Shown here: positions 1 through 64,000 of the stretch, one piece after another
Layout of the letters: every line of letters starts with the position of its first letter
Numbering within the stretch: the first letter of the stretch is position 1
NCBI RefSeq assembly: GCF_900184935.1
Contig: NZ_FXYE01000001.1
Span: 1,364,001 to 1,428,000 of the forward strand
From: Actibacterium lipolyticum
Lineage (GTDB): Bacteria; Pseudomonadota; Alphaproteobacteria; Rhodobacterales; Rhodobacteraceae
Direction of reading: 5' to 3'
DNA length: 64,000 nucleotides
Position numbers and translations under genes: made by a program
The notes under the pieces: generated by a model
What the model saw: the letters and a program-made list of their open reading frames with translations, nothing else
Database searches by the model: none
What the model was told of the DNA's origin: nothing

Positions 1-266
1 TGCGCCATATCGTGTTGCCGCAACTGGCCCCATTCCTGTCGGCCAGCGCGCGCAACGGGTTGGCTGTGATTTGGAAGATCGTTCTGGTGGTCGAGTTTCT
101 GGGGCGCAGCAACGGGATTGGGTTTCAGATTCACCTGTATTTTCAGCTTTTCGACACAGCGCATGTCTTGGCATACGCAATGACCTTTGTCGCTGTGATG
201 GGGGTTATTGAATACGCCTTGCTGAAGCCCGCCGAAACGCGCGCTTTGAAATGGCGGCGTGCATAG
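1..266 (+). CDS. ABC transporter permease, C-terminal part (cut by window edge)
   Basis: The reading frame is open from base 3 and enters from outside the window, so only the last 87 or so residues are visible. They are hydrophobic, with the amphipathic 'LPQLAPFL' helix and the 'KIVLVVEFLG' segment seen in permeases of the NitT/TauT/SsuC type, then a last membrane helix (about 'HVLAYAMTFVAVMGVIEYALL') and a basic cytoplasmic tail ending KWRRA. It would form the membrane channel of an importer whose other genes lie to the left. It converges on the guanidine operon and is separated from it by a strong hairpin. Substrate cannot be told from this fragment. Confidence 0.8.
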   Translation, partial: RHIVLPQLAPFLSASARNGLAVIWKIVLVVEFLGRSNGIGFQIHLYFQLFDTAHVLAYAMTFVAVMGVIEYALLKPAETRALKWRRA

Positions 267-272
267 CGTGTG

Positions 273-307
273 ATCCGCGCGGCGTTTGAGACTTCGGCCG
301 CGCGGAT
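273..307. terminator. Hairpin between convergent genes
   Basis: A perfect 11-bp inverted repeat, ATCCGCGCGGC at 273-283 and GCCGCGCGGAT at 297-307, encloses a 13-base loop. It sits between the end of the + strand permease (266) and the end of the - strand guanidine operon (329). The T-tracts on both sides are weak, so it may act as a bidirectional terminator or as a 3' stabiliser. Confidence 0.6.
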
Positions 308-328
308 GATTTGACTGTTATTCGTCCA

Positions 329-490
329 TCAACGCTTGGCGATCTTGAAGGCCAGATACAGCCCCAGACTGATGGCAAACAGCGCTGCGACCGAAATTTC
401 GGCACCGTGCGGGTGCAGGTGCGGCCCCCCATGGGCCAGCGCGGGGGATGCCAAAAGGGTGGCGGCGATTACGGCGGGCAGGCGGGTCAT
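329..490 (-). CDS. 53-residue exported His-containing single-pass peptide
   Basis: ATG at 490-488, stop at 331-329. The N-terminus MTRLPAVIAATLLASPALA is a classical signal peptide. Cleavage after ALA would leave a mature protein starting HGGPHLHPHGAE, followed by one membrane helix (about residues 31-47) and a basic end, FKIAKR. The ATG overlaps the stop of the upstream His-rich gene by 4 bp (ATGA), so it is translationally coupled and closes the guanidine operon. It resembles small Rhodobacteraceae proteins of the DUF6732 type and, loosely, the His motif at the N-terminus of HupE/UreJ nickel permeases. A role in periplasmic nickel binding or delivery is inference only. The signal peptide, conserved reading frame and coupling make it a real gene. 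Confidence 0.72.
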   Translation of the reverse strand: MTRLPAVIAATLLASPALAHGGPHLHPHGAEISVAALFAISLGLYLAFKIAKR

Positions 491-927
491 TTTTCAATCT
501 CCTGTTTGCGTTGATAAAGGAAGTCGCGGATATCCAGCGTCGATTTTTCATCCATCGAGACATAGATCAGCGACATGTTGGTGCGCTCGCGAACCATCTC
601 TCCGGGGAAGGGCAGATAGCTAAGCTCGCGTGATCCGAACGAGGGCGAGGCCGTACCGACCTGCCAATCGGTTTTCAGCTCTACATCGATCAGTTTCAGC
701 GCCTTTGCGCCATCCTTGGCAGGGCGTTCAAACGGGACCCCGGCAAGTTTCAGATAGCTCGTCTTATCACTTGCCTGAATGAAGCCGTCGATGAACTGGG
801 TCGCCAGCACCTGAAGGTCCGCCGCATCGTCGTGGTGGTGCATGTGGCTGTGCAGGTGGTCGCCATGGGCGTGGTTATGCCCTTCGCCGTGATGATGGTG
901 GTGGTCGTGTGGGTGATCATGTGGCAT
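487..927 (-). CDS. His-rich cytosolic protein coupled to guanidine hydrolase (candidate nickel chaperone)
   Basis: Start chosen at ATG 927-925, which begins the His-rich segment and overlaps the gdmH stop by 11 bp. A longer frame to 1035 would run antiparallel to nothing useful and lies inside gdmH. The 146-residue protein opens with a 34-residue stretch holding 17 histidines plus several Asp/Glu, then a globular part of about 110 residues (core QFIDGFIQASDKTSYLKLAG, later ELSYLPFPGEMVRERTNMSL) and a charged C-terminus. There is no signal peptide, P-loop or Cys-rich zinc site, so it is neither HypB nor HypA. His-rich segments of this kind in UreE, HypB and SlyD bind nickel. Position directly after gdmH and before a second His peptide suggests nickel storage or delivery to GdmH. 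I do not recognise the C-terminal domain. Confidence 0.75.
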   Translation of the reverse strand: MPHDHPHDHHHHHGEGHNHAHGDHLHSHMHHHDDAADLQVLATQFIDGFIQASDKTSYLKLAGVPFERPAKDGAKALKLIDVELKTDWQVGTASPSFGSRELSYLPFPGEMVRERTNMSLIYVSMDEKSTLDIRDFLYQRKQEIEK

Positions 928-2173
928 TGGACCACCGCTTTCCGCTGAATTCGCCGTGTGGGATCGAAACTGGCTTATCGATAAACTTCTTGTGCGCGCC
1001 CAGTTTGCCGTTGGACACCAGCGCGCCCAACACATCCACGATCACGCGGGTGCCCATCAACGCCGTAATGTCGGACGTGTCATAGGGCGGCGAAACCTCT
1101 ACCAGCTCCATCCCACAGATACCTTCGGCCGCGATGCCAGAGGCAAGCGCCAAAGCCTCGCGCGGAAGGAAGCCGCCGGGTTCAGGCCAGCCGGTACCGG
1201 GGACAAAGCCGCAATCGATACTGTCGATGTCGAAGGACATATAGACCATGTCAACCCCATCCCACGCCATTTCCAGCGCCATTTCGATGGTCTTATCGAC
1301 GCCCATCTTTTCCATATCGCCCATGGTGATGATGTTGGTTTCACGCTCGCGCGCAACCTTCACCGCCTCGCGCGGGACCTGCCAGCCACCGATGCCGATT
1401 TGGACAAGGTTCTTGGCTGGCACGTTGGGAAGGTTGGTGGAATGGAACCACGGGGTGGTATGCATCCGTTCATCCAGATCCTTTTCCTGAATGTCGGCGT
1501 GGCGGTCGAAATGCACGATGCCGATTTTCTTTGATGTGCATTGTGCGATGCCACGCACGCATGGGAACCCGATGGAATGATCGCCGCCAATCATGATCGG
1601 CAGAGAGCCAGAGGAGAATACATGGCTGACCGCTCGGCTGATCTGGTCAAAGCTCTTTTCGATATTGGCCGGGATGGTGAACACATCGCCCGCGTCGCAC
1701 AGCGTCATCTGTTCGCGCAGGTCCACGCCGATTTCATAGTTATAGGGCGTGTAGAGGGCGGAGATTTTGCGCAGCCCTTGCGGGCCAAACCGCGTGCCGG
1801 GGCGGTAGGTCGTGCCGCCATCAAAGGGGATGCCCAGAACGGTGGCATCATAGTCTGCGACCTCCAACACATCTTCGGCATAGGGGGCTTTCAGGAAGGT
1901 GTTGATGCCCGCGAAATGCGGAAGCTCTCCACGCGCGAAGGTGGGGATCGATTTATCCTCGATGCTTTCGGCACCCGTCAGGCCCATACGCAGGGCCCAA
2001 CGGCGTTCTTCGTCCCAGCGGCCTTCGGGCAGGTCGGCCTCTTTCTGCATGGCGCGCCAGCCTGCGAGCTTTGTCAGGTCTGGGTGGTGGCCGCGCTTTT
2101 CGCGGTTTGCCTGCTGTGCCAGTTGGTCAACCGGGTGGTGCGAGCGTGAGCGCCCGCGAGGTTCGTTAAACAT
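917..2173 (-). CDS. gdmH: Ureohydrolase, probable Ni-dependent guanidine hydrolase
   Basis: A 418-residue protein of the arginase/agmatinase superfamily. The two-metal site motifs are all present: GGDHSIG, DRHAD (in HFDRHADIQEKD) and SFDIDSID. Compared with ordinary agmatinases of about 300-320 residues it has an N-terminal extension of roughly 70 residues, as in the cyanobacterial Ni-dependent guanidine hydrolases. Those enzymes split guanidine into urea and ammonia. The decisive evidence is context: the operon is headed by a guanidine-I riboswitch and carries an ABC transporter of the urea/guanidine-carboxylase-associated type. The ATG (2173-2171) overlaps the ATPase stop by 8 bp, and the stop overlaps the His-rich gene. 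Agmatinase or another guanidino-acid hydrolase remains the alternative. No hypA/hypB-like maturation genes are visible here. Confidence 0.85.
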   Translation of the reverse strand: MFNEPRGRSRSHHPVDQLAQQANREKRGHHPDLTKLAGWRAMQKEADLPEGRWDEERRWALRMGLTGAESIEDKSIPTFARGELPHFAGINTFLKAPYAEDVLEVADYDATVLGIPFDGGTTYRPGTRFGPQGLRKISALYTPYNYEIGVDLREQMTLCDAGDVFTIPANIEKSFDQISRAVSHVFSSGSLPIMIGGDHSIGFPCVRGIAQCTSKKIGIVHFDRHADIQEKDLDERMHTTPWFHSTNLPNVPAKNLVQIGIGGWQVPREAVKVARERETNIITMGDMEKMGVDKTIEMALEMAWDGVDMVYMSFDIDSIDCGFVPGTGWPEPGGFLPREALALASGIAAEGICGMELVEVSPPYDTSDITALMGTRVIVDVLGALVSNGKLGAHKKFIDKPVSIPHGEFSGKRWSNAT

Positions 2174-2921
2174 CCTCTGCCTCCTTCAGATGTTGAAACG
2201 GGATGCCGCCATCGCGGGCATCAAAATCGTAGGTGATTGTCGCGCCATAGGCGCCGGGGTCGTGCGGGTCCCAACGGGGCTTGTCGAAGACCAGAACTCG
2301 GTCGCCCAGCTTGAACCCTTCTTCTAGGTCGTGGGTGACCATGAAGACGGTCATGCCGGTTTCGGCTTTCAGCTCCATCAGGAATTCGTGCATCGCGATC
2401 CGGGTGCCGGGGTCCAGCGCGCCGAAAGGTTCATCCAGCAACAACACCCGTGGTTTCGCGGCCATGGCTTGGCCGATGGCAAGGCGTTGTTGCATCCCGC
2501 CCGACAGGCTTGCCGGGTATTGGTCGGCGACGTGGTTCAGCCCGATCCGGGCCAGCATTGCATCGGCGCGTTCCAGCCCCGCGCGCCGGGCGGCACCCCG
2601 CAGGCGGCCCCAGCGCGTGGCGAAACCTTCGCCCGCCAGAATGTTGTTGCGGACTGTCAGATGCGGAAAGACCGAATAGCGCTGGAACACCACGCCGCGT
2701 TCGCGGTTCGGTTCAGACGCGGGTTCACCACCATCGATACGGATTTCACCACGCACCGGGGTTTCTTCGGCCAGCAGCATCCGCAGGAAGGTGGATTTGC
2801 CACAGCCCGACGCCCCGACGATAGAGATGAATTCGCCCTCATCGACCTCGACGTTCACACGTTCAAGGATCGAACGGTCGCCGTAGGATTGCCAGACATC
2901 GGTGACGGAAACAAAGCTCAT
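2166..2921 (-). CDS. ABC transporter ATP-binding protein, guanidine operon
   Basis: Start set at ATG 2921 (MSFVSVTDVWQSYG), which overlaps the permease stop by 4 bp (ATGA); the longer frame upstream is antisense-like and lies inside the permease. The 251-residue protein has Walker A GASGCGKST, Q-loop region VVFQRYSVFPHL, signature LSGGMQQR, Walker B VLLLDEPF and the switch histidine in MVTHD. It belongs to the nitrate/sulfonate/taurine class of importer ATPases. It would energise uptake through the adjacent permease and binding protein. The three transporter genes and gdmH are translationally coupled, as expected for a dedicated uptake and breakdown unit. Confidence 0.9.
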   Translation of the reverse strand: MSFVSVTDVWQSYGDRSILERVNVEVDEGEFISIVGASGCGKSTFLRMLLAEETPVRGEIRIDGGEPASEPNRERGVVFQRYSVFPHLTVRNNILAGEGFATRWGRLRGAARRAGLERADAMLARIGLNHVADQYPASLSGGMQQRLAIGQAMAAKPRVLLLDEPFGALDPGTRIAMHEFLMELKAETGMTVFMVTHDLEEGFKLGDRVLVFDKPRWDPHDPGAYGATITYDFDARDGGIPFQHLKEAEDV

Positions 2922-3730
2922 AGCCCGGCCTCCATCCATGGGAATGATTTGCGTGACAGGGTCTTCAACGCCCAGTCGATCAGGAATGCCAGCAGGGTAA
3001 TCCAGATGACGTAGGTTAGGATCACGTCCATCGCCAAATACCGGCGGACCAGGAAAATGCGATAGCCAAGGCCAACGTCTGAGGCGACAGCCTCGGCCGC
3101 GATCAGAAACAGCCATGCAGAGCCGAGAGAGAGCCGGATGTTGGAGATCAACCGGGGCAGGATTTGTGGCAAGGCGACGCGCAAGGCGATGACCCCGCTG
3201 GATGCGCCCAAAGTTTGCGCCTTGACGATTTGTTCATGCGGGATGTCCAGCACGCGCTGCGCCAGATCGCGGGTCATGATGGGTGTGATGCCGATGACGA
3301 TCAGCACCACCTTGGACAGTTCCCCAAGGCCGAAGACGATGAACAGGATCGGCAGCAGGGCCAGCGGCGGTACCATCGACAGCACGGCCACAAAACCCGC
3401 GAATGTCTTGCGGGCATAGGGGAACAACCCAATCAACATCCCCAACGAAAGAGAGATGGCCGCCGCAATGCCGACCCCGCCCAACAACCGTGTCAGCGAG
3501 GCCCAGGTATCTTTCCACAGCAGGATATCACCGGTGCGTCGGTCCCCTTGGGTGAACAGGCGAACAGCCGTATCCCAAATGGTCGAAGGGGCGGGCAGCA
3601 GTTTGTCCTGTGGGTTCACGCTTAGCCGCATTTCGGATCCGACCGCATAGGCGATCACAACCAAAACAAACGGCAGCGCGGCAAGAAACACGCCCGTCGA
3701 ACGATCAGGTTTTCGATTGATATGCCGCAT
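2918..3730 (-). CDS. ABC transporter permease, guanidine operon
   Basis: A 270-residue integral membrane protein of the BPD_transp_1 family. It has an N-terminal membrane helix (about residues 15-32), a periplasmic stretch, and further helices around 80-230. The EAA-type cytoplasmic loop is seen near 'IPHEQIVKAQTLGASSGVIALRVALPQILPRL'. It resembles NitT/TauT-type permeases. It lies 50 bp after the binding protein gene and overlaps the ATPase gene by 4 bp. The substrate, guanidine or a close derivative, is inferred from the riboswitch upstream and gdmH downstream. Confidence 0.88.
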   Translation of the reverse strand: MRHINRKPDRSTGVFLAALPFVLVVIAYAVGSEMRLSVNPQDKLLPAPSTIWDTAVRLFTQGDRRTGDILLWKDTWASLTRLLGGVGIAAAISLSLGMLIGLFPYARKTFAGFVAVLSMVPPLALLPILFIVFGLGELSKVVLIVIGITPIMTRDLAQRVLDIPHEQIVKAQTLGASSGVIALRVALPQILPRLISNIRLSLGSAWLFLIAAEAVASDVGLGYRIFLVRRYLAMDVILTYVIWITLLAFLIDWALKTLSRKSFPWMEAGL

Positions 3731-3780
3731 GAACGCCCCCGCGAAAGCGTGGGCACGGCAAACGCCGCGCCCGTTTGCCG

Positions 3781-4848
3781 TTACAGCGCGCCGTCAGCGG
3801 CCATCTGCATATAGGTGGCGTCAAAGCGGAATTTGACGTTGCCAGCATCACCCGAGGTTGACCCATCAGGGTAGGCGATGCCGACGAAATCAGCACTTGG
3901 CGCGCCTTCGCCCAAGATGCCTTTGTCGAACAGGAATTCGGCGACAGAGGTCATCGTTGCAGGCAATTCGCCAGATGCGGCTTGGGCCACGGCGGCGGCA
4001 GGGTCAAAGAACATCTCGGTCGCTGCAAGCTGCGCTTTGTATCCGTCAAGGTCGGTGCCCGATGCTTCGGCCATTGCCGTCAACGCGGCCTCGTCACCGG
4101 CCGCCATAAGCGACATTACCTCGTACCATGCGCCAACCACGGCTTTTCCGAAGGCCGGATTGTCGGCCAGCGTTTCGGTGTTCACCACCATCAGGTCAAG
4201 GATTTCACCGGGTATCATAGAGCTGTCAAAGACGTTGGTCGCGTCTGGGTTTGACCCAAGGATTTCCGACACCAACGGGTTCCATGTCACCACGGCCTCT
4301 ACATCGCCAGACGCATAGGCCGCGATCATATCCGCGTCGGATGTGTTGATGACGCCGTCCAGATCACCTTCGGACAGGTCGACAGTATCCAAACCGCGCG
4401 CAAGCAGATAGTGAGACACCGACAGTTCGACCAAGTTCACCGGCTTGCCATTCAGATCGGCCAGCGTGCCTTCGCCCTTGAGGATAACGGCGTCGTTGCC
4501 GTTGGAGTAATCGCCGATGATCAGCGCGGTCGTGTCAACGCCGCCCCCGGACGGGATCGAAAGCGTGTCCATATTCGTGGCCGACACCCCATCAAACGCG
4601 CCGGCTGTGTATTGGTTGATGGATTCCACATAGTCGTTGATTTGCACGATATCGACAGTGATGCCGTATTTGTCGGCCCACTTGTCCATGATGCCGCTGT
4701 CTTCCAAATACCCCCACGGCATCCAGCCGACATAGATGGACCACGCAAGTTTGAAGTCTGTCTTTTCCTCGGCCATGGCAGGTGTAAGGGCCGAGGCAAG
4801 AACGCCCAGCGAGAGCGCCGAAGCGGTAAGAAGCTTTGATTTAGTCAT
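3781..4848 (-). CDS. ABC transporter substrate-binding protein, putative guanidine/urea type
   Basis: A 355-residue exported protein with signal peptide MTKSKLLTASALSLGVLASALTPAMA (n-region with two Lys, cleavage after AMA). The mature part (DFKLAWSIYVGWMPWGYLEDSG...) matches my memory of the binding proteins encoded beside urea/guanidine carboxylase genes, a NitT/TauT-like family annotated as 'putative urea ABC transporter'. It is the first gene of the operon and directly follows the guanidine-I riboswitch and its terminator hairpin, so its expression should be induced by guanidine. It would capture guanidine in the periplasm and pass it to the permease. Confidence 0.88.
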   Translation of the reverse strand: MTKSKLLTASALSLGVLASALTPAMAEEKTDFKLAWSIYVGWMPWGYLEDSGIMDKWADKYGITVDIVQINDYVESINQYTAGAFDGVSATNMDTLSIPSGGGVDTTALIIGDYSNGNDAVILKGEGTLADLNGKPVNLVELSVSHYLLARGLDTVDLSEGDLDGVINTSDADMIAAYASGDVEAVVTWNPLVSEILGSNPDATNVFDSSMIPGEILDLMVVNTETLADNPAFGKAVVGAWYEVMSLMAAGDEAALTAMAEASGTDLDGYKAQLAATEMFFDPAAAVAQAASGELPATMTSVAEFLFDKGILGEGAPSADFVGIAYPDGSTSGDAGNVKFRFDATYMQMAADGAL

Positions 4849-4908
4849 GACTTTCCCCGTTCAAGCGTCCCGCCGATTTTTGGTCGTGGTTTACGCCCCG
4901 CTGGCGGA

Positions 4909-4940
4909 ACAAAGAGAAAAGGCGCGGGCAAAACCTGCGC
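4909..4940 (-). terminator. Rho-independent terminator downstream of riboswitch aptamer
   Basis: On the - strand, GCGCAGG and CCCGCGC form a 7-position stem with one A-C mismatch around a TTTTG loop (4940-4922), followed by TTTTCTCTTTGT. It begins right at the 3' edge of the guanidine aptamer and precedes the binding protein ATG by about 60 bases. This is the expected geometry for a riboswitch that permits read-through when ligand is bound. Confidence 0.65.
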
Positions 4941-5055
4941 AGTAATCTCCCGGGATTTTGGCCCGCCGTGTGCCCGCGCGGAATTTGCCACGTGGGTGAA
5001 GCTTCTTGGACCAGACCTGCCGCATGGGGCAGCGGAACCCTAAGCTTCCTGCGCC
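4941..5055 (-). ncRNA. Guanidine-I (ykkC) riboswitch
   Basis: The three conserved blocks of the ykkC/guanidine-I aptamer appear in order on the - strand: GCTTAGGGTTCCG (about 5044-5032), CTGGTCCAAGA (about 5017-5007) and ACACGGCGGG..TCCCGGGAGA (about 4971-4946). A variable hairpin, CTGCC/GGCAG, lies between the first two blocks. The aptamer binds free guanidinium. Here it leads the ABC-gdmH operon and is followed at once by a terminator-like hairpin, so guanidine should switch the operon on. An open reading frame that crosses this element has no support and is not a gene. Confidence 0.93.
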
Positions 5056-5059
5056 TTTG

Positions 5060-5089
5060 ATTGGACTTTCGGAACGGTCTTTGCGTCAA
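5060..5089 (-). promoter_or_regulatory. Candidate sigma-70 promoter of the guanidine operon
   Basis: On the - strand a good -35 box TTGACG (5089-5084) is followed after 18 bases by a weak -10-like TCCAAT (5065-5060). Transcription would start just before the riboswitch aptamer. The -10 match is poor, so this is tentative. Confidence 0.35.
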
Positions 5090-5199
5090 CAGGGCCGTCT
5101 TGGTTGGTGCGGGGCGGGCGGTGAATGGCTAAAAAATACGCACGAATTCGCGAAGTTGCCTAAGATGAGATCAACCAAGCGGTAAAAACAGGGGCCGAG

Positions 5200-6036
5200 T
5201 TAGCCTACTTCGCGTGTTGAAACGGCGAACAGTGTGTCGCCCTGAACCGGCGGCGTGCCGCGATACATGCGGGCGGTTTCAAAGCTGGGGGTGAACCCGT
5301 GTTCGGTCAGGCGCTGCGCGAATTCGGGCTGGTTGGACGGCAAGTCAATGCTTGCCCGATCAACACCAACGGCCCGCCCGGCGGCTGACATCAGGGCACA
5401 GGCCGCATCGACGTTGTCCGCGATGATGGGCCCGATTTTGCAGCCATCGTGACACTGCCGCGCAGTGGCGAAACCTTTGATTTCGCCACTGACCTCATAC
5501 ACCACGGTTTTGCGGGTGGGCGTGCCCATGATCCAGCCAGACAAGAAGCTGGGCCGTAAGTATCCGTTGGCGATGCCGTCCAACTGCGCGATGGTCGCAA
5601 TATCGTTGCTCAGATCAATGTCACGCACGCTGTCGATGTTGGTTTCGGGCAGGGGGCCATCAAAGCGCGTCGTTGTGCCGGTTCTAACAAAACCGGACCG
5701 GGCATAGTTGCTTTGCTGTTCAGCCACGCCATCCAATCCGATGCAGCGGTCCCCAGCGTGGGCAATGGCATGTTGCCAAAGGTCGTACCCAATGCCCTTG
5801 CCGCGATGCGCGGGCAAACACAGGTAAAGACCCAGAAACGACATTTCATCATTGTGGTTCACAACCGAAATACCGGCGACCATTTCTCCGTTCTCTTTGG
5901 CCACAAAGAACCCTTCGCCATCGGCCCCTAGAAACGCGGCGGCATCGTCCAGCCCGGGGTTCCATCCTTCGGCGGCGGCCCATTTAAGCATCGTCTCAAC
6001 ATCGGTGAAGGTCGCGGTGTGGAACGTCACGGTCAT
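5200..6036 (-). CDS. Tandem GNAT-type N-acetyltransferase
   Basis: A 278-residue protein with an N-terminal GNAT domain. The acetyl-CoA binding loop is seen as LPAHRGKGIGYDLW (about residues 76-89). The C-terminal half (about 140-278) looks like the second GNAT-like domain of YitH-type proteins (Acetyltransf_18). The substrate is unknown. Its ATG overlaps the stop of the GntR regulator gene by 4 bp, so both are made from one transcript. Together they stand divergent to a polyamine-type ABC operon, which hints that the acetyltransferase acts on a compound related to that transporter's substrate. Confidence 0.8.
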   Translation of the reverse strand: MTVTFHTATFTDVETMLKWAAAEGWNPGLDDAAAFLGADGEGFFVAKENGEMVAGISVVNHNDEMSFLGLYLCLPAHRGKGIGYDLWQHAIAHAGDRCIGLDGVAEQQSNYARSGFVRTGTTTRFDGPLPETNIDSVRDIDLSNDIATIAQLDGIANGYLRPSFLSGWIMGTPTRKTVVYEVSGEIKGFATARQCHDGCKIGPIIADNVDAACALMSAAGRAVGVDRASIDLPSNQPEFAQRLTEHGFTPSFETARMYRGTPPVQGDTLFAVSTREVG

Positions 6037-6719
6037 TTGCGAAGCGCCTCGTGCAGGGAAGATGGGACCGATTTTCGCGATCTAAGGTCAAGTGATGTGA
6101 CCAGATCAAGCAGGTGGCTTTTCATCAGCTCTTCGGCCAAGTCCCCGTCGCGATCGCGGAACGCCTCTATCAGGGCATGGTGGGCATGGCTTTCGCACAG
6201 CGCCGCGCGACGTTGCCAATAAAGCGCGATGATCAGCGAGGAGCGAGAGATCAACTGATTGATCAGATCGGCAATGGTTTTCTGATCGGCGATCCGCGCG
6301 ATTTCGATGTGGAATAGGCCGGAAAGATACAAGGCACGCCCGCTTTCGCCATCGTCAATCGCCGCGTGTTCAGCATCTATATGTGCCTGCAACGCGGTGA
6401 TGTCTGCCTCTGTCATGCGTTCAGCTGCGGATCGGGCGGTACGTGGTTCAAGAAGTGCGCGGGCCTCAAACACCTCACGGGCTTCGGCCACCGTTGGCTG
6501 GGCGACAAACGCGCCGCGGTTGCGTTTCAGTTCGATAAGGCGGTTGTGGGCAAGGCTTTGCAGGGCCGCCCGCACGATTGTGCGGCTGACGCGGTAAACA
6601 TCTGCCAGTTCATCTTCGCCCAGTTTCATGCCGGGGGGCAGGCGATGTTCATGGATCGCTTGTTCCAACGCCGCAGCAACCGTTTCGGCCGTACCTGTTT
6701 TTACCTGCATCTTATTCAT
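6033..6719 (-). CDS. GntR/FadR-family transcriptional regulator (FCD type)
   Basis: Start set at ATG 6719 because AGGAG lies six bases upstream; TTG at 6725 and GTG at 6722 are open but poorly spaced. The 228-residue protein has an N-terminal winged HTH (GEDELADVYRVSRTIVRAALQSLAHNRL) and an all-helical FCD ligand domain, with metal/ligand residues in the pattern of 'LYLSGLFHIEIAR' and 'ESHAHHALIEAF'. It is divergent from the ABC operon at 6930. A perfect palindrome in the shared intergenic region is a likely binding site. It probably represses both operons until its ligand is present. Confidence 0.87.
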   Translation of the reverse strand: MNKMQVKTGTAETVAAALEQAIHEHRLPPGMKLGEDELADVYRVSRTIVRAALQSLAHNRLIELKRNRGAFVAQPTVAEAREVFEARALLEPRTARSAAERMTEADITALQAHIDAEHAAIDDGESGRALYLSGLFHIEIARIADQKTIADLINQLISRSSLIIALYWQRRAALCESHAHHALIEAFRDRDGDLAEELMKSHLLDLVTSLDLRSRKSVPSSLHEALRK

Positions 6720-6797
6720 CACCAACTCCTGCCGTTGATTCTGCTTTGGCCGGACGGGATCGGCAAGTCGTGGGCTTCGTTAATGATAAGTGATCAG

Positions 6798-6809
6798 ATT
6801 GTATACAAT
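6798..6809. promoter_or_regulatory. Candidate GntR operator palindrome
   Basis: ATTGTATACAAT is a perfect 12-bp palindrome in the divergent region between the GntR gene (6719) and the ABC ATPase gene (6930). Its TTGTATACAA core fits the usual FCD-type GntR operator style. It is well placed to control both directions. Confidence 0.6.
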
Positions 6810-6929
6810 ATTGTGGCTAAAATTGCGCACAGCATTGCTGCGGACGCACAAACTTCGGGCAATCTGTGAAAATGGCAGGGGGAAAGCATCAAAACACTGC
6901 CCTTAACGGGAAATTCTAATCGAACCTGA

Positions 6930-7928
6930 ATGCAGCAAGCACATGGGGTGGGAATGCGAACAGGTTACGATCTTGAATTGGTTCACCTTACCAAACGCTA
7001 CGGGGACACCGTGGCGGTGCGGGATTTGAACTATGTGTTTAGCGCGGGCAGCTATGTCTGCCTTTTGGGGCCGTCGGGATGCGGGAAATCGTCAACCCTG
7101 CGGATGATTGCCGGGCACGAAAGCGTTTCGGACGGGTCCATTGTCTTGGACGGTCAGGATGTGTCGTACCTGCCACCGGCGAAACGCGGCACAGCGATGA
7201 TGTTCCAAAGTTATGCGCTGTTTCCGCATCTGACAGTGCGCGACAACGTTGGCTTTTCGCTTCGCATGAAAGGGGTCGATAAGCCAACGCGCGACGCCAA
7301 AGCGAACGAGTTGCTAGAGCTGGTGGATATGGGCGAATACGCCGACCGTCTGCCAGCGCAGCTTTCCGGTGGGCAACAGCAGCGCGTCGCCTTGGCGCGT
7401 GCGCTGATCACGGAACCCAAGGTTTTGTTGCTGGATGAGCCGCTTTCGGCGCTGGACCCGTTCCTGCGTGTTCGCATGCGGTCAGAGTTGAAGCGCCTTC
7501 AGCGTGAACTTGGAATTACCTTCATCCATGTCACCCACGGCCAAGACGAAGCTTTGGCTTTGGCTGATCAGATGGTGGTGATGAACAACGCCGTGATCGA
7601 ACAAGCCGGCCCCGCGCGCGAGGTGTTCAATGCCCCCCGAACCGAATTTGTGGCCCGCTTTATGGGGGGGCACAACGTCATCTCGTTCAATGGGGCCAAG
7701 GTTGCGTTGCGAGCGGATGAGGTACGCCTTGGGGCCACAGGTTTGGCGGCCACGGTTGCAGGCGTTGAATATCAGGGCGCGCATGTGGCCCTGACGGCCA
7801 TGACAGAGGCGGGGGAAGAAGTGCTGGCACTGGTCCCCGAAGCCAAGTTTTTCAATTCACCAAAAAATCCGGGTGACGCGGTCAACCTTGCCTGGGACGA
7901 GGGGCGGTTGCACCGCCTCCAAGCTTAA
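6930..7928 (+). CDS. Polyamine-type ABC transporter ATP-binding protein
   Basis: A 332-residue ATPase of the PotA class. It has Walker [11 protein letters not shown]-loop MMFQSYALFPHL, signature LSGGQQQR, Walker B VLLLDEPLSALDP, and a C-terminal TOBE-type domain (about residues 250-332). ATG 6930 has no clear ribosome-binding site; ATG 6954 (MRTGYDLEL) is an alternative. It is the first gene of a five-gene operon with binding protein, two permeases and a racemase-like enzyme. Substrate is not clear. The binding protein is of the spermidine/putrescine class, a family that also carries other cationic compounds. Confidence 0.88.
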   Translation: MQQAHGVGMRTGYDLELVHLTKRYGDTVAVRDLNYVFSAGSYVCLLGPSGCGKSSTLRMIAGHESVSDGSIVLDGQDVSYLPPAKRGTAMMFQSYALFPHLTVRDNVGFSLRMKGVDKPTRDAKANELLELVDMGEYADRLPAQLSGGQQQRVALARALITEPKVLLLDEPLSALDPFLRVRMRSELKRLQRELGITFIHVTHGQDEALALADQMVVMNNAVIEQAGPAREVFNAPRTEFVARFMGGHNVISFNGAKVALRADEVRLGATGLAATVAGVEYQGAHVALTAMTEAGEEVLALVPEAKFFNSPKNPGDAVNLAWDEGRLHRLQA

Positions 7929-7956
7929 TCAACCACGAACAATAGGGAATATTACA

Positions 7957-9222
7957 ATGTCCAAAATGCGTTACAGCCGCCGTGCGATCCTGAAAGGCGG
8001 CGCAGCAGCCGCAGCGGCATCCACACTGTCTGCCCCAATGATTTGGGCGCAGGAAATCAAAGATATCACACTACGCCAGTTCGGCACCGGGGTTTCGAAC
8101 CTGAACGAGGTCGCCGCAAAGGTTAAGGAAGACCTTGGCTTTTCGCTGGAAATGACTGCGCTGGATTCCGACAGCGTAACCCAACGCGCGGCAACACAGC
8201 CTGACAGTTTTGACATCGCCGATATCGAATACTGGATCTGTAAAAAGGTCTGGCCGACCGGCAACTTGCAGGCGATGGATACCAGCAAGATCAAGAACTA
8301 TGACAAGATCGTTGGCATCTTCCGTTCCGGCAAACTGACACCTGAAAGTGAGATCGCACAGGGCACCGCGCCACACAGCGTTGGTTTCGTTGATGGGCCG
8401 GGCGCCACCAAGTTTGCCTCTGAAGAGACCGGTTGGATGACCCTGATCCCAACCATCTATAACGCCGATACGCTGGGCATCCGTCCCGACTTGATCGGTC
8501 GTCCGATCAACAACTGGTCCGAACTGCTGAACCCCGAATTCAAGGGCAAGGCGTCGATCCTTGATATTTCGTCGATCGGGATCATGGATATGGCGATGGT
8601 CTGTGAATCCATGGGCGAAATTCAGTATGCCGACAAAGGCAACATGACCAAGGAAGAGATCGACGCGACCTTCGCGATCTTTACCGAAGCAAAGAAAAAC
8701 GGCCAGTTCCGCGCCTTCTGGAAGTCATTCGATGAAAGCGTGAACCTTATGGCCTCGGGCGAGGTGGTCATTCAGTCGATGTGGTCGCCTGCGATTACGG
8801 CCGTAAAATCGCGCGGAATTCCATGCGTCTATCAACCGCTGGAAGAAGGCTATCGCAGCTGGGGTGGGGGCATTGGTCTGTCGAAATCCCTGTCGGGGAT
8901 GGAGCTGGACGCGGCCTATGAATACATCAACTGGTATCTGGACGGCTGGGTCGGCGGGTTCCTGATGCGTCAGGGTTATTATTCGGCTGTGCCTGAAACC
9001 TCCAAAAACTACATGTCAGAGAACGAGTGGGGCTATTGGTTCGAGGGCAAAGAGGCCAGCGACGAAATCACTAACCCATTCGGCGACGTTTTGGCCAAGG
9101 CAGGCGAAACCCGTGATGGCGGTTCGTTCTATGACCGGATGGGCGCGGTTGCCTGTTGGAACGCTGTCATGGACGAAAACCAATACATGGTTCGCAAATG
9201 GAACGAGTTCATCGCTGCGTGA
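7957..9222 (+). CDS. Extracellular binding protein, PotD-like, Tat-exported
   Basis: ATG 7957 chosen over the longer frame because AGGGA lies upstream and the protein then starts with a clean export signal. Residues 5-30 hold a twin-arginine motif, SRRAILKGG, then an Ala-rich hydrophobic segment ending near MIWAQE. So it is probably exported folded by the Tat system. The 421-residue protein is of the extracellular solute-binding family 1 (spermidine/putrescine-like). It is followed by a strong hairpin before the first permease gene. The natural ligand is unknown; the racemase gene at the end of the operon hints at an amino acid or hydantoin-like compound. Confidence 0.85.
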   Translation: MSKMRYSRRAILKGGAAAAAASTLSAPMIWAQEIKDITLRQFGTGVSNLNEVAAKVKEDLGFSLEMTALDSDSVTQRAATQPDSFDIADIEYWICKKVWPTGNLQAMDTSKIKNYDKIVGIFRSGKLTPESEIAQGTAPHSVGFVDGPGATKFASEETGWMTLIPTIYNADTLGIRPDLIGRPINNWSELLNPEFKGKASILDISSIGIMDMAMVCESMGEIQYADKGNMTKEEIDATFAIFTEAKKNGQFRAFWKSFDESVNLMASGEVVIQSMWSPAITAVKSRGIPCVYQPLEEGYRSWGGGIGLSKSLSGMELDAAYEYINWYLDGWVGGFLMRQGYYSAVPETSKNYMSENEWGYWFEGKEASDEITNPFGDVLAKAGETRDGGSFYDRMGAVACWNAVMDENQYMVRKWNEFIAA

Positions 9223-9232
9223 TGACCTGAGT

Positions 9233-9266
9233 TGTGGGGGCAAACGCCCCCACAGCACCTTTTTCC
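9233..9266 (+). terminator. Intercistronic hairpin after binding protein gene
   Basis: A perfect 9-bp stem, TGTGGGGGC (9233-9241) with GCCCCCACA (9246-9254), and a 4-base loop are followed by CCTTTTTCC. It lies between the binding protein and permease genes. Such hairpins typically let the binding protein be made in excess by partial termination or 3' mRNA protection. Confidence 0.65.
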
Positions 9267-9280
9267 AGAAAAGAGCAAAA

Positions 9281-10129
9281 ATGCCCCGATCCCTGATTGC
9301 CTGGCTTCAAGTTACGCCCTTGTCACTGATCCTTATGGGGTTCTTGGTGGCCCCGATCATCATGATCGTAATCGTCAGTTTTTGGGGTGCGACCGAATTT
9401 TCGATCTATCCGGCATTTCAGTTCGATAACTATGAGTTTTTGTTCGGCTCGCCAGTCACTTACAAGGTGTTCTTGGCCACGTTCAAATACGCGCTGATCA
9501 CCTGGGCCTTTACCTTGGTTATCGGTTTTACGGTGGCCTATTTCCTTGCCTTTCACATTCGAAGTCAGCCGATCCAAATCGCGCTTTTCCTGTTGTGTAC
9601 GATCCCATTTTGGACATCGAACATCATCCGCATGATTTCGTGGATCCCGTTTCTGGGGCGCAACGGAATTGCCAACCAAACCCTAATTTCGTGGGGTGTG
9701 ATTGATGCGCCGCTGGATTGGCTGCTGTATTCAGATTTCTCGGTTATCCTTGCGTTTGTCCATCTTTACACGCTGTTCATGGTTGTCCCGATCTTCAACA
9801 CGATGATGCGGATCGACAAATCCCTGCTAGAGGCCGCGCGCGACGGTGGGGCCAGCGGGTTTCAAACACTGCGCCACGTGATCATTCCGCTGACAAAACC
9901 CGGCATCATGATCGGCACGATCTTCGTGGTTACACTGGTGATGGGCGATTTCATCACCGTGCGCTTTATGTCGGGGTCGCAAAAGGCGAACGTCGGTCGG
10001 TTGATTTCCAACGACATCGCACTGCTGCAATACCCGTCGGCCGCCGCCACCGCTGTTGTTCTGCTGTGCACCGTGCTGATCGTTATCGCGATCCTGATGC
10101 GGTTCGTGAACATTCGAAAGGAGCTTTAA
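9281..10129 (+). CDS. ABC transporter permease, PotB-like
   Basis: Start at ATG 9281 (MPRSLIAWLQVTPLSL). The longer frame begins inside the binding protein gene and runs through the hairpin. The 282-residue protein has about six membrane helices and the EAA loop 'LLEAARDGGASGFQTLRHVIIPLTKPGI', typical of PotB-type permeases. It ends one base before the ATG of the second permease (10131), which implies coupled translation. It forms the channel with the next gene product. Confidence 0.88.
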   Translation: MPRSLIAWLQVTPLSLILMGFLVAPIIMIVIVSFWGATEFSIYPAFQFDNYEFLFGSPVTYKVFLATFKYALITWAFTLVIGFTVAYFLAFHIRSQPIQIALFLLCTIPFWTSNIIRMISWIPFLGRNGIANQTLISWGVIDAPLDWLLYSDFSVILAFVHLYTLFMVVPIFNTMMRIDKSLLEAARDGGASGFQTLRHVIIPLTKPGIMIGTIFVVTLVMGDFITVRFMSGSQKANVGRLISNDIALLQYPSAAATAVVLLCTVLIVIAILMRFVNIRKEL

Positions 10130-10130
10130 G

Positions 10131-10967
10131 ATGGAAAGCCGCCCACGCTCTTTCTATGTCCTTGCCGCGTTTTTCTGCCTGTTCCTGCTGTTCCTTTACG
10201 GCCCGACGCTGACCATCGGCATCCTGTCTTTCCAAGGCCCGCAAGGGGGGCTGACCTTTCCGATGAACGGGGTTTCCCTGCACTGGTTCCGCGATTTGTT
10301 CGAGGTTCAGGCCGTCGGCGACATCTGGGGCTCTTTCCGCCGTTCTTTCGTGCTGGGGCTTATGGTGATGGTCACGACTGTGCTGATTTCGGTCATGGCG
10401 GGGCTGGCATTTCGCAAACGGTTCGCCGGTTCGGGCATTCTGTTTTACCTTGCGATCACATCGCTGGTCATTCCGTCGATCCTGATTTCTTTGGGGGTGG
10501 GCCTGATTTTCAACCAGTTGGGGCTAAAGGTACACTGGGCGACATCCGGTTTCGGCAGTCAGCTAACGTGGACCTTACCCTTCGGCCTTTTGATCATGTT
10601 CGCCGTCTTCAACCGCTTTGACAAAAGCTATGAAGAGGCCGCCCGCGACCAAGGCGCAACCGCGTGGCAAACGATCCGGTTTGTGGTGCTGCCGATAATC
10701 GCGCCGTCGCTGATCGGCGTGGCGCTGTTCGGCTTTACGCTGTCATATGATGAATTTGCCCGCACGCTTTTGACGGCGGGGTCGTACAACACCTTGCCAC
10801 TCGAAATTTTCGGGATGACGACCAATGTCACGACGCCAGTGATCTATGCGCTTGGGACGCTGACAACGTTGTTTTCACTGTTGATCATCGCGGTGTTCCT
10901 TTTGACGGTCTGGGCGTTGTCCAAGCGGCGGGCGCGGTTCGGCTCTGACGCAGGGAAGGGCGTTTGA
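10131..10967 (+). CDS. ABC transporter permease, PotC-like
   Basis: A 278-residue membrane protein with the EAA loop 'YEEAARDQGATAWQTIRFVVLPIIAPSL' and a first helix at about residues 9-28. It is the PotC-type partner of the preceding permease. Its TGA stop overlaps the ATG of the racemase-like gene by one base (TGATG). That ties the enzyme gene into the same transcript. Confidence 0.88.
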   Translation: MESRPRSFYVLAAFFCLFLLFLYGPTLTIGILSFQGPQGGLTFPMNGVSLHWFRDLFEVQAVGDIWGSFRRSFVLGLMVMVTTVLISVMAGLAFRKRFAGSGILFYLAITSLVIPSILISLGVGLIFNQLGLKVHWATSGFGSQLTWTLPFGLLIMFAVFNRFDKSYEEAARDQGATAWQTIRFVVLPIIAPSLIGVALFGFTLSYDEFARTLLTAGSYNTLPLEIFGMTTNVTTPVIYALGTLTTLFSLLIIAVFLLTVWALSKRRARFGSDAGKGV

Positions 10968-11626
10968 TGCGGATTCTTTTCATGAACCCGAACGCCACCC
11001 AAGCAATGACAGACAGCATCCTCGGCGTGGCGCGCGCGGCAAGCCCATCGGGCGTTGAGGTTGAGGGGTGGACGAACCTTGACGGTCCGCCCGCGATTGA
11101 AGGGCCAGCAGACGGGGACGCGGCCGTTGTTGGGTTGCTGGCTGGGCTTTCATCTGCGCAAGCGCAGCGCGCGGATGCGGTCGTGATTGCGTGTTTTGAC
11201 GATACCGGGCTGGAACAGATGCGGGACAAGGCGGATTGTCCGGTCATTGGGATCGGGCAAGCATCATATGCGATGGCCGGTTTGTTGGGGCATCGCTTTT
11301 CGGTCGTGACGTCGCTGCCCGTATCTATCCCTGTGATCAAAGAGAATATCTTGGCGCTGGGTCATGCCAGTCGCTGCGCGTCGGTCCGGGCAAGCGGCTT
11401 GCCGGTGTTAACCATCGAAGAGGGGGGCGAGCAAACCCGCGCCCGTCTTGCGGATGAGGTTTCGCAAGCGCATCAGGCGGACGGGGCGACGGCGGTGATT
11501 CTAGGCTGTGCCGGAATGGCCGCGCTATACGATGACCTGAAGTCGCGTGCAGATGTTGTGCTGATCGAAGGGATAAGAGCATCCGTTTGCCTCAGCACAT
11601 CAATGCTGAACTATCAGGCATCGTGA
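10967..11626 (+). CDS. Asp/Glu/hydantoin racemase family protein
   Basis: A 219-residue cytosolic protein starting MRILFMNPNATQAMTDSI, the typical N-terminus of the HyuE/Asp-Glu racemase family. Two conserved cysteine motifs are visible: VVIACFDDTGL (about residues 70-80) and VILGCAGMA (about 178-186). These correspond to the two catalytic cysteines of the cofactor-independent racemases. Members interconvert enantiomers of amino acids, hydantoins or allantoin. As the last gene of the ABC operon it should act on the imported compound. A terminator follows at 11653. Confidence 0.82.
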   Translation: MRILFMNPNATQAMTDSILGVARAASPSGVEVEGWTNLDGPPAIEGPADGDAAVVGLLAGLSSAQAQRADAVVIACFDDTGLEQMRDKADCPVIGIGQASYAMAGLLGHRFSVVTSLPVSIPVIKENILALGHASRCASVRASGLPVLTIEEGGEQTRARLADEVSQAHQADGATAVILGCAGMAALYDDLKSRADVVLIEGIRASVCLSTSMLNYQAS

Positions 11627-11652
11627 TCTAATTTTCAAAGCTAGGCTTTAAG

Positions 11653-11685
11653 AAACCAACTCCGCCTGTCGGGGCTTGGTTTTAC
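11653..11685 (+). terminator. Terminator of the ABC/racemase operon
   Basis: AAACCAA (11653-11659) pairs with TTGGTTT (11676-11682) around an inner TCCG/CGGG stem. A short TTTT run ends the element. It closes the 6930-11626 operon and also marks the approximate left limit of the island. Confidence 0.65.
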
Positions 11686-11782
11686 GCTGCCAAATCTGTC
11701 TGAGGTCAGCGCTTATGGGTCCATTTAGGGCAATTTGCTAAGGGAGGGTTTCTGGCTCGTCGTCACCACCGAGGAGTGGACG

Positions 11783-11823
11783 ATGAGAAAGACAACGAAG
11801 AGCCTTGGCGAAAAGGTCGTCAG
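11783..11823 (+). mobile_element. 5' fragment of an older IS3-type transposase gene, split by a second IS
   Basis: ATG 11783 opens the peptide MRKTTKSLGEKVVS, which looks like the first residues of a common IS3-family OrfA (the form continuing 'KDIKRATRK...'). The similarity stops exactly at 11823, where the next IS begins. No continuation is seen to the right of that element. The preceding bases (about 11700-11782) probably belong to the same relic. They hold no other gene that I can see. Confidence 0.45.
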
Positions 11824-11855
11824 TGAGGTGCCCCTAGATTTGTAGACGCCTTGCC
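11824..11855 (+). repeat. Left terminal inverted repeat of the IS
   Basis: Starts TGAGGTGCCCCTAGAT and ends near GACGCCTTGCC. It matches the reverse complement of the right end at 13090-13121 with a few mismatches in the middle. The TG...CA termini are typical of the IS3 family. Confidence 0.8.
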
Positions 11856-11882
11856 CCCTAACTGTGAGGCGAGGAGGCTGAC

Positions 11883-12122
11883 ATGGGGACAAGCAATTAC
11901 AGCGACGCGTTCAAGCGGGACGCGGTGCATCAGATTCCGGTGCGGGGTTATCCTGTTCGGGAGGTATCCCGGCGTTTGGGCGTCAGCACGCATTCTCTTT
12001 ACAAATGGATGAAGCTGTTCGGGGATCCGGAGCCAAAGCCTGGCGTGGATCATGAACCCGAGAACCGACGGTTAAAGCGCGAGTTGGCCCGCGTGACTTA
12101 GGAGCGCGATATCTTAAAATAA
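11883..12122 (+). pseudogene. IS3-type transposase OrfA with internal stop
   Basis: MGTSNYSDAFKRDAVHQI... holds the OrfA helix-turn-helix (YPVREVSRRLGVSTHSLYKWMK) and the leucine-rich tail ENRRLKRELARVT. A TAG at 12099-12101 interrupts the usual RVTEERDILKKA motif, where GAG would be expected. The frame then reads ERDILK and stops at TAA. The normal frameshift window is degraded, so fusion OrfAB cannot form. Confidence 0.8.
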
Positions 12123-12225
12123 GGAGGATTAGGAAAGGCCCCGGTGGGGCGTTTCCCCGACGAACGCAACGGTGTACTTTGCGCGAGGGTCCCAATGAAG
12201 TACGCCTTGATCCACTGCCCGGCAG

Positions 12226-13103
12226 TTGATTGCGAAGCAATCGACGAGAGGGAGGGCACATCGCGAGGAGTTCAGCATCCGGGGCATGTGCCGGGTGCTG
12301 CGGGTCCATTTCTCCGGCTTCTATGCATGGCTTAAGGAGCCGTTAAGCCAGCGTGCGCAGGAAGATGTGCGCCAGACGGAGTTGATCCGGCAGGCCTGGG
12401 CCGACAGCGGCAAGGTGGATGGCTATCGCAAGCTGACCGACGATCTGCGTGACCAGGGTGAACGGATTTCCGAGAACCGGGTGGCGCGGCTGGCTGGGAT
12501 CGCCGCACAGGTTGGTTACAAGCGCAGACCTGGCGCTATGGTGGCAAGCCAGCGATGGTTGCCGAGAACAGGCTGGAGCAACAATTCCAGGCATCCGCGC
12601 CCGAGCAGGTTTGGGTCATTGATATCACCTACATCAAGACCCATGAGGGCTGGCTGTACCTATGCGTCGTCATCGACCTGTTCTCACGCCGCTTAGTCGG
12701 TTGGTCTGTGCAATCGCGTATGACCACTGATCTAGCTTTGCAGGCCTTGCTGATGGCCGTCTGGCGACGAAAACCCGGCAGTCGCGTCACAGTACACTCC
12801 GACCAAGGTTCGCAATTCACCAGTCGTGAATGGCAGCTGTTCCTGCGCCAACACAATCTGGCACCCAGCATGAGCCGGCGAGGCAACTGCCATGACAACG
12901 CGGTCGCTGAAAGCTTCTTCCAACTGCTGAAACGGGAAAGGGGCAGGCGACGAACATACCCGACACGCGACGATGCAAGACGGGACATGTTCGAATACAT
13001 CGAGCTGTTCTACAACCCAAAGCGCAAGCACACGAACAACGGCATGCTGTCGCCCGTTGACTTCGAAACCAGACAGCACAAACTGAAAAAGGCAGGTGTC
13101 TAG
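12226..13103 (+). pseudogene. IS3-type transposase OrfB with frameshift
   Basis: The N-terminal part (MCRVLRVHFSGFYAWLKEPLS... to GYKRRPG) is in one frame to about 12534. The DDE catalytic domain continues in another, from MVAENRLEQQF at 12555. One base missing near 12534 restores the expected RRPGRYGGKPAMVAENRL junction. The DDE residues remain: D in WVIDITYIKT, D in VHSDQGSQF and E in DNAVAESFF. The extreme N-terminus (about 12130-12230) is also scrambled. The element should be immobile unless helped in trans. Confidence 0.85.
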
Positions 13104-13121
13104 GAAACTAGGGGCACCTCA
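13090..13121 (+). repeat. Right terminal inverted repeat of the IS
   Basis: Runs from about GGCAGGTGTCTAG to GGGGCACCTCA. It pairs with the left end at 11824-11855 and lies just after the OrfB stop codon (13101-13103), partly overlapping its last codons. Confidence 0.8.
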
Positions 13122-13132
13122 TAGTTCTTCAT

Positions 13133-14233
13133 TTAAGCTGCGCAATGTTCTTTTACCAAGTCTGCAATCGATGAGGAACGTATCCCTTGAAGCGCGAAAC
13201 GCGCTATGCCACTCGAAGCCCCTATAGATACATCAGACATCACTTCTACAAAGTCCCATCCGGTGAGCATCTCATACAACACTTCCGGCTCGGTCCTAAC
13301 AACCCGCATTTGCCAGGTTCCGGCATCTTCGGTGCTTTCCCTCGCCAAGGCTATTGCCGTAGCTGCATTGCCAATCCTAGAAGTTTCTCCTGGGCTGCGA
13401 CTCGGGATATGGAAACTCAAGCCCAGTGCGCCCGATGACAGCGGCTCGGCCTCAGGCATGCCAAAATCATAAACCGCAGCCGCACGATCAACACGAAAGA
13501 AATTAACATCTGCAGGAGTGAACGAGACTCTCGGCATGGTGTTCTCTTGGCAAATGAAACGCAGCGTAGAGTCTTCCCGATAGAATGACAGCGCGAGGGC
13601 CGGTTCGCCATCCCATGTGGTAAGCCTCGCATCAATCACAGTGCCCGCCGCCGCAAGATAGTCTTCATACCGGTTTTGTTTCTCCTGTCGGCACATCTCA
13701 GATACCCGTTCCGCAACCGCTTGCGCAGGATCCGAACGGAAATCGACCAAAAATTTCTCCGATCCCGGAAGATCCAGTATCTCGAAGACATCAACGCTCG
13801 ACTTGATTTTGTAGAGGTTTCGCATTCCTTCGAACGGAAGGCTGACTTTCGTCCAGAATGTGTATTGGGCCCCTAGACGACTGGCAAACGCCTCGTAAGT
13901 TTTGCCTCCGACCCGAAACCGGAAACGCAGAAGTGTGTCGTCGACTTGATTGAGCGCAAAGAACCTCTCCGTGCGCAGGTAAGCTGAAAACGGAGGCTCA
14001 GTTAGTCGATTTTCCTCACGGTCGTTGTCGGCGTAGTTCTCAGTGCGAAAACCAAGATCGCAGGTGAGCATAATATACGGCCCGTTTTCATCAGCAACAA
14101 TGATATAGGCCCTACCATAGGAATCACCTATCTCGAACGACGCAGCTGCTTCTGTTCTTCCGCTAGCCGCGAAGGTAAGACAAGCAACCAACCCGATCAC
14201 AAAACTCAAAATTCTTTGTATAGTTCCTACCAT
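13133..14233 (-). CDS. Exported protein of unknown function
   Basis: Start placed at ATG 14233 (MVGTIQRILSFVIGLVACLTFAASG...), which gives a good signal peptide ending near SGRTEA; ATG 14245 is possible. The mature protein of about 340 residues is acidic, with single cysteines in ITLTCDLG-like and CRQE contexts, and no family that I recognise. Its start overlaps the stop of the next upstream gene (14227), so the three - strand genes 15277-13133 form one operon. The low GC and lack of known relatives fit island cargo. An envelope role is inferred only from export. Confidence 0.65.
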   Translation of the reverse strand: MVGTIQRILSFVIGLVACLTFAASGRTEAAASFEIGDSYGRAYIIVADENGPYIMLTCDLGFRTENYADNDREENRLTEPPFSAYLRTERFFALNQVDDTLLRFRFRVGGKTYEAFASRLGAQYTFWTKVSLPFEGMRNLYKIKSSVDVFEILDLPGSEKFLVDFRSDPAQAVAERVSEMCRQEKQNRYEDYLAAAGTVIDARLTTWDGEPALALSFYREDSTLRFICQENTMPRVSFTPADVNFFRVDRAAAVYDFGMPEAEPLSSGALGLSFHIPSRSPGETSRIGNAATAIALARESTEDAGTWQMRVVRTEPEVLYEMLTGWDFVEVMSDVSIGASSGIARFALQGIRSSSIADLVKEHCAA

Positions 14234-14691
14234 GTTTGGTTCCAATCATTTTTAAAGCAATAGTCGGGCAAGACGATCACCACAGAAATTGTAGAGAAGG
14301 GTAGATTAGTAACGGTCTCGCTCGACCCTACTTGCATCTTGATCCCGTCGTACGAGAGGTTCTCGACGACTGTGATGCCGTCAGAAACACCGTCTGTGCC
14401 TGAATAAGTCAGATGAAATGCGAAGTTTCCTGGATACTTCACGTTCTCGGCACAGTCTCGAGAGCCGCCGAGTGCTGGTGGGGCAACTTGTCCGCAAGTG
14501 CCGTCTATCACCAACTTGAACCCGACCTCGATCTCTACTGTCACATGATCGCCCTTGCAGGCAGGGTCAAAAGTGATGACGCCATCTGATATGGACACCA
14601 CACGTCCCTGATAAGTGCTGCCAGCTAAGTGAACGCTATCGGCTGAAGCACTCAAGGTGGTCATCGGAAGAATGTGGCTCAGAATGAGCAC
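14227..14691 (-). CDS. Small exported protein of unknown function
   Basis: GTG 14691 gives a signal-peptide-like start, (M)LILSHILPMTTLSASA, with cleavage before DSVHLAG; ATG 14664 (MTTLSASAD) would be cytosolic. The mature part of about 138 residues contains four cysteines (PACKG, DGTCGQ, SRDCAE, DYCFK) that could form two disulfides. That supports a periplasmic location. It overlaps the membrane protein gene upstream (stop 14636) and the exported protein gene downstream. The family is unknown. An open frame reaching further upstream, to 14871, lies inside the preceding gene and is not credible. Confidence 0.55.
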   Translation of the reverse strand: MLILSHILPMTTLSASADSVHLAGSTYQGRVVSISDGVITFDPACKGDHVTVEIEVGFKLVIDGTCGQVAPPALGGSRDCAENVKYPGNFAFHLTYSGTDGVSDGITVVENLSYDGIKMQVGSSETVTNLPFSTISVVIVLPDYCFKNDWNQTW

Positions 14692-15277
14692 TCGACGTGC
14701 GCATCTCGTAAGATGCCGGAATGACAATGTAGTATGTATCAACGGTAAGTTGCTCCGCTGCAAACGGCGGTTCACGGAAAACAATAACTTGCTCTTGCGA
14801 ACGGAACAACACAAGCATCTTCTGCCCGTCTGCCACAAGGCTAGCGACCCAGCTATCTGCCTCTGAATCACCAGTTCGCAAACACTCCAACCTCCTGAGT
14901 GCCGTGCTATCCGTAAACATATCGCGGACCGCGGCAGCTTGGGCTGTACTCGATATCCGGGCGTCTACAAACAGCACGATTAATGGCAGGGCGACGAGAA
15001 ACGGGCCGGTTTTTGGAACCCTCATCTTGAGGACTTGGAAAGAGAACGGGGCTAGAGAGAACAACGCGAGTGCAAAAAGTAAGACGAACGCAAAGAGAAG
15101 AACGAGATCGTAGCGTAATACGTCCAGGCCTCGGATTAGGTAGTGGTCTGTTGTAATATCCAGAAACTGGAGTTGCACTCCGAAGCTACCATAGTACTCT
15201 GACAGGAATACGCTTCCGCAAAATGCGGTATAGGCAATGATGCCCGATATCACAGCGAGATAGGCGGATAGGTTCAT
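14636..15277 (-). CDS. Membrane protein of unknown function, first of a three-gene cargo operon
   Basis: A 213-residue protein starting MNLSAYLAVISGIIAYTAF. Four hydrophobic segments are visible (about residues 5-27, 57-80, 91-105 and, weaker, 110-120), followed by a soluble C-terminal domain of about 90 residues (from TAQAAAVRDMF on). No family recognised. The C-terminus overlaps the next gene by more than 20 bases. It probably anchors or supports the two exported proteins encoded after it. Confidence 0.65.
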   Translation of the reverse strand: MNLSAYLAVISGIIAYTAFCGSVFLSEYYGSFGVQLQFLDITTDHYLIRGLDVLRYDLVLLFAFVLLFALALFSLAPFSFQVLKMRVPKTGPFLVALPLIVLFVDARISSTAQAAAVRDMFTDSTALRRLECLRTGDSEADSWVASLVADGQKMLVLFRSQEQVIVFREPPFAAEQLTVDTYYIVIPASYEMRTSSAHSEPHSSDDHLECFSR

Positions 15278-15637
15278 CGTATCGCTCGCACTATGGACGT
15301 GTTAGGGTTCTACCTAACGTGGCAGTATTTTGCACCAAAGATCGCCCAGCGGTACGACGGACATAAACCTCTTGTCAGAACCTATGCGTCAAAACGGTCC
15401 TTTTCGCCAGCGACAAAACCCATGGGTTCTGGCACCCTCTCTTAGTTCGGGCAGCCATCTGCTCCAGAACCCCTGACGACGGGCAAACAGCAGGCGTTCG
15501 TTTCAGTGTAAAAAATCAAAAGTGCCTTCGGCGGTAGCTGACTTTCGACTGGATAAGATAGCATCCCATCCATAGAAACGTTGGTGAGACCCGCCACAGA
15601 TTTACTACCACTATGGCGGATCGAAGCTACATAGGCG

Positions 15638-15895
15638 CTACAAACAAAGGAACAAGTTGAAGTATTCATAGGTATTTGGGTTTGCCCGCGTTGAAGCATA
15701 TTCTGCACGTGTTTTTCCGCCAGTCTGACAGATACGGGTGGCTTCCGCCTGAGCTGCTGGGAGTGAAGTTTCTCTGCTTTGGAATGAAGAGGTGACGATT
15801 GTGACGCTATCGCCGTTGTAGTCAGATACAATTGGTGGGACATCACAAGCGGCAAGTGCGAACAAACCGACAAAAATCATTCCTGTTTTTTTCAT
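15638..15895 (-). CDS. Small lipoprotein
   Basis: An 85-residue protein starting MKKTGMIFVGLFALAACDVPP with lipobox LAAC, so Cys17 should be lipidated after signal peptidase II cleavage. Asp at +2 is a weak inner-membrane retention signal in enteric bacteria; its meaning here is uncertain. The short mature domain (VSDYNGDSVTIVTSSF ... RICQTGGKTRAEYASTR) resembles small Rhodobacterales lipoproteins of unknown function. There is no obvious operon partner. The 15278-15637 stretch to its left has an open frame but no convincing gene. Confidence 0.7.
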   Translation of the reverse strand: MKKTGMIFVGLFALAACDVPPIVSDYNGDSVTIVTSSFQSRETSLPAAQAEATRICQTGGKTRAEYASTRANPNTYEYFNLFLCL

Positions 15896-16181
15896 TTTTC
15901 AACTTTCTTCTTTGAATTTTATTTTGGCCAACTGTTTCAGTTTAGATGGGAAAAAGTATCGTTCGTCAATACTTTAGCTCGCCGCCGCAACCGAAAGCCA
16001 AGGGTGCATCGGCGAACGCTTCGATACTCGTTGCCTTTTAGGCGTGTTCGCGACTTACTGGCCGAACGCGGGATTGGTCTGGCCGCTCGGTACTCATTCC
16101 AGCCGTTGGCGGCGGTAGCGACCGTTGTTGGTTCAGTTTTGTCCGCCGATGTTCGCTGAGCAGGACTTTTCTGCCGTTTGC
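15896..16181. other. Non-coding stretch in the island
   Basis: No open frame with recognisable content on either strand. It is a mixture of AT-rich and GC-rich patches and ends at the truncated parB relic. I see no repeat or RNA gene in it. Confidence 0.4.
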
Positions 16182-16619
16182 CTAATGTCGGCTTTGGGAA
16201 TCAAATAGCGAAAGCGCCCTCTCGCGCATCGTCGGGAAGGCGCGGAACTGATCGAGCGGGTGCAGCGGCGCGCGCTGAACGTTCTCGGCGAGGCTGTCCT
16301 CCTCGGCTAGCCCGTCAGTGCGCACGATGCAGGGGACCAGCGCGGTCTTGTTCATGCGCTTTTGCTTGACGAGCAGTTCCAGCGCCCGGAGCCGCCGCTC
16401 GCCGGCGGGGATCGTGTACATGCCGGTCTCGGCACCGCTCTCATCCAGCACGGGCCGTGCGGTGATGGAGCTGAGCAGCGTCCGCCGCGCGATGTCCTCC
16501 GCCAGTTCCTCGATCGACACACCCGCCTTGACGTGGCGCACGTTCGACTGGCTGAGCGTCAGCTTGTTGAAGGGGATGTCGCGCGATGCGCTGAGGGTGA
16601 TCTTTTGTTGCTTGGTCAT
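16182..16619 (-). pseudogene. parB-like plasmid gene, N-terminal fragment
   Basis: From ATG 16619 (MTKQQKITLSASRDIPFNKL) the protein follows the ParB/RepB N-terminal domain of Rhodobacterales plasmids: SQSNVRHVKAGVSIEELAEDI, then the nucleotide-binding motif as PAGERRLRAL, then LAEENVQR-like LAENVQRAPLHPLDQFRAF. After about residue 133 similarity ends and the frame closes with an unrelated tail (ALSLFDSQSRH). Full-length members run several hundred residues, so the DNA-binding and C-terminal parts are missing. It is a relic of a plasmid-derived segment. Confidence 0.75.
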
Positions 16620-16872
16620 CGGGATATCTCCGCGACAGGCCAGCCGGGAGCCTCTCTCCCGACCTCCAAACCCGTCAAGGAAGACCCGGCACACCTCTCA
16701 CTCTATAGGGTCATGTGCAGCAATCAGCGGCATCTCATAAACGACCGTTGGCAAGACAATACAGGAGTTGGAGAAGGCTTCGCAATCTGATACCCTTTCC
16801 GGCGAAGCAATTTGAAAACCTACGTGTATCTACTCTGGACCGATCTAATGAACATACGGGAGTAATCAATTC

Positions 16873-17613
16873 GTGTCGCGGTCTTTTGCATCCTTGACCA
16901 TTCTACTCACTTCGACTCTGTCAATGCCGGCGTTTGCAAAGATGAACCCAGTCGAGGGTGATTTCCCTTGTGCTTCTGGAATTGTTCTGACGCCAGATGG
17001 TGAGATTCAGACACTTCCTTTTGCGGACTGTTTTCCAGATCAGGGAATGGCGTCATTTAATGTTCCGTTCTTTTTTTCGTACTATGCGATTGACGACTTC
17101 GAAGCCTCAATAAGGGATACGCTTCAAGCGCTAGGCTTCTCTTATAAGCCGGAAATCTTTCGCCGCCCTCCGTCTGCGGAATGCGCAGCAGTGGGCGATG
17201 GTGCCGAGTCGAATATTTTTTGGACGGACTGGGTTGTGATTAATGAAGATTTGCTGAGCGATTTCTCCCTCGAGGTGTCCGCTTTCGATGTTTCACTCGA
17301 CGAGAGGCATCAGTACCGTATCCAGATCTACGGTTGCTTTAGTGCGGGGACTACTGTCCAATACGTTCAAGTGCCTGGAGACGCATGTCTCTACAGGCAA
17401 GCTCCAGTAGCAGAGGGGCCGAACGCATCTCTGACCTCGTTTGTTGATGTTGAGCATCGGGGCTCCGGTGGCCTTTGGCGAGCATACCAAAATCAAGAGT
17501 TTGACTCAGCCCCTCTTTTGACTTCAGTTGATCTTCAGTTGAGCTCAGCAATTGAAAGTGTTGAACCTAATAGAATTCGAGCGGCTGAATTCCGGACATG
17601 TGAGGACGGATAA
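16873..17613 (+). CDS. Exported protein of unknown function
   Basis: GTG start at 16873 gives a signal peptide MSRSFASLTILLTSTLSMPAFA before KMNPVEGDF. The 246-residue protein is acidic, with six or so cysteines (FPCASG, FADCFPD, AECAAV, YGCFSAG, GDACLYR, FRTCED), which suggests disulfides in the periplasm. No family recognised. The stop overlaps the ATG of the next gene (TAATG), so the two are co-translated. Its base composition is lower in GC than the chromosome around it, as in the rest of the island. Confidence 0.65.
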   Translation: MSRSFASLTILLTSTLSMPAFAKMNPVEGDFPCASGIVLTPDGEIQTLPFADCFPDQGMASFNVPFFFSYYAIDDFEASIRDTLQALGFSYKPEIFRRPPSAECAAVGDGAESNIFWTDWVVINEDLLSDFSLEVSAFDVSLDERHQYRIQIYGCFSAGTTVQYVQVPGDACLYRQAPVAEGPNASLTSFVDVEHRGSGGLWRAYQNQEFDSAPLLTSVDLQLSSAIESVEPNRIRAAEFRTCEDG

Positions 17614-18011
17614 TGGTTCGTTTGTTAATGACTTGGATTTGGTTTGTCGGAAGTAGCTTAAGCCTTGCGTTGCTTTTGGTTTTTCTTTGGCGCGGAATAA
17701 TTATTAACCAAGATTTCGCCGAGGTTCTTGATGATCTTGCGGGGATTTATCTTCCGTTTTTCACACCGATTGCCGCCTTTTGGTTTGCCGAAAGGGGGGA
17801 GCCATCAAACGCGCCAGCATCTGCAAGTTCGCTAGCAATTGGTATGTCCGTTCTTTACAATATTGTGATGCTCGCAATGCTAGGGTCCGTCCTTTTTTCC
17901 GAACAAATCGGAGGCCTAGTCGCCAATAGAATTGACCTGATGCGGCAGGTTGGTCTCTATTTGGGCGGCATCGTAGGCCTTTCGATTGGGTATTTCTTTG
18001 GAAAGGAATAG
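17613..18011 (+). CDS. Small membrane protein of unknown function
   Basis: A 132-residue protein with four predicted membrane helices: about residues 7-26, 44-62, 72-95 and 107-128. It is coupled to the exported protein gene before it. The family is not recognised. The pair resembles the membrane plus exported gene arrangement at 13133-15277 in the same island. Confidence 0.6.
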   Translation: MVRLLMTWIWFVGSSLSLALLLVFLWRGIIINQDFAEVLDDLAGIYLPFFTPIAAFWFAERGEPSNAPASASSLAIGMSVLYNIVMLAMLGSVLFSEQIGGLVANRIDLMRQVGLYLGGIVGLSIGYFFGKE

Positions 18012-18133
18012 GCCATTGAAAGATGGTACAAAACTTGGTGTCAGTTTCGGTAGGGCAGGCTGGTAGCGATCTGGGCAGTGCGGCTGGTGTCGTGAGGCGA
18101 CCATGATTTATGATCGCCTCTAGACAACCCAGC

Positions 18134-18480
18134 CTAGCCAGCTCCCTCCAGCAACGCCTTCGCCTTCCCCTCCATCACCAACCGCGCATCCTGCTGCGGC
18201 TTGGACCGGGCGACTGCCGTGATCCCCTGCACGAAGTCGAAGATGCTCTCGGGCGGGCGGCCTTCCTCGGCCAGAACCGTCTCGACGATCCGCCCCGTCT
18301 CCGCCTTCGAGAACCTGCGCTTGCGGAGGAAGTCCTGACGGTCCTAGTCCGACCGTGCGACGATCTTCTTCCGCGCCGCGCGGATGCTGTCGATGAAGGG
18401 CGCGGGCGAGGACTCGGCGAAGCGGCTGAGCGCCGGGGCAGCCTCGTGGGCGAAGCGGGAGGCGGCGGATTTCGAATGCC
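18134..18480 (-). pseudogene. C-terminal fragment of a plasmid-type gene (DUF932-like)
   Basis: On the - strand the frame reads SRFAHEAAPALSRF ... RAARKKIVARSD, then TAG (18346-18344), then continues in frame DRQDFLRKRRFSKAETGRIV, EGRPPESIFDFVQGITAVAR and a tail ending LLEGAG before the final TAG (18136-18134). The 'PESIFDFVQGITAVAR..QDAR' block resembles, from memory, the C-terminus of DUF932-type proteins that travel with parB on Rhodobacterales plasmids. The internal stop and the missing N-terminus make it a pseudogene. Family name uncertain, gene decay clear. Confidence 0.5.
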
Positions 18481-18695
18481 GGATAGGTGATCGGTGGTCT
18501 TTCGTGGTCGGGAAGCGGCGGCATGCAGGTGATGTTTGGCGATGCCAACGATGGCTCTCCTCTGAGCAGCCCCGCGCCACAGCAGCCGCAATTGCTTTGA
18601 CGCTTTCTCCAATATGTATATAGTCAACCCTTTGTTTTGGTGCACCGCTCTGGTTTTACGCTGAAAATAGTTCAAACCTTTTGAAGAGGCACCAG

Positions 18696-19439
18696 ATGCT
18701 TTTTACTCCATTCCTCCGCGTCACAGCCCTGTTTTGCTTGGTCGTAGCAGCGCCGCTCACCGCACAGGCCAAAACGGTAACCGTCGAATTCTGGGGGGAG
18801 GTCGTAGAACTCAAAAACAACGGCGGTCCGGTCACCACGACCTCGATCGCCGTCGGCGATGCGGTGCATGGCAAGTTTACGTATGACCTGACACCCGTGG
18901 CTGTGTCCCCCGGTTACGTGGGGTCAACGCGGCCCGATTTTGTCGATGGCAGCGGATCACGAACCAACTATTTGCCCGGTCCCTTCGGCGCGTCCACAAC
19001 GTTCGAGCTTTCGATCGGTGAATATGAGTGGATCGGGAGGCGCAGCACCATATACTTGTATGTGGCCGACGACTATCGCTACCTGGAAAACGAGGACGAC
19101 AGAACCGACATCTTTCTCTCCGCCCCTTCGTCGATCGGTCCAACGGTAGATGGCGCGAGTAACAGTGGAATGAGTGTGGGTTTCGGTGATATCAACAACC
19201 CTTCGCTGCTGAGCAGTAGTGCCGCGCTGCCCGACCTTGGCGAAATGCAGGACCTCCTTTCGGCCAACCCCGACTACTGGGATCGAAATGGTATCTTTCT
19301 AAGCAATGGCGACATCATTCGCTATGGCGTGACAGACGCCATTGCGTCGGTTTCGGCCGTTCCGTTGCCGGCGACGTTGCCGCTCCTGTTGGCAGCTTTC
19401 GGTGGGCTCGGCCTCGCGCGTCGCCGCAAGACCGCCTGA
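18696..19439 (+). CDS. VPLPA-CTERM sorted exported protein
   Basis: ATG 18696 is chosen because AGAGG lies six bases upstream; TTG 18681 is less likely. The 247-residue protein has a signal peptide (MLFTPFLRVTALFCLVVAAPLTAQA) and ends AVPLPATLPLLLAAFGGLGLARRRKTA. That is the VPLPA-CTERM sorting signal: motif, hydrophobic helix, arginine cluster. Such proteins are surface or exopolysaccharide-associated and are processed by an exosortase-like system, which is not in this window. The central part (GDAVHGKFTYDLTPV) looks like a beta-rich extracellular domain. Confidence 0.85.
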   Translation: MLFTPFLRVTALFCLVVAAPLTAQAKTVTVEFWGEVVELKNNGGPVTTTSIAVGDAVHGKFTYDLTPVAVSPGYVGSTRPDFVDGSGSRTNYLPGPFGASTTFELSIGEYEWIGRRSTIYLYVADDYRYLENEDDRTDIFLSAPSSIGPTVDGASNSGMSVGFGDINNPSLLSSSAALPDLGEMQDLLSANPDYWDRNGIFLSNGDIIRYGVTDAIASVSAVPLPATLPLLLAAFGGLGLARRRKTA

Positions 19440-19888
19440 GGCCCCAGCACCCGTATCACGACCCGATCACCGCGCCCCCATGTCGCGGCGATTTCTATGT
19501 TGACGCCACGTCCTGTCCATCGCGCAGGTCTCCCTGCCGCCCATTTTTTCGATCATCGGCGCCAAGACTTTGCGGCGGTCGACAGGCTGGCTGATCATAC
19601 CTTTTCTTGCTCTCTGCGGATATGAAATGAATGTCATGAATAGAGCCATTGCTGGATTCTCCATTTGCATTTTTTCGTGTTTGTTTCCACGATCCAATCA
19701 TGCGCTTTTCTGCGCGGCCAGTCCTTAAGCGTGTTCGGAAAAATTCCAGAAAATTGGGAATTTAGAATTGGGTTCATCCCACCGAACCCAATATCCGCCC
19801 TCCGAAATCAGAATGTGTTTTATGCGATCGCAGCCAACGACTGCTTTCCCGCCGTCATGACGCATCGTAACACCGGCGCCTTACGCCG
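19440..19888. other. Non-coding stretch before the integrase gene end
   Basis: About 450 bases between the VPLPA-CTERM gene and the convergent end of the integrase gene. Short open frames exist but none has a credible start, ribosome-binding site or recognisable content. It may contain terminators, but I see no strong hairpin. Confidence 0.4.
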
Positions 19889-21787
19889 CTAAAACAAGCG
19901 CGGTTGCAGGTCGATCGCTGCTTTCTTCATTTCGAATGGCATGCCTTCTTCGTCACCATAGATCTCTTCGTTAAGGTCTTCGCCAGCGTGTCCCAGAATG
20001 TCGAGACGCACCTCTTTTTTCACGTCTTTTTGGTTCTTGAGAAACTGGTTGAATGAGTGGCGAAGGCTGTGGCCGTCGAGGCCTTTGGGATTTCCATCAA
20101 GCTGTTGGCTGCGGAGCTTTTCCCAATTGTATCGTAAAGCCGAAATGAACTTTTTCTTTTCGCTTTTTGGACGCAGCTCAGGAAACAGAAGGGTTTCACC
20201 TTTGGAGCGCATATGGTTCCGATGCTCAATCAGGCCTTGAGTAACAAGATGCTCGTGCATGGGCACAAGGCGTTCGCTTTGGAGGTTCTTTAGTCGTCGC
20301 TCGGCGTGTGGACGGATATCAAGCCCATATGAACCGTTAACTTTGACAATTGAATCAACGGTAAGACCTGCAATTTCTTCCATCCTGCCACCAGTATACG
20401 CGACGATCATTGGGACGTAATACAGACCATCTTTGTGAATCACATCACCTGCGTCGTGCCGCCTGTTTTCATTTCTACAACCCTGCCACACTGGATGTTT
20501 GAATAGTTCTTTTAGTTCATTTTCTTTGAAGGCTGCCCGCTTAGATCTTCCGCGTTTCGTCTCGGTTTTGCGAAGCTTTCTCGTATTAATTTTACCGTTG
20601 ATCGAAGTGTCTTCGATGCCCTGAGCATAGCTTAGGATTGCAGACACCTGCTCAAGATAAGTGTTGAAGGTTTTCGGGGCCCGCCCAAGGTCATCGTCTG
20701 CTGACGCGTTGGCGAGCTCTTGGATGTCGCTCCAGGTGAAGTCGAGGTGAGTGGGACTCCTCATGAAGTTCTTATGAACTTCCGCGAGTCTGCGCTTGAA
20801 AATTCTCAGGTGGTACTGCTCGACTTCTGTCACCATTTGAACACCTGTTAACAGACAGAAGAGTTTAATCTTGGAGCGTCTGGCGTTTGCGGTCTTGTTG
20901 TCCATCGTTCCGTTGACCTGCGCGTGTTTGATGCTGCGTTCACATACCCCCGCGAAATCGACACCGAATGGGTCTTTCTCAGTTGATCGGTCTAGGTCTT
21001 CTTTACAGGCTTTTGCAGCTTCGAACTGATCGTTTAGGAGACGAGTGGTGAGTTCCGATGTAATCAGGTTTACCCCTGAGGTTAATAAAGGTGCAGGCTC
21101 GTTTGCAACAACCGTTGACGGTTGCTCGGAAACGTCTGGTGCATTGCATTCCTCTGTTAGCTCCAAACGGGGTTGACGGGCTTCTTGCTCGGGCTGCGCT
21201 GCGGCAAGCATAGATTTCAAGTATGCTTGCATGATTTGTGCGTCATGTTCGGCAGAGCGGGGGGCATAGTCCGTTGCGTCTTTGAATTCGCGAACCAAGT
21301 GATCCATCATGCCAGGAGATTTTAGCTTGCGGGCCTCCTGATCGAAAATCTCCATAACGCGACTGAGTTCTGTTGGTGACCACTCCGGATCGATGGCATC
21401 TACTGGAAATGGGTGATGTGGCCCGAACTTGATGAGTGTCTTCAAAGCATGTTGAAGGGCTGAGCGATCACATTCCGAGAAACTATGTTTGCGGCCGGTG
21501 AACCATGCCATCCGGCTCTGTCGCTTCAGATCATCAACGAACTGCTTCAAGCGCCTCTGCATGAATTTATGCACAAGTGCGTCCGGAATCGGATCATGGA
21601 TGAATGCAAAGGAATTAAGCACGGTCTCGAACTCTTTGGTTAGTGATAGAGACCAGATAAGCGCTTGGTTTTTGTTTTTCGTCCCCAGCGACACCATGAG
21701 GGGTGACTTATATGTGGATAAGGTCGGAATTCGCCGACGATAATAAATCCGGTTGGGCTGGACGTATAGGTAGGTAGGGGCAGACAT
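19889..21787 (-). CDS. Tyrosine recombinase (island integrase) with DUF6538-like N-terminus
   Basis: A 632-residue site-specific recombinase. The N-terminus, MSAPTYLYVQPNRIYYRRRIP, matches the DUF6538 arm-binding type. The catalytic domain is near the C-terminus with R in TGGRMEEIAGL, H-x-x-R in HSLRHSFNQF, H in ILGHAG and the nucleophile Y in EEIYGDEEG. It lies 163 bp from the CCA end of tRNA-Asn and points away from it. This is the classic arrangement for an island integrated at a tRNA 3' end. All active-site residues are present, so it may still work. Repeated GCAAC motifs sit between it and the tRNA. Confidence 0.9.
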   Translation of the reverse strand: MSAPTYLYVQPNRIYYRRRIPTLSTYKSPLMVSLGTKNKNQALIWSLSLTKEFETVLNSFAFIHDPIPDALVHKFMQRRLKQFVDDLKRQSRMAWFTGRKHSFSECDRSALQHALKTLIKFGPHHPFPVDAIDPEWSPTELSRVMEIFDQEARKLKSPGMMDHLVREFKDATDYAPRSAEHDAQIMQAYLKSMLAAAQPEQEARQPRLELTEECNAPDVSEQPSTVVANEPAPLLTSGVNLITSELTTRLLNDQFEAAKACKEDLDRSTEKDPFGVDFAGVCERSIKHAQVNGTMDNKTANARRSKIKLFCLLTGVQMVTEVEQYHLRIFKRRLAEVHKNFMRSPTHLDFTWSDIQELANASADDDLGRAPKTFNTYLEQVSAILSYAQGIEDTSINGKINTRKLRKTETKRGRSKRAAFKENELKELFKHPVWQGCRNENRRHDAGDVIHKDGLYYVPMIVAYTGGRMEEIAGLTVDSIVKVNGSYGLDIRPHAERRLKNLQSERLVPMHEHLVTQGLIEHRNHMRSKGETLLFPELRPKSEKKKFISALRYNWEKLRSQQLDGNPKGLDGHSLRHSFNQFLKNQKDVKKEVRLDILGHAGEDLNEEIYGDEEGMPFEMKKAAIDLQPRLF

Positions 21788-21845
21788 AAGCTCTCCTCGA
21801 AGTGGAGAACGCTTTGTTCGAGAAAAGTCCGCAATCAGCAGGGAG

Positions 21846-21874
21846 GCAACCTTGTGTGCAACTGCTTGTGCAAC
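21846..21874. repeat. Three GCAAC repeats at 12-bp spacing, candidate integrase arm sites
   Basis: GCAAC occurs at 21846, 21858 and 21870, exactly one 12-bp step apart, with TTGTGT or CTTGT between. The block lies just upstream of the integrase start and before the tRNA. Regular direct repeats here suit binding by the integrase arm domain or an excisionase. Confidence 0.45.
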
Positions 21875-21889
21875 CTAAATGCTCTTACA

Positions 21890-21919
21890 GCCTGAAGTCC
21901 CTCGGAGGGAACTTCAGGC
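21890..21919. terminator. Strong hairpin between integrase and tRNA-Asn
   Basis: GCCTGAAGT (21890-21898) pairs with ACTTCAGGC (21911-21919), extended by inner CCTC/GAGG pairing. No T-tract follows on the - strand, so it may be part of the attachment region rather than the tRNA terminator. Confidence 0.45.
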
Positions 21920-21950
21920 TTGTAGCAAAATCAACCGCTTAGGGGAAGAT

Positions 21951-22025
21951 TGGCTCCGGCGGTAGGGATCGAACCTACGACCAATTGATTAACAGTCAAC
22001 TGCTCTACCGCTGAGCTACGCCGGA
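21951..22025 (-). tRNA. tRNA-Asn (GTT)
   Basis: On the - strand: acceptor TCCGGCG/CGCCGGA, D arm GCTC..GAGC, anticodon stem GTTGA/TCAAT with loop CTGTTAA (anticodon GTT), T arm GTAGG/CCTAC with TTCGATC, discriminator G and an encoded CCA. It folds completely. The 3' end faces the island integrase, so it is the likely attachment site. Confidence 0.96.
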
Positions 22026-22095
22026 ACGTGGGGTGCTATCTAGCAATAGTGTTCAGCGGCGTCTAGAGGGTTTTGCAAGAAAAATGAAAAGGCTT

Positions 22096-22998
22096 CTACA
22101 ACTTCGAAAATTGACCATCCGCGCGCAGCGTTTCGGTGGGCTTTGTCAGGTTTCTTTCAGTTAAATCAATAAGATGAGCGAGGACGTTGCGCGAGGCGGC
22201 TGGAAGCAAAGCTTTTGGCGTGTCTGTGTAGATGCGTGCTGCAAGGTCGTTTGCTGTTGCGGGGCCGTGTTCCAAAGCCTTTAGGATTTGCGCTTCGCGC
22301 CCGCGCCGGTGGGCGATTAACGACTCTATGCGCTTTGCCGGTGTGATGACCGGCGCGCCGTGGGCGGGGAAAAAGACGCGATCAGACCTGCCTTTAAGCT
22401 TTTCCAGCGATTCCATGAAGGCGGTCAGGTCACCATCCGGAGGCGAGACCATAGAGGTGGCCCAGCCCATAACGTGGTCGCCTGTGAATACGATGTCTTG
22501 GGTGGCAAAACACAGATGGTTGGCCATGTGCCCGGGGGTCCAGATTGCGGTGACGTCGATATCCCCGACAGACAATGTTTCGCCATCCGCCAAGGTGATG
22601 TCAGGGGCAAACCCTTTATCGACACCTTCGCCGCCGCCCAGACCAGTCAGCTGCGCAAGCGCCGCGCGTTGGCCGGCCTTGCTGTCGCCAAATGCATAAA
22701 CCTTTGCGCCGGTCGCTTGTGCAAGTGCGGGCGCAAGCGGGGAATGATCTAGGTGACTGTGGGTGACCAAAATGTGCGTGATCTGCTCGTCAGGGCCAAG
22801 GGCGCGCATTATCGCCTGAAGGTGAGCGTTGTATGCGGGGCCGGGATCAATGACGGTGACGGCGCCTTTCCCTAGAAGATAGGTGTTGGTTCCGCGAAAG
22901 GTCATAGGGGACGGGTTGGGTGCAAGAATGCGGCGTACGCCGGGCTCTAGCTGTTCAACCTGGCCGACGATTGGGTTGAACCCGGCAATTTCGTCCAT
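22096..22998 (-). CDS. MBL-fold metallo-hydrolase (LACTB2/glyoxalase II-like)
   Basis: A 300-residue cytosolic protein. The beta-lactamase-fold metal motif is THSHLDHS (about residues 99-106), with later ligands in TPGHMANHL and FTGDHVMG and a last His in FFPAHGAP. The C-terminal part (about 225-300, EAQILKALEHGPATANDLA) is the winged-helix-like tail of LACTB2-type hydrolases, which act on thioesters or RNA. The substrate cannot be told. It is divergent from the histidine kinase gene with a 44-bp gap, so they may share a control region. Confidence 0.85.
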   Translation of the reverse strand: MDEIAGFNPIVGQVEQLEPGVRRILAPNPSPMTFRGTNTYLLGKGAVTVIDPGPAYNAHLQAIMRALGPDEQITHILVTHSHLDHSPLAPALAQATGAKVYAFGDSKAGQRAALAQLTGLGGGEGVDKGFAPDITLADGETLSVGDIDVTAIWTPGHMANHLCFATQDIVFTGDHVMGWATSMVSPPDGDLTAFMESLEKLKGRSDRVFFPAHGAPVITPAKRIESLIAHRRGREAQILKALEHGPATANDLAARIYTDTPKALLPAASRNVLAHLIDLTERNLTKPTETLRADGQFSKL

Positions 22999-23042
22999 CT
23001 TCCGCTTCCTTCCGACTGCGCTGACAGATACGGTCTTAGCTG

Positions 23043-24353
23043 ATGAAGATGGGATGGATCAAACGCACCTTGCCACGAAGCCTGTATGGACGGGCGGCGC
23101 TTATCCTTATCGTGCCGATTGTTTCGTTGCAGTTGGTGGTGTCCGTTGTCTTTATTCAGCGCCATTTCGCGGGCGTGACCCGGCAGATGTCCTATGGCAT
23201 CCAGCTAGAGCTGGGTTACCTGCAACGCCAAGCGAACTCTGCCGTTGATTTGGAAAGCGCACAGCCCAGGGTGGCAGGGTTGGGGCAGGCGCTGCGCCAT
23301 CAGGTCAGCCTTCCTTCGCAGAGCGATTTCGCAGATCAGCGCCTTTTTTACGACCTGTCGGGGAAAACGGTGATTTCGACGCTGCGTAGCGGTGCTCTTG
23401 ATGTTTTGGGGATCGACCTAAGGTCTAACACGCGCGAAGTTCAGGTGCTTTTGAACACCCGGCACGGTCCGATGCTGGTTGTGGTGGAGCGGCGACGGGT
23501 CTCTGCGTCGAACCCTCATCAACTGTTGGTTTTGATGATTTCCACGGGGTTGTTGATGACCCTGATCGCCTATCTTTTCCTGCGCAATCAGCTTCGTCCC
23601 ATTACCAAGCTGGCATTGGCCGCAGAAGCGTTCGGTAAAGGGCGCCACCTTAGGTACAAGCCGACTGGTGCGAACGAGGTTCGATCGGCCGGGAACGCGT
23701 TTATCGACATGCGCGCCAGAATTGAGCGTCAGATCGAACAGCGCACACTGATGTTGTCCGGCGTCAGCCACGACCTTCGCACCCCTTTGACACGTCTTAA
23801 ACTAAGCCTGTCGATGCTGGACGAGGACGACGAAACCAAAGAGATGCTGCGCGATGTGTCCGACATGGAGCGGATGCTGGACGGGTTCCTTGATTTCGCG
23901 CGTTCGGATGCGTTGGATGATCTGGAAACGGTTGATCCTGCGGCGTTGCTTAAACGAGTTGTCGAAAAGACGACACGTGGCGTGACCTTTGGCGAGCTTC
24001 CGCAGGATATGCAGGTCACGCTGCGCCCGATGGCGATCGAACGCGCTTTGCTGAACCTTGTGAACAACGCTTTGAATTACGGAACGAACTGTATGGTTAG
24101 CCTGACGGTCGCCGACAGGGTACTTCGTTTTACCGTGGAAGATGACGGGCCGGGCATTCCCGCCGACAAGCGCGATGCGGCGATGCAGGCTTTCACGCGC
24201 CTTGATGAGTCGCGCAATCAGAATCGGGGGCCGGGGGTTGGGCTTGGCCTTGCCATTGCATCTGATATCGCACGACGCCACGGGGGGATGCTGCGACTAA
24301 GTGAAAGTGAAACGCTGGGTGGGCTGAAGGCCGTCTTGGTGATCGCGCGCTAA
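23043..24353 (+). CDS. EnvZ-like sensor histidine kinase
   Basis: A 436-residue inner-membrane kinase. Helices lie at about residues 17-38 and 161-181 with a periplasmic domain between, then HAMP (about 182-235). The H-box is SGVSHDLRTPLTRLKL (His243), the N-box NLVNNALNYG, and the G-boxes DDGPGIP and GVGLGLAIA. This is a complete kinase of the EnvZ type. No response regulator gene is adjacent, so its partner must be encoded elsewhere. ATG 23043 has no clear ribosome-binding site; ATG 23049 is an alternative. Confidence 0.88.
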   Translation: MKMGWIKRTLPRSLYGRAALILIVPIVSLQLVVSVVFIQRHFAGVTRQMSYGIQLELGYLQRQANSAVDLESAQPRVAGLGQALRHQVSLPSQSDFADQRLFYDLSGKTVISTLRSGALDVLGIDLRSNTREVQVLLNTRHGPMLVVVERRRVSASNPHQLLVLMISTGLLMTLIAYLFLRNQLRPITKLALAAEAFGKGRHLRYKPTGANEVRSAGNAFIDMRARIERQIEQRTLMLSGVSHDLRTPLTRLKLSLSMLDEDDETKEMLRDVSDMERMLDGFLDFARSDALDDLETVDPAALLKRVVEKTTRGVTFGELPQDMQVTLRPMAIERALLNLVNNALNYGTNCMVSLTVADRVLRFTVEDDGPGIPADKRDAAMQAFTRLDESRNQNRGPGVGLGLAIASDIARRHGGMLRLSESETLGGLKAVLVIAR

Positions 24354-24582
24354 AGAACGCACCGGAGGGAGTCGTTTGTGGCGCTTCAGTCGTCGCAACT
24401 TATTGCGGCGTCGCGTGGTATTTCCCACGAATCTAACAGGGAATTCGTTTTCTCACGCGGCGACTTTCGAACCGCGCCTGATTGCGCGACATACCGGATT
24501 TTCCAGTCGCAGGGCTGATCGTCAGAACGGGCTTGCCAGAACGCAATGGGCCGGCGATATGCCCGTAAGTTGTTGAAACTGT

Positions 24583-24659
24583 TGGTAGGCCCGGAGGGAC
24601 TCGAACCCCCAACCAAAGCGTTATGAGCGCTCTGCTCTAACCAATTGAGCTACAGGCCC
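24583..24659 (-). tRNA. tRNA with CAT anticodon (Met elongator or Ile2)
   Basis: A 77-base tRNA on the - strand with acceptor GGGCCTG/CGGGCCT (two G-U pairs), D arm GCTC..GAGC, anticodon stem GAGCG/CGCTT, loop CTCATAA, T arm GGGGG/CCCTC with TTCGAGT, discriminator A and encoded CCA. CAT is shared by elongator Met and lysidine-modified Ile2. The GGGCC acceptor leans to Ile2, but this is not settled. It precedes purM on the other strand. Confidence 0.9.
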
Positions 24660-24772
24660 GACCTGAGGAGAGTGAGTATCAGACCGGCATCTGCCGTCAA
24701 GCACCTCGTATGGCCCGTGGACAGCGGGCGGGTTATCGTCTATCGCAGCGCCGAATGACCGGGGGATATGTT

Positions 24773-25819
24773 ATGAGCGATGGCAAGAACGGGCTAACCT
24801 ATGCGGATGCAGGCGTAGATATCGACGCGGGCAACGCGCTGGTCGATCGGATCAAACCAGCAGCCAAGCGGACCAACCGCCCCGGCGTAATGGCGGGTCT
24901 TGGTGGCTTCGGCGCTTTGTTCGATCTTAAGGCCGCGGGCTATGTTGACCCGGTTCTGGTTGCGGCCACCGATGGTGTGGGCACCAAGCTGCGTATCGCC
25001 ATTGATACTGGCGAAGTCGGCGGCGTGGGCATCGACCTTGTGGCGATGTGCGTGAATGACCTTGTGTGTCAGGGCGCAGAGCCGCTTTTCTTCCTTGATT
25101 ATTTCGCCACCGGTAAGCTGGAAGTTGAAGAGGCTGCCAAGGTTGTCGAAGGCATTGCCGAAGGCTGCGCGCGCTCTGGCTGTGCGCTAATCGGTGGTGA
25201 AACGGCTGAAATGCCCGGCATGTATCATGACGGCGATTTTGACCTTGCTGGTTTTGCTGTTGGTGCGATGGAACGCGGTGCGGCCCTGCCGGACGGTGTT
25301 CAGGCGGGTGATGTCCTGCTTGGCCTTGCGTCGGACGGCGTGCATTCCAACGGCTATTCGTTGGTGCGCAAAGTCGTAGAGATGACCGGCCTTGGCTGGG
25401 ATGCTGATTGCCCGTTTGCAGACGGCACACTGGGGCAGGCACTTCTGACGCCCACGCGGCTTTATGTCAAACCTGCGCTGGCGGCTGTTCGGGCAGGGGG
25501 CGTTCATGCGCTGGCCCACATCACCGGTGGTGGTTTGACCGAAAACCTGCCTCGTGTCCTTCCGGACAATCTGGGGGCGGATATCGACCTTGGCGCGTGG
25601 GATTTGCCACCTGTCTTCCGCTGGTTGGCTGAAACCGCCGGCATGGAGCAGGCAGAGCTGCTGAAAACCTTTAACGCTGGTATCGGTATGATCCTGTCCG
25701 TCGCAGCCGATCGTGCTGACGAACTGGAAAAACTGTTGGCTGCCGAAGGCGAAACCGTTTCCCGCATCGGGACCGTTAGCGAAGGCGCTGGCATGCGCTA
25801 TTCCGGGACGCTTCTGTGA
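24773..25819 (+). CDS. purM: Phosphoribosylformylglycinamidine cyclo-ligase (AIR synthase)
   Basis: ATG 24773 is preceded by GGGGGA at good spacing; an in-frame start at 24710 is less likely. The 348-residue protein carries PurM hallmarks: [14 protein letters not shown] at the start, [12 protein letters not shown], the [14 protein letters not shown] site and [15 protein letters not shown]. It closes the imidazole ring to give AIR in purine synthesis, in the cytosol. Its stop overlaps the purN start by 4 bp (GTGA), so the two enzymes are coupled. Confidence 0.97.
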
Positions 25820-26409
25820 CCAAACGCGTTGCCATTCTGATTTCTGGCGGCGGCTCTAATATGGTGTCGCTGGCGGAAAGCATGACCGGCGACCACCCGG
25901 CGCGCCCGGTTCTGGTGTTGGCCAACGATCCGGCGGCTGGCGGGCTAGCCAAGGCCGCTGCGATGGGTATTCCCACGGCAGCGGTGGATCACAAGCCATT
26001 CGGGAAAGACCGCGCCGCGTTTGAAGACGCGCTTCAGGCAAAGCTGGAAGAGGCGCAGCCAGACATCCTTTGCCTTGCCGGATTCATGCGGATTTTGACG
26101 CCCGGTTTTATCGCCAAGTGGGAAGGGCGGATGTTGAACATCCACCCGTCGCTTTTGCCAAAGTACAAAGGCCTGCACACCCACGCCCGCGCATTAGAGG
26201 CAGGGGACACAGAACACGGCTGTTCGGTCCACGAAGTCACTGCAGAGCTGGATGACGGCCCGATATTGGGGCAAGCCCGCGTTCCCGTACTGCCCGGCGA
26301 TACGGCAGATATGCTGGCGGCGCGGGTCCTTCCGATGGAGCATAAATTGTATCCCGCGGTGCTTAGGAACTTTGCAGCTGGTGCACGCGAGCCGATCTTT
26401 ATTTCATAA
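25816..26409 (+). CDS. purN: Phosphoribosylglycinamide formyltransferase
   Basis: A 197-residue protein with a GTG start overlapping the purM stop. The catalytic triad region is visible: Asn and His in [14 protein letters not shown], and Asp in [10 protein letters not shown]. It transfers a formyl group from 10-formyl-THF to GAR in step three of purine synthesis. The order purM-purN-rnd is common in Rhodobacterales. Confidence 0.97.
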
Positions 26410-26497
26410 ACTCTTTCCTTTCGGCGACTTATTGCCTAAACCGTCAGGACGGGTGAGGGCAGGAAAACAACGATTGCACCAGGAACAGCGTCCCTGA

Positions 26498-27649
26498 ATG
26501 AGAACACTTACCAAGACTGATGAGCTTGCAGCCTTCTGCGCCGAAGCGAAGAATGGCCCATACGTTACTATAGACACCGAATTCCTAAGAGAGCGGACCT
26601 ATTACGCAAAGCTGTGTCTAATACAGCTGGCGCTGCCGGGGGATGGAGAGGCGGTTCTGGTGGACCCGCTGACCAATGGCCTTTCGCTTGATCCTCTATA
26701 CGATCTTTTCCGCGATACAAGCGTGGTCAAAGTCTTCCATGCTGCACGGCAGGATCTGGAGATTTTCTTCGTTGAAGGAAAGGTATTTCCAGAGCCGCTG
26801 TTCGATACGCAGGTTGCTGCGATGGTCTGCGGTTTTGGCGAACAGGTGGGGTACGAAACCCTTGTCCGCAAAATCGCGAAATCTCCGCTCGATAAAACCT
26901 CTCGGTTCACGGATTGGTCGCGCAGGCCGCTATCCGATGCTCAAAAAACCTATGCGTTGGCCGACGTTACGCATCTGCGCGTAATTTATGAATTTCTTGC
27001 AGCTCAGCTTGAAAAGAACGGGCGCGATAAATGGCTGCGCGAAGAGCTGCGGGTTCTGACGAACCCTGAAACCTATATCGTGCGTCCGTCCGAAGCGTGG
27101 AACCGTGTTAAAACGCGCACCCATTCCGGTAAGTTTCTTGCCATGGTGCAGGAACTTGCGCGTTTTCGCGAAGGGTATGCGCAATCACGCAACGTGCCGC
27201 GCAACCGCGTTTTCAAAGATGATGCGCTATTAGAATTGGCATCGACCAAACCACAAAACCACAATGACCTTTCAAGGTCTCGGCTGTTGTTGCGTGAAGC
27301 CCGTAAGGGTGAAATCGCCGACGGGATCATCGCTGCGGTCAAGGCCGCCAGCGAAATGAACCCCGACAACTATCCAAAGCCGGCAAAGAGCAACGACAAA
27401 CTGCAGGTAAACCCGGCACTTGCGGATCTGTTGCGTGTGCTTCTTAAGGCCAAATCCGAAAACGCAGGCGTTGCGCAAAAGCTGATTGCCACCTCATCCG
27501 ACCTTGATCAAATCGCCGCTGGTATGCGCGATGTGATGGCCCTTAAGGGCTGGCGGGCAGAGGTGTTTGGCAACGACGCATTGCGCCTGTGCGAAGGCGA
27601 ATTGGCGCTAAGGGCCAAGGGCAACAACGTGGTCGTCGTCGAACTTTAG
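26498..27649 (+). CDS. rnd: Ribonuclease D
   Basis: A 383-residue 3'-5' exonuclease. The DEDD motifs are seen as TIDTEFLRE (Exo I), VFHAARQDLEIF (Exo II) and YALADVTHL (Exo III). An HRDC domain lies at about residues 205-290 (ARFREGYAQSRNVPRNRVFKD). It trims tRNA and other stable RNA 3' ends. It starts 88 bp after purN and converges on a lipoprotein gene, overlapping it by 4 bp at the 3' ends. Confidence 0.95.
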   Translation: MRTLTKTDELAAFCAEAKNGPYVTIDTEFLRERTYYAKLCLIQLALPGDGEAVLVDPLTNGLSLDPLYDLFRDTSVVKVFHAARQDLEIFFVEGKVFPEPLFDTQVAAMVCGFGEQVGYETLVRKIAKSPLDKTSRFTDWSRRPLSDAQKTYALADVTHLRVIYEFLAAQLEKNGRDKWLREELRVLTNPETYIVRPSEAWNRVKTRTHSGKFLAMVQELARFREGYAQSRNVPRNRVFKDDALLELASTKPQNHNDLSRSRLLLREARKGEIADGIIAAVKAASEMNPDNYPKPAKSNDKLQVNPALADLLRVLLKAKSENAGVAQKLIATSSDLDQIAAGMRDVMALKGWRAEVFGNDALRLCEGELALRAKGNNVVVVEL

Positions 27650-28113
27650 CGACGACTGCTACGTTGGTTTTGGGCGCCTCTCACAACGATCGTGCGAACA
27701 TTGGCAAGGCTTTGATCCGAAAGGAACACAGCCGCCGTAATTTCGCGCGAGGCTTGTGTGCCAGCGGGGCCGACGGTTGGGGGTGGAAATGCGCGGAAGC
27801 TAAACACAAGCGTTCCGTCTTGCGGCTTTGCGTTGTTTTCGGCAACTAGATCTGCTTCCCAGTATCCTTGCTCTGTCGGCAGGCCCGTCGCGCGGACAAT
27901 CGCGCCGCCCGGCACGCGTTCGATTTGCATCGATACGACCTGATCAACCAACCAGCGCCGTTCGACAGGGGCTGCTGGAACCTCGCTGACGGAAAGCGTT
28001 TCTTCGGTGCTGCCGCCAAACCAATTAAAGGGGTTCAGGCGGGATTCGCTGACAGTACTGCACGCGCCAATAAGCAAAACAGCGGACAAAACGGGAAGAA
28101 GTGGTTTTTTCAT
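27646..28113 (-). CDS. Lipoprotein of unknown function
   Basis: ATG 28113 gives MKKPLLPVLSAVLLIGACSTV, a clear lipoprotein signal with lipobox IGAC; ATG 28128 adds five residues. The mature 135-residue part starts STVSESRLNPFNWFGGS, a motif common to alphaproteobacterial outer-membrane lipoproteins of unknown role. It is convergent with rnd and divergent from sufE. No function can be assigned. Confidence 0.8.
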   Translation of the reverse strand: MKKPLLPVLSAVLLIGACSTVSESRLNPFNWFGGSTEETLSVSEVPAAPVERRWLVDQVVSMQIERVPGGAIVRATGLPTEQGYWEADLVAENNAKPQDGTLVFSFRAFPPPTVGPAGTQASREITAAVFLSDQSLANVRTIVVRGAQNQRSSRR

Positions 28114-28239
28114 CAAAAGCCCTCGCATAGCTCCATTGGGTTAGCCCAAACCGGGCGTCTTGAAAAGGCAAGACAGCCCAGCACTGGACCTTTGCGGGCC
28201 AAGTGCTTAGGTCATGGCGCGAAAGAGCAGGGGGCGAAG

Positions 28240-28668
28240 ATGGCCAGCGAAGCGTTTGAAGACATTGTGGACACGTTCGAATTTCTGGAGGACTGGGAGG
28301 ACCGGTACCGCCATGTGATCGATCTGGGGAAGGCAATGGACCCACTTGAAGAGGCGTTTCGCGTTCCCGCCACCAAGGTCGACGGCTGCGCCAGCCAAGT
28401 TTGGTTGCTGCCCGAGATTGAAGGCACAGGCCCAAACGCCACGTTCCGGTTCCGTGGCGAAAGCGACGCGATGATCGTGCGTGGGCTGATCGCGGTGCTG
28501 GTGGCGCTCTATTCCGAGCAAAGCGTTAGCGACGTGTTGAAGATTGATGCGCCAGCCGAACTGGCTCGGCTGGGCCTGAACGATCACTTGTCGGCGCAAC
28601 GCTCTAACGGGTTGCGCGCGATGATCGAACGGATCAACCTTTTGGCCAGTCAGGCCGCCGCCGCCTAA
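28240..28668 (+). CDS. sufE: SufE-family sulfur acceptor protein
   Basis: ATG 28240 has AGGGGG upstream, giving 142 residues (MASEAFEDIVDTFEFLEDWEDRY). The active-site cysteine is in KVDGCASQVWL, where SufE accepts persulfide from SufS. It helps supply sulfur for Fe-S cluster assembly in the cytosol. It stands alone here, convergent with the ribbon-helix-helix gene, with a 4-bp overlap of the 3' ends. Confidence 0.93.
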   Translation: MASEAFEDIVDTFEFLEDWEDRYRHVIDLGKAMDPLEEAFRVPATKVDGCASQVWLLPEIEGTGPNATFRFRGESDAMIVRGLIAVLVALYSEQSVSDVLKIDAPAELARLGLNDHLSAQRSNGLRAMIERINLLASQAAAA

Positions 28669-28883
28669 GCCTTGCGGTAATGGCGCAAAACGTACAGGCG
28701 GATGGCCGATGCCAAGCCGCAGTCCAAGCCGCGGTCCGCGTCAATTTCGGCGGCTAGTGCGTTGAGTGTAATTGATTTTTCTTCCGCGATTTCACGAAAC
28801 GCGCCCCAAAAGTCATCCTCTAACGAAACACTCGTGCGGTGCCCTTTTAGGGTCAGGGAACGTTTGATGGGGCGGGTGTTCAC
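28665..28883 (-). CDS. Ribbon-helix-helix domain protein
   Basis: A 72-residue protein starting at GTG 28883, which overlaps the DUF4169 stop by 4 bp (GTGA). The sequence RSLTLKGHRTSVSLEDDFW...EIAEEKSITLNALAAEID fits the RHH_4 type of DNA-binding fold. Proteins of this kind with a DUF4169 partner are common in Rhodobacterales, usually near fumC. A regulatory role is likely, target unknown. Confidence 0.85.
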   Translation of the reverse strand: MNTRPIKRSLTLKGHRTSVSLEDDFWGAFREIAEEKSITLNALAAEIDADRGLDCGLASAIRLYVLRHYRKA

Positions 28884-29059
28884 GTGTCGTCCCGCCGATG
28901 CTTTTCAAGGTCGCTGCGGGCCTTTTCATTTCGTGCGGACTCTAACGTTTTGACGGCTTTCGTCCGGCCAAACTTGACTGAATTTTCATCACCGGTGGCG
29001 CGCTTCTGATCACGCTCTCGCGCCTTGCGCGCAGATTTTAGGTTGATGATTTTGGGCAT
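28880..29059 (-). CDS. DUF4169 family small basic protein
   Basis: ATG 29059 to TGA 28880, 59 residues: MPKIINLKSARKARERDQKR, then ENSVKFGRTKAVKTLE and a charged tail. It is highly basic and helical, matching the DUF4169 pattern (..NLR.ARK...KFGRTK). It is coupled to the ribbon-helix-helix gene and follows fumC on the same strand beyond a terminator. Function unknown. Confidence 0.8.
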   Translation of the reverse strand: MPKIINLKSARKARERDQKRATGDENSVKFGRTKAVKTLESARNEKARSDLEKHRRDDT

Positions 29060-29128
29060 TTAGATTGCCGCCTGTGCAAGGATCAGTTGGCTAGAATGTA
29101 AGCCAACACCCCCACCTTCGATAGGGGG

Positions 29129-29160
29129 CATGAAAACCGCCGATACGATGCACCGGCGGT
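29129..29160 (-). terminator. Terminator of fumC
   Basis: On the - strand ACCGCCG (29160-29154) pairs with CGGCGGT (29142-29136), followed by TTTTCA. It lies 16 bases beyond the fumC stop. Confidence 0.7.
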
Positions 29161-29175
29161 CTTCGTTAATTCAGA

Positions 29176-30570
29176 TCAGCCCTTTGGCCCGATCATCTGC
29201 TCTGGGCGGACGACACGATCAAAGGTTTCGGCATCTACAAAGCCCAGCTTGATCGCCTCTTCCTTCAGGGTGGTGCCGTTCTTATGCGCGGTCTTTGCCA
29301 CGGTGGTCGCGTTGTCGTACCCGATTTCAGGGGCCAGCGCGGTCACCAGCATCAGGCTTTCGCGCATCAGCTTGTCGATCCGGGTCTCGTCCGCCTTCAG
29401 GCCGGCGATCAGGTTGTCGGTGAACGCACCACAGGCATCGCCGATCAACTGCATGGATTGGAGCACGTTGTAGGCCATCATTGGCTTATAAACGTTCAGC
29501 TCAAAGTGGCCTTGCGATCCGGCGAAACCGACAGCGGCGTCGTTGCCCATGACATGGGCGCAAACCTGTGTCAGCGCCTCGCACTGGGTCGGGTTGACCT
29601 TGCCCGGCATGATGGAAGAGCCCGGCTCATTCTCGGGCAGGACAAGTTCGCCCAGACCGCAACGTGGGCCAGAGCCCAGCAGGCGGATGTCGTTCGCGAT
29701 CTTGAACAGGGATGCGGCGACGGTTTTCAACGCACCCGAGATTTCGACCATCGCGTCATGCGCGGCCAGTGCTTCGAACTTGTTTGGTGCCGTCACGAAG
29801 GGCAGGCTGGTGATTTCGGCCATGTTCGCGGCCACGGTCACGTCCCAACCCTTGTCGGTGTTCAAGCCGGTGCCAACGGCGGTGCCGCCCTGTGCCAATT
29901 CGTAAATCCGGCCAAGCGCGCCTTTGACCCGTTCGATCCCCATCGCAACCTGATGGGAGTAGCCCGAGAATTCTTGGCCCAGCGTCAAGGGGGTCGCGTC
30001 TTGGGTGTGCGTGCGGCCGATCTTGATGATGCCGTCAAACGCCTTCACTTTTTCCTCAAGCGCGGCGTGCAGCTTTTCCAGACCCGGCAGCAGAACATCG
30101 CGCGCTGTCATCGCTGTTGAAATGTGCATCGCAGTTGGGAACGTGTCGTTCGAAGACTGCCCCATGTTGCAGTGATCGTTCGGGTGCACCGGATCCTTCG
30201 ATCCGATAACGCCGCCCAGAATTTCGATCGCGCGGTTGGCGATAACTTCGTTCGCGTTCATGTTGGACTGCGTGCCAGAGCCCGTCTGCCATACGACCAG
30301 CGGGAAGTTGTCGTCAAACTTGCCGGCAACCACTTCCGAGGCGGCTTGGATAATCGCGTCCGCCTTGTCGGCGTCCAGCTTGCCAGATTCTTTGTTGGCC
30401 ATGGCGCAGGCCTGTTTGATCACGCCAAGCGCGCGCACGATGGCAACGGGCTGCTTTTCCCAGCCGATCGGGAAGTTGATGATCGAACGCTGCGTTTGCG
30501 CGCCCCAATATTTGTCAGCAGGTACTTCCAGTGGGCCGAAGCTGTCGGTTTCTGTGCGGGTCTGTGTCAT
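29176..30570 (-). CDS. fumC: Fumarate hydratase, class II
   Basis: ATG 30570 ([23 protein letters not shown]) gives the usual 464 residues; the longer frame to 30630 adds an unrelated leader. Signatures are [27 protein letters not shown] (catalytic His) and the superfamily loop [11 protein letters not shown]. It hydrates fumarate to L-malate in the citric acid cycle, as an iron-free homotetramer in the cytosol. Confidence 0.97.
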
Positions 30571-30652
30571 GAGAGCAATCCTCCGGTATACGGTTGCATG
30601 CCGTTTACCCCCGCATGGCCAGCGTGGCAATCACCCAGCAGGGGCGTTAGCG

Positions 30653-31132
30653 CTATTTGCGGAAACTATCGAGGCTGACAACCTCTGCATCTTTAGGCGT
30701 GGTGCCGGATGGCGCGTCATCCGCATCCAATTCCGCCAAAATATCATCCTCGTCGTCATCTTCATCATCATCGTCCGAATCTTGCGTTTCAAAGCGCAAG
30801 CCGAACTCAACCGACGGATCAACGAACGTGCGGATCGCATCATATGGGATGAAAAGGGGTTCGGGGTTGTCGCCAAAATTCAAAGTCACGGAAAACGCGT
30901 CTTCGCCAACATTCAGGTCTTCGAACCAGTGCTGAACGACAACGGTCATCTCTTCCGGATAACGGTCACGCAGCCAATCCGCGATGATCACGTCAGGATG
31001 CGTCGTGTCAAAAGTGATGAAGAAGTGATGCTGGCCGGGAAGGCCGCGTTCTGAAACGTCTGTAAGCACACGCCGGATCAACCCGCGCATGGCACTGTGC
31101 ATCAAATTTCCGTAGTCTATTCCGCGCGACAT
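30653..31132 (-). CDS. sspB: SspB-family ClpXP adaptor
   Basis: A 159-residue protein starting MSRGIDYGNLMHSAMRGLIRRVL. The SspB core is followed by a very acidic linker (DSDDDDEDDDEDD) and a short C-terminal tail (AEVVSLDSFRK) that in alphaproteobacterial SspB docks on ClpX. It delivers ssrA-tagged proteins for degradation. The tmRNA gene that makes this tag lies only about 1.5 kb away (32590-32968). Confidence 0.9.
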   Translation of the reverse strand: MSRGIDYGNLMHSAMRGLIRRVLTDVSERGLPGQHHFFITFDTTHPDVIIADWLRDRYPEEMTVVVQHWFEDLNVGEDAFSVTLNFGDNPEPLFIPYDAIRTFVDPSVEFGLRFETQDSDDDDEDDDEDDILAELDADDAPSGTTPKDAEVVSLDSFRK

Positions 31133-31218
31133 AGGGCCCCCAAAGCCGACATGCGCGACAGCATAGAAGATTCGAAGTTTTATGAAAGGGGCGTCAGGCT
31201 GGATTCTTTACATGCTTG

Positions 31219-32469
31219 TTAAAGAACTGCTGTGATTGCCCCCAACGTCGCCATCAGAACAAGCACAAGGGGCAGGTTCCAACGGCGCCACAAAAGCAGG
31301 ACACCGGCAAGTACTGCCAGCGTTATAGCAGTTAGGTTAAGTGAGCCGACGATTGGCACGATGGTGTCGATAGGCCCGGATCGCAGGGTTTGGACCTGAC
31401 CAAAAAAGACATGCGCAGAAAACCAAAGCGTTAGGTTCAGAATGACCCCAACCACGGCGGCCGTTACGCAGCTCAATGCCGCGGAAAGCCTAGGCTGCGT
31501 TGCAAGGCGGTCGATATAGGGCGCGCCCGCGAATATCCATAAAAAGCAGGGGGCGAATGTGACCCACAGCGTAACGATTGCCCCAAGAATGCCAGCGCCA
31601 ACGCCGCCCGCTTTGTACGCGGCCAAATAACCCACGAACTCTGTCACCAAGATCAGCGGCCCCGGCGTGGTTTCCGCCAAGCCCAACCCATCCATCATTT
31701 CGGGCGTCGTAAGCCAGTTGAACTCGCCAACGACCGCTTGGGTCATATAGGCCAGTACCGCATATGCTCCGCCGAAGGTCACGATGGCGAGCTTGGAAAA
31801 GAAAAGCGCAATGTCCCCCAACAGTCCGGGTTGCACCGCATACAGGAGCGCGACAGGCAGCAGCCAGATTACCGCCCACAATGCGACAGTACGTGCCGTG
31901 TTCGTCTGGGGCGGCGGGGCCACGTCGGCTTGGGCTGTGCGGTCTGCCGTTACGAACCCATAAAGTGCGGCTAGGGCGATAATGAGCGGAAAGGGCAGAC
32001 CAAAAGCGAATATCCCAAGGAATGAAAGCGCTGCGATGACCCATCGCGCGGGGCTGTGTAACGCACGTTTGGACAGTTTGATCAGCGCTTCGATCACGAT
32101 GATCACAACAGTGGCTTTGACGCCCAGAAACAGCGATTGCGCCAGCGGGACGTTTCCATAGGCACCATAGGCAACAGCCAGCCCCAGCACGACGGCGGCA
32201 CCAGGCAGCACAAACAGTAGCCCCGCCAAAAGTCCGCCGGGAACGCCGCGCATTCGCCAGCCGGAATAGGTGGCAAGCTGCATCGCTTCGGGTCCAGGTA
32301 AAAGCATGCAAAAAGAAAGGGCGCGCAAGAATTGCGCTTCGCTGAGCCATTGGCGGTCATCAACCAATTCGCGGTGCATCAATGCGATTTGCGCGGCAGG
32401 CCCGCCGAATGACAAAAGACCGATCCGCCCAAAGACGCTTAACATGGTGCGAAAGCTTGGCGTCTCCAT
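31219..32469 (-). CDS. chrA: Chromate transporter, CHR family (two-domain)
   Basis: A 416-residue membrane protein with about ten helices and two CHR domains in tandem. The first carries SFGGPAAQIALMHRELVDDR and LPGPEAMQLATYSG; the second has TFGGAYAVLAYM and TTPGPLILVTEFVGY. It would export chromate with the proton gradient. A long two-domain form is usual in proteobacteria. No chromate-responsive chrB regulator is next to it. Confidence 0.92.
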   Translation of the reverse strand: METPSFRTMLSVFGRIGLLSFGGPAAQIALMHRELVDDRQWLSEAQFLRALSFCMLLPGPEAMQLATYSGWRMRGVPGGLLAGLLFVLPGAAVVLGLAVAYGAYGNVPLAQSLFLGVKATVVIIVIEALIKLSKRALHSPARWVIAALSFLGIFAFGLPFPLIIALAALYGFVTADRTAQADVAPPPQTNTARTVALWAVIWLLPVALLYAVQPGLLGDIALFFSKLAIVTFGGAYAVLAYMTQAVVGEFNWLTTPEMMDGLGLAETTPGPLILVTEFVGYLAAYKAGGVGAGILGAIVTLWVTFAPCFLWIFAGAPYIDRLATQPRLSAALSCVTAAVVGVILNLTLWFSAHVFFGQVQTLRSGPIDTIVPIVGSLNLTAITLAVLAGVLLLWRRWNLPLVLVLMATLGAITAVL

Positions 32470-32589
32470 CAGTCAGCCCCTTAAAGCGGACCAACCGCGG
32501 CCTTCGTTATCATTATGGATATTCATCTCAGCGTACAGTTATTGCTGATGATCTTTAAACTGATGTGACAGTCAGAAGGACTTGCGCAT

Positions 32590-32968
32590 AAATCAGTCCG
32601 CGGCGGCGTGATTGAGCCAGCCGATAGGACGTTCAAGGAAATGGTTGGGAAGTGCAGGCTTCTGTTGCCAGGTGCCTGCGAACCCCGCCTTACGCTGCTA
32701 GGCGAAAGGGCTTAAGATTTCGATAGATCGAACTGCTTACGCAGCCAGAGCCATCGGAGCTTTGTTGTCATTTGCAACTAGCTTAAACGGACCGATATCG
32801 GTGGTACCTCACCGAGACAAAGCTAACCCCTTTAGACGTTCGTCGATCCTATTTCGACCCCATGATCCCCAAATGAAGGATGTTTGGTGGAGTCGCCGGG
32901 TACCGCCCCCGGGTCCGATCCGCTTATTACGAGCGCGTTTATGTCCATAGTCCCGAAGGACAACTTTT
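32590..32968 (-). ncRNA. ssrA: tmRNA, circularly permuted two-piece (ends approximate)
   Basis: On the - strand the acceptor piece comes first and ends ...GGCGACTCCACCA with CCA at 32887-32885. After a 23-base loop the coding piece starts GGGGTCGAAATAGGATCGACG at 32861. GGGGTCG (32861-32855) pairs with CGACTCC (32895-32889) to form the tRNA-like acceptor stem. The coding piece holds the tag frame. This order is the permuted alphaproteobacterial form, processed into two RNA chains that rescue stalled ribosomes. The 5' end near 32968 and 3' end near 32590 are estimates. An open frame reading + through 32762-32950 is an artefact of this RNA. Confidence 0.92.
32737..32775 (-). other. tmRNA proteolysis-tag reading frame
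   Basis: GCA AAT GAC AAC starts the frame, which encodes ANDNKAPMALAA and ends in TAA (32739-32737). With the alanine from charged tmRNA the added tag would be AANDNKAPMALAA. AANDN at the start and ALAA at the end match alphaproteobacterial tags recognised by SspB and ClpX. Confidence 0.92.
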
Positions 32969-33093
32969 ATATATGAGGAGGGCTGCTAAGGTTCAAGCAT
33001 TCACAGAAAAACATTTGGAAAAGGAAAGGTATTCCAGAAGTGTGTGAAAGCCTTCTTTCGTCTATGATCAAGGCATAGATTGGTATTTATACA

Positions 33094-34875
33094 ATGACTT
33101 TTAGTAAGAAACATTCAGAAAGCGCTGCCTCTGGACTTACTAGGGAAACGCGCGATCAGGCGATTGAACGCCTCTACGATGTTGCACTTGATCCAGCGCG
33201 CTATGAAACGCTTTTGGATCTATGGGAAACTGCGTTACAGCCGCTGCGTGAGCAGGCCGATTTTAATTCGGCCCGATTGCTGGATGACCCTGTTATTTCC
33301 AGCCATTTCACGCGGGCAGAGGAATTCCTTGATCGTGTGAACCACGCAGAGTCCCAAGATCAGCTGAACCAGGCGCTTGCGCCATTTGAAAAGCTTGCAG
33401 CGTTTCTGCTGGATGCCCAGAACAATGTCGTCGCGGCGAACCCCGCGGCGGGGCAATCACTTGGCCTTCAGCCGGGTGTGCCGCTTAGCGCGATGTCGGT
33501 GAACCCAGAAGACAGCGACAGCATCCTTTCAACGGCGCGGTCCCTGATTTCTGGCAAAGTTGAAAACGCCGCTGTTCTGCGTGTCAGGTCGCGCGAAAAA
33601 GGGCATTTTGTCGTGCTGCGGCTTCAACGCACGGTTCTGAACGACGGGGCCAAATACATCTTGGCCGCGTCTTCCGAAGTCAGCTGCCCCGAAGGTTTTT
33701 CTGACCTTCTGCGCCGCGCCTTCGGGTTGACGAATGCCGAGGCAAATGTCGTTCAAGGCTTGGTCGAGTGTTGTTCCGTTCGCGAAATCGCCGAACAGCG
33801 GGGCAGGTCGGTTGATACTGTCAGGGCGCAAATCAAATCCATCTTGTCGAAGACGGAAACCCGATCCCAAGTCGAACTGGTGCGCTTGGCGCTGTCGATG
33901 ATGGATATGACGCAGCTGACGCTTAACGTGGATCTTAGCCCGCGTATCGTAAGCCGCGGTTATGCCACGTTGAAAGAATGCCCGTTTGAAAGCCTGTTGA
34001 CGCCAGACGGGAGGCGGCTCGATTATCTTTGCCTTGGTGATCGACAGGGCGCGCCTGTTCTGTTCTTGCCTTTGGATTACGGCCTTGTGCGTTGGCCCGC
34101 TTCGGCCGAACGCTCCGCAGAAGAGCAGGGGTTGCGGATTATTGTTCCGGTCCGATCCGGTTATGGCGCTTCGGATATGGTTGATAAGTCGAAAGATTAT
34201 GACGAAACGCTTTATGCGGATGTCCTTCAAATCCTTGAAGTGGAGCGTGTGAAAACATGCCCGATCATCAGCCTTGGCGGTGACAGCTTCTATTCCATCG
34301 GGTTGGCCAACAGATTTCCAGAACGGTTTCCTGCTTTGATCGCCTGTGGGGGCGTTTTGCCCATGACCCGGCGCGAGCAATATGAGCGGATGGAAAAATG
34401 GCACCGGTTCATTTTGGCCGGGTCTAAATACACGCCGCATTTGCAACCGTTTATGGTGAAGGCTGGTTTCTATCTGGCGCGCAAAATCGGCAAGCGTGGG
34501 TTTGTGCACGCGGTCTATGGTAACTGTAAGGCCGACGTGGAAACCTTTGAAGATCCAGAAGTTTTCGAAGCAATGGTCACCGGTTCCGAGGTCGCCTTGA
34601 CCGATGATAACAGTGCCCACGAAGCGTTTTCCAGAATGTTGCTGGGGCCGCAGAAGGACGATTGGTCTGACGCTGTGAACGCTTTGAAAGATAAGACGCC
34701 GGTTATCTTTTTTAACGGCATGCAAGATCCACAAGTTCCACTTGCCACGCTAGAGGAATTTCAGCGTGATTATGATTGGATCGACTATCGCGTTTACGAA
34801 AACGCAGGCCAGTTAGTGTTTTTCCGCTACTGGCGCGACGTCTTGAAAGAATTGAAGAAATACACGCTTCACTGA
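33094..34875 (+). CDS. LuxR-type regulator with C-terminal alpha/beta-hydrolase-like domain
   Basis: A 593-residue protein. Residues about 95-195 are PAS-like (LAAFLLDAQNNVVAANPAAG), 200-270 form a LuxR-type HTH (FGLTNAEANVVQGLVECCSVREIAEQRG...VRAQIKSIL), and 300-593 an alpha/beta-hydrolase fold. The nucleophile elbow is LGGDSFYS (Ser398) and a likely acid is Asp545 in MQDPQVP. The expected catalytic His is Gln573 in NAGQLVFF. So the domain is probably a ligand sensor rather than an enzyme. Family members with this order occur in Rhodobacterales; targets are unknown. No clear ribosome-binding site is seen before the ATG. Confidence 0.8.
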   Translation: MTFSKKHSESAASGLTRETRDQAIERLYDVALDPARYETLLDLWETALQPLREQADFNSARLLDDPVISSHFTRAEEFLDRVNHAESQDQLNQALAPFEKLAAFLLDAQNNVVAANPAAGQSLGLQPGVPLSAMSVNPEDSDSILSTARSLISGKVENAAVLRVRSREKGHFVVLRLQRTVLNDGAKYILAASSEVSCPEGFSDLLRRAFGLTNAEANVVQGLVECCSVREIAEQRGRSVDTVRAQIKSILSKTETRSQVELVRLALSMMDMTQLTLNVDLSPRIVSRGYATLKECPFESLLTPDGRRLDYLCLGDRQGAPVLFLPLDYGLVRWPASAERSAEEQGLRIIVPVRSGYGASDMVDKSKDYDETLYADVLQILEVERVKTCPIISLGGDSFYSIGLANRFPERFPALIACGGVLPMTRREQYERMEKWHRFILAGSKYTPHLQPFMVKAGFYLARKIGKRGFVHAVYGNCKADVETFEDPEVFEAMVTGSEVALTDDNSAHEAFSRMLLGPQKDDWSDAVNALKDKTPVIFFNGMQDPQVPLATLEEFQRDYDWIDYRVYENAGQLVFFRYWRDVLKELKKYTLH

Positions 34876-34962
34876 TGCTTTTACCCAACCTGGGGTATGA
34901 CGCCTATTTCGGATGTCAGCTAAGGTGAAATTATACAAAAAACAGTTTGTACCGAGGTTAGT

Positions 34963-35283
34963 TTGTTGCGGGAATTTTTAGATTTCATAAGGGCTTACCC
35001 CGATCTTCTCGAACTCTCTGGTGTGGTGGGTTCGATCCTGTATGTCGGTGGTTTTGCATTGGTTCAGGGTGGTGTGGTTTGCGGAAATGGTAAAACTTAT
35101 GCCCTTTCGAAGATTTTTGCAGCTTTGTTCGTTTTGTTGAGTTTGGCTGGTGCGTTTAACCTCGGGGCCTTTCTTATTCAGATTGGCTTTATCTCGTTCG
35201 GCTTGTGGGGGTTGGTGCGTCGGGTCGAAATTAAGGACACGGTCCCGATTGTTCGGATCCCCGAAAACCCGATCAAGGTGTGA
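34963..35283 (+). CDS. Small CBU_0592-like membrane protein
   Basis: A 106-residue protein with a TTG start at 34963 (or 34966), preceded by GAGG at five to eight bases. Three membrane helices are likely: about residues 15-35, 48-66 and 68-86. The sequence LELSGVVGSILYVGGFALVQ... GLWGLVRRVE is like the CBU_0592 family of unknown function. It follows the LuxR-type gene and ends before a strong terminator. Confidence 0.65.
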   Translation: MLREFLDFIRAYPDLLELSGVVGSILYVGGFALVQGGVVCGNGKTYALSKIFAALFVLLSLAGAFNLGAFLIQIGFISFGLWGLVRRVEIKDTVPIVRIPENPIKV

Positions 35284-35380
35284 TCAGTAAGAATTTTAAC
35301 AAGTGATTTAATAACCAAAGTGGCAGCCACCTAGGCTGTGTTTTCTTCTTCGAATGCATCGTGAGTGGTGAGTTTGAAGT

Positions 35381-35413
35381 CAAACGCCCGGGCTTGCCCC
35401 GGGCGTTTGTTTT
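35381..35413 (+). terminator. Rho-independent terminator
   Basis: CAAACGCCCGGG (35381-35392) and CCCGGGCGTTTG (35398-35409) form a perfect 12-bp stem around CTTGC, followed by TTTTG on the + strand. It ends the transcript of the 34963 gene and may also mark the end of the convergent binding protein gene. Confidence 0.9.
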
Positions 35414-35419
35414 GCCAGC

Positions 35420-36466
35420 TTAGAAACCGGCTTTGATCTTTTCGAACTCTGCGCTTTGTTTTTCGCGCAGTTCGCCGCTCATGGGAAGCTGTGCAAGCAC
35501 AGGGGCAGAGATCGGGCCAAGGCCCACTTCGGTCAACGCCTCGTCCCCGACTTCGGCCATCGCAGCGGCGTTGGACTGGCCATAACCAGCGTCCAGAAGC
35601 GCCCCGGTGGAAGAGGGGTCAAGCATCGCGTTGAGGTAGTCATAGGCTTTCGCCTCAACCCCTTCGCCGTCTTTCAGGTTCACATAACCGCACAGCCAAA
35701 GCGAAGAACCCTCAGCCGCTTCGCGCTGAAAGCCGATTGGAAAGCCTTCTTCGACCATGGTTGGCAGGGTTTCGTTCCATGCCCAGCTGACCAGAACCTC
35801 ACCGGTGGCCAAAAGCTGCGAAAGCTCAGCCGGGTCGGTCCAGTAGGTGCGTAAGTTCGGGTGCACCTGACGCAGCCAATCAGACGCGGCCGCGAATTGT
35901 TCGTCGGTGGCATTGGTCCAGTCCGTGGTGCCGGTGGCAAGATAGGCCAGCGCATAGGCATCATCCACGTTGTCCGGAAGGGTCATCCGGCTGGTGTATT
36001 TCGGGTTCAGAAACACTTTCAGTGATGCGACGTCTTCGGCAGGGACTTGATCCGAGTTATAGGCAATCGCGGTGGAGCCATAATCGGTCGGAACAAAGTA
36101 AACATCCGAACTGCCAGCGGTGACATCTTGGCCGGTCAGATCGGCGTTCAGATCAGCATAGGCGGTGATTTGCGCGGTGTCCCATGGTTCCAGAATTCCG
36201 GATTCCACCCATTTGGTCACCGAACCGGCGCAGACGTGGCTGACATCGGATTTGAAACCCGAGCGCAGCTTCTGAAGCGCTTCTTCTTCGTCGCCGAAGA
36301 ACGCGAAATTAGGGCTGTCGCCGTTCTTTTCCACATAGGCGCTGTGGAAAGCGGGGTCTTCAAAACCCGAATAGTCAAAGACCAGCAGGTCGGTATCTGC
36401 GGCCATGGCGGTGGTGGCCAAAGCAGCAAAGGCGGTGCTGGCAAGCAGCTTTTTCACAAGAGTCAT
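35420..36466 (-). CDS. Extracellular binding protein, PotD/PotF-like, without adjacent ABC genes
   Basis: ATG 36466 (MTLVKKLLASTAFAALATTAMA) is chosen as GGAGGG lies six bases upstream; ATG 36472 sits too close to it. The 348-residue exported protein belongs to the spermidine/putrescine binding class, with motifs such as VPTDYGSTAIAYN and SWAWNETLP. No permease or ATPase gene is nearby, so it either works with a transporter elsewhere or is an orphan. A GntR regulator gene sits just upstream on the same strand. Confidence 0.85.
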   Translation of the reverse strand: MTLVKKLLASTAFAALATTAMAADTDLLVFDYSGFEDPAFHSAYVEKNGDSPNFAFFGDEEEALQKLRSGFKSDVSHVCAGSVTKWVESGILEPWDTAQITAYADLNADLTGQDVTAGSSDVYFVPTDYGSTAIAYNSDQVPAEDVASLKVFLNPKYTSRMTLPDNVDDAYALAYLATGTTDWTNATDEQFAAASDWLRQVHPNLRTYWTDPAELSQLLATGEVLVSWAWNETLPTMVEEGFPIGFQREAAEGSSLWLCGYVNLKDGEGVEAKAYDYLNAMLDPSSTGALLDAGYGQSNAAAMAEVGDEALTEVGLGPISAPVLAQLPMSGELREKQSAEFEKIKAGF

Positions 36467-36586
36467 GAACATCCCTCCCGTTAGGGCGTTGCGGTACAGA
36501 ACGACGCTAGATCAGCAAATGACCGTCGACAAGTGGGAAAAGCATTGGCGCGATCCGGTTGAATTATTGCCTTGAAAACAGGCGGT

Positions 36587-37324
36587 TCAAGGGGCCGTGT
36601 TGCGGGTGCGCGCCGCGCGGACATCACGGCCCAGCCGCAGTGTTTCCTGACACAGCGCATCCAACTGAGCTTCGACGCCAACGGGATTCTGTGCCTCTAG
36701 GGCGTCGGTAAGGGCAACGTGCAGCGCGATGATCCGCGCGCGGTCGCGGGCGGAAAAGGTGATCATGTTCATCAGGGGCTGCATCCCTTCGACCGCACCG
36801 GCAAGGTGATAGGACAGAACCGGGTTTTCCGCGCCGTCCACCAACGTCCGGTGAAACGCGACGTCAGATGCACAGAATCCTTCGTCGCTTAGGCCCGGTT
36901 GCTGTTGACGATGAATTTCAGCGCGCATTGCGGCCAAGTGATCCGCCGTGCGCCGTTTGGCCGAAAGGGGCGCACAGGCGCGTTCAAGCGCAAACCGTGC
37001 CTCGCAGGCGGTTTCAAAATCGACATCATTCATCGACAGCAAAAGGGTGGAGGTCGTGATTTGGTCGCCATACGCCTCGTCAAACCGCAGCCGGTTTACG
37101 AACGCGCCGCCGGTGGCCCCACGCTGCGTCCGGATTAGGCTTTGCGCCGCAAGGCGCTTTAGGGCTTCGCGCACCGTCGGGCGAGACACGCCAAAGGTTT
37201 CCGAAAGCTCTGCCTCGGACGGAAGGCGGGCATCAACGATCAATTCGCCAGAAACGATCGCATCCCGGATCGCCTTGGCAATTTGGGCTGAAAGGTCGGC
37301 GTCTGGCTTTAGCTTGGTTTTCAT
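36587..37324 (-). CDS. GntR/FadR-family transcriptional regulator (FCD type)
   Basis: ATG 37324 (MKTKLKPDADLSAQIAKAIRD) or ATG 37354 with ten more residues; neither has a good ribosome-binding site. The protein has a winged HTH (LPSEAELSETFGVSRPTVREALKRLAAQSLI) and an FCD ligand domain with metal-type residues (DVAFHRTLVDGA, ALHVALTDAL). A near-perfect 26-bp palindrome lies at its own promoter, so autoregulation is likely. It probably controls the binding protein gene next to it, perhaps also acuI on the other side. Confidence 0.87.
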   Translation of the reverse strand: MKTKLKPDADLSAQIAKAIRDAIVSGELIVDARLPSEAELSETFGVSRPTVREALKRLAAQSLIRTQRGATGGAFVNRLRFDEAYGDQITTSTLLLSMNDVDFETACEARFALERACAPLSAKRRTADHLAAMRAEIHRQQQPGLSDEGFCASDVAFHRTLVDGAENPVLSYHLAGAVEGMQPLMNMITFSARDRARIIALHVALTDALEAQNPVGVEAQLDALCQETLRLGRDVRAARTRNTAP

Positions 37325-37354
37325 CGGGCGGTTCCGTGTGGTGCAGGTTTTCAT

Positions 37355-37380
37355 TTGTCAGACATTTAAATGTATGACAA
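37355..37380. promoter_or_regulatory. 26-bp palindromic operator candidate
   Basis: TTGTCAGACATTT (37355-37367) and AAATGTATGACAA (37368-37380) form an inverted repeat with a single mismatched pair. It lies right at the start of the GntR gene and 160 bp before acuI. Half-sites TTGTCAGACA fit the FCD-type GntR style. It may control both directions. Confidence 0.65.
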
Positions 37381-37542
37381 TTCTTTTCACGAGTCAGCGC
37401 GAATAGATTCAGTGAAACCGGCGGATCGGATAGGATGAAGGCCACACCCATCTGGGTAAGGGGCGGGCTGCCAGACTTTGAATGATCGATTGGAAATGAT
37501 GCGCGGCGCATTGCGTGGCGCTTTGGAGTGGAGGAGAGCGGA

Positions 37543-38532
37543 ATGTTCAACGCATTGGTGGTTGAAAAGGACGACGAAGGCAAAACCCACGCCGCAGTGG
37601 CGCAGCTTGAAGACGGGCAACTGCCTGACGGCGACGTCACGGTGGCCGTGGAGTTTTCGACCGTGAACTACAAGGACGGGTTGTGCATCGGCCCGGGTGG
37701 CGGACTGGTCCGCAATTATCCGCATGTTCCGGGGATCGATTTTGCGGGCACTGTCGAAGCCTCGGACGATGCGCGCTACAAACCCGGTGACAAAGTCGTG
37801 CTAACCGGTTGGCGCGTCGGAGAGGCGCACTGGGGCGGCTATTCGCAGAAGGCGCGGGTAAAGTCCGATTGGCTTGTGCCGCTGCCTGACGGCCTGACAT
37901 CGCGTCAAGCGATGGCGGTTGGAACCGCTGGGTTCACTGCGATGTTGGCCGTCATGGCGTTGGAAGATCACGGTCTGAAACCGGCAAACGGTCCGGTTTT
38001 GGTGACGGGTGCCGCGGGTGGCGTTGGATCGGTTGCCACAGCCATTCTTGCCAACCTTGGGTATGAGGTCACCGCCGTTACGGGCCGCCCTGAAACGGCT
38101 GATTACCTGAAATCCCTAGGGGCAAGTCAAATCGTTGCACGTGAAGAGTTGAACGAACCCATCAAACGCCCCTTGGAAAGTGAAAACTGGGCTGGGTGCG
38201 TTGATGCCGTTGGCGGGGCGATGTTGGCACGTGTTTTGGGGCAGATGAAATACGGGGCCTCGGTCGCGGCAGTTGGCCTTGCCGGGGGCGCGGGCCTGCC
38301 TGCCACGGTGGTTCCGTTCCTGCTGCGCGGCGTTAATCTGTTGGGGATCGACAGCGTTATGCAGCCCTATGAAAACCGTCTGCGCGCGTGGCAGCGGATT
38401 GCCAAAGACCTGCCTATGGACAAGTTGGAGGCGATGGTTCAGCCCGCGACCCTGTCAGATCTTCCCAAGCTTGGTGCGGATATTCTGCAGGGCAAGGTCA
38501 AAGGCCGCGTCGTGGTTGATGTGAACGCCTAA
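37543..38532 (+). CDS. acuI: Acryloyl-CoA reductase-type quinone oxidoreductase (MDR family)
   Basis: ATG 37543 has GGAGGA upstream and starts MFNALVVEKDD, giving 329 residues. It is a zinc-free medium-chain reductase of the YhdH/AcuI group: STVNYKDGLCIG, VPGIDFAGTV, nucleotide site TGAAGGVGSVA and a C-terminal GKVKGRVVVDV. AcuI reduces acryloyl-CoA to propionyl-CoA, used in roseobacters for DMSP and acrylate metabolism. No DMSP gene is next to it, so the name rests on family resemblance. Confidence 0.82.
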   Translation: MFNALVVEKDDEGKTHAAVAQLEDGQLPDGDVTVAVEFSTVNYKDGLCIGPGGGLVRNYPHVPGIDFAGTVEASDDARYKPGDKVVLTGWRVGEAHWGGYSQKARVKSDWLVPLPDGLTSRQAMAVGTAGFTAMLAVMALEDHGLKPANGPVLVTGAAGGVGSVATAILANLGYEVTAVTGRPETADYLKSLGASQIVAREELNEPIKRPLESENWAGCVDAVGGAMLARVLGQMKYGASVAAVGLAGGAGLPATVVPFLLRGVNLLGIDSVMQPYENRLRAWQRIAKDLPMDKLEAMVQPATLSDLPKLGADILQGKVKGRVVVDVNA

Positions 38533-38648
38533 AAGGGCCGGTAAGTGCTCTGGCGCAGGCCTCTGGTGATAAAAAGATTGATTACCTGATGTCCGCGCTA
38601 GATCAGCACCTGTGGCGACCTGTTCGCGTTGAAAGTGGCAAAGTTTAA

Positions 38649-40070
38649 ATGACTGAAAATCCTCCGATTATCTTGTGGTTCCGGCGTGACTTCCGGCTGT
38701 CGGATCACGCCGCACTTTCAGCAGCGTGCCGCACGGGCCGCCCAGTGATCCCCGTGTTCATTCACGATCAGGGTGTTGAAGAGCTGGGCGCTGCGCCCAA
38801 ATGGCGGCTGGGCCTTGCGCTGGAAGAGTTTGAGCGGTCTCTGAACGTGAAAGGATCGCGCTTGGTTTGTCGGCGCGGCGATGCGCTTGGTGTGTTGCAG
38901 GCGCTTGTGGCGGAAACTGGGGCCGGGGCCGTGTTTTGGTCGCGACAGTACGATCCGCAAAGCATGGCGCGTGACACCGCTGTGAAAGCCGCGTTGAAAG
39001 ACAGCGGGGTAACGGCAGAAAGCTTTCCCGGACATGTGATGTTCGAACCTTGGACTGTCGAAACCAAGACCGGCGGCTATTACAAGGTCTACACTCCGTT
39101 CTGGCGTGCGGTGAAAGAACGCCATGTGCCTTCACCATTGCCAGCGCCCGAAGGCTTCACCGCACCGCAGGAATGGCCGCAAAGTGAAGTGATTGCCACG
39201 TGGGATATGGGCGGTGAAATGCGTCGCGGGGCAGCTGTGGTGCAGCAGCATGTCGCCGTTGGTGAACAGGCTGCGTTAGAACGGCTACATGAATTCGTGA
39301 CCGACAAAGTTGAATACTATAAGGCCGAACGTGACTTTCCCGGTATCGATGCAACCTCGCACCTGTCGGAAAACCTGACCTATGGTGAAATCAGCCCGGC
39401 CACAATTTGGCACGCTGGTCATCGCGCCCATCACGAAGGGGCTAAAGGCGGCGAACACTTTCTAAAGGAACTTGTCTGGAGAGAGTTCGCTTGGCACCTG
39501 ATGTACCACACGCCACACATCGCTAAGGAAAGCTGGCGCGAAGGGTGGGAGCATTTCCCGTGGTCCGAGGACGCCGAGGCTCCGCAAGTTTTGGCCTGGA
39601 AACAGGGGCGGACAGGGGTTCCGTTCGTCGACGCCGCAATGCGCGAGCTTTATGTCACGGGCACCATGCACAATCGCGCACGGATGATCGTTGGGTCATA
39701 CCTGACCAAACATTTGCTGGTGCATTGGCGGATCGGTCAAAAGTGGTTCGAAGACTGTTTGGTGGATTGGGATCCAGCCGCAAACGCAATGGGGTGGCAG
39801 TGGGTCGCGGGGTCCGGCCCCGATGCGTCACCGTATTTCCGGATTTTCAACCCTGAAACCCAGCTGGACAAGTTCGACGCCGATCGAAAATACACCGATG
39901 CTTGGATCGCTGAGGGTCGCTCTGATCCAAGTGCGACGGCGCTTAGTTATTTTGACGCGGTTCCGGTGAACTGGCGATTGTCACCGGCTGATCCTTACCC
40001 ATCGCCAATTGTCGGCTTGGCAGAGGGGCGCGCGCGCGCGCTTGACGCCTATGCGAACCGTGGTTTTTAG
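38649..40070 (+). CDS. phrB: Deoxyribodipyrimidine photolyase
   Basis: A 473-residue class I CPD photolyase. The N-terminal antenna domain begins ILWFRRDFRLSDHAAL. The FAD domain has SHLSENLTYGEISP, the ELVWREFAWHL motif, HNRARMIVGSYLTKHLLVHW and MGWQWVAGSGPDASPYFRIFNP, with the Trp electron chain in place. It repairs UV-made pyrimidine dimers with blue light. It stands alone between acuI and trgA. The ATG follows a short AAAG-type leader. Confidence 0.95.
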   Translation: MTENPPIILWFRRDFRLSDHAALSAACRTGRPVIPVFIHDQGVEELGAAPKWRLGLALEEFERSLNVKGSRLVCRRGDALGVLQALVAETGAGAVFWSRQYDPQSMARDTAVKAALKDSGVTAESFPGHVMFEPWTVETKTGGYYKVYTPFWRAVKERHVPSPLPAPEGFTAPQEWPQSEVIATWDMGGEMRRGAAVVQQHVAVGEQAALERLHEFVTDKVEYYKAERDFPGIDATSHLSENLTYGEISPATIWHAGHRAHHEGAKGGEHFLKELVWREFAWHLMYHTPHIAKESWREGWEHFPWSEDAEAPQVLAWKQGRTGVPFVDAAMRELYVTGTMHNRARMIVGSYLTKHLLVHWRIGQKWFEDCLVDWDPAANAMGWQWVAGSGPDASPYFRIFNPETQLDKFDADRKYTDAWIAEGRSDPSATALSYFDAVPVNWRLSPADPYPSPIVGLAEGRARALDAYANRGF

Positions 40071-40172
40071 GCTTACGCCACAGCAACGCGCAAAATCTTT
40101 AAACCCACTTGCGCAAAGGGCTTTTGCCGCCGAAAATGCACGGCGGTAATACTGACATGAAAGACGCCAAGA

Positions 40173-40616
40173 ATGCCCACCGCAGCCCGCCTTATCGCCG
40201 CGATTTGTTTTGCCGCGGTGGCATATTTCGCATCTGACAGCTTTAAGGTCCTTCTGCCCGAGGGCACCAAAACCGATATGTTCAGCGAGATTAACGCCCT
40301 GATCGGTGCCATCATCGGATGGCGCGTTATGGGCCGTGTCGCCGGACACGGGTATCGCGATGCGATTAACAGCGGGCTTCAAACCTCGGCCACGATGGTT
40401 TTCTATGTCATGCTGTTTCATAGCGTCGCGCAGATGCTGAAAAACTCGACCCGCTTGAACTATGACGGCCCCATGGAAGCGATCGTCGGCATTTTTGAGC
40501 TGGCGGTGGAATATGGCGCGATGATGGTAACGTCGGCAGAGGTTATGATTATCGTCATTGTCGGCGGCATCCTTGCTGCGTGGATGACCGAATGGGTCGC
40601 TGCGCGCTGGAGCTAA
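40173..40616 (+). CDS. trgA: TrgA family tellurite-resistance-associated membrane protein
   Basis: A 147-residue membrane protein starting MPTAARLIAAICFAAVAYFAS with about four helices (residues 3-20, 38-55, 68-85 and 115-140). It matches TrgA, known from the trgAB-cysK tellurite resistance locus of Rhodobacter sphaeroides. The order trgA-trgB-cysK here is the same. Its biochemical role is not known. It ends three bases before the trgB start. Confidence 0.9.
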   Translation: MPTAARLIAAICFAAVAYFASDSFKVLLPEGTKTDMFSEINALIGAIIGWRVMGRVAGHGYRDAINSGLQTSATMVFYVMLFHSVAQMLKNSTRLNYDGPMEAIVGIFELAVEYGAMMVTSAEVMIIVIVGGILAAWMTEWVAARWS

Positions 40617-40619
40617 GCA

Positions 40620-41744
40620 TTGGGCGATATGTTTTTCTATGGCACGTTGTGCCACCGTCCGCTTCTGGAATGTGTGCTTGGGGACGAACGTGAAGGCGTT
40701 CAGATTTCCGCTGCGCGCTTGCCCGGTTACGCGTCCTATTGGGTGAAAAGCCAATCCTATCCGATGATTGAACCTTTGGCTGGCGGGCATGCCGAAGGGT
40801 TGCTTGTACGCGGACTTTCAGAACGCGCAATCGCACGGTTGAACTTCTACGAAGGAGGTTTTTCGTATTGTATAGAAGAGGTTACCGTCGAATATTCGGG
40901 TGAATTCGCGCGCGCGGACGTTTATTTTCCGCAAGCTGAACAGTCGAAAGGTGAACCGTGGTGCCTTGAAGATTGGGCGAAAATCTGGGGGCCGGTAACG
41001 GTCATTGCAGCGCAAGAGGTGATGCAAGACTTCGGTATTCGTTCTGCGGCTGAAATCGCTCAGCGGTTTGGCTCGATCCGTTCGCGCGCGGCGTCGCGCA
41101 TTCGTGCACAGGACGCTGCCCCAACGACTCTGCGTGGTGCTGCGGTGCCCAGCGATGTGCGGTTGCACAAAGCTTCGCGCCCCTATGCGGATTTCTTTTC
41201 GGTTGAAGAGTATGAGCTGACCCACCGCCGATTTGCGGGCGGTGAAAGCGCGGTTTTATCCCGTGCAGGGTTTGTCGCCACGGATGCCGCTACGTTGCTG
41301 CCTTATGATCCCGTGCGTGACCGTGTTCTTCTGATCGAGCAGTTTCGCGTGGGCCCGTTTGCCCGCGGCGATGCGCAGTGTTGGTCGTTAGAGGCGATTG
41401 CAGGCCGGATTGATCCGGGCGAAACCCCCGAAGAAGCGGCGCGACGAGAAGCACAGGAAGAGGCGCATCTGACAATTGGCGCGTTGCATCCTGTGTTCAA
41501 CTATTACCCGTCGCCGGGCGCGTTAAGTGAATTCCTCTATTCCTATGTCGCAATTGCGGATCTGCCCGACGATGCCGCCGGTTTGGGCGGAGCAGTCGAC
41601 GAGGGAGAGGATATTCGCGCCCATGTCATTGGTTTTGAACGATTGATGGCGCTGTTGGATACGGGCGAAGTGCAGAACGCCCCGCTGATCATTTCGGCGC
41701 TATGGTTGGCACGTAACCGTGATCGGCTTCGCGCGGGTGCTTGA
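40620..41744 (+). CDS. trgB: TrgB: gamma-glutamylcyclotransferase-like plus Nudix hydrolase
   Basis: TTG 40620 is chosen since GGAG lies seven bases upstream and family members begin M-x-D-x-FFYGTL. The 374-residue protein has an N-terminal AIG2/gamma-glutamylcyclotransferase-like domain (FFYGTLCHRPLLE, about 1-130) and a C-terminal Nudix domain of the ADP-ribose pyrophosphatase type. The Nudix box reads GRIDPGETPEEAARREAQEE; the glycine near its end is His. It is coupled to cysK, whose upstream region overlaps its stop. Known from tellurite resistance, reaction unproven. Confidence 0.9.
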   Translation: MGDMFFYGTLCHRPLLECVLGDEREGVQISAARLPGYASYWVKSQSYPMIEPLAGGHAEGLLVRGLSERAIARLNFYEGGFSYCIEEVTVEYSGEFARADVYFPQAEQSKGEPWCLEDWAKIWGPVTVIAAQEVMQDFGIRSAAEIAQRFGSIRSRAASRIRAQDAAPTTLRGAAVPSDVRLHKASRPYADFFSVEEYELTHRRFAGGESAVLSRAGFVATDAATLLPYDPVRDRVLLIEQFRVGPFARGDAQCWSLEAIAGRIDPGETPEEAARREAQEEAHLTIGALHPVFNYYPSPGALSEFLYSYVAIADLPDDAAGLGGAVDEGEDIRAHVIGFERLMALLDTGEVQNAPLIISALWLARNRDRLRAGA

Positions 41745-41797
41745 GTTCCCCTAAAACGAGCGATACTCAGAGGGGAACCAAGCTAGGGGAATTGAAC

Positions 41798-42823
41798 ATG
41801 CGTAAAGATCTTGCAGAACTGATTGGTAACACGCCCCTGATCCGCCTTAAGGGCCCTAGCGAAGCGACGGGCTGTGAAATCCTTGGCAAGGCTGAGTTCA
41901 TGAACCCCGGCCAGTCGGTCAAAGATCGCGCCGCGCTGTTCATTATTCGCGATGCCGTTGCACGCGGTTTGCTGCGCCCCGGCGGCACGATTGTTGAAGG
42001 TACCGCAGGGAACACCGGGATCGGTCTTGCCTTGGTTGGTGCGTCGATGGGTTTTCGGACCGTTATCGTGATTCCGGAAACGCAGAGCCAAGAAAAGAAA
42101 GACATGATCCGCTTGGCCGGCGCGGAACTGGTTCAGGTGCCAGCCAAGCCGTACAGAGACCCCAACAACTATATCAAATACTCCGCCCGTTTGGCCGAAC
42201 GCCTGATTCAGTCCGAACCGAACGGCGCGATCTGGGCCAACCAGTTTGATAATGTTGCCAACCGTCAGGCCCACATCGAAACCACCGGCCCCGAGATTTG
42301 GGAGCAAACCGGCGGCAAAGTCGATGGGTTTATCTGCGCGGTCGGTTCTGGTGGTACCTTGGCAGGCGTTGCGATGGCGCTTCAGCCCAAAGGCGTGAAG
42401 ATCGGCCTGGCAGACCCCGACGGTGCGACGCTGTACAACTATTATAAAACCGGTGAGCACAAGGCCGAAGGCAGCTCCATCACCGAAGGGATCGGGCAGG
42501 GGCGTATCACTGCGAACCTTGAAGGGTTCACGCCTGACATGTCTTACCGCATCCCAGATGCCGAAGCATTGCCCGTGGTATTTGACCTGCTGGCGGACGA
42601 AGGGCTGTGCCTTGGCGGTTCGTCTGGCATCAACGTCGCGGGCGCAATGCAGATGGCGCGCGAAATGGGGCCGGGCCACACGATCGTCACCGTGTTGTGT
42701 GACTACGGGACGCGCTATCAGTCCAAACTCTTCAATCCAGCGTTCCTGAAGGAAAAGGGGCTGCCTGTCCCAAGCTGGCTGGATAACGAGGCGCGCGCAC
42801 TGCCAGAGGTATTCGAACCGTGA
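41798..42823 (+). CDS. cysK: Cysteine synthase A
   Basis: ATG 41798 has AGGGGA upstream and gives 341 residues (MRKDLAELIGNTPLIRLKGPSEA). The PLP lysine is in NPGQSVKDRAA, the substrate loop EGTAGNTGIG, and the phosphate site GSGGTLAG. It makes L-cysteine from O-acetylserine and sulfide. It is slightly longer than the usual 310, mainly in the C-terminal region. In the trg locus it supports tellurite resistance. The stop overlaps the next start by 4 bp (GTGA). Confidence 0.95.
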   Translation: MRKDLAELIGNTPLIRLKGPSEATGCEILGKAEFMNPGQSVKDRAALFIIRDAVARGLLRPGGTIVEGTAGNTGIGLALVGASMGFRTVIVIPETQSQEKKDMIRLAGAELVQVPAKPYRDPNNYIKYSARLAERLIQSEPNGAIWANQFDNVANRQAHIETTGPEIWEQTGGKVDGFICAVGSGGTLAGVAMALQPKGVKIGLADPDGATLYNYYKTGEHKAEGSSITEGIGQGRITANLEGFTPDMSYRIPDAEALPVVFDLLADEGLCLGGSSGINVAGAMQMAREMGPGHTIVTVLCDYGTRYQSKLFNPAFLKEKGLPVPSWLDNEARALPEVFEP

Positions 42824-45171
42824 AAAAACTTCATCGCTTATTGGCAGCCGTCTTCTTCTCTCTGACGCTGCCAGTAGCGCCGGTGGTGGCTCAGAGCACG
42901 AGCACGACGGCGACCGAAGCGGTGCAAGAAGCTCCTAACTATACTGCGTGGCAAGAGGTTGCCGAGCAGACAGAGGACGCCATCGGTTCGGGCGCTGCCA
43001 CGAACAGCGCGCTAGAGAAGGCCCGCGAAGAGATTGCAGCCTGGCGTAGTCGGTTCTTGGATGCGCAATCGCTTAATCAAACGCGTATCGAAACGCTGGG
43101 CGGTCAGATTGCTGCCCTAGGTGCCGCCCCGGAAGAGGGAGCCACGGAACCGCAAGAGATCGCCGATCGACGCGCCGCATTGAATAGCCAGCTGAAGCAG
43201 TTGCAGGCGCCTGTGCTAAGCGCCGAAGAGGCATACCGCCGCGCAGATGGCTTGATCCGAGAAATCGATACGATCATTCGTGATCGCCAAGCGGATGAGC
43301 TTTTGCAGCTTGGCCCATCGCCCATCAACCCGACCCATTGGTCAACGGGCATTACGGCGATTTCCGGGACGTTCAGCGGCGTCGCACAAGAGGTCGCGAC
43401 ATCGTGGAACAGCGAAGAAGGCCGCGCAAACCTGCGTGAAGATCTTCCTGCTGTGTTGTTTTACTTGGCGGTTGCGCTTGTCCTGATTTTGCGCGGACGA
43501 CGCTGGATGGAAAAGAACACGATCCGCTATGCCGAAAGCACGTCTTTGCGGGCGCGGGGTGCCTTTATTTTCCTGATTTCGCTGGGGCAAATCGTGCTGC
43601 CTTACATCGGGTTGGTCGCACTTCTGAAAGCGCTGAATTCCACCGGTTTGCTGGGCGAGCGTGGGACGCAGCTTTCAGCGTTGATTCCGACCGTTGGCTT
43701 GGTCATCTTGTCTGCGCGCTGGCTGGGCGGGCGGATTTTCCCCAAGGCCAACGTTCAGTCCCGTCTGTTTAATCTGTCGCGCCAGCGCACTGCCGAAGCG
43801 CGCTGGAATGCCGCCGGGCTTGGCGTGGTTGTCGGTATGGCTGGGCTGTTGGATCGGATGTCTTCGTTCGAAGACTACGCACCCGCCGCGCAGGCAACGC
43901 TTGGCTTTCCAATATTGGTTATTGGCGCCGTTCTTATGTTCCGCCTTGCGCGGCTATTGATGAACCATGTTCAGGCAGACGCCGCCGATGGGCACGAGGG
44001 GCTGTATCGGAACCGATTGATCGTCTTGATCGCCCGTGCGTCGATGGTGACGGCCGTTCTGGGGCCGGTTTTGGCAGCGATTGGGTATGAACGGGCCGCT
44101 GGCTTTTTCACCTATCCAAGTATCGCGACATTGGCGTTGTTCGGGCTTTTGGCCGTTCTACAGCGGCTGGTCGCCGATATTTACGCGATGGTCACTGGCG
44201 ACAGTGAAAGCGCGCGCGATGCGCTTATTCCGGTGTTGATTGGCTTTATGCTGTTGCTGATGGCGCTTCCGGTGCTTGCGCTGATTTGGGGCGCGCGCGT
44301 TGCTGACCTGACCGAGATTTGGACGAAGTTCACCGAAGGTTTCTCGATCGGGGAAACCCGCATTTCGCCCAGTGACTTCCTGACTTTCGTTATGATTTTT
44401 GTGTTCGGCTATATGCTGACACGCTTGTTGCAAGGGGCGCTTCGTTCGTCTGTTTTACCGAAGACCAAGATCGATACTGGCGGGCAAAATGCCATCGTTT
44501 CGGGAACGGGTTACATCGGTATTTTCCTTGCCGCGATCATCGCGATCACATCGGCGGGCATTGACCTAAGCTCGCTTGCGATTGTCGCTGGTGCGCTTTC
44601 GGTCGGTATCGGCTTTGGTCTGCAAAACATTGTTTCAAACTTCGTTTCGGGGATCATCCTGCTGATCGAAAGACCCGTAAGCGAAGGGGACTGGATCGAA
44701 GTCGGCGGCGTCATGGGGACGGTGCGTGATATCTCAGTACGCTCAACACGTGTTGAAACGTTTGACCGCACGGATGTTATTGTCCCGAACTCTGATCTGA
44801 TTTCGGGCATGGTAACCAACTGGACGCGCTCTAACCTAACGGGGCGGATTATTGTTCCGGTAGGGGTCGCCTATGGGACCGATACCAAGCGGGTTGAAAA
44901 GATCCTGCGTGACATCGCCGAGGCGCATCCGCTGGTTATCATTAATCCGCCGCCGCAGGTTCTGTTCCGGGGTTTTGGTGCCGATTCTCTGGATTTCGAA
45001 ATCCGTGCAATTTTGCGCGACGTGACACTTGGTGTCCCAACACAGTCCGAGATCAATCACGAAATCGCGCGGCGGTTTGCCGAAGAGAAAATCGAAATTC
45101 CGTTCGCTCAGCGTGACATCTGGCTGCGCAACCCCGAAGCTTTGGGTGGGGCAGTTCCGTCGGCCGAATAG
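42820..45171 (+). CDS. Large MscS-type mechanosensitive channel protein (DUF3772 N-terminus)
   Basis: A 783-residue protein with GTG start coupled to cysK. A signal peptide (MKKLHRLLAAVFFSLTLPVAPVVA) is followed by a periplasmic coiled-coil region (about 30-190), then about ten membrane helices (205-600) and the MscS pore and beta domain (FGLQNIVSNFVSGIILLIERP, about 598-780). It should release solutes at hypo-osmotic shock. Its coupling to trgB-cysK is conserved, to my memory, in related genomes, but the reason is not known. Confidence 0.9.
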   Translation: MKKLHRLLAAVFFSLTLPVAPVVAQSTSTTATEAVQEAPNYTAWQEVAEQTEDAIGSGAATNSALEKAREEIAAWRSRFLDAQSLNQTRIETLGGQIAALGAAPEEGATEPQEIADRRAALNSQLKQLQAPVLSAEEAYRRADGLIREIDTIIRDRQADELLQLGPSPINPTHWSTGITAISGTFSGVAQEVATSWNSEEGRANLREDLPAVLFYLAVALVLILRGRRWMEKNTIRYAESTSLRARGAFIFLISLGQIVLPYIGLVALLKALNSTGLLGERGTQLSALIPTVGLVILSARWLGGRIFPKANVQSRLFNLSRQRTAEARWNAAGLGVVVGMAGLLDRMSSFEDYAPAAQATLGFPILVIGAVLMFRLARLLMNHVQADAADGHEGLYRNRLIVLIARASMVTAVLGPVLAAIGYERAAGFFTYPSIATLALFGLLAVLQRLVADIYAMVTGDSESARDALIPVLIGFMLLLMALPVLALIWGARVADLTEIWTKFTEGFSIGETRISPSDFLTFVMIFVFGYMLTRLLQGALRSSVLPKTKIDTGGQNAIVSGTGYIGIFLAAIIAITSAGIDLSSLAIVAGALSVGIGFGLQNIVSNFVSGIILLIERPVSEGDWIEVGGVMGTVRDISVRSTRVETFDRTDVIVPNSDLISGMVTNWTRSNLTGRIIVPVGVAYGTDTKRVEKILRDIAEAHPLVIINPPPQVLFRGFGADSLDFEIRAILRDVTLGVPTQSEINHEIARRFAEEKIEIPFAQRDIWLRNPEALGGAVPSAE

Positions 45172-45326
45172 TATTCGCTTGAATGGGGGCGGGCCTTGCG
45201 TCGTTGGAGCGGCGGCAAAGGGCATGCGGTGTTCAAACGGGGCGCATTTGTTCCGCAGAAAACCGGCTGGTTTCTTGTTCCGCTGAAACTAGTTATGGCT
45301 CTGACGCATTTTCGGTAACTTCCTGC

Positions 45327-45354
45327 TTGAACGTTCCAGATTGGGCTGTATAAC
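45327..45354 (+). promoter_or_regulatory. Promoter of tRNA-Ser
   Basis: TTGAAC (45327-45332) and TATAAC (45349-45354) with a 16-base spacer lie 11 bases before the tRNA-Ser 5' end. Both boxes are close to the sigma-70 consensus. Confidence 0.7.
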
Positions 45355-45365
45355 ACGCCCTCACC

Positions 45366-45455
45366 GGAGAGGTGGCCGAGTGGTCGAAGGCGCACGCCTG
45401 GAAAGTGTGTAGGCGGGAGACCGTCTCCAGGGTTCGAATCCCTGTCTCTCCGCCA
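45366..45455 (+). tRNA. tRNA-Ser (GGA)
   Basis: A 90-base class II tRNA with acceptor GGAGAGG/TCTCTCC, anticodon stem CACGC/GTGTG around loop CTGGAAA (anticodon GGA), a long variable arm GGCGGGAGACCGTC, T arm CAGGGTTCGAATCCCTG, discriminator G and encoded CCA. Antisense open frames across it are not genes. Confidence 0.96.
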
Positions 45456-45687
45456 TATACCCAACAAGCTGTACAAAGATGACCGTTTGGCGGGTGTTTG
45501 GCGTGTCTTCGCGACAAAAGACGATGGATCGAACCAGTCTGGATTGCCGGACGCACCTCACAGAAATCTGCGACCCATCTGCCACCTTGCTGGCCCCAAG
45601 GCATTCACGACATGTTTCGCCATAGGTTCGCGTTTGGTTTTGCGCGATAGTGAAAATCTGAGCACGGGGGCAGAGGGGGACAAGGCG

Positions 45688-47298
45688 ATGAAGCAGATAG
45701 GCACGTTCGATTACATTGTCGTCGGTGCGGGCTCTGCTGGGTGCGTCCTTGCCAACCGATTGAGCGAGGATCCCACCAAACGCGTTCTGTTGTTAGAGGC
45801 TGGCGGCAAGGACAACTATCACTGGATCCACATTCCCGTCGGCTACCTTTATTGCATCGGGAACCCGCGTACGGATTGGGGGTTCAAAACGGCACCAGAA
45901 AAGGGGTTGGCAGGGCGTTCACTGATCTATCCGCGGGGGCGGGTGCTGGGGGGATGTTCGTCGATCAACGGCATGCTGTATCTGCGCGGGCAGGCGGCGG
46001 ATTATGATATGTGGCGCCAGCTTGGAAACACCGGCTGGGGCTGGGATGATGTACTGCCGTATTTTGCGAAGTCTGAAGATTACTATGGCGGAAAAGACGA
46101 CCTGCACGGGGCAGGCGGCGAATGGCGCGTCGAAGAACAGCGCCTAAGCTGGGACATTCTGGATGCGTTCAAAGCGGCCTGTGTTGCCGCGGGCATTCCC
46201 GAGACGGATGACTTTAACCGCGGCGATAATTTCGGCGTCGGCTATTTCAAGGTCAATCAGCGCAACGGCTGGCGGTGGAGCACGTCAAAAGGGTTCCTGC
46301 GCCCCGCGCGAAATCGGCAAAACCTGACAGTCCTGACACATGCGCAGGCTGAGCGATTGTTGTTCGATGGGAAGCGGGCAACCGGGGTGCAATTTCGCCT
46401 AAAAGGACAACCCGCCCAAGCACACGCGGCAGCAGAGGTGATTTTGTCGTCGGGGGCGATTGGCTCTCCTCAATTGATGCAGCTGTCTGGGATCGGGCCG
46501 GGTGGGTTGCTGCAAGAACACGGGATTGATGTGCTACACGAAGCATCGGGTGTGGGGGCAAACCTTCAAGATCACCTGCAAATCCGATGCGCATATAAGG
46601 TGCAGGGCGCAAAAACGCTGAACACGATGGCGAACAGTTTGTGGGGGAAGGGCATGATCGGGTTGGAATATCTGCTTAAACGCTCTGGCCCGATGTCGAT
46701 GGCACCCAGCCAGTTGGGCGCCTTTGCGTGCTCATCCGAAGCGGTGGAAACGCCCGACCTTGAATATCACGTTCAGCCGCTGTCGCTGGAGGCCTTCGGC
46801 CAAGCCCCCCATGACTTTCCGGCAATCACCGCAAGTGTCTGCCATTTGCGCCCGGAAAGCCGGGGCCATGTCAGGATCACCTCGTCTGATCCAAACGCGC
46901 ATCCAGAAATCCAGCCGAACTATCTGTCGACAGAGGGGGACAAGGCCGTTGCCGCACGGGCCATTCGCCTGACACGGCGGATCATGGAGCAGACACCGCT
47001 GGCGCAATATCACCCTGAGGAGTTCAAGCCCGGGCCGCAGTATCAAACCGATGCCGAACTGGTGGATGGGGCGGGGCAGGTGGCCAGCACAATCTTCCAC
47101 CCTGTGGGGACCGCGCGGATGGGGGGCGATGAAGCCTCCGTTGTGGACCCTCAGCTGCGCGTACGGGGCGTTCAGGGGCTGCGTGTGGTCGATGCGTCGG
47201 TCATGCCCCGGATCACTTCTGGCAACACGAATTCGCCGACCATCATGATTGCTGAAAAGGCGGCGGACCTTATCCGTCAGGCTGCCAAAGGGCAGTAG
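45688..47298 (+). CDS. GMC family oxidoreductase (choline/alcohol dehydrogenase-like)
   Basis: ATG 45688 (MKQIGTFDYIVVGAGSAG) starts the FAD domain; the frame upstream to 45487 runs through non-coding DNA after tRNA-Ser. The 536-residue flavoprotein has the GxGxxG dinucleotide motif, the GMC signature RGRVLGGCSSINGM, GAIGSPQLMQLSG and the catalytic region FHPVGTARMG plus ITSGNTNSPTIM. It oxidises an alcohol with FAD. It is like BetA, but the substrate is not fixed. It lies just before the SorC-type regulator of the polyol operon, so a sugar alcohol is possible. Confidence 0.87.
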   Translation: MKQIGTFDYIVVGAGSAGCVLANRLSEDPTKRVLLLEAGGKDNYHWIHIPVGYLYCIGNPRTDWGFKTAPEKGLAGRSLIYPRGRVLGGCSSINGMLYLRGQAADYDMWRQLGNTGWGWDDVLPYFAKSEDYYGGKDDLHGAGGEWRVEEQRLSWDILDAFKAACVAAGIPETDDFNRGDNFGVGYFKVNQRNGWRWSTSKGFLRPARNRQNLTVLTHAQAERLLFDGKRATGVQFRLKGQPAQAHAAAEVILSSGAIGSPQLMQLSGIGPGGLLQEHGIDVLHEASGVGANLQDHLQIRCAYKVQGAKTLNTMANSLWGKGMIGLEYLLKRSGPMSMAPSQLGAFACSSEAVETPDLEYHVQPLSLEAFGQAPHDFPAITASVCHLRPESRGHVRITSSDPNAHPEIQPNYLSTEGDKAVAARAIRLTRRIMEQTPLAQYHPEEFKPGPQYQTDAELVDGAGQVASTIFHPVGTARMGGDEASVVDPQLRVRGVQGLRVVDASVMPRITSGNTNSPTIMIAEKAADLIRQAAKGQ

Positions 47299-47366
47299 GG
47301 CATCTTGGACTTCGATTTATGAAAGAAGGCTGCTAGGCTGCGCGCCGATGAGCAGAGGTTGCTGAC

Positions 47367-48305
47367 GTGAAGAATAACAAACGCTTGGACGATGCAGCGC
47401 GCGCCGCGTGGCACTATTACATAGCTGGAAACACGCAGGATGAGATTGCTGCGGTTCTTGGCGTTTCGCGCCAGTCCGCGCAACGGTTGGTGTCGCAGGC
47501 GATGTCGGCGGGGTTGGTAAAGGTGCGCATCGATCATCCGATGGCGAACTGCATGGACCTTGCATCGAAGCTTAAGCAACAATTCGGCCTGAAATATTGC
47601 GAGGTGGTTCCGACGGATCCGAATTCGGCCTCGACAACGCTGGGTGTGGCCGAAGCCACGGCCGATGTGTTGGAAGATTGGCTATCACGAGAAGAGCCTG
47701 TGGTCATCGCCTTGGGGACGGGGCGGGCGCTTCGGGCGGCTGTTCAGCAGATGGGGCACATGGAATGTGACCAGCACAAGATCGTTTCACTGACCGGGAA
47801 CATCTCGCCCGACGGCAGTACGGCCTATTATAACGTTTTGTTCTCGATCGGTGAAAAGGTAACCGCGCGAACGTTTCCGTTGCCAATGCCGGTCGTCGCG
47901 GCCTCTCCGGAGGAACGCGATATGCTGATGGCGCAAAAGACCATCCGCCAGACGCTTGATTTGGTGAAAACTGCGGATGTTGCAATCGTTGGTATCGGTG
48001 AGATGACCGATGGCGCGCCGCTTTTCAAAGATGGCTTTATTTCGAAACAGGATTTGGCCGAAATGCGTGCGGCTGGTGCAGTTGGGGAAATCGTTGGCTG
48101 GGCCTTCGATAAGAACGGCGACTTGATTGATGGACTCACCAACAGTCGCGTTGCCAGTCCCCCACTTTTGGACGTTGATTCTACGCTGGTGATCGGTTCT
48201 GCGATGGGGCAGGCAAAGCTTGAAGGCATTCGTGGCGCCATAAAGGGGCACCTTATCAACGGATTGCTTACCGATGAAAAAACCGCAGAAGCACTGCTTA
48301 AATAA
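47367..48305 (+). CDS. SorC/DeoR-family sugar-binding transcriptional regulator
   Basis: A 312-residue protein with an N-terminal HTH (AAWHYYIAGNTQDEIAAVLGVSRQSAQRLVSQA) and a C-terminal sugar-binding domain (VVIALGTGRALRAAVQQ, VGIGEMTDGAPL, SAMGQAKLEGIRGAI). These regulators sense sugar phosphates or polyols. It stands directly before the smo operon, 136 bp away, and should control it. A 10-bp palindrome lies in that gap. The ATG (or GTG 47367) has weak ribosome-binding signal. Confidence 0.88.
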   Translation: MKNNKRLDDAARAAWHYYIAGNTQDEIAAVLGVSRQSAQRLVSQAMSAGLVKVRIDHPMANCMDLASKLKQQFGLKYCEVVPTDPNSASTTLGVAEATADVLEDWLSREEPVVIALGTGRALRAAVQQMGHMECDQHKIVSLTGNISPDGSTAYYNVLFSIGEKVTARTFPLPMPVVAASPEERDMLMAQKTIRQTLDLVKTADVAIVGIGEMTDGAPLFKDGFISKQDLAEMRAAGAVGEIVGWAFDKNGDLIDGLTNSRVASPPLLDVDSTLVIGSAMGQAKLEGIRGAIKGHLINGLLTDEKTAEALLK

Positions 48306-48411
48306 CTGATATAATGAAAATCTAGCTGGGCCCAGCCGTCGTGCTTTCTGCAGTGCGGCGTATGATGTTGTTGACTTTCATTTCAGAAAGCGAACAATTA
48401 CCCACGAGCTT

Positions 48412-48421
48412 AGCAATTGCT
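48412..48421. promoter_or_regulatory. Palindrome upstream of smoE, possible operator
   Basis: AGCAATTGCT is a perfect 10-bp palindrome 20 bases before the smoE start and after a TTGACT box at 48371-48376. It could be where the SorC-type regulator binds. Short palindromes also arise by chance. Confidence 0.3.
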
Positions 48422-48441
48422 CAAGTCTATGGGAGGACATA

Positions 48442-49743
48442 ATGAAAAGTTCTATCCGCGTCCTGATGGGCGCCTGCGCTGTTAGCGCAATCGCTTCGTC
48501 GGCGTTTGCTGATACAATCACCATCGCAACTGTGAACAACGGCGACATGATCCGCATGCAGGGTCTGACCGAAGATTTCACCGCGAAAACCGGCCACGAA
48601 GTAGAGTGGGTTACACTGGAAGAAAACGTTCTTCGTCAGCGTGTTACCACCGACATTTCGACCAAAGGCGGTGCTTTCGACGTCATGACGATCGGTATGT
48701 ACGAAACGCCGATCTGGGGCAAAAACGGATGGTTGGTATCGCTTGACGACCTGCCAGCTGAATACAATGCCGATGACATTCTGCCCGCTATGCGCGGCGG
48801 CCTGTCCTACGACGGCACCATGTATGCTGCGCCGTTCTATGGCGAAAGCTCCATGATCATGTACCGCACCGACCTGATGGAGAAGGCCGGTCTGGAAATG
48901 CCAGATGCACCTACTTGGGAATTCGTTGCGGACGCAGCCCGCAAGATGACCGACAAGGAAAACGAAGTATACGGCATCTGTCTGCGTGGTAAGGCAGGCT
49001 GGGGCGAGAACATGGCGTTCTTGACCGCAACATCCAACGCTTTCGGCGCACGCTGGTTCGACGAAAACTGGAAGCCTCAGTTCGACAGCCCACAGTGGAA
49101 AGAAACACTGACTTTCTATCTGGACCTGATGAACGAAGCAGGCCCTCCCGGTGCGTCTACAAACGGTTTCAACGAAAACCTGTCGCTGTTCCAACAGGGC
49201 AAATGCGGCATGTGGATCGACGCAACTGTTGCGGCGTCCTTCGTGACCAACCCAGACGATTCCACCGTAGCTGACAAAGTTGGTTTCGCACTTGCACCTG
49301 ACACAGGTCTTGGCAAGCGCGGCAACTGGCTGTGGGCTTGGGCGCTGGCAATTCCTGCAGGTACGCAGAACGAAGCCGCCGCGAAAGAGTTCATTCAGTG
49401 GGCAACTTCGACCGACTACATCGAACTGGTTGCTGAAAACGAAGGTTGGGCCAACGTTCCTCCGGGTGCGCGTATCTCGCTCTATGAGAACGAGAACTAC
49501 AAGGACATCCCATTTGCAAAGATGACCTTGGAAAGCATCCTGTCGGCTGATCCGAACAACCCAACGGTTGATCCGGTTCCATACGTCGGCGTTCAGTTCG
49601 CAGCGATCCCTGAATTCGCTGGTATCGCAACTGAAGTTGGTCAGGAATTCTCGGCCGCTCTTGCTGGTCAGCAGACTGCCGAAGAAGCTCTTGCCAAGGC
49701 GCAAGCTCTGACTTCGGATGCTATGGAAGCCGCAGGCTACTAA
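48442..49743 (+). CDS. smoE: Sorbitol/mannitol ABC transporter binding protein
   Basis: A 433-residue exported protein starting MKSSIRVLMGACAVSAIASSAFA (signal peptide, cleavage before DTITIATVNN), with GGGAGG before its ATG. It belongs to the extracellular solute-binding family 1 and closely follows SmoE of Rhodobacter sphaeroides, as far as I recall (WVTLEENVLRQRVTTDISTKGG, GFNENLSLFQQGKCGMW). It binds hexitols in the periplasm. The codon choice here is markedly more biased than in the neighbours, as in highly made proteins. A terminator-like hairpin follows. Confidence 0.93.
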   Translation: MKSSIRVLMGACAVSAIASSAFADTITIATVNNGDMIRMQGLTEDFTAKTGHEVEWVTLEENVLRQRVTTDISTKGGAFDVMTIGMYETPIWGKNGWLVSLDDLPAEYNADDILPAMRGGLSYDGTMYAAPFYGESSMIMYRTDLMEKAGLEMPDAPTWEFVADAARKMTDKENEVYGICLRGKAGWGENMAFLTATSNAFGARWFDENWKPQFDSPQWKETLTFYLDLMNEAGPPGASTNGFNENLSLFQQGKCGMWIDATVAASFVTNPDDSTVADKVGFALAPDTGLGKRGNWLWAWALAIPAGTQNEAAAKEFIQWATSTDYIELVAENEGWANVPPGARISLYENENYKDIPFAKMTLESILSADPNNPTVDPVPYVGVQFAAIPEFAGIATEVGQEFSAALAGQQTAEEALAKAQALTSDAMEAAGY

Positions 49744-49756
49744 GCATCCTCCCGAG

Positions 49757-49795
49757 GGAGGGCGGCCTCGTTGCCGCCCTCCGCTTTCGTTTTAG
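49757..49795 (+). terminator. Intercistronic terminator-like hairpin after smoE
   Basis: GGAGGGCGGC (49757-49766) pairs with GCCGCCCTCC (49773-49782) around CTCGTT, then GCTTTCGTTTTAG. It lies between smoE and smoF and would keep binding protein mRNA in excess. Confidence 0.75.
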
Positions 49796-49852
49796 AAAAT
49801 CCCGAACGGACATACGAGGCGGTATAAAACCGTCAACAGAGGAGATGTGTCG

Positions 49853-50719
49853 ATGGCGACGCAACATTCCCGATCCGCCGCACGACTGATGATGGCACCG
49901 GCTGTTATCCTGTTGCTGGGCTGGATGCTGGTCCCGCTTTCAATGACTGTATTGTTTTCGTTCAAAAAGTACCTGCCAATGCGCGGCGGGGACCTTGGCT
50001 GGGTAGGCTTTGACAACTACGTTCGGTTCGTCAGCTCCAGCGCGTTTTGGCCCAGTGTACAGGCCACGCTTTTGATTGTTGGTGGTGTGCTTCTTATCAC
50101 CGTTGTGTTGGGTGTTGTGCTGGCGCTTTTGCTTGATCAGCCGATGTGGGGGCAGGGCATTGTTCGTATCCTTGTGATCGCGCCCTTCTTTGTAATGCCA
50201 ACCGTTTCTGCGCTGGTCTGGAAGAACATGTTCATGGACCCGGTGAACGGGCTTCTGGCACATGTCTGGAAATTCTTTGGTGCAGCACCGGTTGAGTGGC
50301 TAAGCCAAGCCTCGATGCAATCGATCATCTTGATCGTCAGCTGGCAGTGGCTTCCTTTCGCGACCCTGATCTTGTTGACGGCTGTACAGTCGTTGGACAG
50401 CGAGCAGTTGGAAGCGGCCGAAATGGATGGCGCGCCAGTGTTCAAGCGGTTCTGGTACATCATTCTGCCACATCTGGCCCGTGCGATTACGGTTGTCGTG
50501 TTGATCCAAACGATCTTCCTGCTGTCGATCTTCGCAGAAATCTTTGTCACCACCCAAGGGTCGTTCGGCACCAAAACGCTGACCTATTTGATCTTCCAGC
50601 GCGTGTTGGAAAGTCAGAACGTGGGGCTTGGTTCTGCCGGTGGCGTATATGCAATCATCCTTGCCAACATCGTTGCGATCTTCTTGATGCGCATCGTTGG
50701 TAAGAACCTGGACGCGTGA
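49853..50719 (+). CDS. smoF: Sorbitol/mannitol ABC transporter permease
   Basis: ATG 49853 is preferred because GGAG lies eight bases upstream; GTG 49847 sits too close to it. The 288-residue protein has six membrane helices and the EAA loop (LEAAEMDGAPVFKRFWYIILPHLARAI). It is a MalF-type permease of the carbohydrate class. It is part of the operon smoE-smoF-smoG-smoK. Confidence 0.92.
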   Translation: MATQHSRSAARLMMAPAVILLLGWMLVPLSMTVLFSFKKYLPMRGGDLGWVGFDNYVRFVSSSAFWPSVQATLLIVGGVLLITVVLGVVLALLLDQPMWGQGIVRILVIAPFFVMPTVSALVWKNMFMDPVNGLLAHVWKFFGAAPVEWLSQASMQSIILIVSWQWLPFATLILLTAVQSLDSEQLEAAEMDGAPVFKRFWYIILPHLARAITVVVLIQTIFLLSIFAEIFVTTQGSFGTKTLTYLIFQRVLESQNVGLGSAGGVYAIILANIVAIFLMRIVGKNLDA

Positions 50720-50731
50720 GGAGAAACTGAT

Positions 50732-51562
50732 ATGGCCCGCGCTGTAACCAACCAACGCAAAACGATTAACACCATCCTCGCATGGGCGGTCGGTTTGCTG
50801 ATCTTCTTTCCGATCCTTTGGACAATCCTGACCAGCTTTAAAACCGAAGCTCAGGCAATCTCGGACCCACCTGTTTTCTTGTTCTTCGACTGGACGCTGG
50901 AAAACTATGCCGTTGTTCAGGAACGCTCTAACTATATGCGTTTCCTGTGGAACTCGGTTCTTATCGCTGGTGGTTCTACCCTGTTGGGTGTCATCATCGC
51001 GGTGCCTGCGGCATGGTCGATGGCGTTTGTTCCAAGCAAGCGGACAAAAGACATCCTGCTTTGGATGCTTTCGACCAAGATGTTGCCAGCGGTGGGTGTG
51101 CTTTACCCCATCTACCTGATCTTCATTAAGTTCGGCATTCTGGATTCTCGTATCGGTCTGATCATCGTGCTGATGTTGATCAACCTGCCGATCATCATTT
51201 GGATGCTCTACACCTACTTCAAGGAAATTCCGGGCGAGATCCTGGAAGCCGCCCGGATGGATGGTGCCACCTTGAAAGAGGAGATCCTGTATGTGCTGAC
51301 GCCGATGGCCATTCCGGGCATTGCGTCGACCATCCTGCTGAACTTCATTCTTGCGTGGAACGAAGCATTCTGGACGCTGAACCTAACGGCGGCAAAAGCT
51401 GCACCGTTGACAGCATTCATTGCCAGCTATTCCAGCCCCGAAGGGCTCTTCTACGCGAAACTGTCTGCCGCCTCGACGATGGCAATTGCACCGATCTTGA
51501 TTTTGGGCTGGTTCAGCCAAAAACAACTGGTGCGTGGCCTGACCTTCGGCGCCGTCAAATAA
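50732..51562 (+). CDS. smoG: Sorbitol/mannitol ABC transporter permease
   Basis: A 276-residue MalG-type permease with first helix at about residues 17-35 and EAA loop [35 protein letters not shown] lies upstream of the ATG. It forms the channel with SmoF. It starts 12 bp after smoF and ends 11 bp before smoK. Confidence 0.92.
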
Positions 51563-51573
51563 GGTATAAAAAG

Positions 51574-52575
51574 ATGGGTAGCATTACACTTAGCAAAGTC
51601 ACCAAATCCTTCGGCGAGGCGCAAGTCATCCCGCCGCTGGATCTGGAAATCAACGATGGTGAGTTCGTTGTCTTCGTCGGCCCGTCGGGCTGTGGTAAAT
51701 CCACGCTGCTGCGCCTGATCGCGGGGCTGGAGGACGTGAGCTCGGGCGAGATTTCGATTGATGGGGTTGATGCAACGTCGCTTGCCCCGGCAAAGCGAAA
51801 GCTGGCGATGGTGTTCCAGTCCTATGCGCTTTATCCGCATATGTCGGTGAAAAAGAACATCGCATTCCCGCTTAAAATGGCGGGGATGGATCCGGCAGAA
51901 CAGGAAAAGCGGATCGCGAATGCGGCCAAGGTTCTGAACCTGACCGACTATATCGATCGTCGGCCTGGCCAGCTTTCGGGTGGTCAGCGTCAGCGGGTCG
52001 CCATTGGCCGCGCAATCGTTCGTGAGCCTGAGGCGTTCTTGTTCGACGAACCGCTGTCTAACCTTGATGCGGCGCTGCGTGTGAACATGCGTGCCGAAAT
52101 CTCGGAGCTGCACCAACAGCTTGCGACAACGATGATTTACGTGACGCACGATCAGGTGGAAGCCATGACAATGGCCGACAAGATCGTCGTGCTGCGTGCT
52201 GGTCATATCGAACAGGTCGGCAGCCCGCTGGAACTGTATGAGCGGCCAAGAAACCTGTTTGTTGCAGGGTTCATCGGATCGCCCAAAATGAACCTGATCA
52301 GTGGCGCCGAAGCCGCCAAACATGACGCCGCCACCATTGGCATCCGTCCAGAGCATATCACGCTATCCAAGGAAAGCGGGACATGGGCCGGTAAGGTCGG
52401 CTTGGCCGAACATCTTGGCTCTGACACGTTCTCGCGGATCCATTCGGATGAACTGGGTGAAATCACGGTGCGCACCATCGGCGATTTCGCGATCAAGCAT
52501 GGCGACACCGTTTACATGACCCCTGACATGTCCAAGCTGCATCGCTTTGATGCTGATGGGCTTGCCATTCGATAA
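51574..52575 (+). CDS. smoK: Sorbitol/mannitol ABC transporter ATP-binding protein
   Basis: ATG 51574 ([20 protein letters not shown]) gives 333 residues; the longer frame from 51199 is inside smoG. It has Walker [10 protein letters not shown], signature LSGGQRQR, Walker [14 protein letters not shown], and a C-terminal MalK-type TOBE domain (about 240-333). It drives hexitol import. A GC-rich hairpin without T-tract follows at about 52582-52611. Confidence 0.93.
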
Positions 52576-52605
52576 GCCATCGCGCCGGCCATCCTTCGCG
52601 GTGGC

Positions 52606-52692
52606 CGCGCCTTGCACGGCATGGATGACATGGCCGTTCTAAGCGCCTCTGAGGAGGCTGAATATATCGCTGCTTAACCTGATGTCGGGAAT
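52606..52692 (+). pseudogene. smoS: Scar of sorbitol dehydrogenase gene smoS (C-terminal remnant)
   Basis: Between smoK and mtlK, where R. sphaeroides has smoS, the frame reads GRALHGMDDMAVLSASEEAEYIAA, then TAA, then PDVGN. This aligns with the C-terminal SmoS stretch GRAEDLTGMAIFLATPEADYIVAQTYNVDGGN, known to me from the R. sphaeroides enzyme, with small deletions. No short-chain dehydrogenase N-terminus or Tyr-x-x-x-Lys motif exists nearby. So smoS appears deleted, leaving about 25 codons. The match is short, so treat it as an inference. Confidence 0.5.
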
Positions 52693-52746
52693 GACACAGG
52701 GACAAGCATAGGGCCGAATGGCCCTGACCTATGGAGCATACTGTAA

Positions 52747-54222
52747 ATGCCAACGCGCCTTTGTATCGAAAACCTAAAGGATCTTCCTGACGATGTTTCG
52801 GTACCCGCTTATGACCGGGCCCAGCTTAGTGCGGGCATTTTGCATTTTGGGGTCGGCAACTTTCACCGGGCCCATCAGGCTGTGTATCTGGACGCGCTGT
52901 TCAATAAGGGCCTTGGGCGTGACTGGGCGTTGGTTGGCGCGGGTGTAATGCCGGGCGATGCCAAAGCGCGCGATGTTCTGGCCGCTCAGGACTATCTGAC
53001 GACTGTTGTCGAACAGGAAGCTGGCGCAAGCACTGCGCGTGTCACCGGGCCGATGATCGATTTCGTCGAACCCGGCGATGCGCAGGCCATCATCGCACGT
53101 CTGGCAGACCCTGAAATTCGGATCGCATCGCTGACCATTACCGAGGGCGGGTATTTCATTGACCCAGCGACCGATAAGTTTGATCCCGGCCATCCGCAGA
53201 TCGTTGCGGACGCCGCATCGCCGGATACGCCGAAAACGGTGTTCGGCATCCTTGTGGCCGGACTAAGCGCGCGCCGCGCAGCGGGGCAGGAACCGTTCAC
53301 GATCATGTCTTGCGACAACATCCCACACAACGGGGTGGTCGCACGCAACACGGTTGTGGGGCTGGCCCGTTTGGTGGACCCGGAATTGGCAGACTGGATT
53401 TCGGCCAATGTCGCGTTTCCGAATGGGATGGTTGACCGCATCACCCCCGCCACTAGCGACCGCGAGCGGTCGATCCTTGAACAGGACTTTGGCGTTCAAG
53501 ACGGCTGGCCGGTGTTTTGCGAAAACTTCACGCAGTGGGTGCTGGAAGACAACTTTACCTGCGGCCGTCCACCGTTAGAGGAAGTCGGGGTTCAGTTCGT
53601 ACCCGATGTTTCGCCATACGAGTTGATGAAAATCCGCATCCTGAATGGTGGTCACGCGATCATCGCTTACCCAGCAGGCCTGATGGATATTCACTTCGTT
53701 CACGAAGCGATGGAGCATCCTTTAATCCGCGCCTTCCTTGAAAAGGTAGAGCGGGAAGAGGTTATCCCGTCCGTGCCACCTGTGCCCGACACTGACCTTG
53801 GTGAATACTATCAATTGATCGAAACCCGCTTTGCCAACCCAAAGATTGGCGACACGGTGCGCCGCTTGTGCCTTGATGGTTCAAACCGTCAGCCAAAGTT
53901 CATCGTGCCCACGATTACTGACAGGCTTGCTGCCGGTGGGTCGGTTGATGGGTTGGCGTTGGAAAGCGCGCTTTGGTGCCGATACTGCTTTGGCACAACC
54001 GATAGCGGGGCTCAGATCGCGCCGAATGATCCCAGCTGGGACCGTCTGAAAACCGTCGCACAGGCCGCGAAAGATAACCCTGCTGAATGGCTCGCCATGG
54101 AGGATATCTATGGCGATACCGGGCGTAACCCGAATTTCGTCGACGCGTTTACAAAGGCGCTAAACGCCCTTTGGAAAGATGGTACCGCCGCCGTTTTGAC
54201 CCGTTACTTGGACGCAGGTTAG
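52747..54222 (+). CDS. mtlK: Mannitol 2-dehydrogenase
   Basis: A 491-residue polyol-specific long-chain dehydrogenase. The N-terminal nucleotide site is HFGVGNFHRAHQAVY, and the catalytic Lys region is YELMKIRILNGGH. It oxidises D-mannitol to D-fructose with NAD, and can also act on D-arabinitol and D-sorbitol in related enzymes. With smoS lost it may be the only hexitol dehydrogenase of this operon. It ends six bases before the HAD gene. Confidence 0.93.
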   Translation: MPTRLCIENLKDLPDDVSVPAYDRAQLSAGILHFGVGNFHRAHQAVYLDALFNKGLGRDWALVGAGVMPGDAKARDVLAAQDYLTTVVEQEAGASTARVTGPMIDFVEPGDAQAIIARLADPEIRIASLTITEGGYFIDPATDKFDPGHPQIVADAASPDTPKTVFGILVAGLSARRAAGQEPFTIMSCDNIPHNGVVARNTVVGLARLVDPELADWISANVAFPNGMVDRITPATSDRERSILEQDFGVQDGWPVFCENFTQWVLEDNFTCGRPPLEEVGVQFVPDVSPYELMKIRILNGGHAIIAYPAGLMDIHFVHEAMEHPLIRAFLEKVEREEVIPSVPPVPDTDLGEYYQLIETRFANPKIGDTVRRLCLDGSNRQPKFIVPTITDRLAAGGSVDGLALESALWCRYCFGTTDSGAQIAPNDPSWDRLKTVAQAAKDNPAEWLAMEDIYGDTGRNPNFVDAFTKALNALWKDGTAAVLTRYLDAG

Positions 54223-54228
54223 GGCTGT

Positions 54229-54894
54229 ATGGGGTCAGGGTTGATCATATTCGACTGCGATGGCGTCCTTGTTGACAGCGAGCCGATTTCGGTCGCGGTT
54301 CTGGTCGAGGTGCTGGCCGAAGCCGGATGTGATTTGCCGCTGGATCAGGCGTATGGCAAGTTTCTTGGCCGTTCGATGGCAACGATCGGGAAATTGCTGA
54401 AAGACGAATTCGGCCTGTCGATCACGTCAGAACATCTAAGCGAAATCCGTCGCCGCCTTTACGAACGGTTTCGGGGCGAACTTCGCCCCATACCGGGATT
54501 GGCCGATGTGGTGCATATGATGGATCGACCGGTTTGTGTCGCATCATCCAGTCAGCCAGAGCGTATTCGCCTATCGCTTGAGGTGACGGGGCTTTTGCAG
54601 TTGTTTGAACCTCATATTTTCAGTGCAACAATGGTGGAAAAGGGCAAGCCTGAGCCGGATTTGTTCCTTTATGCCGCACAGAAAATGGGGGTCGATCCAC
54701 GTCACTGCACAGTGATCGAAGACAGCGCTGCGGGTATCCGTGCCGCCAAAGCAGCAAACATGCGGGTCATTGCCTTCACGGGGGGATCGCACGCTGGACC
54801 CGCCGATTTGGACGGAACTGCGCGCGCCCTCTCGCCGGACGCTATCATTGGTGATATGCGTAACTTGCCCGAGGTATTGGGTAAAATCGGCTGA
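54229..54894 (+). CDS. HAD-superfamily sugar-phosphate phosphatase
   Basis: A 221-residue cytosolic hydrolase. Motif I is IIFDCDGVLVDSEP, motif II VCVASSSQPERI, motif III KGKPEPDLFLYAA, and motif IV VIEDSAAGIRAA. It belongs to the beta-phosphoglucomutase/phosphatase branch. In the polyol operon it could remove phosphate from a sugar phosphate that builds up. A similar gene (smoC) is known from R. sphaeroides. The reaction is not proven. Confidence 0.87.
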   Translation: MGSGLIIFDCDGVLVDSEPISVAVLVEVLAEAGCDLPLDQAYGKFLGRSMATIGKLLKDEFGLSITSEHLSEIRRRLYERFRGELRPIPGLADVVHMMDRPVCVASSSQPERIRLSLEVTGLLQLFEPHIFSATMVEKGKPEPDLFLYAAQKMGVDPRHCTVIEDSAAGIRAAKAANMRVIAFTGGSHAGPADLDGTARALSPDAIIGDMRNLPEVLGKIG

Positions 54895-54909
54895 CCGAGG
54901 GACTCCCGA

Positions 54910-56472
54910 ATGGGGCAATTGATCTGTGCGGTGGATGTCGGGACGGCGAGCGCCCGAGCGGGGGTATTTACCGCCGAAGGACAGCTTGTTTCGCGTGCTG
55001 TTCACCCGATCCTGATTTCGCAAAATGGCGACAACGAAGCTGAACATGATTCAAACGACATTTGGCAGGCCGTGTGCCGCGTGGTGCGTGGCGCCTGTGA
55101 CGAAGCAGGCGTTGATAAGCAACAGATAGGCGCGCTGGCGCTTGATGGCACATGTTCGTTGGTTTTGGTCGGACAGGGGCGTTCGGTTTCTCTTTCGGCG
55201 CCTGGGTTTGATACGATTTCGTGGTTTGATCACCGAGCCGTATCCGAGGCAGAGGTTTGCACCAAAACTGGCCACTCCGTTCTGGAGCATATCGGTGGCA
55301 CGATGTCTCCGGAAATGCAGTGCCCCAAGTTGCTGTGGGTTAAACGAAAACGTCCGGATATCTGGGAAAACCTTGGCGGTGCCTATGATCTTGCCGATTA
55401 TCTGACGTGGCGCGCGACGGGGCAGAATGACCGCTCGCAATGCACGCTGACCGCAAAGTGGACGTATCTTGCCCACGCTGGTGGATGGCAGCGCGATTTC
55501 CTTTCGGCCATCGGGATGGAGGATTTGCTTGAAAAGGCGGCCCTTCCAGAAACGGCGCGGCCCGTTGGTTCCGCGATCGGTCGGTTAACCGCCACCGCGG
55601 CAAAAGAGCTTGGCCTGACGCAAGATTGCGTCGTTGGCACCGGAACCATTGATGCGTTTGCTGGCGGGATCGGCGTTTTGGGGAAATGCACCCCAGAAGA
55701 GCGTGACGGAAGCCTTGCGATGATTGCGGGCACGTCCAGTTGTGTGATGGGGTTTGCCCCTGAAAGCCGTAAGATTGCCGGGATTTGGGGGCCTTATCTG
55801 GGTGCGATCCTACCGGGCGTCTGGGTGAACGAAGGCGGGCAATCCGCCACAGGCGCGCTGCTTGATTTCGTGTTGAATTCGTTCGGTGAAGTGGTTGGCA
55901 GCGCGGCACATGAAAAGGTGCTGGCCCATCTTGCCGAGTTGTTGGAAGAACACGGCCCCGGCTTTGCGCGTGACCTGAATATCCTACCAGATTTCAACGG
56001 AAACCGGTCTCCTTTTGCTGACCCGACTGCACGCGGCGTGATCAGCGGGCTAACGCTGGATACCTCTTTCGAAGCGCAGTGCAGGGTCTATTGGCGCGCG
56101 GCGGTTGGGCTTGGGCTTGGGACGCGGCAGATTTTGGCGCGACTTGCGGAGGGGGGATATTCCCCCAAACGCCTTCATATCGCCGGTGGGCATGCGAAAA
56201 GTCAGTTGCTGACCCAGCTTTACGCGGATGCGACGGGTTGCATCGTCGAAGTCAGTTCCGCGCCGGATGCGGTGTTGCTGGGTGCTGCGATGATCGGGGC
56301 AACGGCCGCCGGTATTCACCCGTCGCTGGAACAGGCCGCAGCCGCAATGGCGCAAGAAACGACAATCCGTTTTCCAAGACCAGAACATCAGCTGGTACAT
56401 GAAAAAGATTTCGCCGTTTTTGAAAAGATGCAGGCACAGCGCGCGGAACTGAACGCGCTGATAGAGGAGTAG
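54910..56472 (+). CDS. FGGY-family pentulose kinase
   Basis: A 520-residue kinase. N-terminal domain begins LICAVDVGTASARAGVFT; the ATP-site motifs are MIAGTSSCVMGF and HIAGGHAKSQL, with RSPFADPTARG. It fits the FGGY pentulose (ribulokinase-like) subgroup rather than glycerol kinase. It would phosphorylate a ketose from polyol oxidation, for example D-ribulose from ribitol. It starts 15 bp after the HAD gene and is followed by xylB. Two FGGY kinases in series suggest that the operon handles pentitols too. Confidence 0.85.
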   Translation: MGQLICAVDVGTASARAGVFTAEGQLVSRAVHPILISQNGDNEAEHDSNDIWQAVCRVVRGACDEAGVDKQQIGALALDGTCSLVLVGQGRSVSLSAPGFDTISWFDHRAVSEAEVCTKTGHSVLEHIGGTMSPEMQCPKLLWVKRKRPDIWENLGGAYDLADYLTWRATGQNDRSQCTLTAKWTYLAHAGGWQRDFLSAIGMEDLLEKAALPETARPVGSAIGRLTATAAKELGLTQDCVVGTGTIDAFAGGIGVLGKCTPEERDGSLAMIAGTSSCVMGFAPESRKIAGIWGPYLGAILPGVWVNEGGQSATGALLDFVLNSFGEVVGSAAHEKVLAHLAELLEEHGPGFARDLNILPDFNGNRSPFADPTARGVISGLTLDTSFEAQCRVYWRAAVGLGLGTRQILARLAEGGYSPKRLHIAGGHAKSQLLTQLYADATGCIVEVSSAPDAVLLGAAMIGATAAGIHPSLEQAAAAMAQETTIRFPRPEHQLVHEKDFAVFEKMQAQRAELNALIEE

Positions 56473-56475
56473 ACG

Positions 56476-57912
56476 ATGTATATTGGATTGGACCTGGGGA
56501 CTTCGGGTATCCGCGCGTTGTTGATGGACGCGGATCAGCGGATCATCGGGTCGGCCGAGGCTGACCTGACAGTCTCGCGTCCGCATCCCGGTTGGTCAGA
56601 GCAGGAGCCCGCCGATTGGATCCGCGCGGCAGAGACTGCGATGGCAGAGCTCCGCTCGCTTCACCCAGATGAGGTCGCCGCCGTAAAGGGCATCGGGCTA
56701 TCCGGCCAGATGCACGGCGCGACGTTGTTGGATGCAGATGATCAGGTTTTGCGCCCGTGTATCCTGTGGAATGACACGCGCAGCCATGAAGAGGCCGCAG
56801 CCTTGGATGCTGATCCTAGGTTTCGCCAGATTTCCGGCAACATCGTGTTTCCGGGCTTTACCGCGCCCAAGCTGGTTTGGGTCGCCAAGAACGAACCCGA
56901 GACATTCAAAAAGGTCCGTAAGGTTCTGTTGCCAAAGGATTACCTTCGTCTTTGGTTGACGGGTGAACATGTGGCTGAAATGTCCGATGCGGCTGGAACC
57001 AGTTGGCTGGACACCGGTGCGCGCAAATGGTCGCCGGAGTTGCTGGACGCAAGCGGGATGAGCATCGATCAGATGCCGCGCCTTGTTGAAGGTTCCGACG
57101 TGTCTGGGCAGCTTCGCCCTGATCTGGCGCAGGAATGGGGCATGGGGTCGGTTGTCGTTGCCGGTGGCGCAGGCGACAACGCGGCGTCGGCGATTGGCGC
57201 GGGTACGATTTCCGCCGGCACTGGCTTTGTGTCGTTGGGAACCTCGGGCGTTTTGTTCGCGGCAAACGATCAATACCTGCCAAACCCAGAAAGCGCCGTG
57301 CACGCGTTTTGCCATGCACTGCCGGGGCGGTGGCACCAAATGGGCGTGATCTTAACAGCCGCATCCGCGCTGAACTGGTTCGCCGGTATCGTAGGAAGTA
57401 CGCCAGCGGCACTGTCAGACGCCTTGGGTGACACGCTTATTGCGCCGTCCGGCGCGACGTTCCTTCCGTACCTATCGGGCGAGCGGACCCCACATAACGA
57501 TGCAGCCGTCCGGGGTAGTTTCGCCGGATTGGCGCATGAAACGGATCGCGACGCGATGGCGCGCGCGGTGATGGAGGGGGTCGCCTTCGCGCTTCGCGAC
57601 AATCTGGAAGCGCTTCATGCGGCGGGCACAGATTTGCAATCGATCATGGCGATTGGTGGCGGGTCGCGGTCGCACTATTGGCTGAAGGTCATCGCCACAG
57701 CGCTTAACCTGCACATTGATATCCCGGCCGAAGGTGATTTTGGCGCTGCGTTTGGTGCCGCGCGATTGGGTCTTTTGGCACATACTGGTGCTGATCCAGT
57801 GGCCGTTTGTCACGCGCCCAAGATCGATGGCGTGATTGAACCCGAACTTGCATTGCGCGATGCTTTTGACGCGGCTTATGACAGGTATCGCAGCCTTTAT
57901 GTTCGCGGATAA
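56476..57912 (+). CDS. xylB: Xylulokinase
   Basis: A 478-residue FGGY kinase with YIGLDLGTSGIRALLMD at the start, the GLSGQMHGATLLD motif of xylulokinases, NDTRSHEEA, and ATP-site GTGFVSLGTSG and AIGGGSRSHYWLKVIA. It phosphorylates D-xylulose to xylulose 5-phosphate. In polyol breakdown it handles xylulose made from arabinitol or xylitol. It ends the operon at a strong bidirectional terminator. Confidence 0.93.
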   Translation: MYIGLDLGTSGIRALLMDADQRIIGSAEADLTVSRPHPGWSEQEPADWIRAAETAMAELRSLHPDEVAAVKGIGLSGQMHGATLLDADDQVLRPCILWNDTRSHEEAAALDADPRFRQISGNIVFPGFTAPKLVWVAKNEPETFKKVRKVLLPKDYLRLWLTGEHVAEMSDAAGTSWLDTGARKWSPELLDASGMSIDQMPRLVEGSDVSGQLRPDLAQEWGMGSVVVAGGAGDNAASAIGAGTISAGTGFVSLGTSGVLFAANDQYLPNPESAVHAFCHALPGRWHQMGVILTAASALNWFAGIVGSTPAALSDALGDTLIAPSGATFLPYLSGERTPHNDAAVRGSFAGLAHETDRDAMARAVMEGVAFALRDNLEALHAAGTDLQSIMAIGGGSRSHYWLKVIATALNLHIDIPAEGDFGAAFGAARLGLLAHTGADPVAVCHAPKIDGVIEPELALRDAFDAAYDRYRSLYVRG

Positions 57913-57931
57913 CATGCGGAAATAAAATAAA

Positions 57932-57968
57932 AACGCTGCGCAGGGTGACCCGCGCGGCGTTTCTTTTT
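57932..57968. terminator. Bidirectional terminator between xylB and fpr
   Basis: AACGC-T-GCGC-A-GG pairs with CC-C-GCGC-G-GCGTT around GTGA (57932-57961), followed by TTCTTTTT on the + strand and TTTTTATTTTATTT on the - strand. It ends both the polyol and the sulfur transcripts. Confidence 0.9.
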
Positions 57969-57980
57969 ATTGGGCCTAAT

Positions 57981-58814
57981 TTACCCTACGAAGGCTTTTT
58001 CAACCACGTATTCGGCGGGCTCAGAATTCGCGCCTTCGTTCAGGCCAAAGCCCTCAAGGATCTCCATGATGTCCTTGTTGAAGTCGAGCGAACCACAAAC
58101 CATACCGCGGTCAACCGCTGGGTCCATTGCGGGCAAGCCAAGGTCAGTGAACACTTTGCCAGAGCGCAGGTTGTCAGTGATGCGGCCCATGAATGGGCTC
58201 TCTTCGCGCGTCGTGGTGGGGTAGTATTTCAGCTTGTCACCAACCAGTTCACCGATCAGTGGATCGTTGGGCAGGCTTTCGACCAGCTCACGACCATAGT
58301 CCAGCTCTGCCACGTCACGGCAGGTATGCATCATGATGACTTCGTCGTAACGCTCGTACGTGTCGGGGTCGCGCATCAGGCTGGCGAAAGGGGCGATGCC
58401 AGTGCCGGTGGCGAACAGCCATAGACGTTTACCGGGCAGCAATGCGTCCAGAACCAGCGTACCCACGGGCTTGGGGCGCAGGATGATTTCATCACCCGGC
58501 TGGATGTGCTGAAGCTTCGATGTCAGCGGGCCGTCTTGCACCTTGATGGAGTAAAACTCCAACTCTTCGTCCCATGAAGGGGAGGCAATGGAATAGGCGC
58601 GCAGCAATGGCTTTTGTTTTCCATTGGCGTCCGGGTCACCCATCAGGCCGATCATCACAAATTCACCCGAACGGAAGCGCAAGGATTGCGGGCGCGCCAC
58701 GCGGAACGAAAACAAGCGGTCGGTCCAGTGCTTGACCGATGTAACGATCTGCGCGTCGGGAAGAGCTTTTACGGGTTTCGCTTTTTCGGGCGAAACAGCG
58801 GTGGAGTCATTCAT
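57981..58814 (-). CDS. fpr: Ferredoxin-NADP+ reductase
   Basis: A 277-residue FAD enzyme with RAYSIASPSWDEELEFYSIK (FAD motif RxYS), GPLTSKLQHIQPGD, the NADP site LFATGTGIAPFASL and a C-terminal end VVEKAFVG, typical of the bacterial type. It passes electrons between NADPH and ferredoxin. As last gene of the sulfur operon, 33 bp after cysH, it can supply reduced ferredoxin to the sulfite reductase. Confidence 0.92.
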   Translation of the reverse strand: MNDSTAVSPEKAKPVKALPDAQIVTSVKHWTDRLFSFRVARPQSLRFRSGEFVMIGLMGDPDANGKQKPLLRAYSIASPSWDEELEFYSIKVQDGPLTSKLQHIQPGDEIILRPKPVGTLVLDALLPGKRLWLFATGTGIAPFASLMRDPDTYERYDEVIMMHTCRDVAELDYGRELVESLPNDPLIGELVGDKLKYYPTTTREESPFMGRITDNLRSGKVFTDLGLPAMDPAVDRGMVCGSLDFNKDIMEILEGFGLNEGANSEPAEYVVEKAFVG

Positions 58815-58847
58815 AAATCGTATCCTCGAAAGTCGGTGCTGGGCGGA

Positions 58848-60023
58848 TTAAACCGCGCCACGCAGGCGATTTTGATAATCGTGGTCTTGCCAGGTTGCGC
58901 GGGCTTTCCATTGGTCCCACGGCTGCCGTTCAGCAAGTTCCGGTGTGATTTCAACCTCTTCAAAGCCAGAGCGGCGGGCCATTGCGTACTGATCCGCAAT
59001 AACATGCCCCTTGGCGCGAAGACGTCCGTTGAAGCCCATCAGGCGCAAACGACGGGCCAGCGTAAAGCCACGGCCATCTGCGAAGGATGGGAAATCGATG
59101 CGGATCATATCGATCCCGTCCAGCTTCCCGGCCAGTACCGCAGGATCGGCATCGGATGCCAGATCAATCGCCAAGGCGGGAGCATCGGAATTATCGGCCA
59201 GTTCGTCGGGCGTTGTATAGGCAAGGGTCCAGTCGTCTTGGCCAAAGCCCTGATCGGTTACGATGATGTTCATAGGCTCCTCCTTCAGGATGGGGCCGCG
59301 CACGACCTTGCCGTTGATAAAGTGAATTCCGCATTCTTCCTTGTCCTGATCGCGCCAGCGGCCAGAACGGGGATCTTCGCCAGGTGCAACGCGCGACGTA
59401 CACGGCGCGCAACCGATCGAAGGATACCCCTTTGCCACCAGCGGGTGGCGGGGAAGGCGGTTGTTTATGATGTAATCTTGTACGTCGTCTGGTGTCCAAT
59501 GGGCCAGCGGGTTGATCTTGATCCGGGTATCGCCCTCATTTTCAAAAAAGTCGAGCGTTGCGCGGGTTTTACCCTGAAAACGCTTACGGCCGGTGATCCA
59601 CGCGTCAAAGTTTGACAGCGCGTTTTCCAGTGGGACCGTCTTGCGCAGATCACAGCACGCATCGGTGCTGGACTTGTGCAGCAGACCGTCGGGGTCATGC
59701 GCGGCCACGGCTTCGCGTGTTGCGCGGATCGTGCGCACATCGGTCAGGCCAAGGTGGGCTGCGACCTCTTGCTGATAGGTCAGCGTTTCTTCGAACAGCA
59801 TCTGCGTGTCGATGAAAAGGATCGGTGTGGCCGGATTGATCACGGAAAGCATGTGCAACAACACCACCGATTCCGCACCGAAGGACGAAACCATCGCGAT
59901 GCGCCCGACGGTATCATCCGTCAGGGCACGCTTTAGCACCGCCTGCGCGGCGTGGTTCAGATACCGTTCGTTCAGATCCGTCACCCGGTCGGCGACAGAA
60001 GCTGTGAATGGGTCAGGCTGCAT
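58848..60023 (-). CDS. cysH: CysH (APS reductase) fused to DUF934
   Basis: One 391-residue open frame holds two proteins that are usually separate. Residues about 1-240 are CysH: VSSFGAESVVLLHM, ACCDLRK and CAPC plus ECGIHF. The CC and CxxC pairs would hold a 4Fe-4S cluster and point to APS rather than PAPS as substrate. Residues 251-391 (MNIIVTDQGFGQDDW..) are a DUF934 protein, found with sulfite reductase. AAGGAGG and ATG 59273 lie at the joint, so DUF934 may also be made alone. The start overlaps cysI by 11 bp. Confidence 0.88.
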   Translation of the reverse strand: MQPDPFTASVADRVTDLNERYLNHAAQAVLKRALTDDTVGRIAMVSSFGAESVVLLHMLSVINPATPILFIDTQMLFEETLTYQQEVAAHLGLTDVRTIRATREAVAAHDPDGLLHKSSTDACCDLRKTVPLENALSNFDAWITGRKRFQGKTRATLDFFENEGDTRIKINPLAHWTPDDVQDYIINNRLPRHPLVAKGYPSIGCAPCTSRVAPGEDPRSGRWRDQDKEECGIHFINGKVVRGPILKEEPMNIIVTDQGFGQDDWTLAYTTPDELADNSDAPALAIDLASDADPAVLAGKLDGIDMIRIDFPSFADGRGFTLARRLRLMGFNGRLRAKGHVIADQYAMARRSGFEEVEITPELAERQPWDQWKARATWQDHDYQNRLRGAV

Positions 60024-61689
60024 GTTTTCGGCCTTTCTCGGCGTCGGGATACAGGGCGGCTTTGAAAGGGTCCGCCCCGAGGCGACGATAGGCGCTTAGG
60101 AAGGTTTCATCGCTGTTTTCACGCAGATCAAGGTAGGCAAGGATCAGACGCTCAATCGCCGGAACGATTTCAGTGTCAGAAAAGCCGGGACCTGCGCGTT
60201 GGCCAATGGCGAAGGTTTCAGTACCGTCACCGCCAAGCGTGATCTGATAGTTTTCAACGCCAGCGCGGTCCAGACCCAGAATGCCAATATGCCCCACGTG
60301 GTGGTGACCACAGGCGTTGATGCAGCCCGAGATTTTGATCTTTAGCGCGCCAATCTCATGCTCCAACTTCAGTTCGTCAAAGCGGGTGGCGATTTCTTGG
60401 GCAACCGGGATCGAGCGGGCCGTTGCCAGCGCGCAGTAATCCATGCCGGGGCAGGCGATGATGTCGGACACAAGCCCAACGTTTGCCGTTGCCAGATCAG
60501 CCGCCACAAGGCGGGCGTGGATCGCGGGCAGGTGCGATTTATGGACATGTGGTAGCACGATGTTCTGTTCGTGGCTGACACGCAGTTCGTCGTGGGAATA
60601 TGCCTCGGCCAGATCTGCCATTTCGCGCATTTGCGCATCCGTCGCATCACCCGGCGTCGCGCCGTGTTTTTTCAACGAGATTGTCGCAATGGCATAGTCG
60701 CCGTTCTGATGTGCAACGGTATTCGTATCCACCCACGACCGGAACACAGGGTCCGCGTCATAGGCTGTGGTGAACGCATCGGTGGGCGCCTGAATATAGG
60801 TCGGCTTGGGGAAGGCAGGCTTAATCTCGGCCAGCATTTCCTGATCGATGCCGGAAAACGCCGCGCGGCGCACGGTGAATTCCTGTTCGACCAGATCGCG
60901 GATCGTCTCTAGGCCGTTTTCGTGAACGGTGATCTTGATGCGCGCCTTGTACTTGTTGTCGCGACGACCCAGCAGGTTATAGACGCTGACGATCGCCTCT
61001 AGGTACGGCAGCAGGTCCGCCTTGGGCAGGAATTCCCGCACGACCTTGCCTTCCATCGGGGTCCGGCCAAGGCCGCCACCGACGATAACCTCAAACCCGG
61101 TTTCACCCGCGTCATTACGCGCCATACGCAGACCGATATCGTGGGCTTTGACCACGGCGCGGTCATTCGGGCTGCCCGTGATGGCAATCTTGAACTTGCG
61201 CGGCAGGAACTGGAATTCCGGGTGGTCAGTGGACCACTGGCGGATCAGTTCAGCATAGGGGCGGGGGTCTTCAATCTCGTCCTCGGCGGCACCTGCGAAC
61301 TGGTCCGAGGTGACGTTGCGGATTGTGTTGCCCGACGTTTGGATGGCGTGCATTTCCACATCAGCCAACGCGCTGAGCATATCTGGCACGTCGTTCAGTT
61401 TAGGCCAGTTGTACTGGATGTTCTGGCGCGTCGTGAAGTGGCCATACCCTTTGTCCCATTTCTGGGCGATATAGGCCAACTGGCGCATCTGGCGGCTGGA
61501 CAGCGTGCCATAGGGCACCGCAACGCGCAGCATATAGGCGTGCAACTGCAGATACAGGCCGTTCATCAGGCGCAGAGGCTTAAACTCATCCTCGGTCAGG
61601 GAACCGTCGATACGGCGTTCCACCTGACCGCGGAACTGTGCCACACGTTCGCGAACGAATTTTTCGTCGAAATCCGAATACTTATACAT
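60013..61689 (-). CDS. cysI: Sulfite reductase, siroheme subunit (nitrite/sulfite reductase family)
   Basis: ATG 61689 (MYKYSDFDEKFVRERVAQFRG) gives 558 residues; the longer frame to 61794 lies in the DUF2849 gene. It has both half-repeats of the family (FTTRQNIQYNWPK and LPHVHKSHLPAI) and the cysteine ligands CPGMDYC and SGCINACGHHH for the 4Fe-4S-siroheme site. It reduces sulfite to sulfide in assimilation, with electrons from ferredoxin or NADPH. The operon order cysG-DUF2849-cysI-cysH is typical of Rhodobacterales. Confidence 0.93.
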   Translation of the reverse strand: MYKYSDFDEKFVRERVAQFRGQVERRIDGSLTEDEFKPLRLMNGLYLQLHAYMLRVAVPYGTLSSRQMRQLAYIAQKWDKGYGHFTTRQNIQYNWPKLNDVPDMLSALADVEMHAIQTSGNTIRNVTSDQFAGAAEDEIEDPRPYAELIRQWSTDHPEFQFLPRKFKIAITGSPNDRAVVKAHDIGLRMARNDAGETGFEVIVGGGLGRTPMEGKVVREFLPKADLLPYLEAIVSVYNLLGRRDNKYKARIKITVHENGLETIRDLVEQEFTVRRAAFSGIDQEMLAEIKPAFPKPTYIQAPTDAFTTAYDADPVFRSWVDTNTVAHQNGDYAIATISLKKHGATPGDATDAQMREMADLAEAYSHDELRVSHEQNIVLPHVHKSHLPAIHARLVAADLATANVGLVSDIIACPGMDYCALATARSIPVAQEIATRFDELKLEHEIGALKIKISGCINACGHHHVGHIGILGLDRAGVENYQITLGGDGTETFAIGQRAGPGFSDTEIVPAIERLILAYLDLRENSDETFLSAYRRLGADPFKAALYPDAEKGRKHAA

Positions 61690-61990
61690 GGCTCGCCGCT
61701 CCGTGCTTGCTGCTGGTGTAGTTGGATGGGCCGCTGACGCGGAATTCTTCGCGGAAATGGGTCGGCTCGGGGCCGTTTTCGCCAAGCTTGGCATCGGCCA
61801 GATAGGCGCCGACGATTTTCCCGGGCTGGCTTTCGGCCAGTTTCAGGCGCGCTTCGGCGTGGTCGGCATCTTCCAGATACTCGGCCTTGGCGATGTCGCG
61901 GGTCCATTCGCCATCGGCGGTCATCCAGATGGAATCCCCTTCAAGCAGGTCATTGGCGGTCACGACTTTGGGCGTGAATTTACGGCTCAT
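61682..61990 (-). CDS. DUF2849 family protein
   Basis: A 102-residue protein starting MSRKFTPKVVTANDLLEGDS with the pattern of DUF2849. It overlaps cysG by 4 bp and cysI by 8 bp. It always travels with sulfite reductase genes in this group. Its role is not known; it may aid assembly or electron transfer. Confidence 0.88.
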   Translation of the reverse strand: MSRKFTPKVVTANDLLEGDSIWMTADGEWTRDIAKAEYLEDADHAEARLKLAESQPGKIVGAYLADAKLGENGPEPTHFREEFRVSGPSNYTSSKHGAASHV

Positions 61991-63381
61991 AGGGCCAGCT
62001 CCTTGAGTTCCGAATTGGCTATTTGTGTTTGGGGGGCGCGCGGGGCTAGGCCCAGCAACATGACGGCAGGGCCATCAACGCCTTCGATCTTGTTCGGCAG
62101 GTCCGCCAGTGTCAGCGCATGAATGCGGCTGTCGGTGCGGGATACGTTTTCAACGACTGTGACGGGGGTCGCCGGGTCGGCACCGTGCATCAACAGACGC
62201 CCTTGGACAAAGCGCGCGCTGCGCTTGCCCATATAGATGGCGGCCACCTGACCAGAGGCGGCCAGCGCCTTCCAGTCATGTTCGGCAAAACCTTTGACAT
62301 CGTGCCCGGTCAGGAACCGCACGGAAGAGTTGCGCAGCCGTTTGGTGAACGACTGACCAATCTGTGCCACCGCGGCCGAGGCCGAAGTGATGCCAGGAAT
62401 GATCCGCCATTCGATATTGGCAGCGCTCAGGGCGTCCAGCTCTTCGTCCAGACGGCCGAAAACGGTGGGGTCACCGGATTTCAGACGCACAACCTGTGCG
62501 CCGGCTTTGGCGTGTTCCACCATCAGCGCATTAATGTCGTTTTGATGTGCGGACGGGCCGAAACCTTTTTTCCCAGCCTCAATAATCACAGCCTCGCGGC
62601 GAGCGAGTTCAAGGATTTGGGGCGAAACCAGTTGATCGTGGATAACCACATCGGCCTCGTGCAACGCGTTGCGGGCCTTCATGGTCAACAGGTCCGGATC
62701 CCCAGGGCCCGCTCCGACAAGATCAACATGGCCGGTTTTCTGAGCAATGCCTTGGTGCGCGGCCAACAGATCGTTCAACGCATCGGGCAGGGCGGCCTCG
62801 CCGTTGGCCTCAAACGCCTGAGGGCCGGTTTTTTCATAATAGTCGGCCCAAAACGCGCGGCGCTTGCGACCGTGAGGCAGCTTTTCTGCGAATGGACGGA
62901 AGGCTTTGCCAGCTTTTGCCAACAGGCCAAGTGTCTGTGGAAGGCGTTCTTCCAGACCTGCCTTGATGGACCGCGCCAGAACCGGGGCCGCGCCTTCGGT
63001 TCCGATGGCAATGGTGACCGGATCACGGTCCACGATGGCGGGGGTGATAAACGCGCTGTCTGCCAGATTGTCGACGATGTTCGTCAACACGCCAGCCTTA
63101 GCGCCGATCACCGCGATATGGGCATCGCGGGTTTCATCTTCGTGCGCGGCATAGAGGAGGGCGGCACCGCGGGCGTCCGCAAGCTGCAAGTCGCGTTGGA
63201 TAAGGGCTAGTTGGCCTTGGTCGGCCCATTTGACAACATCGGGCGCAGCGTCCGTTGCGAAAACCTGAACCTCGGCCTCTGTCTTCAGAATCAGCCGCAG
63301 CTTCGCAACAGCAGCCTCACCACCGCCAGAGACGATGATACGGCGGCCTGCGACCGCAAGAAATATCGGGAAATGTTTCAC
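61987..63381 (-). CDS. cysG: Siroheme synthase (CysG, bifunctional)
   Basis: GTG 63381 (MKHFPIFLAVAGRRIIVSGGG) has GGAG nine bases upstream and is preferred over TTG 63390. The 464-residue protein joins an N-terminal precorrin-2 dehydrogenase/ferrochelatase (NAD site VSGGGEAAVAKLR, about 1-205) with a C-terminal uroporphyrinogen-III methyltransferase (DLVGAGPGDPDLLTMKA, VVRLKSGDPTVFGR, VPGITSASAA-like IPGITSASAA). It makes siroheme for CysI. First gene of the sulfur operon. Confidence 0.94.
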   Translation of the reverse strand: MKHFPIFLAVAGRRIIVSGGGEAAVAKLRLILKTEAEVQVFATDAAPDVVKWADQGQLALIQRDLQLADARGAALLYAAHEDETRDAHIAVIGAKAGVLTNIVDNLADSAFITPAIVDRDPVTIAIGTEGAAPVLARSIKAGLEERLPQTLGLLAKAGKAFRPFAEKLPHGRKRRAFWADYYEKTGPQAFEANGEAALPDALNDLLAAHQGIAQKTGHVDLVGAGPGDPDLLTMKARNALHEADVVIHDQLVSPQILELARREAVIIEAGKKGFGPSAHQNDINALMVEHAKAGAQVVRLKSGDPTVFGRLDEELDALSAANIEWRIIPGITSASAAVAQIGQSFTKRLRNSSVRFLTGHDVKGFAEHDWKALAASGQVAAIYMGKRSARFVQGRLLMHGADPATPVTVVENVSRTDSRIHALTLADLPNKIEGVDGPAVMLLGLAPRAPQTQIANSELKELAL

Positions 63382-63502
63382 GACGACCAACTCCGATGGG
63401 GTTGGTAGTAAAATAGGTTATCCCCCCGTCATGCCGCCAGATGCGCAGGGAAATAAGAAAAAGGTCAAAGCTGGAAAGCTGAGGGCGGAAATTTGTTTCG
63501 GT

Positions 63503-63518
63503 TTCCATCCCGATGGAA
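63503..63518. promoter_or_regulatory. Inverted repeat upstream of cysG, possible operator
   Basis: TTCCATC (63503-63509) and GATGGAA (63512-63518) form a perfect 7-2-7 inverted repeat about 120 bp before the cysG start. No gene fills 63382-63620, so this is the control region of the sulfur operon. The regulator is unknown. Confidence 0.4.
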
Positions 63519-63620
63519 GGTTAGCTTTTCTGCCCAGATGCAGTTGGCGGGGTTTCATACCTATTTCGATGGATGAAAATCCGGCCTCCCGCAGCGAAAA
63601 ACGGGCGGTTGAGGCCAGAC

Positions 63621-64000
63621 TCAGTATTCAGAAAGGTCAATTTCACGCAGGGCGTTGATCTCTTCTTCCGAGAAATTCTCGATGCCTTGGGTCAACTCAT
63701 GGACCTCATCGACGATCGCGTTCATCGCGTCGAGTTCTTCCTTGGAAAAGGGTGGGCCGTTGCGTGTGAAACCCGATATCGTACGCGAAGAAATCGGCCC
63801 CGTGGCATAGGTTACCCCATTGTTAAGGCCGAAAGATTTCGCTTTGGCCAGAACGCCAGCGTCATCGTCATCCATCAGGTCATCCCAAAGGACATACCCT
63901 GTGTTTTGCAGGCCCCACCGAACAACAGGATCGGAAAGCATAAGACCGTTTTCGCTGTAATAGTCATTCCAGGCCTGATCATACGTTTGAAAAAGCAGCG
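63621..64000 (-). CDS. LuxR-type autoinducer-binding domain protein lacking HTH (5' end outside window)
   Basis: The frame is open from the right window edge (LLFQTYDQAWNDYYSENGLML...) and ends at 63621. The visible 125 residues match the autoinducer-binding domain of LuxR regulators: YDQAWNDYYSENG, DPVVRWGLQNTGYVLWDDL, and VTYATGPISSRTISGFTRN. The C-terminus, NFSEEEINALREIDLSEY, stops where the HTH would begin, so the DNA-binding part is absent. It may be a truncated regulator or a stand-alone ligand-binding protein that affects other LuxR proteins. Confidence 0.72.
   Translation of the reverse strand, partial: LLFQTYDQAWNDYYSENGLMLSDPVVRWGLQNTGYVLWDDLMDDDDAGVLAKAKSFGLNNGVTYATGPISSRTISGFTRNGPPFSKEELDAMNAIVDEVHELTQGIENFSEEEINALREIDLSEY

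Follow-up and report, generated by a model that had tools for sequence, protein, structure and literature searches.

Where a ureohydrolase gene is under a guanidine riboswitch, its operon often includes hypA, hypB and genes of an ABC importer (PMC8390497). The cyanobacterial HypA/HypB-type pair GhaA/GhaB is reported to be needed for activation of the guanidine hydrolase GdmH, and metformin hydrolase is reported to need coexpression of HypA/HypB (PMC11399263, PMC11271267). The window analysed here, a 64,000-nucleotide stretch of the Actibacterium lipolyticum genome, holds a guanidine operon in which a His-rich gene, P0002, adjoins gdmH and no GhaA/GhaB-like gene is found. This raises the question of whether the arrangement is peculiar to one genome, and of what P0002 might do for the hydrolase.

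Results

The operon and its riboswitch

The operon comprises the following features:

4945-5054, minus strand: guanidine-I riboswitch aptamer (RF00442; 81.5 bits against a gathering score of 63, E 5.8e-13, model positions 1-107)
3781-4848, minus strand: P0006, 355 aa, ABC importer substrate-binding protein (TIGR03427, 'putative urea ABC transporter substrate-binding protein', 512.8 bits against a cut-off of 333.9)
2918-3730, minus strand: P0005, 270 aa, ABC importer permease (PF00528, BPD_transp_1, 70.5 bits)
2166-2921, minus strand: P0004, 251 aa, ABC importer ATPase (PF00005, ABC_tran, 116.5 bits)
917-2173, minus strand: P0003, 418 aa, predicted GdmH-type guanidine hydrolase (arginase family, closest to characterised guanidinases)
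487-927, minus strand: P0002, 146 aa, His-rich (no Pfam or NCBIfam family; adjoins gdmH), proposed nickel delivery or buffering protein
329-490, minus strand: P0001, 53 aa (no Pfam or NCBIfam family; by eye, a signal-peptide-like start, the motif HGGPHLHPHG and one hydrophobic stretch)

The riboswitch, the importer and the single-strand arrangement of all six genes agree with a preliminary description of the locus. The order is riboswitch, binding protein, permease, ATPase, hydrolase and the two small genes, and judged by sequence the operon is a guanidine sensing, import and hydrolysis set. The gene overlaps of 4-11 bp described earlier occur at four junctions (4, 8, 11 and 4 bp from the gene coordinates, with the P0002 start set by choice at 927, an MPHD start common to the Rhodobacterales members, in a longer frame that extends to 1035); the first junction, P0006/P0005 (3781/3730), is instead a 50-bp gap.

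A guanidine-I riboswitch heads all 23 alphaproteobacterial operons scanned (the window and 22 others), an association that is more than chance. The terminator-like hairpin described earlier found no such support. A formal terminator search of 4840-5220 gave no matches and the predicted fold of the leader (4960-4849) is no better than that of shuffled sequences (z -0.74; 41 of 200 shuffles at least as good). One strand of the aptamer, 4979-4972, can pair with 4929-4922, after which comes a U-rich stretch, but searching loosely for a stem with a T-rich tail behind it gave a comparable arrangement in only 4 of 22 homologous leaders.

The hydrolase

P0003 has an arginase-family domain (PF00491, 257.4 bits). 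It matches the guanidinase structures 7esr and 7oi1 (E 1.3e-163; 548 bits for 7esr) and 9fek (E 3.8e-160, 536.6 bits), with the next sequence after the guanidinases at E 3.3e-50 and 174.4 bits. H199, D223, H225, D227, D315 and D317 are identical across six aligned sequences and, from what is known of the arginase family, we take them to be the binuclear metal ligands. T122, W329, H238 and E359 align with T105, W313, H222 and E344 of the Nitrospira inopinata enzyme, allowing a two-residue offset between the chain and the published numbering that was deduced from the fit of the residues. The Thr and Trp are described as guanidine-specificity residues, the His and Glu being named with them (PMC11410670). 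The N-terminal extension in the preliminary description is present, residue 40 aligning with residue 17 of 7esr, and such an extension is already known in the N. inopinata enzyme (PMC11410670). With the Thr/Trp pair and all metal ligands in place, we assign P0003 as a GdmH-type guanidine hydrolase, as the ureohydrolase had been read before.

In the tree, all 20 of the alphaproteobacterial enzymes included group into a single clade (support 1.0). Urease alpha scores over cut-off in 47 of 48 alphaproteobacterial GdmH genomes. In the one annotated example viewed, from Limimaricola variabilis, the hydrolase is labelled 'agmatinase family protein' and P0002 'hypothetical protein'.

P0002 accompanies gdmH in Alphaproteobacteria

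The locus had been put forward as a possible variant system. Its gene complement does differ from the cyanobacterial one, but it is not one genome's oddity: P0002 adjoins gdmH in 47 of the 48 alphaproteobacterial GdmH genomes and its position beside gdmH is the rule among those found. The 48 are the union of an order sample (390 genomes) and a phylum sample (398 genomes) that overlap in part. GdmH occurs in 44 genomes of the order sample and a strong P0002 match in 43, all on the gdmH contig; in the sole GdmH genome without P0002, gdmH runs off the end of a 4,981-base contig. In the phylum sample GdmH and a strong P0002 match occur in the same 7 genomes. The gap between the gdmH and P0002 matches is at most 397 bases in 47/47 and at most 100 in 42/47. 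Against strict linkage stands one weak partial P0002 match (genome G012, E 4.9e-4) among the sampled genomes without GdmH.

The 34 loci compared all carry P0002, even one that lacks the importer and four that have spacers of 119-384 bp. A homologue of the P0005 permease is found in 33 of the 34, the exception being L033, and P0002 is retained in L033/L037, where no binding-protein or permease homologue was found in 18 kb. In a plasmid collection the binding-protein homologue occurs in 235 records, GdmH in 11 and P0002 in 7, and all 7 records with P0002 hold GdmH. Plasmid pNGR234b of the plant symbiont Sinorhizobium fredii NGR234 is one that has both gdmH and P0002. Since P0002 was found in none of the at least 224 plasmid records that have the binding protein without GdmH, it tracks the hydrolase and not the importer; this control excludes P0002 as part of the importer.

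Two small proteins of unequal standing

Of the two small genes described earlier as His-rich, only P0002 is strongly so (17 His in its first 33 residues); P0001 has 4 His in 53. P0001 is optional to the operon, being recognisable in only 16 of the 34 loci, and we rejected it as an equal partner of P0002.

P0002 consists of the His-rich N-terminal tail and a conserved core of about 105 residues. The core is conserved along its whole length; in the window it contains neither Cys nor His, and none of either is invariant among 12 aligned members. The tail is variable, with 6 to 28 His in the 33 members measured, although H15, H17, N18, H19, H26 and H28 are invariant or nearly so in the 12 aligned. 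Median pairwise dN/dS is 0.13 over 362 pairs, a sign of purifying selection.

No known family accounts for this protein. Twelve members gave no Pfam match up to E 1 (HypA and UreE included) and only three chance-level NCBIfam matches, to His-rich models (E 0.12-0.78), among them a single member matching a UreE model at E 0.78. A P0002 profile search of the PDB returned one chance match (E 1.4), viral contigs held no relative, and a single-sequence AlphaFold model was unusable (pLDDT 39.4, pTM 0.21). Because the P-loop and the CxxC motif are both absent in 34/34 members, P0002 is neither HypB nor HypA. We rejected its identification as HypA (GhaA), with no HypA domain or CxxC; as HypB/UreG (GhaB), with no P-loop or GTPase family match; and as UreE, with no domain match beyond chance. 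UreE and HypB are small accessory proteins with His-rich, presumably nickel-binding stretches; P0002 shares such a stretch but, unlike them, matches no UreE, HypA or HypB domain.

Helper genes in other lineages

The preliminary description held that GdmH usually travels with HypA/HypB and that unrelated His-rich genes replace them here. The first statement is true of the sampled cyanobacteria, where a HypB-type gene lies within about 3 kb of gdmH in 26/26 GdmH genomes and 0/26 have P0002 at all; as a positive control, a cyanobacterial GhaA-like protein scores as HypA and a GhaB-like one as HypB. It fails in 79 non-cyanobacterial loci of other groups (chiefly from Actinomycetota and Nitrospira): none yielded a GhaA-like ORF, and the GhaB-like ORFs, in 16 loci, all score as UreG. 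GhaA/GhaB beside gdmH is not universal among GdmH loci. Nor was P0002 found near gdmH in these 79 loci, and 23 Nitrospira-type loci and 6 of their whole genomes contain no P0002-like gene. In the loci of other groups, six His-rich ORFs lie within 3 kb of gdmH; they look like wrong-frame translations and were discarded. Since the 79 loci lack both P0002 and GhaA nearby, GdmH may do without both.

As to replacement, the operon has no HypA/HypB-like helper and does have a His-rich gene, but P0002 alone bears the pattern. No GhaA/GhaB-like ORF was found in the window operon or in 20 related neighbourhoods. HypA and HypB score over cut-off in the same 10 of 48 GdmH genomes, and under it in the other 38. 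Where present, the genes lie on a different contig or no nearer to gdmH than about 45 kb. HypA/HypB as neighbours of gdmH were rejected for the window and the 20 related loci, and likewise for the 48 genomes. HypB searches also returned sub-cut-off matches of the UreG kind in GdmH carriers. The window's own genome has hypA/hypB at C2:32305-33428, and these might serve GdmH.

Discussion

We propose, with a probability of about 60%, that this is a guanidine-inducible nitrogen-scavenging operon in which P0002 delivers or buffers Ni2+ for GdmH in place of GhaA/GhaB. The proposal starts from what the sequence provides, namely riboswitch class, gene order, relationship of the hydrolase, its active-site residues, a genomic urease, near-strict P0002-GdmH linkage and a lack of HypA/HypB from the majority of carriers. 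We infer the substrate, the binding of the ligand, the dependence on nickel and everything about what P0002 does. Guanidinium would bind the riboswitch and switch the operon on, the ABC importer would carry guanidine into the cell, GdmH would split it to urea and ammonium, and urease encoded elsewhere would complete the breakdown. P0002, which is encoded in a frame overlapping the gdmH end, would bring or buffer Ni2+ for the GdmH metal centre, its tail holding metal and its core docking on the enzyme; it would be a lineage-specific stand-in for GhaA/GhaB. More tentatively, and at slightly less than even odds, P0002 may be the first member of a novel family of nickel chaperones, each a single protein independent of any GTPase and dedicated to guanidine hydrolase, that replaces the HypA/HypB-type pair in Alphaproteobacteria.

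Several observations weigh against a delivery role. P0002 is not linked to a metallochaperone by structure or by homology, neither a His nor a Cys is invariant in its core, and the tail ranges widely in His content. His-rich tails bind Zn, Co and Cu too. A need for any chaperone is also questioned by the N. inopinata enzyme, described as active and partly nickel-loaded when produced in E. coli without chaperones (PMC11410670), and the activity of metformin hydrolase in extracts of E. coli is reported not to change significantly when MetAB is coexpressed (PMC11399263, PMC11271267).

Three other readings of P0002 were weighed. It could be a structural or regulatory subunit, or a stabiliser, of GdmH with an incidental His tail. 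A core that is conserved throughout while the tail varies is what a binding interface should look like, the tail falls to 6-8 His in some members, and metformin hydrolase is a ureohydrolase that needs a second subunit (PMC11399263, PMC11271267). That subunit, unlike P0002, is itself a ureohydrolase; N. inopinata has a homohexameric enzyme, described as similar to Synechocystis GdmH (PMC11410670); and the possible metal-binding tail occupies the position of the cyanobacterial metal helpers. We consider this reading unlikely. P0002 could also store or detoxify nickel or zinc for the cell in general and be co-induced by chance, with urease or hydrogenase chaperones loading GdmH. The near-universal urease of carriers, their UreG-kind matches and the ten genomes with hypA/hypB would fit, but a general storage protein would be expected without GdmH too, and the partly shared order and phylum samples offer only the one weak match outside carriers; this seems quite improbable. 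That P0002 is a passenger with no role in guanidine use is hard to credit: operons do pass on as blocks and the alphaproteobacterial enzymes are one clade, but P0002 bears signs of purifying selection and persists in every one of the 34 loci, with or without importer or spacer, whilst P0001 of the same operon is recognised in fewer than half.

Related guanidine operons are already known. The Synechocystis operon (sll1077, GhaA/GhaB, ABC importer) shares the guanidine-I riboswitch and the importer (PMC12186494, PMC8390497), and its GdmH aligns with P0003 at the same specificity residues and metal ligands; it has GhaA/GhaB, whereas the window operon has P0002 beside gdmH. The N. inopinata locus is alike in its guanidine-I riboswitch, in a GdmH with an N-terminal extension and in a region for which the account of the locus gives no HypA/HypB-type genes, but has an APC permease in place of the ABC importer (PMC11410670). 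The metformin and dimethylguanidine hydrolase operons (MefH, DmgH, MetCaCb) also pair nickel ureohydrolases with dedicated helpers, and differ in having two ureohydrolase subunits and hypA/hypB-type genes (PMC11399263, PMC11271267). Guanidine carboxylase operons share the riboswitch and ABC importer (PMC12186494) but follow an ATP-using route of carboxylase, deaminase and allophanate hydrolase with no GdmH-type hydrolase.

Among the literature matches listed, including the best 20 of 136 and the best 20 of 81, no paper concerns a His-rich GdmH partner. P0002 is an unstudied gene in the place of the known cyanobacterial nickel-loading helpers. Nickel loading of the comammox guanidinase, for which no chaperones were found, has been described as unclear (PMC11410670), and P0002 offers a specific candidate, with a clean phylogenetic pattern, for nickel supply in another GdmH lineage. 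If the proposal is true, it would represent a new way of loading nickel into an enzyme, and in Rhodobacterales and rhizobia P0002 would serve as a marker gene for the hydrolysis of guanidine.

Operon organisation

The guanidine operon lies within a 3.88-Mb genome (completeness 99.99%), in the following setting.

5054-329, minus strand: guanidine-I riboswitch, then P0006 (importer binding protein), P0005 (permease), P0004 (ATPase), P0003 (GdmH-type guanidine hydrolase, gdmH), P0002 (146-aa His-rich protein) and P0001 (53 aa)
5200-9222, minus strand: GNAT acetyltransferase and GntR/FCD regulator, overlapping by 4 bp, upstream of the riboswitch
5200-9222, plus strand: putative ABC ATPase and binding-protein frames beyond that pair (by eye)
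L201 12322-15267, ending at 266: ABC permease frame running convergent to the operon, with NosR-like and ApbE-like frames beyond it (by eye)
32651-33000, minus strand: tmRNA of the permuted type usual in Alphaproteobacteria (RF01849, 307 bits)

P0006 scores above the cut-off for TIGR03427. Overlaps of 4-11 bp, described previously as running throughout, hold for the last five genes (4, 8, 11 and 4 bp) and fail at the first junction, a 50-bp gap. Across 20 other loci the GNAT frame recurs in none and the GntR/FCD regulator in one.

A guanidine-I riboswitch heads all 23 alphaproteobacterial operons scanned (the window, 20 genome loci and two plasmid loci). The terminator-like hairpin of the preliminary description found no support: a formal scan detected none, the leader folds no better than shuffles, and homologues lack a consistent pattern. 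In the window, nucleotides 4929-4922 are the exact complement of aptamer strand 4979-4972 and precede a U-rich stretch; this single case may be chance.

The last gene is optional. Of 34 loci, 16 have a recognisable P0001-like ORF (15 identified with tblastn, L005 by pattern); none was recognised in the four that lie outside the order. On visual comparison these ORFs have in common a start resembling a signal peptide, an HPHG-type motif and a single hydrophobic stretch. P0001 may be a periplasmic metal-binding peptide; the arrangement does not need it.

The hydrolase and probable urea disposal

P0003 matches the guanidinase structures 7esr/7oi1 (E 1.3e-163) and 9fek (E 3.8e-160), identified as Synechocystis GdmH and the N. 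inopinata guanidinase, respectively (PMC11410670); its guanidinobutyrase match is far weaker (E 3.3e-50). Identity to the N. inopinata enzyme is 63% over the aligned part. For that enzyme, Thr105, His222, Trp313 and Glu344 are named as important for guanidine (PMC11410670). These align with T122, H238, W329 and E359 of P0003 if chain numbering and paper numbering differ by two residues, an offset inferred from the fit. Six further positions, which we take from the arginase family to be metal ligands, are all preserved in the alignment. We infer nickel dependence of P0003 from its relatives. In a FastTree phylogeny (61 GdmH sequences kept after thinning a set of 145, and one outgroup; L141 and L162 are one and the same gene, and L140, a short match, was left out), the 20 alphaproteobacterial GdmH form one clade (support 1.0), which the cyanobacterial clade adjoins with weak support (0.73). 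The genome also encodes another ureohydrolase (L002, G000:C2:1313507-1314481) at a distance of about 50 kb, which shares 31% identity with P0003.

The genome encodes urease alpha (C2:1209283-1210980). The same subunit exceeds the cut-off in 47 of 48 alphaproteobacterial GdmH carriers, the remaining one having a fragment that starts at a contig end.

P0002 is linked to gdmH

All 17 histidines of P0002 fall within residues 1-33. No Pfam or NCBIfam family matched it, and the PDB gave one chance-level match. Its linkage to gdmH was assessed in genome samples drawn at one genome per species. In the order sample (390 genomes; GdmH threshold E 1e-80), GdmH occurs in 44 genomes and the P0002 profile matches 44, of which 43 are strong (E <= 3.5e-54), all 43 falling in GdmH genomes. 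The other is a weak partial match (G012, E 4.9e-4, 34 positions) in a genome without GdmH. The sole GdmH genome without P0002 is G291, where gdmH runs off a 4,981-base contig. In the partly overlapping phylum sample (398 genomes), GdmH and strong P0002 matches share the same seven genomes, and the weak G012 match recurs.

Combining both samples, P0002 is present in 47 of 48 alphaproteobacterial GdmH genomes, always on the gdmH contig and within 397 bases (within 100 in 42 of 47). Across 34 loci, including the window's own, the end of gdmH and the beginning of P0002 share 11 bases at 19 loci and one base at three; P0002 starts within 20 bases after the gdmH stop at eight and 119-384 bases beyond it at four (L018, L021, L033, L034). 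Among 30 Rhodobacterales-group members (362 of 435 pairs usable), median dN/dS is 0.13 and the maximum 0.33, a rough guide only at a near-saturated median dS of 1.05. From these sequence comparisons P0002 looks like a real gene under constraint.

Plasmids separate the hydrolase from the importer. Binding-protein homologues occur in 235 plasmid records, GdmH in 11 and P0002 in seven, all seven carrying GdmH. The single-sequence P0002 query, which still reached distant Sinorhizobium members, found nothing in the records that carry the binding protein but no GdmH, which number at least 224; P0002 therefore tracks the hydrolase and not the importer. Nor was it found on the other four GdmH plasmids, all actinobacterial. 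At L033/L037 the riboswitch (8744-8855) immediately precedes gdmH and P0002 is retained, with no binding-protein or permease homologue across 18 kb; an ATPase frame, 35% identical, lies 5 kb off on the opposite strand.

Helper genes across lineages

The absence of HypA/HypB-like helpers from the operon was confirmed: searches of the window's first 16 kb and of 20 related neighbourhoods, each 13-18 kb long, turned up no ORF resembling GhaA or GhaB (the cyanobacterial nickel-loading proteins). P0002 lacks both P-loop and CxxC in all 34 members checked. HypB and HypA exceed their cut-offs in the same 10 of 48 alphaproteobacterial carriers, where some 45 kb or more separates them from gdmH or they lie on a different contig, and neither does so in the other 38.

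GdmH is present in 26 of 146 cyanobacterial genomes. GhaA- and GhaB-like genes lie inside the 1.5-kb flanks of gdmH in 23 (two GhaB matches are partial), and in the other three an above-cut-off HypB lies 2.1-3.0 kb away. The GhaA/GhaB query pair, from L141, itself scores above the curated HypA and HypB cut-offs. P0002 was found in none of the 26, the window's own genome matching as positive control.

A further 80 loci from genome_contigs, the best of 552 matches to the N. inopinata sequence, are not a fair sample and include some short contigs (23 Nitrospira and relatives, two Chloroflexi, one Entotheonella, one cyanobacterium, 53 Actinomycetota). No P0002-like ORF was found in these best 80 (best E 2), and whole-genome searches of 24, run with no accompanying positive control, did not find P0002. 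Among them a GhaA-like ORF occurs in the cyanobacterium only; GhaB-like matches comprise the cyanobacterium and 16 weak ones, all above the UreG and below the HypB cut-off. The loci seen thus fall into three groups by what lies near gdmH: GhaA/GhaB in cyanobacteria, P0002 in Alphaproteobacteria and neither of these in the rest.

On a Rubrobacter indicoceani plasmid (L056, 6795-14403), a guanidine-I riboswitch shares its strand with gdmH, a sodium:solute symporter gene and, further along, urease genes; a formamidase gene ahead of the urease genes lies on the opposite strand. It thus differs in importer type from the ABC systems, with urease adjoining, and the annotation of the region shown has no HypA/HypB gene.

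Model for operon function

Precedent for helper genes is mixed. Knockout of metAB abolished growth on metformin, and helpers thus mattered in vivo for relatives (PMC11271267); helper coexpression had no significant effect in metformin hydrolase extracts (PMC11271267), and the N. inopinata guanidinase is partly functional without any helper (PMC11410670). The latter two results disfavour an absolute need for P0002.

We propose the following as the most likely working of the operon. Guanidinium would act on the riboswitch, allowing the importer and GdmH to be made. P0002 would supply nickel to GdmH, its tail serving as metal carrier and its core as docking part. The urea released by GdmH would then be finished off by urease.
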